From: Marmoricola sp. | GTDB taxonomy: Bacteria; Actinomycetota; Actinomycetes; Propionibacteriales; Nocardioidaceae | Length of the DNA: 39,480 bases | Direction of reading: 5' to 3' | NCBI RefSeq assembly: GCF_025965085.1 | Contig: NZ_JAOPXP010000228.1 | Coordinates: 1 to 39,480 of the forward strand | The notes under the pieces: model-generated | Databases searched by the model: none | What the model saw: only the letters and a program-made list of their open reading frames with translations | Told to the model about the DNA's origin: nothing | Position numbers and translations under genes: made by a program | Shown: piece after piece, positions 1 to 39,480 of the stretch | Numbering within the stretch: position 1 is the first letter of the stretch | How the letters are laid out: each line of letters begins with the position of its first letter

Positions 1-570
1 GTGGTCCCGGACGCCTTCATCGAGACGGTGCGCAGGCTCGGGGGTGAGCCACCGGACCGGGACGGCGTCGTGGCGCTGTACGCCGTAGGCACGCCCCACG
101 TCATGCTCGGCCGGATGCTGGCGCGCGAGGGCACGGCCGAGGACGCCGAGGAGTACCACGTCGCGCTGGCCGAGGGGGCTTCGAAGGTGGCGGTCCACGA
201 AGGGATCCCGGAGGTGCTCGCCCTCCTGCGCGGACGCGGTGTGCCGCTCGCCGTGTTCACCGGCAACAGTGCGCAGGCCGCCTCGATCCTGCTCGGTGCT
301 GTCGGGCTCCGGGACGTCTTCGACGTCGTGATCGGCGGTGACGAGGTGGCCAGGGCCAAGCCCGCGCCCGACGGTGTGCTGGCTGCCGCCTCCGCCCTCG
401 GCGTGGACATCACCCGCTGCCTCTACGTGGGGGACTCGCCCCTGGACGTGGGAGCGGCCAAGGCCGCGGGAGCCTTCCCCGTCGCCGCAGGCTGGGGTCA
501 TCTGTATGACGCGTCCCTGGACGTGGCCACCGCAGCCACACCGGCGGAGGTGCCGGGCTTCCTCGTGTGA
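1..570 (+). CDS. HAD-family hydrolase (phosphoglycolate phosphatase-like), 5' end possibly outside window
   Basis: ORF open from base 1; HAD motifs LAVFTGNS, KPAPDGVLAA, YVGDSPLDVGAAKAAG; no DxDxT motif seen in the visible part, so likely 5' partial. Confidence 0.85.
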   Translation: MVPDAFIETVRRLGGEPPDRDGVVALYAVGTPHVMLGRMLAREGTAEDAEEYHVALAEGASKVAVHEGIPEVLALLRGRGVPLAVFTGNSAQAASILLGAVGLRDVFDVVIGGDEVARAKPAPDGVLAAASALGVDITRCLYVGDSPLDVGAAKAAGAFPVAAGWGHLYDASLDVATAATPAEVPGFLV

Positions 571-608
571 GTGCGAAGACGCGTCGAGCTCTTGCTGGTG
601 CCGACCAG

Positions 609-641
609 CCGGTGGAGCGGCGTCAGTTGCCGCTCCACCGG
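609..641. terminator. Bidirectional hairpin terminator between convergent genes
   Basis: Perfect 13-bp stem CCGGTGGAGCGGC / GCCGCTCCACCGG with 7-nt loop, between the HAD stop (570) and the minus-strand peptide gene (stop 709). Confidence 0.6.
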
Positions 642-708
642 TGGGGGGGTCGGGGGACGAGTCCGCGTCTGCAGGGGCAGGGCTCCCGCGGCTCGGCCGG
701 GGGCGGCG

Positions 709-900
709 CTAGGCCTTCTGCCAGTCCTTGTGGTGGTCGCCGGAGTTGTCACCGTGGTGGTGGTCGCCGCTTGAATGCTCGGACGTCGTGGTGGTCATCG
801 GGCCGCTGCTGGCCTGTGCGTCAGCCATCCCGCCGAGCCCGAAGGCTGCGATGACGGCTGTGGCGGCGACCAGGCCTGCCTTGCGCTTGGCACTGCGCAT
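709..900 (-). CDS. Small secreted His/Asp-rich peptide (63 aa)
   Basis: Signal-peptide-like N-terminus MRSAKRKAGLVAATAVIAAFGLGGMADA then SEHSSGDHHHGDNSGDHHKDWQKA; purine-rich RBS-like sequence upstream (AGGAGAAGTAG). Confidence 0.65.
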   Translation of the reverse strand: MRSAKRKAGLVAATAVIAAFGLGGMADAQASSGPMTTTTSEHSSGDHHHGDNSGDHHKDWQKA

Positions 901-964
901 CTACTTCTCCTCTCGTCGACCGCTTGGTGCGGTCCGGAGAGACCACCTTGTGATGCGACTGCTG

Positions 965-990
965 TGAGGGACCTGAGGCAACCTGAGAGA
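965..990. promoter_or_regulatory. Candidate response-regulator binding site (phased TGAG direct repeats)
   Basis: tgTGAGGGACcTGAGGCAACcTGAGAGAC: TGAG at 965, 974 and 984, about one helical turn apart, in the divergent region between the peptide gene and the response regulator. Confidence 0.35.
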
Positions 991-1081
991 CGGGCTCCGG
1001 GACTCGCATGGGCGCCCCAGGGTGCTCACAGCGTCCTCTCATCGTCGCCGCGGCACAGTGGAATCGAGTGGAGGAGGGCAC

Positions 1082-1759
1082 GTGAGGGTGTTGCTGGTCG
1101 AGGACGAGGTGCGGCTCGCCGAGACCGTACGTCGCGGGCTCGTCGCGGAGGGCTTCCTTGTCGACGTGGTGCACGACGGTGCGCGAGGCCTGCTCACCGC
1201 CCAGACGACGGAGTACGACGTGATGGTGCTCGACATCATGCTGCCGAGACTGAACGGCTACGAGGTCTGCCGTCGGCTGCGCCAGGACGACGTGTGGACG
1301 CCGGTGCTGATGCTGACGGCCAAGGACGGTGAGTACGACCAGGTGGACGCCTTCGACCTCGGTGCCGACGACTACCTCACCAAGCCCTTCTCGTTCGCGG
1401 TCCTGGTGGCCAGGCTCCGGTCACTGATCCGTCGCAGCGCTCCCGAGCGTCCCACCGTGCTCCTGGCCGGGGACCTCAGCCTCGACCCGGCGACCCGGAT
1501 CGTACGCCGGGGTGACAGCGAGATCTCCCTGACCCAGCGGGAGTTCGGCCTCCTCCACTTCCTGATGCGGCACCGCGGTGACGTGGTCAACAAGCCCGAG
1601 ATCCTCGAGAGCGTGTGGGACCTGAACTACCACGGGGACGACAACGTCGTCGAGGTGTACATCGGCTACCTTCGCCGCAAGATCGACCGGCCGTTCGACC
1701 GCCACGCCATCGAGACGGTGCGGGGTGCCGGCTACCGCCTGGTGGGGACCGGTGGCTGA
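1082..1759 (+). CDS. OmpR/PhoB-family response regulator
   Basis: VRVLLVEDEVRLAETV..., VLDIMLPRLNGYEVC, LTAKDG, DDYLTKPFSF, C-terminal winged helix ending VEVYIGYLRRKIDRPF...ETVRGAGYRL; GTG start at 1082. Confidence 0.92.
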   Translation: MRVLLVEDEVRLAETVRRGLVAEGFLVDVVHDGARGLLTAQTTEYDVMVLDIMLPRLNGYEVCRRLRQDDVWTPVLMLTAKDGEYDQVDAFDLGADDYLTKPFSFAVLVARLRSLIRRSAPERPTVLLAGDLSLDPATRIVRRGDSEISLTQREFGLLHFLMRHRGDVVNKPEILESVWDLNYHGDDNVVEVYIGYLRRKIDRPFDRHAIETVRGAGYRLVGTGG

Positions 1760-3152
1760 CCCCGGCAGGTGGCGCCGGCTCAACGGGGTGAGACTGCGCA
1801 CGTCGATGGGCGCCACCCTCGTCGTGGCGCTGTTCCTGGCCCTGGCCTCCGTGGTCTTCGTGCTGCTGCAGCGCCAGCAGCTCACCTCCTCCCTCATCGA
1901 CCTGGCGCAGCAGCGCTCGGACGACGTGGCCGGGGAGGTGAGGACCAAGGCCGCCGGCGCCGACCTGGACGGAAATCTGCAGTCCCTGGTCCAGGTCATG
2001 GACGCTCGTGGCGTCGTGGTCGGAGCCAGCTCGACCATCGCAGGTGAGCCCGCGCTGACCGCGCTGCGACCGGCACCGGGGAAGGTCGTCTCCACCACGA
2101 GCAGCCGGCTCCCGGCCGGGGACAGAGGTCCGTATGCGGTGGTGGCCAGGGGCACGTCCAGTCCGAACGGGCCGATGGTGGTGGTCGCGGCGCAGAGCCT
2201 GTCGGCCGTGGAGCGTTCGACCGCGGTGACGGCGGGGCTGCTCGCGGTCGGCTATCCCCTGGTGCTGCTGGCCGTGGCGCTGTCGTCGTACTGGCTGACC
2301 GGGCGCGCCCTGGCGCCGGTGGAGGCGATCCGACGACGGGTCGCCTCGATCGGCGGCACCACGGAGCTCTCGGCGCGGGTGCCGGTGCCGGACACCGCTG
2401 ACGAGATCAGCCGGCTGGCCGAGACCATGAACTCCATGCTCGCGCGCGTACAGAGGGGCGTGCAGGCGCAGCGCAGGTTCATCGGCGACGCGTCGCACGA
2501 GCTGCGCAGCCCCCTGGCGATGATCCGTGCCTCGCACGAGATCGAGGCCATGCACCCCGGTGCCACCGACTGGCCCGTGGTCACCATCGAGATCCTCGCC
2601 GAGCTCGACCGGCTCGACCGCCTGGTCTCGGACATGCTGCTGCTGGCCCGGGCCGACGAGCACGCACTGGTCGTCCACCACGACGAGGTGGATCTCGACG
2701 ACCTCGTCGCGGACGAAGGTGCTCGCCTGCACCGCCTCGGCGTGCGGGACGTGCTGGTCTCGGCACCGCCCACGCGGGTGCTCGGAGATCGCCACCTGCT
2801 CGAGCGTGCCCTGCGCAACATCTGCGACAACGCCGCCCGCCACGCCAGCCGGCGGGTGGAGCTCAGGCTCGGCAGACGAGGCGGGACGGCGACGATCGAC
2901 GTACTCGACGACGGGCCCGGCATCGCTCCCGAGGACGTCGACAGGATCTTCGAGCGGTTCGTCAGGCTCGATCCGAGCCGCACTCGCGACAGTGGCGGGA
3001 CGGGGCTGGGGCTGCCCATCTCCCGGCAGATCGCACGAGCCCACGGCGGCGACCTGGTCGCCAGCGCCGGGGCCGGTGGCGGCCACCTCTCGCTGAGGCT
3101 GCCGATTGCCCGACGAGGCAGCGGAGATGCGCCGCACCTCGTCGTCGCCTAG
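1752..3152 (+). CDS. Sensor histidine kinase (HAMP, HisKA, HATPase)
   Basis: RFIGDASHELRSPL H-box; NICDNAARHA N-box; DDGPGI and GGTGLGLPIS G-boxes; two TM segments; GTG start overlaps the regulator stop. Confidence 0.92.
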   Translation: MADPGRWRRLNGVRLRTSMGATLVVALFLALASVVFVLLQRQQLTSSLIDLAQQRSDDVAGEVRTKAAGADLDGNLQSLVQVMDARGVVVGASSTIAGEPALTALRPAPGKVVSTTSSRLPAGDRGPYAVVARGTSSPNGPMVVVAAQSLSAVERSTAVTAGLLAVGYPLVLLAVALSSYWLTGRALAPVEAIRRRVASIGGTTELSARVPVPDTADEISRLAETMNSMLARVQRGVQAQRRFIGDASHELRSPLAMIRASHEIEAMHPGATDWPVVTIEILAELDRLDRLVSDMLLLARADEHALVVHHDEVDLDDLVADEGARLHRLGVRDVLVSAPPTRVLGDRHLLERALRNICDNAARHASRRVELRLGRRGGTATIDVLDDGPGIAPEDVDRIFERFVRLDPSRTRDSGGTGLGLPISRQIARAHGGDLVASAGAGGGHLSLRLPIARRGSGDAPHLVVA

Positions 3153-3242
3153 GTTCTTCTGGAGATGCCGTCGACGTAGCCGGCTCCGTCCATCAGCCCG
3201 ACGTGTCACGGACCCCGTCCGTGCGACCTCCTGCGAGGCCCC

Positions 3243-5930
3243 ATGTCCGCGCACCTGCCCCCTTCCGCCGAAGCCCCGCTCCGCCGTGACATCCGGATGG
3301 TCACCTCCATGCTGGGCACCACCCTGACCAGGACCCACGGGCAGGACCTGCTCGACCTGGTCGAGAGCGTGCGCACCGCGGCCAAGGACGACGCGCTTTC
3401 CCTGCCTGACCTCGACGTGCACACCGCGACCACGCTGGCGCGGGCGTTCACGGCGTACTTCCATCTCGCCAACGTCACCGAGCAGGAGCACCGGGGCCGG
3501 GCGCTGGAGGAGACGCGTGCCGCCAGTGGAGGGCCGCTCGCCGGCGCCCTCCGCCGGGTCAAGGACCGGGGAATCGGCGCCGAGGACGTGGCCGCAGCGG
3601 TGGCCCACGTCGCCGTCAGGTCGGTCTTCACCGCGCACCCCACCGAGGTCCAGCGGCGTACGACGCTCGACAAGCTCCGCTCCGTGGCCGCCCTGCTCGA
3701 GGAGGAGGACACGCCTCGTCGCCAGAGGCGGCTGGAGGCGGCCGTCGACCTGCTGTGGCAGACCGACGAGCTGCGGATCGACCGGCCGGAGGTGCTCGAC
3801 GAGGCGCGCAACGGCGTCTACTACCTGGAGGGCCTGACCTCCGCGGCCGTCCTCGACGTCCTCGAGGAGCTGGAGGAGCACCTCGCTCCCTGGGGTGTGG
3901 AGCTGCCGCTGACCACCAGCCCGCTGCGCTTCGGCACCTGGATGGGTGGTGACCGCGACGGCAACCCCAACGTGACGCCGGCGATGACCCGCCAGGTCCT
4001 GCAGCTGCAGGCGTCACACGGCATCGCCGGGATCCGCCGCAAGGTCAACGAGCTCAGGCGCACCCTGTCGGTCAGCGAACGGCTCTCGGAGATCTCCGAG
4101 GAACTGCGTTCCAGGACCGCGGGGATGCTCGAGGAGCTGCCCGAGGTCGAGCCGCGCTACAGGCGGCTCAACCAGGAGGAGCCCTACCGGCTGTTCCTGA
4201 CCTGCGTGGACGTCCGGCTCCAGCTCACCGACCGGCGGGTGCAGGACGGCACTCCGCATCGCCCCGGCCGTGACTACCGCGACGACGCCGAGCTGATGGA
4301 CGACGTCCTCCTCCTGCACGACTCCGTGCAGAGGTTCCAGGGCCCGCTCATCGCCGGTGGTGACCTGCGCCGGCTGGTGCGCACGGTCGCGGCCTCGGGA
4401 CTGACGCTGGCCACCCTCGACGTCCGCGAGCACGCGGAGAAGCACCACCACGCCGTGGGCCAGCTCGTCGACCGTCTCGGCACGCTCGACGTGCCCTACG
4501 CCGAGCTCGACCGCGAGTCCCGCCGCAAGCTGCTCAGCCAGGAGCTGACGATCCACCGCCCGCTGTCCCAGCAGCCGCCGCCGATCGACGACGACGGCCG
4601 CAGGACGACCGAGGTCTTCGGAGTGATCCGCGAGTCCCTCGACGCTCTCGGCGAGCGGGCGATCGAGAGCTACATCATCTCGATGACCGAGGACGTCGAC
4701 GACGTGCTCGCGGCCGTCCTGCTGGCACGCGAGGCCGGGCTCGTCGACCTCTCGGCCGGCACCGCCCGCATCGGCTTCGTGCCCCTGCTGGAGACGATCG
4801 AGGAGCTCGAGCGGGTGGAGCCGATCCTCGAGGGGCTGCTCGGCGACCCGTCGTACCGCCAGGTCGTCGCCGCGCGCGGCGACGTCCAGGAGGTCATGCT
4901 CGGCTACTCCGACTCCAACAAGTCGGGTGGCATCGCGACCTCCCAGTGGCAGATCCAGCGTGCGCAGCGCACCGCCCGCGACGTCGCCAGGCGGCACGGC
5001 GTACGGCTCCGGTTCTTCCACGGCCGCGGCGGCTCGGTCGGACGGGGTGGCGGCCCGACGTACGACGCGATCATGGCCCTGCCCTTCGGCACCGTCGACG
5101 GCGAGGTCAAGCTGACCGAGCAGGGCGAGGTGATCAGCGACAAGTACGCCCTGCCGGTGCTCGCCCGCGAGAACCTCGAGCTGCTGGTGGCCGGGACCCT
5201 CGAGGCGAGCCTGCTGCACCGCACGGATCGTCGTACGCCGGAGCAGGCGAAGCGATGGGACGACCTGATGGACCGGGTGTCGCAGCACGCGCACCGCCGC
5301 TACTGCGGCCTGGTCGAGCGGCCCGATCTGCCCGAGTACTTCCTTGCCTGCACCCCGGTCGACCTCCTCGGCTCGCTGCACATCGGCTCGCGACCCTCGC
5401 GCCGGCCGCAGCAGGACGGCGGCCTCGACGGGCTGCGCGCGATCCCCTGGGTCTTCGGCTGGACGCAGTCACGCCAGATCGTCCCGGGATGGTTCGGGGT
5501 GGGGACCGGCCTTGCCGCGGTGGAGGAGCACGGCGGCGACCTGCGTGAGATGTACGAGCAGTGGCCGTTCTTCCGCACCTTCCTCGACAACGTCGCGATG
5601 ACGCTCGCGAAGGCCGACCTCGACATCGCCGAGCGCTACGTGACGGCGTTGGCTCCCGAGCACACCCACGGCATCCTGGACATCGTGCGCGAGGAGTTCG
5701 ACCTGACCGTGGCGCAGGTGCTGCTGGTCACCGGCGACGCCCAGCTGCTCGACCGCGAGCCAGTGCTGCGCACCACCCTCGAGGTGCGGGAGAACTACCT
5801 CGAGCCGCTGCACCTCCTCCAGGTGCAGCTGCTCGCCCGTCGTCGTGCGGGCGAGGAGGACCCCGAGCTGGAGCGGGCGCTGCTGCTGACCATCAACGGC
5901 ATCGCTGCGGGGATGCGCAACACGGGCTGA
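3243..5930 (+). CDS. ppc: Phosphoenolpyruvate carboxylase
   Basis: FTAHPTEVQRRTTLDK, GGDRDGNPNVTP, LGYSDSNKSGGIATSQW, FFHGRGGSVGRGGGP, C-terminal NGIAAGMRNTG. Confidence 0.97.
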   Translation: MSAHLPPSAEAPLRRDIRMVTSMLGTTLTRTHGQDLLDLVESVRTAAKDDALSLPDLDVHTATTLARAFTAYFHLANVTEQEHRGRALEETRAASGGPLAGALRRVKDRGIGAEDVAAAVAHVAVRSVFTAHPTEVQRRTTLDKLRSVAALLEEEDTPRRQRRLEAAVDLLWQTDELRIDRPEVLDEARNGVYYLEGLTSAAVLDVLEELEEHLAPWGVELPLTTSPLRFGTWMGGDRDGNPNVTPAMTRQVLQLQASHGIAGIRRKVNELRRTLSVSERLSEISEELRSRTAGMLEELPEVEPRYRRLNQEEPYRLFLTCVDVRLQLTDRRVQDGTPHRPGRDYRDDAELMDDVLLLHDSVQRFQGPLIAGGDLRRLVRTVAASGLTLATLDVREHAEKHHHAVGQLVDRLGTLDVPYAELDRESRRKLLSQELTIHRPLSQQPPPIDDDGRRTTEVFGVIRESLDALGERAIESYIISMTEDVDDVLAAVLLAREAGLVDLSAGTARIGFVPLLETIEELERVEPILEGLLGDPSYRQVVAARGDVQEVMLGYSDSNKSGGIATSQWQIQRAQRTARDVARRHGVRLRFFHGRGGSVGRGGGPTYDAIMALPFGTVDGEVKLTEQGEVISDKYALPVLARENLELLVAGTLEASLLHRTDRRTPEQAKRWDDLMDRVSQHAHRRYCGLVERPDLPEYFLACTPVDLLGSLHIGSRPSRRPQQDGGLDGLRAIPWVFGWTQSRQIVPGWFGVGTGLAAVEEHGGDLREMYEQWPFFRTFLDNVAMTLAKADLDIAERYVTALAPEHTHGILDIVREEFDLTVAQVLLVTGDAQLLDREPVLRTTLEVRENYLEPLHLLQVQLLARRRAGEEDPELERALLLTINGIAAGMRNTG

Positions 5931-5982
5931 GGTCGCCCTGCGGCTGGTCGGGCGGTGCGGCCGTCGCCGTACGATCGCCCGC

Positions 5983-7053
5983 GTGCAAGCCGTCGTCTAC
6001 GACCGTCCCGCTGCGACTCCCGTCCTCAGGGAGATCGCCCCGCCGCAGTGCCCGGCCGACGGCGTGGTCGTGCGGGTGCGTGCCACCGGCGTCTGCCGGT
6101 CCGACTGGCATGCCTGGAAGGGCCACGACCCGGTGCCGCTGCCGATGGTGCCCGGCCACGAGTTCTCGGGGACGGTGGACGAGGTCGGCTCCGGGGTGAC
6201 GTCCTGGAAGGTCGGCGACCGCGTGACGGTGCCGTTCGTGCTGGGCTGCGGGCGGTGCGAGTACTGCGCCGCGGGGGAGCAGCAGGTCTGCCCCGACCAG
6301 TCCCAACCGGGGTTCACCATTCCGGGCTCATGGGCCGAGCTGGTTGCCGTACCCGCCGCCGAGACGAACATGGTCCGGCTGCCCGGTCCCGTCGACTTCG
6401 TCGCGGGGGCCACGCTCGGGTGCCGGTTCGCGACCGCCTTCCGGGCGGTCCACACCCACGGACAGGTGGCGGCGGGGCAGGTCGTGGCCGTGCACGGCTG
6501 CGGAGGGGCCGGCCTGTCGGCGGTGATGATCGCGAAGGCCCTGGGCGCGCGGGTGATCGCCGTCGATCTCAGCGAGGAGGCCAGACGACTCGCGGGCGTG
6601 CTCGGCGCGGACGACGTGGTCGACCCGGTGGCGACGCCCGACGTGGCGGCCCGCATCCGCGAGCTGACCGGCGGTGGAGCGCACGTCTCCCTCGACGCGG
6701 TCGGCCACCCGGCGGTCGCGGCGTCGTCGGTCGCCTGCCTGCGACGCCGCGGTCGTCACGTGCAGGTGGGCCTGCTCCTGGGCGCCGACGCGACCGCGGG
6801 CCTCCCGATGGACCTCGTCGTCTCCCGGGAGCTGCAGGTCCTCGGCTCCCACGGCATGCCCGCGGGGGACTACCCGGCCATGCTCGAGATGATCGCGCGC
6901 GGCGATCTCGATCCGCGCCGGCTGGTGCACTCGCTGATCGATCTCGCGGACGCCCCCGCCGCCCTGATGGCGATGGACGACCCCTCGGGCATCCTCGGGA
7001 TGACGGTGATCAGTGCGGGGATGCCGAGAGGCGCCGCGACGACGTCTGGCTGA
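5983..7053 (+). CDS. Zinc-dependent alcohol dehydrogenase family protein
   Basis: GVCRSDWHAWKGHDPVPLPMVPGHEFSGTV, four-Cys structural zinc site CGRCEYCAAGEQQVC, nucleotide-binding GCGGAGLSAVMIA. Confidence 0.9.
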   Translation: MQAVVYDRPAATPVLREIAPPQCPADGVVVRVRATGVCRSDWHAWKGHDPVPLPMVPGHEFSGTVDEVGSGVTSWKVGDRVTVPFVLGCGRCEYCAAGEQQVCPDQSQPGFTIPGSWAELVAVPAAETNMVRLPGPVDFVAGATLGCRFATAFRAVHTHGQVAAGQVVAVHGCGGAGLSAVMIAKALGARVIAVDLSEEARRLAGVLGADDVVDPVATPDVAARIRELTGGGAHVSLDAVGHPAVAASSVACLRRRGRHVQVGLLLGADATAGLPMDLVVSRELQVLGSHGMPAGDYPAMLEMIARGDLDPRRLVHSLIDLADAPAALMAMDDPSGILGMTVISAGMPRGAATTSG

Positions 7054-7082
7054 CCACCTCCGGTCGACGACCTCCGACCGGG

Positions 7083-9350
7083 TCAGTCCGACGGCACGCT
7101 CCCGGCGGGTGGCGGGGTGACCATCAGGGACAGGCCGTCGTGGACGCCGAGGGTGACGCTGAAGCTGTTGAGGTCGTCGACCTCGCCGATCTCCTCACCG
7201 CTGGCCATGTCCAGCACGGTCGATCCGGGCGTCAGGAGCTTGGAGCGGATCGTGCCCGTGACCTCCTCCTGGGCGAAGTTCAGCGCCGTCACGTGGTGCC
7301 GCGACCCCTTGTCCCCCAGGTCGTGCACCATCACCAGCATCCCCTTGTGCGAGACCGGTGGGACATCGACCTGGGTGGCCGTGGCCACGCCGGAGGTCGC
7401 ACGGATGTCGAGGATCTGTTGCAGGCCGGACACGAAGGAGTCGGGATCCCCGAGCTGGTCGGGCAGAGTGCCGTAGAGGCTGCGCCCGCGAGGCATCCCG
7501 TGGAAGTCCGGGTTCTCGCCGTACCCCATCAGGTCGTAGGCGCCACGGTGGATCCAGCGGGTGTCGCCGGTGGAGAGGAGGTGCCGGATACCGTCCCGCT
7601 CGAGGGGGAGCATCCCGGTGAGGTCCCAGCCAGAGAACGCGACGACGCCGGGCTGCCAGGCGTTGAACTTCGTCAGCAGCAGGTGGGCCTTCTTGATCTC
7701 CTCGATGCGCGACTCGCTGATCGTGTCGAGGTCGGAGATGCCCAGCGACGCGGCGATGATGCTGGCCGTCGTCGACGCGATGCCGTTGGTGGTGAAGATC
7801 TCGTTGTACGACGCAGCGGGTCCGGTGAGCTTCTCGATCATCTCGGCGCGGATCGTCTCCGCGAGGGTTCCACCGTCGATGACGCCACCGCGGTAGGCGT
7901 ACTCGTCGTCCTTGTGCCTCGTCGCGAAGTGGACCAGCTCGTAGGTGAGCTCGTCGTGGTTCTGCAGGGCGTGCACCAGGCTGCGCGGCTGTACGCCGAA
8001 CTCGAGCGAGGCGTTCAGGGTCAGGCGGAGGAACTCGGTGTCCCCGATCGCCAGCGCGTGCTGGTACGCCGGCCGGTTGATGAAGTCGTAGGACAGGTCC
8101 GCGCCGGCCTGCGACGTCTCGGCGATGTCGTCGATCGTCAGGTTCAGCTCCTGGAAGGTGAACCCACCCACCTTGCGGACCATGCTCGCGATCAGGTGGT
8201 TGGCGGCCTCCGAGAGCGGGTGCCCCTCGGACCAGGCGGGCAGCCCCTCGGCGCTCTTCTCGACGCCCAGGAACCCGTTGGCGTCCAGTCGCAGGGCGCC
8301 CGACCCGAGGTCGCCCAAGGAGTGCAGGGCGTCGCCGATGACCAGGCGCATCCCGGCGAACGACGGGTCCAGCCAGTTGATCGAGGGCTGGCCCTCCTTG
8401 AAGTAGTGCAGGTAGACCCAGCGACGCTCGATGCCGTCCGGTCCCAGGACGGGCGCCGTGGCGCTCCAGTTGGTGTCCTTGACGCCGGGGTCGTGGAAGA
8501 TCACGCGCTGCAGCTCGCCGATGATGTAGCCGGCCTTGGCCAGCCTGTCCTCGGTCTCGGCGTCGAGGTTGATCGAGTCGCGCCCCGGCAGGACGTCGGG
8601 CAGCAGGTGCCAGTCCTCAGGGTCGATCCAGACCATGTGGTAGATCCCGGGGTAGTCCGCGTAGTTCATCTCCGCGAGCCGGAAGTCCGCGCCCTTGCCG
8701 GTGTGCCCGGGCACGATGTCGTCGATGATCGTGCCGCCGTGACTGGAGGCGATCTCGCACATCGTGCGGAAGTCGTCCTCGGTGCCGAAGGCACTGTCGA
8801 TCTCAGTGCTGATCCGGTCGAAGTGGCCGTCGACGCTCGGCGTGGGCTGCCATCCGCTCAGTCCGCCGGCCCGCTTGACCGGCCCGGTGTGCAGGGCGTT
8901 GATGCCGATCCGTTCGAAGCTGCGCCACAGGTCAGGGTCGGCCAGGGTCCCGAGGAAGGAGTTGCCGGGCTTGGTCATCAGCGAGAGCGGGTACGCCGTG
9001 AACCAGACACCGGCGGCCCGGATCGCCGACTCGGGGTTCGGGTTGGCGTAGGGGTTCTGCCACATCCCACCGGTGCCGGAGAACTGGTTGGAGATCAGGT
9101 TGGCGTCGTGCAGCATCGAGGAGCGCTGCAGCCACGCCACGTAGAACGGGTTCGTCCCGACCGGCTCGCCGGACCTGTCCTCACCGTGCTGCGGACTGCC
9201 CTGCGGGCGCAGCCGCGCGCGGGGCCGCAGTGCCCGGGGTCGCGCCGGGTAGAACTGCTCGGAGTAGGTGATCTCGCTGGGTTCGTGCTCGGTCGGCTGC
9301 ACGTCCTCGGTCGGCTGCACGTCCTCGGTCATGTTCCCCTCATCGCTCAT
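7083..9350 (-). CDS. GH13 alpha-amylase-family enzyme, trehalose synthase / maltose glucosyltransferase-like
   Basis: 755-aa ORF; GH13 motifs [44 protein letters not shown]-terminal VQPTED repeat. Confidence 0.75.
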
Positions 9351-9536
9351 CGGTGATCAGTCCTCGGCCAGTACCCACTGTTCCATGACGTCACAGAGGA
9401 CGGATCCGGTGCCGGGGTCGGGGTTCTCACGCAGAGCCGTTACCCGTGCTGCGCACCGGCTACACGCCCGCCGGTGAATGTTCGCGGCAGGCCGGCCCCG
9501 GCAGCTGGCCCGTCACCGGCCCGGTCACTCGCCCGG

Positions 9537-9893
9537 TCAGCCAGCCGGGTCGCGCCGTACTTGCGCCTGGGCCCAGCTCACCAGCGGTGCCACCAGCTCC
9601 GCCGCGTGCTGCCCGGCGTCGGTCAGGCTGTACTCCACGTGCGGGGGTACGACGGGTCGCGCCTCGCGGGCCACCAAGCCGTCGTTCTCCAGGGTCTGCA
9701 GCGTCTGGACGAGCATCTTCTCGCTCACTCCGGGGAGCTTGCGCTTGACCTCGCTCCAGCGCAGGACGGTGTCGCGCAGCACGAGGAGCACCAGCACTCC
9801 CCACTTGCTGGTGATGTGCTCGACGAGCGTCCTGGTGGCCGGGCAGGCGATGTCGATGTCCAGGATCGGGGCGGTCGTGGTGGGCGTGCTCAC
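9537..9893 (-). CDS. HxlR-family winged-helix transcriptional regulator
   Basis: TRTLVEHITSKWGVLVLLVLRDTVLRWSEVKRKLPGVSEKMLVQTLQTLENDGLVAREARPVVPPHVEYSLTDAGQ. Confidence 0.9.
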   Translation of the reverse strand: MSTPTTTAPILDIDIACPATRTLVEHITSKWGVLVLLVLRDTVLRWSEVKRKLPGVSEKMLVQTLQTLENDGLVAREARPVVPPHVEYSLTDAGQHAAELVAPLVSWAQAQVRRDPAG

Positions 9894-9903
9894 GGAACGA
9901 CCT

Positions 9904-9947
9904 TACCTCCAGGTAGGTACCCCACTTCAAAGTGGGTACCCCACCTG
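9904..9947. promoter_or_regulatory. Candidate HxlR operator(s) in divergent promoter
   Basis: Two adjacent palindromes: TACCT-CC-AGGTA (9904-9915) and imperfect GGTACCCCACTT-C-AAAGTGGGTACC (about 9916-9940), with a further GGTACCCCACCT direct copy. Confidence 0.55.
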
Positions 9948-10022
9948 TGGAAGGGTTCCCGGCCGCCCACTGTTGAGGGGGTACCGGGCCCTCCTCTGGG
10001 CCCTCGAGACCCAGGAGAACCA

Positions 10023-10871
10023 GTGTCAGTAGTGGTGACCGGCGCGACCGGACGGCTCGGACGACTCACGGTCGAGGCACTCCTCGCCCGAGGTGTGGAG
10101 CCGACGAGCATCGTGGCGACAGGGCGAGCGACCGACAAGCTCGCGGACCTCGCCGATCGGGGCGTGAACGTGGCGGAGCTCGACTACTCCGACGTCCGGG
10201 AAGGGGTCCTCTCCGCAGGTGACGTCGTCGTGTTCGTCTCGGGCAGCGAGGTCGGCCAGCGCGTCGACCAGCACCGCAACCTGGTCGACGCGGCGGTGAG
10301 GGCCGGGGTGGCACGGCTCATCTACACGAGCGCCCCGGCCGCCGACGACACGACCCTGATCCTCGCCCCTGAGCACGCCGCGACCGAGCAGCTGATCCGC
10401 GAGAGCGGCCTGGCCTTCACCTTCTTGCGCAACGGCTGGTACTCCGAGAACTTCGAGCAGGCCTTCCGGCAGGCGTCCGGGACCGGCGTCGTGGCGGCAA
10501 GTGTCGGGCAGGGCCGCGTGGCCAGTGCGGCCATCGCGGACTTCGCCGAGGCGGCCGCCGTGGTCGCCACGACCGAGGGCCACGAGGGCGTCGTCTACGA
10601 GCTCTCCGGCGACGTCGCCTGGTCGCACGACGACCTGGCTGCGGCGTTCGGCGAGGTGCTCGGCCGCGAGGTCGTCTACCGCCCGCTGACTCCGGAGGAG
10701 CACCGCTCCGTCCTCGTCGGGGCAGGCCTCGACGAGGGGACCGCAGGATTCGTGGTGGCGCTGGACCAGAACACGGCTGAGGGCCTCCTCGCCGTCACGA
10801 CCGGCGAGCTGACGAGGCTGATCGGCCGCCCGACCACGCCGTTGCTGGAGACCGTGCGCACCTGGTCCTGA
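10023..10871 (+). CDS. NmrA-like NAD(P)-binding oxidoreductase (quinone oxidoreductase 2-like)
   Basis: VVVTGATGRLGRLTVEALLARG...; ARLIYTSAP; FLRNGWYSEN; divergent to hxlR-type gene. Confidence 0.88.
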   Translation: MSVVVTGATGRLGRLTVEALLARGVEPTSIVATGRATDKLADLADRGVNVAELDYSDVREGVLSAGDVVVFVSGSEVGQRVDQHRNLVDAAVRAGVARLIYTSAPAADDTTLILAPEHAATEQLIRESGLAFTFLRNGWYSENFEQAFRQASGTGVVAASVGQGRVASAAIADFAEAAAVVATTEGHEGVVYELSGDVAWSHDDLAAAFGEVLGREVVYRPLTPEEHRSVLVGAGLDEGTAGFVVALDQNTAEGLLAVTTGELTRLIGRPTTPLLETVRTWS

Positions 10872-10928
10872 CCGGGCAGGTCCTGCGGTTCACCCCCGCC
10901 GGGCCCGCCCCAGGGGCAACACCGCGCG

Positions 10929-11801
10929 TCAGCGTAGGCCGAGGGTCTTGATCGCCTGCTCGGCCATCCTGGACTCGCCCAGCGCGTTCGGGTGCACGAT
11001 CACCGGGTTGGTCCCTCCCACCACCGGCTCGACCCAGCGCACGCCGATCGGCTTGCAGGCGTCATGGCCGTTGGAGACGGTGTTGAGGTCGACGTACGTC
11101 GCGCCCGTGGCGGCGGCGGCGCGTCGTACGGCGTCGTTGAGGGTGCTCTGCAGGTGGCGCAGGTAGGGCACGTCGCCGGAGGCGACAGGCATCTGGGGGT
11201 AGCAACCGCCGCTCGTCGGCACGATCCACGGGTAGCCGAGGATGGCCACCTTGGCCCTCGGGGCCTTGGCCCGCACCGCCCTCAGCGCACGGACCAGCGA
11301 CGGGTACGTCGTCTGCTTCACCGTCGTCTCGAACGAGGAGCCGTACCTGTCCTTGCAGGGGCTGCCCTGGCCGAGCGTGGAGAGCCCCGCGCTGCCGCAC
11401 TGCGAGATGGCGTTGATGAACACGCCGCTGTCGTTCCCGCCGATCGTCATGGTGATGAGCTGGGTGTCCTTGCGGACGGCGTCGAGCTGTGCCGGCACGC
11501 CTCGGTACTGCGAGGTGAAGTAGTGGCTGGTGTCCGCTCCACCGCAGGTGGCGTCGGTGAGCTGCGCCCCGATCCTGGCGGCGACCACGTGGGGGTAGTT
11601 GCGAGTCGAGCGTGCGCAGAACGGGGACGCCGCGGGATCGGGGGGCAGTACGCCGGAGGCGGCGCTGTAGGAGTCACCGAGAGCGACGTAGCGCAGGGGG
11701 GTGGCTGCTGCTCCCGAGGGGGCGGCCACGCCGGCGACGCCTGCGGCGGCAGTCGTGACGGTGGCGAGGACGATGGCGAGGAGACGACGGGGCACGGACA
11801 C
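10929..11801 (-). CDS. Secreted SGNH/GDSL hydrolase (lipase-like)
   Basis: Signal peptide; block I LRYVALGDSYSAASG; block III MTIGGNDSG; C-terminal VHPNALGESRMAEQ. Confidence 0.88.
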   Translation of the reverse strand: MSVPRRLLAIVLATVTTAAAGVAGVAAPSGAAATPLRYVALGDSYSAASGVLPPDPAASPFCARSTRNYPHVVAARIGAQLTDATCGGADTSHYFTSQYRGVPAQLDAVRKDTQLITMTIGGNDSGVFINAISQCGSAGLSTLGQGSPCKDRYGSSFETTVKQTTYPSLVRALRAVRAKAPRAKVAILGYPWIVPTSGGCYPQMPVASGDVPYLRHLQSTLNDAVRRAAAATGATYVDLNTVSNGHDACKPIGVRWVEPVVGGTNPVIVHPNALGESRMAEQAIKTLGLR

Positions 11802-11893
11802 TCCAAGGTGGTGGGCGGTCGGTGGTCCAACGACTGTGCCCGGCTGGCGTTACGAGACCCCGGGGGCGGCCCAGGGAGGCTGCGGTCGTGGCC

Positions 11894-12733
11894 TCAGTCG
11901 AGCGGTGCCTGGCCGACGCTGGTGCGCAGCTGGGCCAGGATTCGGGTGAGCAGCCGCGAGACCTGCATCTGTGTCACCCCGATGCGGCAGGCGATCTCGC
12001 GCTGGGTGAGCCCCTCGACGAACCGCATGCCGAGGATCTGCTGATCGCGGTCCGGCAGCGTGCGCAGCACCGGATGGAGCATCACGCGCGCCTCCGCGGC
12101 ACCGTGACCACTGTCCCCGCAGGGCAGCATCTCCCCGAGGGTGCTGGCCTCCTCACCGCCGACGGGGCGGTCCAGCGAGGTCGGCACGAAGCAGCCGTCA
12201 CTGGCCAGCGCCTCCCTCACCGACTCCGGGGGCTCCCCGAGGTGCTCGGCGACCTCGACGGGGTGGGGGGAACGTCCGAGCTGGCAGGAGAGCTCCGCCT
12301 CGGCCGCGTTGATCCGCGCCTGGAGCTCCTGGATGCGCCTCGGCGGCCGGACCATCCAGCCGTGGTCGCGGAAGTACCGGCGCAGCTCACCGCGGATCGT
12401 CGGCACGGCATAGGAGAGGAAGTCGTGGCCGGTGGCGATGTCGTAGCGCTGGGCCGCCTTGGTCAGGGCCAGGGCGGCCACCTGGCGCAGGTCCTCGAGG
12501 GGGACGCCGCGCGAACGGTAACGCGCCGCCTCGCGGTGGGCGACCCCGAGGTTGACCTCGATGGCCCGGCCCATCAGCGCCCGGCGCTCGTCCTCGCCGT
12601 CGCAGCACCGGGCCAGGCTGAACAGCTCGTGCGTGAGCCGGGTGCGTTCCTCCGCCGCAGCGGACCGGAGGCCCGGGCCGCTGCGTTCGTACGTCGATGT
12701 CTCGGGGTGCACTGCTGCTGTCATGGCGCTCAC
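11894..12733 (-). CDS. RNA polymerase sigma factor, SigB/SigF/SigG-type
   Basis: AVPTIRGELRRYFRDHGWMVRPPRRIQEL, region 4 LPDRDQQILGMRFVEGLTQREIACRIGVTQMQVSRLLTRIL. Confidence 0.9.
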   Translation of the reverse strand: MSAMTAAVHPETSTYERSGPGLRSAAAEERTRLTHELFSLARCCDGEDERRALMGRAIEVNLGVAHREAARYRSRGVPLEDLRQVAALALTKAAQRYDIATGHDFLSYAVPTIRGELRRYFRDHGWMVRPPRRIQELQARINAAEAELSCQLGRSPHPVEVAEHLGEPPESVREALASDGCFVPTSLDRPVGGEEASTLGEMLPCGDSGHGAAEARVMLHPVLRTLPDRDQQILGMRFVEGLTQREIACRIGVTQMQVSRLLTRILAQLRTSVGQAPLD

Positions 12734-13097
12734 CGACCGCTCACGTCCCCACAGGGAGGTTGTTGGCTGGGAGTGCCGCTGCCCCTAGAGCACTCAGCAT
12801 CGGGTCAGTGGCTTCAACGGGATGCACACCACCACTGGGGGGCGGTGCCTCAACCACGATAATCAAATCGCCGCCCACCACAAGACCTTTCCCGGGGGAA
12901 GTCGGTGGCGTTCGACCGCGGGCGCGCCGACGAGCGTGACGGCGTACCGGTCCCTCTCTGGTCAGGTCGGAGTCATGTTCGCCGGGCTAGGTTCGATGCG
13001 TGAACCAAGGCTTGTGGCGTGTCGGGCGGGGCGAGCGGACGACCCAGACGTGGTCATCCCGACCAGCGTGGAAGACGCGGCCCAGGCGGTCCGGACG

Positions 13098-14231
13098 ATG
13101 CTGAGCGTGCCCTGGATCAACACAGGTCTCACGGGCAGGCCCGTCCTCGCCCTGGCCGTCGCGGGGGCCGTGCTGCCCGTCGTGGCCGTCGCCTGGCTCG
13201 CCAGGCGCCGCACGAACGGTGTGCCGACTGGCCGTTCGATGAGCGGCTGGCGCGCCAGGTCGGTGCTGACGCGGATGGTTCCGATGGTGGTTCTGGTGCT
13301 GTGCGCGCAGTTCTTCGCGATGGCGGCGCTGGCGCTGCGGGTCAACGACGTCTACCTCTTCTACACGAGCTGGGCGGACCTGTTCGGGCAGGTGTCCCAG
13401 GGATCCGCGATCCAGACAGGCGGACTGGTGGGGCGGGGCCAAGGGGCCGTGCGCCTGATGACGGTGCCCTCCCGGGACACTGGCAGTCAGCACCAGGTGC
13501 TCGTCTGGCTGCCCCCGGAGTACAGCCTCCCGAGGTACCGCGACCACCACTTCCCGGTCGTGCTGTTCCTCACCGGCCAACCCAGTACGCCGCAGACCGC
13601 GTTCCGCCACTTCAGCTTCGCCCGCAAGGCGATGGAGGCGATCAGCTCCCAGCACGTGCCGCCGTTCGTCGCTGTGTTCCCGACCCTGATGATCAGCCCG
13701 CCCCGTGACACCGAGTGCACGGACGTGCCCGGGGGACCCAAGGCCGAGACCTGGCTGGCCAAGGACGTGCCCCGGTTCGTCACCGAGCACTTCAGAGTGG
13801 GCCGCCCGGGAAGGGCCTGGACGACGATGGGGTGGAGCACCGGCGGCTTCTGCTCGGCGAAGCTGGTCACGTCGCACCCGGGCGAGTTCGGCTCTGCGGT
13901 CGCCTTCGGCGGCTACTTCCAGCCTGTCGAGGACAAGACCACCGGCACCCTGTTCGGCGGCCGGAAGCGCCTGGCGCTGCACAACTCGCCGGCGTGGCTC
14001 TACGAGCACCGCGGTGGGCTGCGCGGCTCCCGCATGCTGCTCATCGCGGGCCAGCAGGACAAGCAGACGTGGCGGGCGACCAGTCAGATGATCAGGATCG
14101 CGTCGGGGGACCCCTCTGTCACTCACATCGCCTTCCCGCAAGGAGGGCACAACTACCGGAACTATGCGTCCTACCTCCCCGACGCGCTCGCGTGGGCCGC
14201 CCAGGGGTGGCCGACAGGGAGCCACCCATGA
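13098..14231 (+). CDS. Alpha/beta-hydrolase-fold esterase (esterase D / antigen 85-like) with N-terminal membrane segments
   Basis: HHFPVVLFLTGQPSTPQTAFRHFSFA; nucleophile elbow TTMGWSTGGFCSAKL; catalytic His context GGHNYRNYASYLPDALAW; start uncertain (frame open from 12822). Confidence 0.75.
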   Translation: MLSVPWINTGLTGRPVLALAVAGAVLPVVAVAWLARRRTNGVPTGRSMSGWRARSVLTRMVPMVVLVLCAQFFAMAALALRVNDVYLFYTSWADLFGQVSQGSAIQTGGLVGRGQGAVRLMTVPSRDTGSQHQVLVWLPPEYSLPRYRDHHFPVVLFLTGQPSTPQTAFRHFSFARKAMEAISSQHVPPFVAVFPTLMISPPRDTECTDVPGGPKAETWLAKDVPRFVTEHFRVGRPGRAWTTMGWSTGGFCSAKLVTSHPGEFGSAVAFGGYFQPVEDKTTGTLFGGRKRLALHNSPAWLYEHRGGLRGSRMLLIAGQQDKQTWRATSQMIRIASGDPSVTHIAFPQGGHNYRNYASYLPDALAWAAQGWPTGSHP

Positions 14232-14316
14232 ACCGCGTGATGCCGGAGCGTGGCGCGATCTGCGGCCCGAGCCGTCGGTCCGGGCAATGGGACGAGGAGC
14301 GCGCCGGTGGCGACGT

Positions 14317-15138
14317 TCAGGCGTCGCCCGGAAGGCCGGCGTCCAGCAGCGTCTGGGCGATGAGTGCGTGCCCGGCGGCATCGGGGTGGTCCCCGTCAGG
14401 CGCCAGGAGCAAGTCGATGTCACGGCCGCGGTTCTGGAACGCCGCGAAGAGGTCGACGTAGTGGGTCCCCGCCGTTGCGGACACCGAGCTGATCGCGGCA
14501 TTGACGTTGCGGGTCAGCGTGATCGACGCCTGCCGTCCGGCAGCACCCGCGGCGCGTTCCGCGACCTCTCCGTCCTCGAAGACGTTCCAGTACCCCGTGA
14601 CCAGCACCGAGGTGGACCGTCCCTGGCGAAGGGCGCGGATCTCGCCCAGGACCTTGGCCAGGGTGGCTCGCATCGCGACCATCTCGTCGCTGACACAGTC
14701 GGTCCGCCCCGTCGTGCACGAGCCTTCGACGACCTGGTCGTGGTGGTCACCGAAGTCGTTGGCGCCGATGGTGACGAGCACGACGTCCGACTGCCTTACG
14801 GCATCGGCGACCTTCGGATCCTCCTTGATCTGGGCGAGGAGGCCGCTGGTGTCCAGGCCGCTGACGGCCTCGTTCGCGACAGTCACAGGAGTGCCGGTAC
14901 GACGGCTGAGGAGCGCGGCGTACGAGGTCGGGAACGGGTCGCACGAACAGGCAGCGCCGGCGGGCACGGAGTCGCCCAGGGCGACCACCGCATGATGGGC
15001 AGGCCCCGAGGCGGTCGTCGCCTGAGGCAGTCGGGAGGCGTCCCGGTCCAGGAGGGAGGTGTGGCCCGGGACCACCAGCAACGCCGCAGTGACCGACATG
15101 GACGCCGCCGCCCGGAGCACTGCTCGCGGGATCTTCAC
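14317..15138 (-). CDS. Secreted SGNH/GDSL hydrolase
   Basis: HAVVALGDSVPAGAAC; VLVTIGANDFGDHHDQ; LLAPDGDHPDAAGHALIAQ; signal-like N-terminus VKIPRAVLRAAASMSVTAALLVV; start inferred at GTG 15138. Confidence 0.82.
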   Translation of the reverse strand: MKIPRAVLRAAASMSVTAALLVVPGHTSLLDRDASRLPQATTASGPAHHAVVALGDSVPAGAACSCDPFPTSYAALLSRRTGTPVTVANEAVSGLDTSGLLAQIKEDPKVADAVRQSDVVLVTIGANDFGDHHDQVVEGSCTTGRTDCVSDEMVAMRATLAKVLGEIRALRQGRSTSVLVTGYWNVFEDGEVAERAAGAAGRQASITLTRNVNAAISSVSATAGTHYVDLFAAFQNRGRDIDLLLAPDGDHPDAAGHALIAQTLLDAGLPGDA

Positions 15139-15326
15139 GTCGCTGGACCCGTCGGAGTGGCTGGAGCGCTGGTGGAGAACATCTCCACCGACTTTACCGG
15201 CTCCCTCGTGCCGCGGCACGCCGTGCGGACCGATGTCGCGCATGTCACCTGGCCGGGGCGATCACCCGGCCAGGGTCGCCCGCCCTTCTCGAGTACTCGT
15301 GGGCAGCACGCTCGCGGGGTGCCGTC

Positions 15327-16328
15327 GTGACCTCTGCACTCGGGTGGCGTCACAGTGCGGTCCTCGGGTTCGGCGTCCTCCCGGTCCTCGTGGGCGCCGC
15401 GAACGGGAGGGTGGTCCGCGCTGTTCCCGCGGTCCCGCCTCGCACGCTGGTCACCGGCCTGCTGTGCGCCCTGGGCGCCGCCCTGTGCTACGGGATCGGG
15501 TCGGTCCTGCAGGCGGCGGCAGCCCGCGACACCCAGCGTTCGGACTCGCTCGACCCTCGGCTGCTCCTGCGGCTGGCCGGCTCCCGCGCCTACGTCCTCG
15601 GCGTCGTCCTGGACGGCACGGGATTCGTGCTCACGCTCGCAGCCGCCCGCGCGTTGCCCCTCTTCGTCGTCCAGTCCGTCGTCGCCTGCTTCCTGGCCGT
15701 CACGGCGGTCCTGGGGACTGTCTTCCTGCGCGCGCCGCTGCACCCGCGGGACCGCCTGGGCCTGGGGCTGGTGCTGGTCGGCCTCGTCCTGGTGGCTCTG
15801 TCCGCCAGGGCGGAGAGCCCGGTCCAGGTGAACGACTCGCTGCAATGGGCGACCCTCGCGGGCGTCGTGCTCCTGGTCGGGGCCGGGACGTTCGTCGGAC
15901 GCCTGGGCGGCGCGCACGGCGCGCTCCCGCTGGGCGCCGTGGCGGGTCTGGCCTTCGGCGCCACCTCGGTGGGCGCCCGGATGCTCCCGGCGGGTCCCGA
16001 GGGAGCGGACCTTCTCGCACGGGCGGTGCACGTCCTGGCCCAGCCGGCGACGTGGGCCATCGTGGTGGCAGGGGGGCTGGGAATGCTGGCGTACTCGAGT
16101 GCCCTCCAGCGAGGTTCGGTCACACGGGCCACAGCACCTCTCGTGGTCGGGGAGACGGTGGCGCCGGCGCTGGTCGGCCTGTGGTTCCTCGGCGACCAGT
16201 CGCGCCCCGGGTGGCAGTGGGCCGCGGTTGCGGGCTTCGTGCTCGCCGTGGTCGGTGCTCTCAGCCTGTCCCGCTACGGAGAGGCCATCGAGCCGTCACG
16301 CCAATCCGCTGAGGAGGGGATCGCATGA
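15327..16328 (+). CDS. DMT/EamA-like multi-TM transporter
   Basis: About 9-10 hydrophobic helices; GIGSVLQAAAARD..., APLVVGETVAPALVGLWFLGDQSRPGWQWAAVAGFVLAVVGALSL. Confidence 0.8.
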   Translation: MTSALGWRHSAVLGFGVLPVLVGAANGRVVRAVPAVPPRTLVTGLLCALGAALCYGIGSVLQAAAARDTQRSDSLDPRLLLRLAGSRAYVLGVVLDGTGFVLTLAAARALPLFVVQSVVACFLAVTAVLGTVFLRAPLHPRDRLGLGLVLVGLVLVALSARAESPVQVNDSLQWATLAGVVLLVGAGTFVGRLGGAHGALPLGAVAGLAFGATSVGARMLPAGPEGADLLARAVHVLAQPATWAIVVAGGLGMLAYSSALQRGSVTRATAPLVVGETVAPALVGLWFLGDQSRPGWQWAAVAGFVLAVVGALSLSRYGEAIEPSRQSAEEGIA

Positions 16329-19300
16329 CCGCCACGCACGACGCCGTGGAGATCCGGCCCGGCCGGGGGCACCCACCAGGCACGCAGGCCAGGGGCGCTG
16401 GAGCGTCCCCCGCTCCCTTCGACGACCGCTGGCCCGACCGCTGCGCCGCCGTCATGTGGGGCTTCGCTGCGTTGGTCATCATGGTGGCCGTGGTCGAGCC
16501 CTGGCGCGACTACATGGAGCGTCCCAACGATCCGATCAGCGCGCTCACCATCCCGATCGTCCCGAGCCCGGTGTACGCCGCGCTGCTGGTGGCCATGGCC
16601 GTCGCGCTGCGACGCCGGTTGCGCGCCGCCTGGTGGCTGCTCCTGCTCTGGTGGCTGGTGCTGCCCGACGTGGTCCGCGTGGTGGACCTGGCACGTGGCA
16701 CCGGCACGTGGTTCGAGGCCGTCGGTCTCGTGGTCGCCGGTGCAGCGATCGTCGTACTCCTGCGGGTTCGGTGGCAGTTCACCGCGCGGCACACACCGGG
16801 CAACGTGGTCCGTGCCGCTGCCATCTTCATCGTCGGCGTGGCCGTCGTACTCGCGGTGGGCTCGTGGTCGGTGATGGCCTTCGGGCGCACCGCCGAGCTA
16901 GGGGACGCGGTCTTCTACACCCTGTCGGCGCTGCTCTCCGACCTCGGGAGCCACAGCCTCGTCCCCGAGGTGCACGCGCCGATGCTGGTCCACCTGTTCA
17001 TCGGGTTGCTCGGGGCGGGCGTCTTCCTCTGGGCGACCTCGGTGCTGTTCCGGCCACCGCGCGAGCTGACGTCGCCCTCGATCGAGGACGAGGCCCGTGT
17101 GCACGCCATGGTGCGGGACTTCGGTGAGCACGACTCCCTCGGCTACTTCGCCACTCGCAGGGACAAGGTCGTCGTGTGGGACACGGGGAACCCGAGCACG
17201 GCGCGGGCGGGGATCTCCCACCGCGTGGTCGGATCGGTCAGCCTGGCCAGCGGCAATCCGCTCGGGGACCCTCGGCACTGGGACGAGGCGATCGCCCGCT
17301 GGCGTGACAACGCGCGCACCAAGGGACTCTCGATCGCGGTCATGGGGGCAGGTGAGGCGGGCGCCGCGGCGTACGTCAGGACGGGGCTGACCGCCCTCGA
17401 CATCGGCGACGAGGCGATCCTGGACGTGGCCGCTCTGAGCCTGGGTGGGGTGGGGTCGCGGGCGACCCGGCAGTCGGTCACGAGGCTGCGCCGGCGCGGC
17501 TACACGACGTCGGTGGTGCGTCACGAGGCCCTGGGCCCTTCGGACTTCTCCCAGCTCGGAGCGTCCGCGACCGCGTGGCGCGGGGACGGCGGTGACGAAC
17601 GAGGTTTCTCGATGGCCCTGGGTCGCCTGGGTGACCCGCTCGACGGAGAGTGCGTGATGGTGAGGGCCCACGACTCGGAAGGACACCTGCGCGGCTTCCT
17701 CAGCTTCGTCCCCTGGGGGCGCAACGGTCTGTCGCTGGACCTGATGAGGCGCGATCCCACCGGGGACAACGGACTGGTCGAGCTGATGATCGCCGGTCTC
17801 GTGGAGCGTTCGGGTGTGCTCGGGCTGGCACGCGTGTCGCTGAACTTCGCCATGTTCCGCGAGGCGTTCGAGAGGGGCGCCGAGCTCGGGGCGGGACCGG
17901 TCGCACGGCTGTGGCGCCGCGCCTTGGTGTTGGCGAGCCGGACCTGGCAGCTGGAGTCGCTCTACCGGTCGAACGCCAAGTACCGGCCGACGTGGCAACC
18001 CCGCTTCATCTGCTTCGAGTACACCTCGGACCTGCCCCGCGTGGGTACTGCCGCCGGCAGCGCCGAGGGATTCCTGACGCGGCCGTCCATCGGCCGGCTC
18101 TGGGGGCGCGCCGCCACCGGGGAGGTCCTCGGCGGTGTGTCGCAGACCCATGCCGACCGGGTGCGTGCACTGGTGCCTCCTCCGGTGGACAACGTGGAAG
18201 AGGCGCTGTCGGCCCGACGGCTGCCCGAACAGGTTCGCGTACGCCGGGACAAGGTCGAGCGGCTGCGCGCCCAGGGCGTCGATCCCTATCCCGTGACGTA
18301 CCCGCGGACGCACACCCTGGCGCAGGTGCGGTCCGAAGCCGGCGTCATCCCTGCGGACACCCACACGGGGTGCCGCGTGAGCGTCACCGGCCGGGTGATG
18401 CGCAAGCGCGACCTGGGAGGTCTCGGCTACGCCAGCCTGCGCGACGGCACCGGGGACCTGCAGGTGATGGTGGACGCCCGTGACGTCGGGGCCGAGCTGC
18501 ACCAGCTGTGGCGCCGCGACATCGACCTCGGCGACCACGTCGGCGTGACCGGCGAGGTCATCACCACCCGCCGGGGCGAGCTGTCGGTGCGCGCCGACTC
18601 GATCACGCTGACAAGCAAGTCCCTGCGACCACTCCCTGACAAGCACCAGGGGCTCTCCGACCCGGAGACCCGGGTGCGGCAGCGCCACCTCGACCTGATC
18701 GTGCGCCCCCAGGCCAGGCAGACGGCCCGAACGCGCTCCACCGTCGTACGCAGCCTGCGGGACTCGCTGCACGCCCGCGGCTTCCTCGAGGTGGAGACAC
18801 CGGTGCTCCAGCTGGTCCACGGAGGCGCGAACGCCCGTCCCTTCCAGACGCACGCCAACGCCTACGACCTCGACATGTACCTCCGCATCGCCACCGAGCT
18901 GCACCTCAAGCGGCTCGTGGTGGGCGGCATGGAGCAGGTCTTCGAGATCGGCCGCCAGTTCCGCAACGAGGGGGCGGACTCCCGGCACAACCCGGAGTTC
19001 ACCTCCCTCGAGGTCTACGAGGCCTATCGCGACTACGACGACATGCGCTTGTTGACCCAGTCGTTGATCCAGGAGGCCGCCACCGCGGTCTACGGCGCCC
19101 CGGTCGCCCGGCGTACGGACGCGGACGGCAGGACCGAGGAGTTCGACCTCTCCGGTGACTGGCCGGTGCGGACGGTGTGCGGGGCGGTGTCCGATGCGCT
19201 GGGCTGCGAGATCACCCCCGACACGCCCCTGAGGGAGCTCAGAAGCCATGCGCGCGCGACAGGGATCGAGACCGACACCGCCTCGACCTGGGGCTTCCTC

Positions 19301-19702
19301 CTGGAGGCGATCTACGGCCAGCTCTGCGAGAGCACGGTCACGACGCCGGTCTTCTTCACCGACTTCCCGAAGGAGAACGCCCCGCTGGCCCGGCAGCACC
19401 GTGCGGATCCCCGGCTCGCGGAGAAGTGGGACCTCGTCATGTTCGGCTCCGAGCAGGCGACGGCGTACAGCGAGCTGATCGATCCCTTCGAACAGCGTCG
19501 GCGTCTGTTCGCCCAGTCGCTGCTGGCGGCAGCCGGGGACCCCGAGGCGATGCAGGTCGACGAGGACTTCCTGCAGGCGCTCGAGTACGGCATGCCGCCC
19601 ACGGGTGGCATGGGCCTGGGGGTGGACCGACTGGTCATGAACCTCACCGGAGGGGGAATCCGCGACACGATCCTGTTCCCCATCGTGCGGCCGAACCGGT
19701 GA
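16325..19702 (+). CDS. lysX: Bifunctional lysylphosphatidylglycerol synthetase / lysine--tRNA ligase
   Basis: N-terminal TM + DUF2156-like domain; C-terminal class II LysRS: FLEVETPVLQLVHGGANARPF, QVFEIGRQFRNEGADSRHNPEFTSLE, PPTGGMGLGVDRLVM; ATG overlaps upstream stop. Confidence 0.93.
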   Translation: MTATHDAVEIRPGRGHPPGTQARGAGASPAPFDDRWPDRCAAVMWGFAALVIMVAVVEPWRDYMERPNDPISALTIPIVPSPVYAALLVAMAVALRRRLRAAWWLLLLWWLVLPDVVRVVDLARGTGTWFEAVGLVVAGAAIVVLLRVRWQFTARHTPGNVVRAAAIFIVGVAVVLAVGSWSVMAFGRTAELGDAVFYTLSALLSDLGSHSLVPEVHAPMLVHLFIGLLGAGVFLWATSVLFRPPRELTSPSIEDEARVHAMVRDFGEHDSLGYFATRRDKVVVWDTGNPSTARAGISHRVVGSVSLASGNPLGDPRHWDEAIARWRDNARTKGLSIAVMGAGEAGAAAYVRTGLTALDIGDEAILDVAALSLGGVGSRATRQSVTRLRRRGYTTSVVRHEALGPSDFSQLGASATAWRGDGGDERGFSMALGRLGDPLDGECVMVRAHDSEGHLRGFLSFVPWGRNGLSLDLMRRDPTGDNGLVELMIAGLVERSGVLGLARVSLNFAMFREAFERGAELGAGPVARLWRRALVLASRTWQLESLYRSNAKYRPTWQPRFICFEYTSDLPRVGTAAGSAEGFLTRPSIGRLWGRAATGEVLGGVSQTHADRVRALVPPPVDNVEEALSARRLPEQVRVRRDKVERLRAQGVDPYPVTYPRTHTLAQVRSEAGVIPADTHTGCRVSVTGRVMRKRDLGGLGYASLRDGTGDLQVMVDARDVGAELHQLWRRDIDLGDHVGVTGEVITTRRGELSVRADSITLTSKSLRPLPDKHQGLSDPETRVRQRHLDLIVRPQARQTARTRSTVVRSLRDSLHARGFLEVETPVLQLVHGGANARPFQTHANAYDLDMYLRIATELHLKRLVVGGMEQVFEIGRQFRNEGADSRHNPEFTSLEVYEAYRDYDDMRLLTQSLIQEAATAVYGAPVARRTDADGRTEEFDLSGDWPVRTVCGAVSDALGCEITPDTPLRELRSHARATGIETDTASTWGFLLEAIYGQLCESTVTTPVFFTDFPKENAPLARQHRADPRLAEKWDLVMFGSEQATAYSELIDPFEQRRRLFAQSLLAAAGDPEAMQVDEDFLQALEYGMPPTGGMGLGVDRLVMNLTGGGIRDTILFPIVRPNR

Positions 19703-19816
19703 AACCTCCCGAGCAGAGCGGCCACCGGCGGACAGGACCGAGCCGGCTTCGTGAAGGGTCTGTAGCTCCCGGTCCGGAGTACTCTCGAAAGTGAGGCTCT
19801 GGTCGTGGAGGTCGCC

Positions 19817-20695
19817 ATGGAGACTGCCTGGTACGCCGTGGGGTCGCTGGCCGGACTGCTCGCACTGGGCGGTCTCGGATGGGCCACCTGCGCGCGTGTG
19901 GTTCAGCAGGTCGAGCGCGGTGTCGTGTTCCGGCTCGGCCGTGCGCAGCCGGAGCTGAGACGTCCCGGTCTCACCGTGCTCATCCCCATCGTCGACCGCA
20001 TGAAGCGGGTCAACATGCAGGTGGTGACCATGCCGGTGCCGGGACAGGACGGGATCACCCGCGACAACGTGACTGTCCGAGTCGATGCGGTCGTCTACTT
20101 CAGGGTGATCGATCCTCTCCGTGCCGTGGTGGAGGTCCAGGACTACAAGTTCGCGATCTCGCAGGTGGCACAGACCTCCCTGCGCTCGATCATCGGCAAG
20201 AGCGAGCTCGACGACCTGCTCTCCAACCGCGAGCAGCTCAACCAGGGCCTGGAAGTCATGCTCGACAGCCCGGCGGCCTCATGGGGCATCGAGATCGACC
20301 GGGTGGAGATCAAGGACGTCGCCCTGCCGGAGTCGATGAAACGGTCGATGTCGCGACAGGCCGAGGCCGAGCGCGAGCGCCGGTCCCGGATCATCACCGC
20401 CGACGGTGAGTTCCAGGCATCGCAGCGGCTCTCCCAGGCCGCAGCCGTCATGGCCGCGACCCCGGCTGCCCTGCAGCTGAGGCTGCTCCAGACGATGGTC
20501 GAGGTGGCCGCCGAGAAGAACTCGACCCTCGTGCTGCCGTTCCCCGTGGAGATGCTGCGCTACTTCGAGGCGGTCGCCACCGGGAAGCCGGCCAGCCCAC
20601 GGGGCCAGGAGGAGGCTCCGGAGAGTCTGGACGAAGGCATCGTGGAGGCCGGGGACGCGCCACCGACCCTCGGGCGAAGTTCCCGGGTGGGGTGA
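19817..20695 (+). CDS. Slipin/SPFH (stomatin-prohibitin) family protein
   Basis: VVQQVERGVVFRLGR...RPGLTVLIPIVDRMKRVNMQVVTMPVPGQDGITRDNVTVRVDAVVYFRV; GGAGG RBS 6 nt before ATG 19817. Confidence 0.93.
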   Translation: METAWYAVGSLAGLLALGGLGWATCARVVQQVERGVVFRLGRAQPELRRPGLTVLIPIVDRMKRVNMQVVTMPVPGQDGITRDNVTVRVDAVVYFRVIDPLRAVVEVQDYKFAISQVAQTSLRSIIGKSELDDLLSNREQLNQGLEVMLDSPAASWGIEIDRVEIKDVALPESMKRSMSRQAEAERERRSRIITADGEFQASQRLSQAAAVMAATPAALQLRLLQTMVEVAAEKNSTLVLPFPVEMLRYFEAVATGKPASPRGQEEAPESLDEGIVEAGDAPPTLGRSSRVG

Positions 20696-20893
20696 GTCGT
20701 CCGCTCGCACGTCGGGCGTGAGGTCGCCTCGGACAGGGGTCACTGCGGTCCCCGGCAGAGTTCCACGTGCTGTCGCACCCGATGGACCCGTCCAGCCAGG
20801 CCATGAACCCCCGCCCGACGGCATCCGTTCTTCCCAGGAGACGCAGTCTGCGTCCACCAGGAATCCATCGCCCTCGATGTCCCGGGAGGAACC

Positions 20894-21988
20894 ATGTCCA
20901 TGCATCCACAAACTCGTTCGGTCACGGCGTTGGGTGCGGCCGCGGCCGCGGCCCTGGCCGTTGCCCTGCCGGCGCCCGTGCTCGCCACCAACACCGCGAG
21001 GAGCAACCAGTTCCAGGTCGTGCGGCTCGTCGCCGACCGACCAGGTCATGCGATGACCACCGACCCCGACCTGGTCAACGCCTGGGGGCTGGCAGCCTCG
21101 CCGAACAGTCCGCTCTGGGTCTCCAACAACGGGACCAGCACATCGACGCTCTACCGGGGCGCGACGTCCTCGGGGGAGGCGTTGACGAAGGTCCCGCTCA
21201 CCGTGCGCATCCCGGGAGGAGGGGCGCCGACCGGCATCGTGTTCAATGCGACCTCTCGCTTCACCCTGCACAGAGGCGGGAAGTCGGGCGCGGCGCTGTT
21301 CATGTTCGCGGGAGAGAACGGCGACATCTCGGCGTGGAACCAGTCCGGGGATCCCACCCGGGCGGTCCTGGTGGCGCACGCCAGGAACAGCATCTACAAG
21401 GGACTGGCCATGGTCGCGACGGCGGGCAAGCCCTTCCTGCTGGCGGCGAACTTCCGGCGCGACCGGATCGACATGTTCGACCAGGCCTTCCGCCGCGTCG
21501 TGCGGCCCCATGCCTTCCCCAGCAGGGACGTACCCCGTGGCTACGCGCCGTTCGATGTTGCGCTGCTGGGTCACCGGGTCTACGTCACCTATGCACAGCA
21601 GAACCACGCCGCCAAGGACGACGTCTCGGGCCCCGGTCACGGATTCGTGAACGTGTTCAGTCAAGGCGGCCGGTTCCTCCGCCAACTCGTCCGACGCGGG
21701 GTGCTGAACTCGCCGTGGGGGCTGGCCATCGCTCCGCACGGGTTCGGCCCGTTCGGCGGCAAGCTGTTGGTCGGAAACTTCGGCGACGGACTCATCCACG
21801 TCGTCGACCCGCGTACAGGACGGATGCTCGCGACGCTACGCGACAGCGCCCGGCACCCGATCAGGATCGACGGTCTGTGGGCACTGATGCCCGGCAACGG
21901 GTCGGCCGGCGGTCGCTCGGACGTCTTGTTCAGCGCCGGACCCAGCGGTGAGTCGCACGGGCTACTGGGGCTGCTGCGCAGCCCATGA
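20894..21988 (+). CDS. TIGR03118-family secreted protein
   Basis: Signal peptide then NQFQVVRLVADRPGHAMTTDPDLVNAWGLAASPNSPLWVSNNGTSTSTLY..., typical of the family; GGAGG RBS. Confidence 0.88.
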   Translation: MSMHPQTRSVTALGAAAAAALAVALPAPVLATNTARSNQFQVVRLVADRPGHAMTTDPDLVNAWGLAASPNSPLWVSNNGTSTSTLYRGATSSGEALTKVPLTVRIPGGGAPTGIVFNATSRFTLHRGGKSGAALFMFAGENGDISAWNQSGDPTRAVLVAHARNSIYKGLAMVATAGKPFLLAANFRRDRIDMFDQAFRRVVRPHAFPSRDVPRGYAPFDVALLGHRVYVTYAQQNHAAKDDVSGPGHGFVNVFSQGGRFLRQLVRRGVLNSPWGLAIAPHGFGPFGGKLLVGNFGDGLIHVVDPRTGRMLATLRDSARHPIRIDGLWALMPGNGSAGGRSDVLFSAGPSGESHGLLGLLRSP

Positions 21989-22228
21989 CCGCTCGCTCGA
22001 TCAACCAGCTGCTGACCACCCCGGTGCCAGGGTTGCCTACACGGGCAGACGGCCAGCTCACGCGCGGTCGCCATCATGCTCTCGGTTGCCTTCGGCCGAC
22101 TTCAGGAGACCTCGGCCCTGCCCGAGCTGGCCCAGACGAGCGTGGGCCGGCTCGGGCCGGTCACGGTGTGCCGGGACTGGTCGACCGGGCAGCTGCCAGC
22201 CAGCCAACGCGGCATGAAGTGCACGCGG

Positions 22229-22246
22229 AGTGCAGTATGCTGCACT
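22229..22246. promoter_or_regulatory. Inverted repeat operator overlapping -10-like element of XRE-cupin gene
   Basis: AGTGCAG-TATG-CTGCACT, 7-bp perfect arms; TATGCT -10-like hexamer (22236-22241) 6 nt before ATG 22248. Confidence 0.6.
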
Positions 22247-22247
22247 G

Positions 22248-22853
22248 ATGGATCAGGCAACTGGCGCACTGGCGTCGGCGATCGGCGTCCGGGTCAAGCA
22301 AGAGCGCCAGTCACGACACTGGACGCTCGATCAACTCGCGAAGGCCGCCGGGGTGAGTCGACGGATGGTGGTCAACGTGGAGCAAGGCGCTGCAAACCCC
22401 AGCGTCGGGACCCTTCTTCGGATCAGTGACGCGCTCGGTGTCGGCCTCCCGGCGTTGGTCGAGCCTCCCGACCTCAAGCGCGTCAAGGTCACCCGCCGCG
22501 GAAAGGGCGCCGCCCTGTGGAGCAGCGACTCCGGTGGACGCGGGGTGCTGGTGGCCGGCACCGAGCCGCCAGACGTGCTCGAGCTGTGGGACTGGACTCT
22601 GGCGCCGGGGGACCATCACGTCAGCGAGGCTCACACGCCAGGCACCAGGGAACTCGTGCAGGTCCAGGACGGCACGATCACGGTCGAGGTCGCGGACCAG
22701 TCGGTCACCCTCGACGTTGGCGACGCAGTCGCGTTCCCCGGAGATGTGGCGCACTCCTACGCGAACCCGGGCGCCGAGCGGGCGCGGTTCTCGCTGGCCG
22801 TCTTCGAGCCGGGAGTCGGACCGGCCCCCCGGTCGGAGGCTGTCGATGGCTGA
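22248..22853 (+). CDS. XRE-family transcriptional regulator with C-terminal cupin domain
   Basis: HWTLDQLAKAAGVSRRMVVNVEQGAANPSVGTLLRISDALGVGLPALV; cupin VSEAHTPGTRELVQVQDGTITVEV...GDAVAFPGDVAHSYANPG. Confidence 0.93.
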   Translation: MDQATGALASAIGVRVKQERQSRHWTLDQLAKAAGVSRRMVVNVEQGAANPSVGTLLRISDALGVGLPALVEPPDLKRVKVTRRGKGAALWSSDSGGRGVLVAGTEPPDVLELWDWTLAPGDHHVSEAHTPGTRELVQVQDGTITVEVADQSVTLDVGDAVAFPGDVAHSYANPGAERARFSLAVFEPGVGPAPRSEAVDG

Positions 22854-23601
22854 CGTCGACGTGCTCGAGGAGTTCCTGGCCGGCGGCCACGTCGACGCCC
22901 CGGTGTTCGAGCTGCGCCCTGACTACCGCGCCATGCTGCTGGCTGTCGACGGCATCGTCCCCGGTCCCAGCGACCAGGTCAGCGACGCGCTGCTTGAGGC
23001 GGCGCGGGCCGCGGCCGTTGAGGCGTTGGAGGGCCGGCCGGTGGACGAGGTTCCGCATGTGACGGCGTGGCGTGAGGCATACCGGGCGTTCGGCGCCAAG
23101 CCGCAACGCACCCGCAACAGTCTCGAAGCCCTCCTACGCCGGGCTGCCTCCGGATTGCCGCGGGTGAACCGGCTCGCCGATCTCTACAACGCAGTCTCGG
23201 TGCTGCACCAGGTCCCGCTCGGTGGTGAGGACCTCACCCGGTACACCGGAGCGCCCCGGCTGGTTCGCGCCGCCGGCACCGAGCCCTTCGACACCATCGC
23301 CGACGGCGCAGGCGTGATCGAGCACCCCGAGCCCGGCGAGGTGGTGTGGTGCGACCACACCGGCGTGACGTGTCGGCGCTGGAACTGGCGCCAAGCCCGA
23401 CGCACCCAGCTCAGCGACGAGACCACCACCGCCCTGTTCATCCTCGATGCGCTCGATCCCATGACCGATCGGAGACTCCACGCCGCTGCCGACGACCTGG
23501 TCGCCCACCTGTCCCGGCTCGGCCCCGACGTGCGCGTCGCCCGCCGCCTGCTCACTGCGGGCACCGCTAGCACTTCGACTCCGACCGCTGAGGGAACCTG
23601 A
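22846..23601 (+). CDS. B3/B4 (PheT-like) tRNA-binding domain protein
   Basis: AYRAFGAKPQRTRNSLEALLRRAASGLPRVNRLADLYNAVSVLHQVPLGGEDL..., B3/4 domain; ATG overlaps XRE stop. Confidence 0.88.
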   Translation: MADVDVLEEFLAGGHVDAPVFELRPDYRAMLLAVDGIVPGPSDQVSDALLEAARAAAVEALEGRPVDEVPHVTAWREAYRAFGAKPQRTRNSLEALLRRAASGLPRVNRLADLYNAVSVLHQVPLGGEDLTRYTGAPRLVRAAGTEPFDTIADGAGVIEHPEPGEVVWCDHTGVTCRRWNWRQARRTQLSDETTTALFILDALDPMTDRRLHAAADDLVAHLSRLGPDVRVARRLLTAGTASTSTPTAEGT

Positions 23602-23602
23602 C

Positions 23603-24274
23603 ATGCTCATCCACCCCTGGGACGCTGCTCTCGACGCCCACGAGTGGCGCGACTGGCTCGCCACCACGGCCCGGTTCGGGATGCTGGTGGCGAACAATCT
23701 CGACCCGGCCCAAGCGCCGCTGATGGTGCCGACCCACTTCACCCTCGCCGCTGCCGGCGAGGAGCTGCTCGTCCACCTCGCACGGCCCAACCCGGTCTGG
23801 CCCCACCTGGAGGCGGCGACCGAGGTGCGGCTCGCGCTGATCGGCGACTACGCCTACATCCCGTCGTACTGGCGGGCAGATGCAGGCGACCCCGACGAGG
23901 ACGGCGTGCCGACGAGCTACTACACCGCGGTGCAGTTCGTGTGCCGGCCCACCGTGGTCGACGACCCCATCGGCAAGGCGGAGATCCTGGCCGCCCAGCT
24001 CGCCGACCTCCAGCCCGAGGGCCGCCACGCAGACGTGGCCGTCGATGCCTCGCCGTACGGTCGGATGCTGCCCGGCATCCGTGGCGTTCGGCTCGCCGTG
24101 CTGCGGGTGGAGGCGAAGTTCAAGTACGACGACCACAAGCCCGTGGAGCACCGAGAACGCGTCATCGACAACCTCGAACAGCGCGGCACCGGGCTCGACG
24201 TCGAGACGGCCGCCCAGCAGCGGCGCCGTCTGGACTCGGTCGGCGAGTGGCAGACCCGGCGGAGACAGCCGTGA
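23603..24274 (+). CDS. FMN-binding negative transcriptional regulator (PaiB-like)
   Basis: FGMLVANNLDPAQAPLMVPTHFTL...LLVHLARPNPVWPHL...YAYIPSYW...YTAVQFVC. Confidence 0.88.
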   Translation: MLIHPWDAALDAHEWRDWLATTARFGMLVANNLDPAQAPLMVPTHFTLAAAGEELLVHLARPNPVWPHLEAATEVRLALIGDYAYIPSYWRADAGDPDEDGVPTSYYTAVQFVCRPTVVDDPIGKAEILAAQLADLQPEGRHADVAVDASPYGRMLPGIRGVRLAVLRVEAKFKYDDHKPVEHRERVIDNLEQRGTGLDVETAAQQRRRLDSVGEWQTRRRQP

Positions 24275-24745
24275 CCGGCTCCGCTCGCCGGAGCGCCACG
24301 GTGCCGCCCTGGGGGTTGGCGGTGACGGCGATGCTGTCGGTCCAGCTGGGCTGGGCGTCACCACCGGCCTGGTGACCATCGCGTTCCTCGCCGCGATCCA
24401 GCGCATCCCGCTGGGCACCGCCGTCGCGGTCGAGTTCCTGGGCCCGCTGACCGTCGCCGCCGTACGCAGCCACAGCAAGCGAGCGCTCGCCTGGCCCGCC
24501 CTGGCCCTGGTCGGGGTGGTCCTGCTCACCGAACCCTGGCACGGCGGCATCAACGCATTCGGCCTGGGGTTCGCCGGGCTCGCGGCCATCGGGTGGGGGA
24601 CCTACATCCTGCTCACCCAGCGCATCGGCGACAGCTTCGCCGGCATCACCGGCCTCTTGCTCACCGTTCCCGTCGCCGCCGCGACCGCAGCGGTCCTCGG
24701 CATCCCACAAGCCACCGGTCACCTCACTCCCGGCGCCCTCACCGG
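24271..24745 (+). pseudogene. EamA-family (RhtA-like) transporter, degenerate
   Basis: GTG start overlapping upstream TGA; frame 1 VTGSARRSATVPPWGLAVTAMLSVQLG then frame 3 GVTTGLVTIAFLAAIQRIPLGTAVAVEFLGPLTVAAVRS...GITGLLLTVPVAAATAAVLGIPQATGHLTPGALT; internal deletion with frameshift and missing C-terminal helices. Confidence 0.75.
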
Positions 24746-24998
24746 TCGGAACGAGGCAGCGCCCACTCTGAGCTCGACCTCGTCGGTTGAACCACGGCGC
24801 GTGAGCCGGGCAACCGCGCATACCGCTTCGCCCGGCCTCAGCCCGCGGCCGCCAGCATCAGCGCGCCGGCCCGGTTCTCGTGGGTGAGCATGTCCTGCGG
24901 AGCCTGCTTGTGCGCCTGGCTTGGTTCGGCAGAGGCGAACCGAGTTGAGAGATCCTGAAACGTGCACAAAACGCCACGGGGGATTCCATAATCCGAGC

Positions 24999-25997
24999 AT
25001 GGGGGACGCGGGTGTGCAGGTGAATCGGTGGCGCCGCTTCGGCAAGGACCGCCTCTATGTCAGCCACAACGACGAGGTGAAGATCGGCTGGTGGGACCTG
25101 ACGACCGACGAGGGTTACCCGGAGACTCCGGCGGATGCAGCGGCCCTCGCCGAAGCCGTGGCTGACTGGAAGGCAGGACGGCAGACCGACGCCAGCCTCG
25201 GCGGGGCCGACACGACACAACCACGCGAGGCAGCCGTTCGCGCAGCGAAGATCAATCCGCCCCGGAGCACTCGCGACACAGTCGTCGCTCACGTGGTCGA
25301 GTCCGTCCCCGTGCAGGCACCGGTCGGCCCTACGGTTGCGGTCAGTCCCGACCGCGAGGAGCGGGCGATGCGCCCCTGGCTCGACCTGTCCACCAACGCG
25401 CCAGGCGCGGAGGCTCGCGAGCAGGCACTTGCCGCCCGGGAAGCAGCCCCTGTGAAGTCGTTGCTGGCCCGCGTGCTCGGGGTCCACACCGACGAGCGCG
25501 CTTGGCGCATCGGTGCCGACGGAGAGGAAAGAGTCGCGGCGCGTCTGGCGAAACTGGCGAACAAGGATCCGCGCTGGCGGTCCCTGCATGCCATCCCAGT
25601 CGGTAACCGAGGCTCGGACATCGATCACCTGGTCATCGGGCCAGGCGGGGTCTTCACTCTCAACACCAAGCATCACCCGGGTGCGAAGATCTGGGTCGGC
25701 GGCGACACGTTCATGGTCGACGGACACAAACAGCCCTATATCCGCAACAGCCGTCACGAGGCTTCCCGGGCCGCGAAGCTGCTCACCGCCGCATGTGGCT
25801 TTCCCGTCCACGTCGAAGGCGTCATCGTCACGGTGAACGCCGATGACATCGTCGTGAAGAAGGCGCCCGCCGGCGTCCATGTAGTACCCCGCATGCAGAT
25901 CGCGCGGTGGCTGGGGCGCAACGGCCCCATCTACGCCGAGTCAGTCCTCGAAGCGATCTTTGACGTGGCTCGTCGATCGACGACCTGGCAACCGTGA
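24999..25997 (+). CDS. NERD (nuclease-related) domain protein with N-terminal extension
   Basis: GADGEERVAARLAKL...AIPVGNRGSDIDHLVIGPGGVFTLNTKHHPGAKIWVGGDTFMVDGHKQPYIRNSRHEASRAAKLL. Confidence 0.85.
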   Translation: MGDAGVQVNRWRRFGKDRLYVSHNDEVKIGWWDLTTDEGYPETPADAAALAEAVADWKAGRQTDASLGGADTTQPREAAVRAAKINPPRSTRDTVVAHVVESVPVQAPVGPTVAVSPDREERAMRPWLDLSTNAPGAEAREQALAAREAAPVKSLLARVLGVHTDERAWRIGADGEERVAARLAKLANKDPRWRSLHAIPVGNRGSDIDHLVIGPGGVFTLNTKHHPGAKIWVGGDTFMVDGHKQPYIRNSRHEASRAAKLLTAACGFPVHVEGVIVTVNADDIVVKKAPAGVHVVPRMQIARWLGRNGPIYAESVLEAIFDVARRSTTWQP

Positions 25998-26172
25998 CAC
26001 GAGCAACGAGGCGTGGGCGTGGTCCGGGTGCCAACCAGCCGTGAGCGTTCCGGACCGGTAGCGCGGGCACCTGCTGGTCGGCACTCTTCGAGGGCCGGGG
26101 AGGGTCGAAGTTGAGGCCGGAAGTGAGGTCAGGCCGCGCCGGCGAGAGTGGTCGGTGGCATGAAATACACGA

Positions 26173-26204
26173 AACCGCAGGTCAGCGGTGAACTGCCTGC
26201 GGTT
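26173..26204 (-). terminator. Hairpin terminator downstream of tRNA-Arg
   Basis: AACCGCAGG (26173-26181) / CCTGCGGTT (26196-26204) followed on minus strand by T-rich TTTCGTGTATTTC. Confidence 0.6.
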
Positions 26205-26213
26205 CCTGTCGTG

Positions 26214-26286
26214 CGCGCCCGGAGAGATTCGAACTCCCAACCTTCTGATCCGTAGTCAGATGCTCTATCCGTTGAGCTACGGGCGC
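26214..26286 (-). tRNA. tRNA-Arg(ACG)
   Basis: Minus strand GCGCCCGTAGCTCAACGGATAGAGCATCTGACTACGGATCAGAAGGTTGGGAGTTCGAATCTCTCCGGGCGC; cloverleaf with ACG anticodon. Confidence 0.95.
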
Positions 26287-26752
26287 CTGTCCTGAGGACT
26301 GCGCAATGCTAGCGGAAGACCCCGGTGGGGTTGAAATCGGTCGGTGCGTGGATCGGTGCAGTGCTCTGGAGACACTCGCCGACGCTCGTGCCTCGACAAC
26401 CGACGGCCCGCGGTCTGGTTCGATCGCCGGTCACGGACCGGCCCGCGTGAGGGCCGTTCGCCGGGCGCCCAAGGGCTTGCCGGTAGCCCCGCGGACGTGA
26501 GCCTGACCACACCTCGCCCGCCTGCCGGACGGCTTGAACGATCCAATAGGCCGAATCCGACCGGCGAACTAGATTCGCCGCCAACCTCGGTTACCCCAGC
26601 GTCTTCGCTCGGCGTAACTTGGGGCCCACATTGGGGTGATGCAACGGCGCCGCACCCATATTCGAACTCAAGGACACACACCGTCGAGGAGCTCGACGGC
26701 CGGTCAGGCCCTCCCAGGGACTGGTCGCGAAATGCTCGAGAGGGATAAAGGC

Positions 26753-28585
26753 ATGACCGCCGAGACGTCGCACCAGACCACCACCATCGAGGATGCGCCC
26801 ACCACGCACGAGGGCATCCTGGCCTTCGTCCGCGAGGCCGCTGAGCTCACCACCCCGGACCGCATCTACTGGTGCACCGGTTCCGACGAGGAGTGGGTGG
26901 AGCTGACCGACGCTCTGGTGTCGACCGGCACGTTCACGCGCCTCGACCCGGCGAAGAAGCCGAACTCCTTCTACGCGGCCTCCGATCCCACGGACGTGGC
27001 GCGCGTCGAGGACCGCACCTACATCTGCTCCGTCGAGGAGAAGGACTGCGGGCCCACCAACAACTGGATGGATCCCAACGAGATGAAGGACCTCATGCGC
27101 GGGCTGTACGCCGGCTGCATGAAGGGCCGCACGATGTACGTCATCCCCTTCGTCATGGGCCACCTCGAGGCCGAGCACCCGATGTTCGGTGTCGAGGTCA
27201 CCGACTCCGCGTACGTCACCGCCTCGATGCGTGTGATGGCCCGCATGGGCACCAACGTGCTGCGCAAGATGGAGGAGCTCGACGCCGACTTCGTGCCGGC
27301 GCTGCACTCCGTCGGCATGCCGCTCGAGGAGGGCCAGGAGGACGTCGCCTGGCCGTGCAACGACACGAAGTACATCGTGCAGTTCCCCGAGGAGCGCAAG
27401 ATCTGGTCCTTCGGCTCCGGGTACGGCGGCAACGCGCTGCTCGGCAAGAAGTGCTACGCCCTCCGCATCGCCAGCGCGAAGGCGCACGACGAGGGGTGGA
27501 TGGCCGAGCACATGCTCATCTTGAAGCTCACCAGCCCGGAGAACGTCACCAAGTACATCGCAGCCGCGTTCCCCAGCGCCTGTGGCAAGACCAACCTCGC
27601 GATGCTCAAGCCGACCATCCCGGGCTGGAAGGTCGAGTCCATCGGTGACGACATCGCCTGGATGCGCATCGGCGAGGACGGCCGCCTGTGGGCCGTGAAC
27701 CCGGAGTACGGCTTCTTCGGCGTCGCACCCGGCACCAACGAGCACACCAACCCGCACGCCATGGAGACCATCAACATCGGCAACTCGGTCTTCACGAACG
27801 TCGCACTCACCGACGACGGCGACGTCTGGTGGGAAGGCCTGGAGAACCCGCCGGCGCACGCCACGTCCTGGAAGGGCGAGCCGTGGACTCCCGACTCCGA
27901 GGAGCCCTCGAGCCACCCGAACAGCCGCTACTGCACGCCGATCAAGCAGTGCCCGATCCTCGCCCCCGAGTACGACGACCCCCGCGGTGTCCCGATCGAC
28001 GCGATCCTGTTCGGCGGCCGGCGCAAGACCACCATCCCGCTGGTGACCGAGGCCCGCGACTGGGTCCACGGCACCTTCATGGGTGCGACGCTGTCGAGCG
28101 AGACCACCGCGGCCGCCACCGGCCAGGTGGGCGTGGTGCGGCGCGACCCGATGGCGATGCTGCCGTTCATCGGCTACAACGCCGGCGACTACTTCAGCCA
28201 CTGGATCAAGATGGGCAAGGAGAACGACGAGGCGAAGATGCCGCGCATCTTCTACGTCAACTGGTTCCGTCGCAACGACGACGGTGGCTTCCTGTGGCCA
28301 GGCTTCGGCGAGAACAGCCGTGTCCTGAAGTGGGTCATCGACCGCATGGAGGGCCAGGCCGCTGCCGTGGAGACCCCCATCGGCAACGTGCCGGCACCTG
28401 GCTCGCTGGACATCGACGGCCTCGACGTGACCGAGGAGGACCTCGCGAAGGCCCTCGCGGTGGACGTCGAGGAGTGGAAGAAGGAGGTCCCCGAGATCAC
28501 CGAGTGGTTCGAGAAGTTCGGTGACGAGCTTCCCACCGTGCTCTGGACCGAGCTCGACGGCCTCAAGGCCCGACTCGGCGCCTGA
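26753..28585 (+). CDS. pckG: Phosphoenolpyruvate carboxykinase (GTP)
   Basis: [15 protein letters not shown] kinase-1 loop; [50 protein letters not shown]. Confidence 0.97.
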
Positions 28586-28618
28586 CCGGCCGCCCACACG
28601 CAGGCGCCCGACTGTTCC

Positions 28619-28647
28619 AGGACCCGCACCCTCAGGGTGCGGGTCCT
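28619..28647 (+). terminator. Hairpin terminator after pckG
   Basis: Perfect 13-bp stem AGGACCCGCACCC-TCA-GGGTGCGGGTCCT. Confidence 0.75.
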
Positions 28648-28672
28648 GCGGTTTCTCGACATGATGCACGGC

Positions 28673-29671
28673 ATGAGCATCGAGGGGGGATCGGAGCGGC
28701 GTGCACTCCTGGCCGGCCCGGCCGGTGAGCTCTACCGCGAGATCATCGCGGCAGGAGCCCTGGCGGGCGACGACCCGCGGTTCGGGCAGGACCATCCGTC
28801 GTTCCCGTTGCTGGCGATGCTCATCGACCTCGGGCTGGTCCGTGAGGACGACCGCGCAGGCGCCTGGGTAGCGGTGGACCCGGCGGCCGTCCAGGCAGGA
28901 GTCGTGGCGCCGATGGGCCGCCGGGTCGTGGAGCTGCTGGACGAGTCCGCCGCGTGGGCAGACACGTTCGGCTCCCTGTCCCAGACCTTCAGGCGTACGC
29001 CGGTCGGTGACAGCCCGATCAACGAGATCAGGGGCCTGTCCAGCATCAATCACTTCCTCGAGGCAGCGGTCGACGACGCGGAGCACGAGCTGCTCACCGC
29101 ACAGCCGGCCGGAGCCCGTCGCGCGGTCATCCTTGAGCAGGCGGTGGACCGCGACCTGCGCGCGCTCGAGCGGGGCGTGGCGATGCGCACGCTCTACCAG
29201 CACACGGCCCGCCGCAGCCGGGCGACGCGGGACCATGTCGAGCGCATCCTCGAGCGGGGCGCGAAGGTGCGCACACTCGATGAGTTCTTCAACCGGCTCA
29301 TCGTGGTCGACCGCCGACTGGCCGTGATCCCCGGAGGATCACCCGACGTGGCGCTCGCGATCCACGACCTGAGCCTCGTGTCCTACCTCGCGGACATCTT
29401 CGACCGCTCGTGGGAACGGGCCAGGGAGTACGACGAGCGCGGGGGCTCCTCCGAGAGCGACATCGCGGCCGACATGCGCCAGCTGACGGTGCGCATGCTC
29501 ACAGAGGGCCACAGCGACCCCGCCAGCGCCAAGCGCGTCGGAGTGAGCACCCGCACCTACGCCTCCTACGTCGCCGCCCTCAAGGACGAGTACGGCGTGG
29601 AGACCCGGTTCCAGCTCGGCTACGCCATGGGGAGCAGGGACCCTGAGTCAGCCCCCGAGAGAGCCGACTGA
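28673..29671 (+). CDS. TrmB-like / LuxR-type helix-turn-helix transcriptional regulator
   Basis: N-terminal winged-helix-like region; central TrmB/PLD-like segment EIRGLSSINHFLEAAVDDAEHELLTAQPAG...FFNRLIVVDRRLAVIPGG; C-terminal LuxR-like HTH LTVRMLTEGHSDPASAKRVGVSTRTYASYVAALKDEYG. Confidence 0.75.
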   Translation: MSIEGGSERRALLAGPAGELYREIIAAGALAGDDPRFGQDHPSFPLLAMLIDLGLVREDDRAGAWVAVDPAAVQAGVVAPMGRRVVELLDESAAWADTFGSLSQTFRRTPVGDSPINEIRGLSSINHFLEAAVDDAEHELLTAQPAGARRAVILEQAVDRDLRALERGVAMRTLYQHTARRSRATRDHVERILERGAKVRTLDEFFNRLIVVDRRLAVIPGGSPDVALAIHDLSLVSYLADIFDRSWERAREYDERGGSSESDIAADMRQLTVRMLTEGHSDPASAKRVGVSTRTYASYVAALKDEYGVETRFQLGYAMGSRDPESAPERAD

Positions 29672-29698
29672 CTCCGGGTCACTGCTGCCCCGATCGGC

Positions 29699-29839
29699 CT
29701 ACTTGAAGCCCCAGCCGGTGTCGTACGTCGTGTGGGTGGGCCGGGTTGCCGCGTCGGCGGGACCGGCGACACCGACGGTCACGAGACCGACGGTGAGCAG
29801 GACGGTGGCGACGGGCTTGAGGACATTGCGGAGATTCAT
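29699..29839 (-). CDS. Small secreted peptide (46 aa), putative signalling peptide
   Basis: MNLRNVLKPVATVLLTVGLVTVGVAGPADAATRPTHTTYDTGWGFK; classical signal peptide with ADA^A site; RBS AGAAGGA upstream. Confidence 0.75.
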   Translation of the reverse strand: MNLRNVLKPVATVLLTVGLVTVGVAGPADAATRPTHTTYDTGWGFK

Positions 29840-29926
29840 GGAGGAATCCTTCTCGTCTCGGGGCAACGCCCATCGTGCCCGCGGTGTCGCCTCACGTGAC
29901 AGGAGGACAACCCACATGAGTGTGCA

Positions 29927-29942
29927 TTGCATCTTCATGCAA
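29927..29942. promoter_or_regulatory. Inverted repeat upstream of the small peptide gene (candidate operator)
   Basis: TTGCAT-CTTC-ATGCAA, perfect 6-bp arms, about 90 nt upstream of peptide start in a locally AT-richer stretch. Confidence 0.45.
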
Positions 29943-29959
29943 GTTGTGGGCGTGCACAG

Positions 29960-29992
29960 AACCACCCCGGACCCTCAGGGTCCGGGGTGGTT
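29960..29992. terminator. Strong hairpin (likely terminator) between tRNA-Ser and peptide gene
   Basis: Perfect 15-bp stem AACCACCCCGGACCC-TCA-GGGTCCGGGGTGGTT just 3' of tRNA-Ser on the minus strand. Confidence 0.7.
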
Positions 29993-29999
29993 CAGCCTG

Positions 30000-30089
30000 C
30001 GGAGGTGGCGGGATTTGAACCCGCGAGAGGGCACAACCCTCAACCCGCTTAGCAGGCGGGCGCCATAAACCGGGCTAGGCGACACCTCC
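30000..30089 (-). tRNA. tRNA-Ser(GCT)
   Basis: Minus strand GGAGGTGTCGCCTAGCCCGGTTTATGGCGCCCGCCTGCTAAGCGGGTT...GCGGGTTCAAATCCCGCCACCTCC with long variable arm. Confidence 0.95.
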
Positions 30090-30181
30090 CCGTACAAGCA
30101 GGCACAGGTTACCCATGGTCGGGCCCACCGGAAAATCGGGCTGCCCCCGAGCGGGCCTCCGGGCTGCTGCCGGGCGCCCGC

Positions 30182-30676
30182 TCAGCGCAGTCGACGGTAG
30201 CCGTGACCCCGGTCGAGGTGGGATGACAGCGTCTCGGTGAGAGCTGTCGCGTCACCTTCCAGCACGTCCACCGGGAGGGTCGTCGTACGCCCGTCCCGGA
30301 GGCGGAGCACGACGCAGCGGTGGCCGTCCACGGTCGTCGCCTGCAGGTCGAGGACGTCGGTCCAGCGCGCCGACCTGGCCTGGGCCGACCGCAGCGCCCG
30401 GACCCGATAGCCGTGCTCGTCGATCCGCAGCACCCAATGGCGTACGCCGACCAGCAGGCCGAGCGCGAGCACACCGAGCACCGCCAGCACCACCAGACCG
30501 GCCACGAACGCCGTCGGCAGCGAGGCCAGCCCGGTCACCAGGACCCCGAGCACCACGACCGTGCCGATGGCCACCAGACCGGTACCGAGCAGCCTGGCCC
30601 GCAGCGCGGCAGCAAGGGCGACATCCAGTCGGTCGTCGCCGGGCTGGGGCGTGGACTCGTTCGCCGGGATGCTCAC
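30182..30676 (-). CDS. Membrane protein with PH-like domain, hypothetical
   Basis: Two hydrophobic helices then VRHWVLRIDEHGYRVRALRSAQARSARWTDVLDLQATTVDGHRCVVLRLRDGRTTTLPVDVLEGD. Confidence 0.65.
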   Translation of the reverse strand: MSIPANESTPQPGDDRLDVALAAALRARLLGTGLVAIGTVVVLGVLVTGLASLPTAFVAGLVVLAVLGVLALGLLVGVRHWVLRIDEHGYRVRALRSAQARSARWTDVLDLQATTVDGHRCVVLRLRDGRTTTLPVDVLEGDATALTETLSSHLDRGHGYRRLR

Positions 30677-30793
30677 CGTGTGATTAGACCGGGGTGGAAG
30701 GCATGCCGCAAAACTGGCCCTTGTCGGATCAGCGTGAACTGGGCCACACTCATGTTCCCATCATGCACGGACAGGCGTGGAAGGTGGTTCGAG

Positions 30794-31153
30794 ATGGCTC
30801 CTCTCGAAACCGCAATCAGGGAACTCCGGCACATTCTGGCCGCCGACAGCACCGCGCCCGAGTGGCGCTGGAACGTACGCCGACGCCTCTCCGACGTCAG
30901 GGACGCGCTCTCCCGTCCGCACGGCCGCCAGCCCGAGGCCTGGCTCGACGCCCGGGCGACGCTCTCCGAACGCGACCGCTTCCAGCTCCATGCCCGGGTC
31001 GTGGCACTCTCGACCGGCGTGCTCGACAGGCTGAGCGGCGAGGCCATCCTGCATGAGACCGAGCGACTCCTCGGCGATCTCGAGCACCACCTGCAGCGGG
31101 TGCACGACCTGGTCTACGACTCGGTCTCGCTGGAGCTCGGCGGCTCCGAGTAG
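30794..31153 (+). CDS. Hypothetical protein (119 aa, helical)
   Basis: MAPLETAIRELRHILAADSTAPEWRWNVRRRLSDVRDAL...HHLQRVHDLVYDSVSLELGGSE; start at ATG 30794. Confidence 0.65.
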   Translation: MAPLETAIRELRHILAADSTAPEWRWNVRRRLSDVRDALSRPHGRQPEAWLDARATLSERDRFQLHARVVALSTGVLDRLSGEAILHETERLLGDLEHHLQRVHDLVYDSVSLELGGSE

Positions 31154-31183
31154 GCGCGGCCCGATCGGATGCCCTGAGATCGT

Positions 31184-32515
31184 TCAGTTCCAGCGCGGTC
31201 CCGAGGGCAGCAGCCCGAGGCCCTCGTGCAGTTCGCGGCCGTGCGGACCCGTGCCCAGGTAGCGCTCGAAGTGGCCGACCCAGAGGCCACGGGTGGTGAA
31301 GTAGAGATCGAAGGCGCCCAGGCCCCCCTCGACGCTCTTGGTGGGGTTCCACGACAGCGCCCTGCCGGTCGTCGGGCTGACCGCACCCAGGCCCAGCCGG
31401 TCCACCGCGCCGGGGCCCTTGGTGTCACTCCCCAGTGGGTTGTCGAGCCACCGGAAGTGACCGCCCGCGAAGACGGCGAGATTGGTGACGGCCACCGAGT
31501 GGAAGGTGTCGCCCCCGGAGCGGTTGATCCAGACCGGCTGCTGGTTGCCCGTCTCCACGGGGTTCCACCGCGTGATGGTGTCGCATAGCTTGGCGGTCCG
31601 GGGGAACGCGGCGCCCGTGGTCACGATCGCGAAGTAGCTGCCGTCCGGTGCCCAGTCGACGTCGCGGGTGTACCACATGCGGGTCGGGGAGCAGGTCTCG
31701 TTCCACCGGGTCGAGAACCAGGGCGAGACGCTGGCGGTCGAACCCAACCGGATCATGGCAGCCTGCCTTCGAGGCGACTTGCCCACAGCCGTGAAGGATC
31801 CGATGACGACCATCCGGGTCCCGGCCGGGTTCACCGCGAACCGGTAGACCCGGGTGGAGTAGCCAGGTTCGGCGCCGGTGACCTTGACGGCGCTCAGGTA
31901 CTTGCGCCGGGTGCCCTTCGCCGGGTCCAGTGCCACGATGCCGCCGGGGAAGTTGCCGGACACGAACAGGCGGCTGCCGACGATCTGCAGGTCACTGATG
32001 CGGCCGGCGGCCACCGGCGAGTGGAAGCGCTTGTCCACCTTGCCCCGTTTGAGGTCGAACTTCACCAGGCCGTTCACGGGCACGCCGGCGAAGGTCGAGA
32101 AGGAGCCGCCGACGTAGAGATAGCGGCCGTCGTGGCTCGACTCCATCGCGTACACCCCGCCGTTGACCACGGGAGCCCACGAGGTCAGGGACCCGGACGT
32201 GGCATTGAAGGAGAACAGGTTCCATCGGTGGTAGGTGACCGTGCGGGTCGCGTTCAGGACCGTGTGGAACCGCCCGCCGGCGAACATCGTCGGACCCACC
32301 TGATGCAGCTCGAAGACACCGGCCTCGCGCACCCTGGCGTCGTCGACGACCCGGGGCGTGGTGTCGACGGCGTTGGTCTGGGGCATCGAGGCGATCGCGC
32401 TCCCCGCCAGTGCCGGCGCCTGGAGCCACACCCACGACGTCGCCGCGAGGGCGACCGAGACCACACCGACGAGCACTGCCCGTGCCCGGTGCCCGACCTG
32501 CGTCCACGACCCCAT
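31184..32515 (-). CDS. Secreted beta-propeller-like protein, hypothetical
   Basis: Signal peptide MGSWTQVGHRARAVLVGVVSVALAATSWVWLQAPALA; repeated blade-like units (YLYVGGSFSTFAGVPVNGLVKFDLKRGKVD; RLFVSGNFPGGIVALDPAKG; VFAGGHFRWLD). Confidence 0.75.
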   Translation of the reverse strand: MGSWTQVGHRARAVLVGVVSVALAATSWVWLQAPALAGSAIASMPQTNAVDTTPRVVDDARVREAGVFELHQVGPTMFAGGRFHTVLNATRTVTYHRWNLFSFNATSGSLTSWAPVVNGGVYAMESSHDGRYLYVGGSFSTFAGVPVNGLVKFDLKRGKVDKRFHSPVAAGRISDLQIVGSRLFVSGNFPGGIVALDPAKGTRRKYLSAVKVTGAEPGYSTRVYRFAVNPAGTRMVVIGSFTAVGKSPRRQAAMIRLGSTASVSPWFSTRWNETCSPTRMWYTRDVDWAPDGSYFAIVTTGAAFPRTAKLCDTITRWNPVETGNQQPVWINRSGGDTFHSVAVTNLAVFAGGHFRWLDNPLGSDTKGPGAVDRLGLGAVSPTTGRALSWNPTKSVEGGLGAFDLYFTTRGLWVGHFERYLGTGPHGRELHEGLGLLPSGPRWN

Positions 32516-32786
32516 GGTCAAACCCCTTCCCCCGCCCAACAGTGTGGGCACGGCACGCCTCACGAAGCCAGACTTCTGGAGGTTTGACCTTCCGACACGT
32601 GCGACCGGGCCAGACCGCCCCGATCGATCCCTTGACGGCCTCGATCAGCGCATCGAGACCCATGTCTCCCGGGCCGGCGGAGTCCGGCGACCGGCGGGGG
32701 CGGACGGCACCGCCCGGCAGCCTCCGGGTCGGGCCGCAGGGGCGGAGCCTCCAAGGAGTGGGTCCCGACACCGTCGAGGGCCCTGA

Positions 32787-32876
32787 GCAGAGGGGGCGGG
32801 ATTCGAACCCGCGGCTGACATCACTGCCAGCGACCGCTTTCAAGGCGGTTCCGATCGGCCACTCCGGCACCCCTCC
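32787..32876 (-). tRNA. tRNA-Ser(TGA)
   Basis: Minus strand GGAGGGGTGCCGGAGTGGCCGATCGGAACCGCCTTGAAAGCGGTCGCTGGCAGTGATGTCAGCCGCGGGTTCGAATCCCGCCCCCTCT. Confidence 0.94.
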
Positions 32877-32940
32877 AGGTCCTTGAGGACCGGTGCCCGA
32901 GTGTAGTGGCCCCGACGGTAGGGGCGCGGCGTACGTCCGG

Positions 32941-34059
32941 TCAGTGCAGCGCCCGCTGGCGCGAGGGCTCGACCCGGGCGTCCCGGGCGTGCACGCCGGG
33001 GTGTTGGTCCCGACCGGTGACGGCCCGCTCCAGCCGGATGACGACCGCTCCCAGGAGCAGGCCGAGGACCAGGCCGTAGACAGCCCCCAGGGCGGAGCTC
33101 AGGACCGTGTCGGTGCGCCCGACGAGGTCGCCGGCCAGGTGTGCGGTGGCCGCCGTACCGAACACGCACACCCACCAGCCCTGCCGCCGTCGGGCGCGCA
33201 CGGAGACGCCCCAGGCCAGGGCGGGGACTCCGACGAGGACCTCGACCGGATGCGGTACGCCGCCCAGGTGCTCGCGGGTCCAGTCGTGGGCCCAGCGGAC
33301 GTGCGCGACCAGGTCCGGGGAGCCGTACCGGGTGAGTGCCGCGGTGTACACGAGTACCACGACCAGCAGCACCAGCGCTCCGGCCACCAGGAGCAGTCCG
33401 CGTCGGCCGAGGCCGTGCAGTCCGCCACCCAGGCGGTATGCCAGCGCGACCGTCGCGGCGAGGGCGAGGACGAGCACGCTGTGGGTGAACCGCTCCCGGT
33501 CGATGCCCACGGAGAAGCCGGAGGCCGCGATCCCCCCAGCGGCGGCAACGAGCACAGCCACGACCACCTCGCGCACCACCGCGAGGGCAGTCGCGGCGGG
33601 CCGGGTGGCGAACACCCCGAGGCAGGCGGCCAGCACAGCCGTCCCCAGGGCGGCACCGGCGAGAAGGGGCGCCCACTGGGTGGCCACCGCGGCCACGCCG
33701 ACCACGAGGGCGAGCACCGCGGGCAGTGTCACCTGGCCCCCGGTGCGCACGGCCAGGCCGACCGCCAGCAGGACGCCCAGGGCCGCGGCGAGCGACTGCT
33801 GGGCCAGGGTGGGTGCCTCGAGCGTCTGCAGGGTCACCAGACCAGCGGTGACCGCAAGCATGGCGAGCAGCCAGACCGGTCTGAGCGCGCCACGGAAGGG
33901 CCGTCGGAGAGCGGGCGCCTGCTCGTCACCAGACGGGCCGCACTGAGCGTGCGGGTGTCGGGGTCGGGCGGGCTCCTCCCGGGTCGCCTCACGCACTGAG
34001 CGCAGTACCCTGCGGTGGCCCGGCTGCTTCTCCACCTCTGGCACGCCGGGAGCGTACAA
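32941..34059 (-). CDS. Polytopic membrane protein, hypothetical
   Basis: 372-aa ORF with many Ala/Val/Leu-rich TM helices; start uncertain. Confidence 0.65.
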   Translation of the reverse strand: MYAPGVPEVEKQPGHRRVLRSVREATREEPARPRHPHAQCGPSGDEQAPALRRPFRGALRPVWLLAMLAVTAGLVTLQTLEAPTLAQQSLAAALGVLLAVGLAVRTGGQVTLPAVLALVVGVAAVATQWAPLLAGAALGTAVLAACLGVFATRPAATALAVVREVVVAVLVAAAGGIAASGFSVGIDRERFTHSVLVLALAATVALAYRLGGGLHGLGRRGLLLVAGALVLLVVVLVYTAALTRYGSPDLVAHVRWAHDWTREHLGGVPHPVEVLVGVPALAWGVSVRARRRQGWWVCVFGTAATAHLAGDLVGRTDTVLSSALGAVYGLVLGLLLGAVVIRLERAVTGRDQHPGVHARDARVEPSRQRALH

Positions 34060-34065
34060 CGCAGC

Positions 34066-34866
34066 TCACATGCGGCGGTTGGCCAGCGACGGGTTGGTGC
34101 GGCGTACGTCGGCCACCGCCGCGCGGTCGATCACCGCGTCGAGCACCGCCTCGTCGTCGCCGGCCTCGGCCACGATGTCGCCGTCGGGGGCGACCACGAG
34201 GGAGTGGCCGGTGTAACGCGGCCCGGGCTGACCCACGCCGACGACCCAGACGGTGTTCTCGATCGCCCGGGCCCGAAGCAGGGTGCGCCAGTGCTCGACC
34301 TTGCGCTCGCCGGCCACCCAGGCCGCTGGGACGATGAGCGCCTCGGCACCGCGCTCCACCAGCGTGCGCGCGAGCTCGGGAAAGCGCAGGTCGTAGCAGG
34401 TCATCAGCCCGAGCCGGAAGCCGCGGAGCTCGACGAGCGACGGTGCGATCGGGCCGGGACTGATCGTCTCGGACTCGCGGTAGCCGAAGGAGTCGTAGAG
34501 GTGGATCTTGCGGTACGCCGTGAGCTGCTCACCGTCCGCCAGCACGAGCGTGTTCAGCGGACGCGCGGGATCCTCGGCCACCTCGAACATGCCGGCCAGC
34601 CAGGCGGCCCCGGTGGCGCTGCTGAGCTTGCCGAGCCGCCCCGCGAACGCGCCGTCCAGCGGCTCGGCGTACGGCGCGAGATCGGACCCGGCCTCGCCGA
34701 AGTCGCGGGCGAAGGCCTCGGGCAGCACGACGAGGTCGGTCTCTCCCACAAGCGCGGCGACCTCGTCGAGCGCGGCCAGGTTCTCGGCCGGTTCGAGGCT
34801 CGAGGCGCGCTGCACCAGCCGCACCCGGAGCGGTGCACCGGGATGGTCCGCAGATCGCTCAGCCAT
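34066..34866 (-). CDS. Carbon-nitrogen hydrolase (nitrilase/omega-amidase family)
   Basis: LVVLPEAFA (Glu), YRKIHLYDSFGYRESETISPG (Lys), RLGLMTCYDLRFPELAR (Cys): complete Glu-Lys-Cys triad. Confidence 0.9.
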   Translation of the reverse strand: MAERSADHPGAPLRVRLVQRASSLEPAENLAALDEVAALVGETDLVVLPEAFARDFGEAGSDLAPYAEPLDGAFAGRLGKLSSATGAAWLAGMFEVAEDPARPLNTLVLADGEQLTAYRKIHLYDSFGYRESETISPGPIAPSLVELRGFRLGLMTCYDLRFPELARTLVERGAEALIVPAAWVAGERKVEHWRTLLRARAIENTVWVVGVGQPGPRYTGHSLVVAPDGDIVAEAGDDEAVLDAVIDRAAVADVRRTNPSLANRRM

Positions 34867-34905
34867 GCCACCAGAGTGCCAGCCCCGGGTGGGAGACTGC
34901 CACCC

Positions 34906-35535
34906 GTGAGCCTGTCCCCCAGTACTCCCTTCACCGGCGTGCTGTCCGGCGAGCCCTCCGGGGGGCTGGGGGCCGTCGTGCTGACGGGCGGCAGCGCGGT
35001 CCGCTTCCAGGGCGTCGACAAGGCCTCGATCGAGCTCGGTGGCGCCACCCTGCTCGAGCACGTCCTCGAGGCGCTCGCGGCGGTGCCCGACGTCGTCGTG
35101 GTGGGGGCCGAGGTCGTCACCAGCCGCCCGGCGACGTTCCTGCGCGAGGACCCACCGGGGGGTGGACCTGCGGCGGGCCTGTTGGCGGGGCTCGCCGGGT
35201 TCCCGCGTGCGCCGGCCCGGGTCGTCGTACTCGCTGTCGACATGCCGCTGGTCACAGCCGACACGGTGCGCCGGCTCGTCGACGCGGCGGGGGAGGACGG
35301 GGAGGACGGCGCCCTCCTCGTCGACGCCGGCGGGCGCCGGCAGTACCTCTGCGCCGTCTACCGCACCGAGGCCCTGCTCGCCGCCGCGCCGCCGCTGGAG
35401 GCACAGCACGGGCTGGCGGTCCGCAGGCTCGTCGGGCGGCTGCGGCTGGCCGAGGTCCCTGCGGTGGCCGGGGAGGCGGCGGACGTCGACACCTGGGAGG
35501 ACCTGCTCGCCCTGCGGGCCCGGATGGAGGCCTGA
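34906..35535 (+). CDS. Molybdopterin-guanine dinucleotide / NTP transferase-like protein (MobA-like)
   Basis: GLGAVVLTGGSAVRFQGVDKASIELGGATLLEHVLEAL, VVLAVDMPLVTADTVRRLV. Confidence 0.82.
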   Translation: MSLSPSTPFTGVLSGEPSGGLGAVVLTGGSAVRFQGVDKASIELGGATLLEHVLEALAAVPDVVVVGAEVVTSRPATFLREDPPGGGPAAGLLAGLAGFPRAPARVVVLAVDMPLVTADTVRRLVDAAGEDGEDGALLVDAGGRRQYLCAVYRTEALLAAAPPLEAQHGLAVRRLVGRLRLAEVPAVAGEAADVDTWEDLLALRARMEA

Positions 35536-35656
35536 CCCCGTCCGCTCGCCGTGGTTTCGACCACCGGCGGACAGCTCGACCACCCTGTGGCGCGGAGGGG
35601 CACGAGTTTTCGCGTTCGTGTTGCACAGGGGTGAGGTCCCGTCCAAGACTGTGGCC

Positions 35657-35962
35657 GTGAACCTCCATGACTGGATCGATGAGCTCTGCGACGTCCTCGA
35701 CATCGAGGTCGAGGTGGACGAGGCGTTGATCCTGGACCTCGCCCGCGACGCGGCCCACAACGTGGAGCGACGCTCGGCGCCGATCTCCACGTTCCTGCTG
35801 GGGTACGCCGCCGCCGGCTTCGACGGCCGGCCCGAGGAGGTGGAGCGGCTGGCGGGACTGGCCGCGACGCTGGCCCAGCGCTGGGACAAGGACCCGGACG
35901 AGATCAAGGACGACGTGGAAGAGGTCGAGGTGGAGGTCGAGGACGTCGAGATCGACGCCTGA
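35657..35962 (+). CDS. DUF6457-like small acidic protein
   Basis: VNLHDWIDELCDVLDIEVEVDEALILDLARDAAHNVERRSAPISTFLLGYAAAGFDGRPEEVERLAGLAATLAQRW; follows mobA-like gene. Confidence 0.75.
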   Translation: MNLHDWIDELCDVLDIEVEVDEALILDLARDAAHNVERRSAPISTFLLGYAAAGFDGRPEEVERLAGLAATLAQRWDKDPDEIKDDVEEVEVEVEDVEIDA

Positions 35963-35996
35963 CCCGGAGGGTGGTGCCACGCCCTAGGGTGGCTGC

Positions 35997-36977
35997 ATGC
36001 GCGCCGTCACCGCACCCGAGCCAGGTGGTCCCGAGGCCCTGACCGTCGTCGACCTGCCTGACCCCGAGCCGGGCCCCGGCGAGGTCGTGATCGATGTCGT
36101 CGCCAGCGCGGTCAACCGCGCGGACACGCACCAGCGGATGGGCAACTACCCGCCGCCCGAGGGCGCCTCCGACGTGCTCGGGCTCGAGTGTTCCGGCCGG
36201 GTCAGCGCGGTCGGGCCCGGAGTCGAGGGCTGGAGCGTCGGCGACGAGGTGTGCGCCCTCCTCTCGGCCGGTGGGTACGCCGAGAAGGTGGCCGTGCCCG
36301 CCGGACAGGTCATGCCCCTCCCGCCCGGCGTCGACCTCGTGTCGGCCGCCGCCATCCCGGAGGTCGCGTGCACCGTGTGGTCGAACCTGTTCATGGTCGC
36401 CCACCTCCAGCCCGGCGAGACCCTGCTCGTGCACGGGGGCGCGGGAGGCATCGGCAACTTCGCGATCCAGCTGGCCAAGGCGAAGGGTGCGAAGGTCCTC
36501 ACCACCGCGGGGTCGCCGGAGAAGGTCGCGCTGTGCGAGTCGCTCGGCGCCGACCGGGCGATCAACTATCACGACGAGGACTTCGTCGAGGTGGTCAAGG
36601 AAGCCGGCGGCGCCGACGTGGTCCTCGACAACATGGGGGCCAAGTACCTCTCCCGCAACGTCCAGGCGCTCGCGACCGAAGGCCGCCTGGTGGTCATCGG
36701 CATGCAGGGCGGGCGCAAGGCCGAGCTCGACCTCGGCACGCTCCTCGGCAAGCGCGGCGCCGTGATCGCGACGTCGCTGCGGTCGAGGCCAGTCGAGCAG
36801 AAGGCCGCGATCTGCGCCGCGGTGGTCGAGCATGTGTGGCCCCTGATCGGCGAGGGCAAGATCAAGTCCTTCGTGCACGAGCGGGTGCCGTTCGAGGAGG
36901 CTGCCCGATCGCACGAGCTCATGGAGTCCGGCTCGCACAGCGGGAAGATCCTGCTCACGGTCGGTCCCCCCGCCTGA
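35997..36977 (+). CDS. NAD(P)H-quinone oxidoreductase (PIG3/zinc-binding dehydrogenase-like MDR)
   Basis: ASAVNRADTHQRMGNYPPPEGASDVLGLECSG, VHGGAGGIGNFAIQLAKAKGAKVLTTAGS, FVEVVKEAGGADVVLDNMG. Confidence 0.92.
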   Translation: MRAVTAPEPGGPEALTVVDLPDPEPGPGEVVIDVVASAVNRADTHQRMGNYPPPEGASDVLGLECSGRVSAVGPGVEGWSVGDEVCALLSAGGYAEKVAVPAGQVMPLPPGVDLVSAAAIPEVACTVWSNLFMVAHLQPGETLLVHGGAGGIGNFAIQLAKAKGAKVLTTAGSPEKVALCESLGADRAINYHDEDFVEVVKEAGGADVVLDNMGAKYLSRNVQALATEGRLVVIGMQGGRKAELDLGTLLGKRGAVIATSLRSRPVEQKAAICAAVVEHVWPLIGEGKIKSFVHERVPFEEAARSHELMESGSHSGKILLTVGPPA

Positions 36978-37015
36978 GTCGATTGGTCCGCGACCGGATG
37001 GGTAAGGTCGAGGGC

Positions 37016-37579
37016 ATGTCGACACCCCAGAACGAGACGCCGGAGGAGCAGGTGACCGTGATCGGTTCGGACGGTCAACCCGTCGCCGTACAGGCGGTGG
37101 AGGCTCGTGAGGACGAGGACACCGAGCGCAACGTCACCGAGCTCGTCGAGCAGCCCGCGAAGGTCATGCGCATCGGCCGGATGGTCCAGCAGCTCCTCGA
37201 GGAGGTGAAGGCCGCACCGCTCGACGAGGCCGGCCGCAAACGGCTGGCCGCCGTGCTGCACACCTCCATCAGGGAGCTCAAGGACGGACTCGCGCCCGAG
37301 CTCGACGAGGAGCTGGACCGGCTGATCGAGCCCTTCGACGACAGCACGCCCAGCGAGTCCGAGCTGCGCATCGCCCAGGCGACGCTGGTCGGCTGGCTCG
37401 AAGGCCTGTTCCACGGCATCCAGACGGCGATCTACGCCCAGCAGATGGCGGCGCGCTCACAACTCGAGCAGATGCGGGCGCTGCCCCCGGGATCGACGCC
37501 GGGCACGCACGAGGGCCACGGCCACCCCGGCGCCGAGAACGCCCACGAGCCGCTGGCGCAGAACGGGATGTACCTCTAG
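37016..37579 (+). CDS. bpa: Bacterial proteasome activator (Bpa/PafE-like)
   Basis: AKVMRIGRMVQQLLEEVKAAPLDEAGRKRLAAVLHTSIRELKDGLAPELDEELDRL...ELRIAQATLVGWLEGLFHGIQTAIYAQQMAARSQLEQM; C-terminal GMYL. Confidence 0.92.
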   Translation: MSTPQNETPEEQVTVIGSDGQPVAVQAVEAREDEDTERNVTELVEQPAKVMRIGRMVQQLLEEVKAAPLDEAGRKRLAAVLHTSIRELKDGLAPELDEELDRLIEPFDDSTPSESELRIAQATLVGWLEGLFHGIQTAIYAQQMAARSQLEQMRALPPGSTPGTHEGHGHPGAENAHEPLAQNGMYL

Positions 37580-37598
37580 CTCGAGGCGTCGGCGCGCG

Positions 37599-38444
37599 TC
37601 AGTCGCAGTAGTCGCAGATGCCGGTTGCCGGCACCGCGGTGTGGCACTTGGGGCACAGCGGCGGCATCTTCTCGGCCGCTGCCGCACGGCGTTCGCGACT
37701 GCGTGAGGCGCTCAACCGCGGGGTGAGCGCCCACGATCCGCCGCCGGAGGGCAGGTCGGCACCGAAGGCGCGGTAGCACTCCAGCCGCTCGCGCGCAGCG
37801 TGGTCGTCGGGGTCGCCCGTCACCTCGCCGCCGGCGGCGATCACGTGGGGTGCATATCCCGCCCCGACGCTGCCGTCGGCGTTGACGCACAGCGAGGAGA
37901 GGAGAGGTTCGCCGCGCTTGGCGCTGTCCATCGCGACCCGGCCCAGGACGTCGCCCATCCAGTAGTGGCTGGGACGCTTCGTGTGGATGTTGCTCCGGCT
38001 CATCACGGCTGCGGCCAGGTCCTTGGACGTGATCACCGCGTGGTACTTGCCCGCCGTCTCCAGCAGGACCTCGCGAGCGGCCTCGGCCCAGGCAGTGCGG
38101 GCGGCGTCGTCGCCGATCTCGGAGGCGTCGACGACCTTCTCCGACTCTTCCTCGACCTCGACACCGGGTTCGCCGTCGACGGCGAACCCGAGACCCACCA
38201 GCACCGCAGCGGCACCCTCGGCACCGCCGGCGAAGTCCTCCGCGGGCGCGAGCTCACCGGTCGCGCGCAGGTGGGCGACCCCGAGCACGGCCATGGAGTC
38301 GTACGTCGAGGAGTCGTGGACCAGCTCGAACTCACCCTGTCGGTCGAAGCCGTAGCGGGACAGGAACTCGTCGGCCCCGATGCGGTCGAACTCTTCGAGC
38401 GCGAGCAGGACGTGCTCCGGCCTGACGGCCTGAAATGGGGGCAT
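37599..38444 (-). CDS. Hypothetical protein with C-terminal zinc ribbon
   Basis: 282 aa; C-terminal LCPKCHTAVPATGICDYCD (CxxC...CxxC); N-terminal MPPFQAVRPEHVLLALEEFDRIGADEFLSRYGF. Confidence 0.8.
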   Translation of the reverse strand: MPPFQAVRPEHVLLALEEFDRIGADEFLSRYGFDRQGEFELVHDSSTYDSMAVLGVAHLRATGELAPAEDFAGGAEGAAAVLVGLGFAVDGEPGVEVEEESEKVVDASEIGDDAARTAWAEAAREVLLETAGKYHAVITSKDLAAAVMSRSNIHTKRPSHYWMGDVLGRVAMDSAKRGEPLLSSLCVNADGSVGAGYAPHVIAAGGEVTGDPDDHAARERLECYRAFGADLPSGGGSWALTPRLSASRSRERRAAAAEKMPPLCPKCHTAVPATGICDYCD

Positions 38445-38478
38445 GTACCCGACTCTACGTCCCGGCCGCGTGCGTTCC

Positions 38479-38973
38479 CTAAAGCGGTCGGACCATGACG
38501 AGCTCCCCGTCCTCCGTGGAGCCGCGCAATTGTGTGAAACCACACGCTGCCAGGACCTTCAGGCTGGCCCGGTTCTCCGGACGCACGCTCGCCCGGATGC
38601 GTACGCCGGCCCGGTCGGTCTCCTCCAGGAGCGCATTGAGGGCCTCGCTCACCGCACCGTGTCCGCGCGCCTCCTCGACCAGGCCGAAGCCGACCTCGGT
38701 CTCCGCGACCTCGTCCGGCCCCGGAGCCGGAGCCCCGAAGAAGCCGATCGAACCGACCACGAGGCCATCGCCGCTCCGCACGATGTGCCGGGGTCCCCAC
38801 GACGCGTCGGGGTCGTCGGCCTTGACCATCGCGGCGGCGTCCTGGTCGCTCTTGCGCGGATAGTCGGGGTGCCAGGAGACGCGCCGACGACCCGCGAGCA
38901 TGCCGACCGCATCCTCAGGGGTCACCAGCTGCAGCCGCAACCGCCTGGAGGTGACGACGTCAGGAAGCTGCAT
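38479..38973 (-). CDS. GNAT-family N-acetyltransferase
   Basis: TSRRLRLQLVTPEDAVGMLAG...VVGSIGFFGAP...EVGFGLVEEARGHGAVSEALNALL...RASVRPENRASLKVLAACGF. Confidence 0.9.
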   Translation of the reverse strand: MQLPDVVTSRRLRLQLVTPEDAVGMLAGRRRVSWHPDYPRKSDQDAAAMVKADDPDASWGPRHIVRSGDGLVVGSIGFFGAPAPGPDEVAETEVGFGLVEEARGHGAVSEALNALLEETDRAGVRIRASVRPENRASLKVLAACGFTQLRGSTEDGELVMVRPL

Positions 38974-39480
38974 CAAGGGGGCCCTCGGGTCGAGGGCCCG
39001 AGCTCTCGAGACCCTGGTTCGAGGAGGGCCGCCCGGGCCTGTCTGGGAACCATCGGCGCAGCTCGACAGCGGCACCGTCGTCGTGGACCGTCTCGGTGGT
39101 GGCGTCGGCGGCGTCGTGGACCTCCTGCACCGCCTGCCCCATGGCCACGCCGCGGGCGGCCCACTGGAGCATCTCGATGTCGTTGCGGCCGTCGCCGGCG
39201 GCCAGCACGTCCTCGGCGGCGATCCCCAGGTCGGCGGCGACCTGGGCCAGCGCGGTGGCCTTGTTCACCCCCTCGGGGGCGATGTCCAGCCAGGCGCTCC
39301 AGCCGACGAAGTAGGTCACCCCCTGCAGGCCGAGGTGCTGCGCGAGCTGGATGAACTCGTCGACCGAGCGGTGCGGGTCGCGCAGGATGATGCGAGTGAC
39401 CGGCCGCGCGCCGAGCTGGTCGGCGCTCTCGATCACCATCTCCCCGGTCAGGTCGCCGCCGGGGAAGTGGTCGTTCAGCC
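38960..39480 (-). CDS. HAD-superfamily (Cof-type) hydrolase, partial, continues past window end
   Basis: APEGVNKATALAQVAADLGIAAEDVLAAGDGRNDIEMLQWAARGVAMGQAVQEVHDAAD; frame open to base 39480. Confidence 0.88.
   Translation of the reverse strand, partial: LNDHFPGGDLTGEMVIESADQLGARPVTRIILRDPHRSVDEFIQLAQHLGLQGVTYFVGWSAWLDIAPEGVNKATALAQVAADLGIAAEDVLAAGDGRNDIEMLQWAARGVAMGQAVQEVHDAADATTETVHDDGAAVELRRWFPDRPGRPSSNQGLESSGPRPEGPLDAAS

Follow-up and report, generated by a model that had tools for sequence, protein, structure and literature searches.

A secreted-peptide gene convergent to a TrmB/PLD-like regulator in Marmoricola sp.: in silico evidence for a putative peptide-signalling system

Locus, regulator and peptide gene

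The window, i.e. the whole stretch of DNA analysed here (39,480 nucleotides of a Marmoricola sp. contig), harbors in this order pckG, a hairpin, a regulator gene, a gap of 27 nt, a convergent 46-aa ORF, a promoter region, a second hairpin, and tRNA-Ser. The evidence presented is in silico throughout; binding, import, the mature length of the peptide, and the sign of regulation are inferred. The following features were defined, with their basis given in brackets.

28616..28650, no strand assigned: strong GC hairpin in the pckG-regulator interval, likely a terminator (z -3.6)
28673..29671, plus strand: regulator CDS of 332 aa, putative peptide receptor and transcription factor (ORF, AlphaFold model, Foldseek)
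29018..29419, plus strand: PLD-like ligand domain, aa 116-249, inferred to bind the peptide (fold; covariation with the motif)
29090..29092, plus strand: Leu140 codon (covaries with motif position 2)
29153..29155, plus strand: Asp161 codon (best single covarying column of the protein)
29450..29635, plus strand: C-terminal HTH, aa 260-321, inferred to bind the operator (weak HTH_23 match, model helices, relatives)
29699..29839, minus strand: secreted peptide precursor gene, 46 aa, convergent to the regulator (ORF, homologue linkage, pN/pS)
29708..29722, minus strand: conserved core DTGWG, aa 40-44, predicted pheromone (motif conservation in Nocardioidaceae peptides)
29750..29839, minus strand: predicted signal peptide, aa 1-30, ending in ADA (AxA site, crude rule)
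29847..29851, minus strand: ribosome-binding site (RBS) AAGGA of the peptide gene (sequence, RBS test)
29872..29877, minus strand: -10-like element CACGAT, following the operator at a distance of about 38 nt (promoter alignment)
29915..29941, minus strand: putative operator TGCATGAAGATGCAATGCACACTCATG, a near-palindrome of the form TGCA-N6-TGCA-N-TGCA-N6-TG (conservation; inferred, no binding data)
29959..29994, no strand assigned: strong GC hairpin between tRNA-Ser and the peptide promoter (z -5.6)
29999-30089, minus strand: tRNA-Ser

Since strong hairpins flank it on both the pckG and the tRNA-Ser side, the cassette is likely to be transcriptionally insulated, which is inferred from sequence alone.

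In the AF2 model (pLDDT 83, pTM 0.52), the regulator is built from an N-terminal winged-helix region, a long helix, a TrmB/PLD-like domain, and a C-terminal HTH, with the orientation of the domains being uncertain because of the pTM of 0.52. The top Foldseek matches of this model are TrmBL2 (5bpd, 8.9e-14), TrmB (3qph, 6.9e-9), and the PLD-family protein Nuc (1byr, 1.6e-7), and a profile built from 27 regulator homologues matched archaeal TrmBL2 at 1.8e-6. No Pfam or NCBIfam model lies above cut-off for the window regulator, TrmB-related models staying below their curated cut-offs, and the TPR family was not found in Pfam scans of the regulator. Its C-terminal HTH gives only a sub-threshold match to HTH_23 and does not reach the GerE cut-off; one distant relative (L133) passes the latter, and the C-terminal HTH is GerE/LuxR-like in relatives.

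The product of the peptide gene is MNLRNVLKPVATVLLTVGLVTVGVAGPADA^ATRPTHTTYDTGWGFK, where ^ marks the predicted cut after a basic-hydrophobic-AxA signal peptide. Signal peptides were called by a crude rule and not by a dedicated signal-peptide program. The ORF starts with an ATG at 29839 and ends with a stop codon at 29699-29701 (minus strand), 27 nt past the regulator stop. Orthologous peptide ORFs show a pN/pS of 0.24 (ten pairs), and thus the reading frame is under protein-level selection. The 46-aa ORF is shown in silico to be a real and conserved secreted-peptide gene, with secretion as such predicted by rule.

A preliminary description of this locus had proposed a 46-aa minus-strand ORF with an RBS 27 nt from the regulator end, which held, and a textbook signal peptide with an AXA site, which held by the crude rule. 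The proposed TrmB/PLD-like centre and C-terminal HTH of the regulator held at the level of the fold, while the LuxR/GerE family cut-off was not met. Absence of translation of the ORF, which would have refuted the proposal, is countered in silico by the coding selection seen.

Linkage, motif and operator in relatives

Regulator homologues were taken from genomes of Nocardioides, Marmoricola, and other groups, and a linked peptide was called by the presence of an RBS, a signal peptide, and [DE]xxW in the mature part, at no more than 900 nt from the regulator. A peptide ORF adjoins 99 of 107 Nocardioidaceae regulators and is always convergent; other placements around the same 107 regulators gave two detector hits. 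For the genus group g25, which we take to be Streptomyces because relatives of this type on plasmids and in phages carry Streptomyces names, 48 of 101 regulators have a linked peptide, always in divergent orientation. Here, nearly all genomes examined have a peptide beside their lead regulator, and many of the unlinked regulators are tandem paralogues. Phage or plasmid relatives have a linked peptide in six of eight cases. Some loci are present in both collections; the non-redundant sets comprise 78 + 46 + 6 peptides, the 78 being those of the Nocardioidaceae. Linkage is thereby shown in silico. With the same detector, none of 57 relatives in the families f21 and f19 has a linked [DE]xxW peptide. 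As about half of the g25 and all scanned f21/f19 relatives are without a peptide, the regulator fold can serve other ligands.

Several arrangements were recorded as side observations. Up to eight regulator relatives occur per f21 genome, no DxxW peptide being found beside the f21/f19 relatives (L181-L239). In three g25 loci (L130, L131, L132), a single precursor is shared by a cluster of two to five paralogous regulators in tandem or facing orientation. Short leaderless ORFs divergent from the regulator end in DAGWD (L133, upstream of 2475-3449) or DSAWG (L119, upstream of 1486-2421) and might represent leaderless signals.

The motif reads D (or E) at the first position, mostly S/T/P/V/I/L/Y at the second, G/S/T/V/A at the third, W at the fourth, and mostly G/T/D/S/P/V/E at the fifth. 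Only D/E and W were demanded by the detector, all other positions being free. Accordingly, the 99 motif copies in the 78 Nocardioidaceae peptides all contain the D and W required by the search; position 2 is mostly T/S and position 3 S/G/T/A, both unconstrained by it. The precursors have lengths of 39-133 aa (with rule-based signal peptides), and 58 of them contain two or more motif copies (range 2-10), such as L130 with ten times DSTW or L128 with seven times DVGW. A single tetrapeptide is common to all copies in 57 of these 58 precursors, and its letters vary between loci. Identity within precursors at positions 2, 3, and 5 amounts to 0.95 compared to 0.25 after shuffling, and none of 5000 shuffles reached 0.95. 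Between copies, 27% of codons differ synonymously and the flanking residues are just 29-39% identical, and therefore the motif is maintained by selection. Recent duplication alone was rejected as the source of the tandem repeats because of these synonymous differences and the diverged spacers. Conservation of the motif is shown in silico; from repeats and conservation it is inferred that the signal is likely a D-x-x-W-x core of roughly five residues, often repeated in the precursor. In some Nocardioides peptides (L045, L048, L099, L103, L109), the motif is followed by a Cys-containing tail (such as DSSWGCGGxCR), which could hint at a disulfide or another modification.

The pattern TGCA-N6-TGCA-N-TGCA-N6-TG was found upstream of convergent peptide genes in 61 of 86 loci. 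When up to one mismatch was allowed, the 3.55-Mb genome had no match other than the window site (two matches for the reversed control). Across 101 genomes of the family, the operator is present in 36 of 48 genomes with the regulator and in 3 of 53 without it (p 1e-13). Conservation and uniqueness of the operator are shown in silico. In 59 aligned peptide-gene promoters, an element [GC]A[CG][AG][AC]T occurs at near-constant spacing from the operator, and a -35 consensus was not seen. The divergent intergenic region of g25 contains TGCAGGAACATGATGCA, a site that 19 of 41 genomes have just once (none in the control) and that has the half-site TGCAGGAAC-TG in common with the Nocardioidaceae operators. 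From the position of the site we infer that the regulator most likely activates the peptide gene.

Second operator sites were found in relatives in front of genes for secreted proteases of the types M4 (L335, L336), M6 (L347, L356, L357), S8 (L354), M36 (L363), and M10/M12-like (L351). Others precede genes for an NlpC/P60 protein (L367), a secreted nuclease-like protein (L355), and further DxxW peptides (L353, L358). About 31 loci with operator sites were inspected with a crude gene finder, the first batch being preselected for signal peptides, and for several of these loci a clear target is lacking. In the window genome no second operator target was found, the only predicted one being the peptide gene itself. 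Density-controlled protease secretion is the reading of the regulon that we prefer for the family, and it is inferred from the site positions in some relatives. As separate observations, operator-like sites without an evident promoter target recur close to proS and to genes for a DUF4439 lipoprotein and a HAD hydrolase (L333, L339, L341, L348, L349, L366), and a perfect operator-like palindrome is located about 200 nt upstream of ligA, encoding NAD-dependent DNA ligase, in two genomes (L345, L352).

Covariation of regulator and motif, and mobile copies

The relation between regulator and motif was analysed in 158 non-redundant regulator-peptide pairs (74 divergent, 84 convergent). With the other two domains removed, distances in the PLD-like domain track motif distances in both sets (partial Mantel r 0.377 for the divergent and 0.348 for the convergent one, p 0.0005 in each). 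No such motif-tracking signal was detected for the N-terminal and HTH domains of the same pairs. With Ser/Thr as the second motif residue, residue 161 is acidic (Asp/Glu) in 125 of 125 pairs; with other motifs, this holds for 6 of 33. Concerning residue 140, Ser at motif position 2 goes along with Met (37/43) and Thr with Leu/Val (78/82). On a tree built without the tested columns, 5.2 of 7 independent pairs change in the same direction for residue 161 (sign test p 0.03-0.06) and 6.9 of 10 for residue 140 (p 0.008-0.03), with none in the opposite direction in either case. The small number of such tree-independent pairs (p 0.008-0.06) has to be kept in mind. The covariation as such is domain-specific, which is shown in silico; a simple chemical reading would be hydrogen bonding between Asp161 and the Ser/Thr hydroxyl. 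The PLD-like domain is thus likely to be the peptide receptor, a conclusion resting on covariation only, without binding data.

With these results, the preliminary view that the peptide resembles a pheromone or signalling peptide is supported in silico, and the idea that the adjacent regulator senses it gains support from covariation seen in the PLD-like domain only, with binding and import remaining inferred. Both further observations named as refuting it failed to appear: homologous regulators do have linked small secreted ORFs, and the C-terminal D-x-x-W motif is conserved. The mature product of about 16 residues had to be corrected, the conserved unit being D-x-x-W-x (DTGWG) and not the whole 16-residue tail.

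The pair is also found on mobile elements. In Streptomyces phage Chymera (KU958700.1; L142 1961-3983, gp28-gp31), the regulator gp29 is divergent from the peptide gene gp30, whose precursor contains two DPGWG copies, and the two genes are flanked by integrase/immunity repressor genes and another HTH gene. A search with the Chymera protein revealed that the pair is kept in three IMG/VR prophages (L147-L149; regulator identity 68-100%), and an inverted repeat around GCATACGC/GGCGTATGCC is conserved in the intergenic region of phage and prophages. The viral search using alignment A2 gave no match, and PHROGs holds no family for the phage regulator-peptide pair. The phage pair fits the covariation at residues 140 and 161 as well. 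Separately, the Chymera regulator itself was seen to contain a DSGW stretch (VDSGWHI). Among Streptomyces plasmids, one pair lies beside an NRPS/MbtH cluster and has three DTGWG in its precursor, and another with the motif DSAWG lies beside beta-methylarginine biosynthesis genes (pair positions L145 2364-3843 and L144 2869-4590). The regulator and peptide genes are the only genes that the phage and plasmid units have in common. Judged by position only, the plasmid pairs may be pathway switches, and use of the mobile copies by phages and biosynthetic clusters is conceivable, their function on phages being inferred.

Interpretation and comparison with known systems

Taken together, the regulator and the peptide gene very likely form a two-gene autoinducing peptide-signalling system with the regulator as cytoplasmic receptor (probability roughly 0.85, in silico only). 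In the proposed mechanism, the 46-aa precursor would be exported by Sec and, as predicted, cleaved after ADA. Extracellular trimming, inferred from repeats and conservation, would yield the short D-x-x-W-x core (DTGWG in the window), and an oligopeptide ABC transporter would re-import it, which is inferred as well (the window genome encodes three SBP_bac_5 proteins). The core would then bind the PLD-like domain, where residues 140 and 161 may read motif position 2, as supported by covariation. Finally, the regulator would act at the peptide-gene operator, most likely as an activator, which would make the loop positive; in relatives, secreted-protease genes would be additional targets. Both are inferred from the conservation and position of the sites.

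The alternative surviving best, albeit unlikely, is that the peptide is an output: the regulator would sense another molecule and, through the operator, induce a small secreted peptide with bioactivity of an antimicrobial or RiPP-like type. An operator in the peptide promoter and a secreted, repeat-bearing precursor are compatible with this, and one repeat precursor weakly resembles the thiovarsolin RiPP model (E 1.3e-4, below cut-off). However, it is the regulator's ligand domain, and neither of the DNA-binding domains, that varies with the motif letters, a relation for which an output gene has no need; the motif is constant within a precursor yet variable between loci, and no peptide-modification enzymes are present in the annotated neighbourhoods of the pairs. 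A RiPP precursor was rejected, the sub-threshold thiovarsolin match looking like low complexity and maturation genes not being annotated beside the pairs. Slightly less probable still is a peptide signal whose receptor is not the linked regulator but a different one, perhaps extracellular, the regulator just controlling expression of the peptide. Linkage and operator alone would allow for this, and direct binding data are absent; against it, PLD residues 140 and 161 covary with the motif in two bacterial groups and the phage pair, and phage and plasmid units share nothing beyond the two genes. A chance ORF in the 3′ flank of the regulator, as spurious ORFs are abundant in high-GC genomes, is all but ruled out and was rejected in silico by the pN/pS of 0.24, the recurrence in one placement (99/107), the conserved operator, and the -10-like element.

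A bolder version of the signalling reading, which we consider likely, is a class of linear-peptide quorum sensing that arose independently of RRNPP, with [DE]xxW pheromones that are often multi-copy, a TrmB/PLD-fold receptor, and a specificity code that can be read at residues 140 and 161. Such a class would be widespread among Streptomyces and Nocardioidaceae, and plasmids, biosynthetic clusters, and temperate actinophages would have taken it up as an arbitrium-like switch. If true, the predicted peptide sequences, receptor, and operator make the family testable with cheap synthetic pentapeptides, and for the pairs beside NRPS and beta-methylarginine genes the right peptide might turn on silent clusters. 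It would also become testable whether actinomycetes use signals like the peptide that BldK is presumed to take up, and whether actinophages communicate by peptides.

Genetically encoded peptide pheromones with cytoplasmic receptors have been described mainly from Firmicutes, and the signals described for actinobacteria are mainly small molecules, gamma-butyrolactones among them (PMC10075063, PMC4748050). Neither TrmB nor phospholipase-type domains are mentioned in a survey of LuxR proteins from actinobacteria (PMC3466318). No description of a DxxW peptide/TrmB-like regulator family was found in the open-access literature searched, preprints and most subscription journals being outside its scope, and a prior description elsewhere is the main risk to novelty. 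For the BldK system of Streptomyces coelicolor, an imported extracellular oligopeptide signal of 655 Da is presumed (cited in PMC9640686); it indicates that peptide signals of this type are to be expected, with no link to the DxxW system shown.

Archaeal TrmB and TrmBL2 share the N-terminal winged helix followed by a PLD-like effector domain, but the window regulator adds a C-terminal LuxR-like HTH and its ligand is, by inference, a peptide. Known TrmB ligands are sugars. To our knowledge, TrmB/TrmBL2 regulators have no peptide gene as partner, and no peptide-receptor family has a TrmB/PLD-like fold. The arbitrium system of Bacillus phages (AimR-AimP) is resembled by the phage-borne pair beside integrase and immunity repressor in Chymera and the prophages, whereas the Chymera receptor is unrelated, its precursor has two DPGWG copies, and a role in lysis-lysogeny is inferred by layout only. 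The closest parallels are those to the RRNPP(A) systems of Firmicutes (Rap, Rgg, NprR, PlcR, PrgX, AimR), two of which, NprR and PlcR, control secreted proteases. The criteria in PMC10075063 of a small propeptide with a Sec signal (rule-based here) beside a regulator of 250-500 aa (332 aa here) are met, some propeptides contain tandem pheromone copies as in Phr3T (PMC11343458), and the pheromone is short and linear (predicted here) and also found on phages and plasmids. In contrast, RRNPP receptors bind via TPR, and the regulator described here consists of wHTH, PLD-like domain, and HTH without a TPR found, comes from Actinomycetota, and is paired with a [DE]xxW motif in convergent or divergent gene order. 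As the receptor fold is unrelated and the TPR criterion is unmet, the system is not an RRNPP member; it is unlike known peptide-receptor families in its fold and RRNPP-like in its logic.
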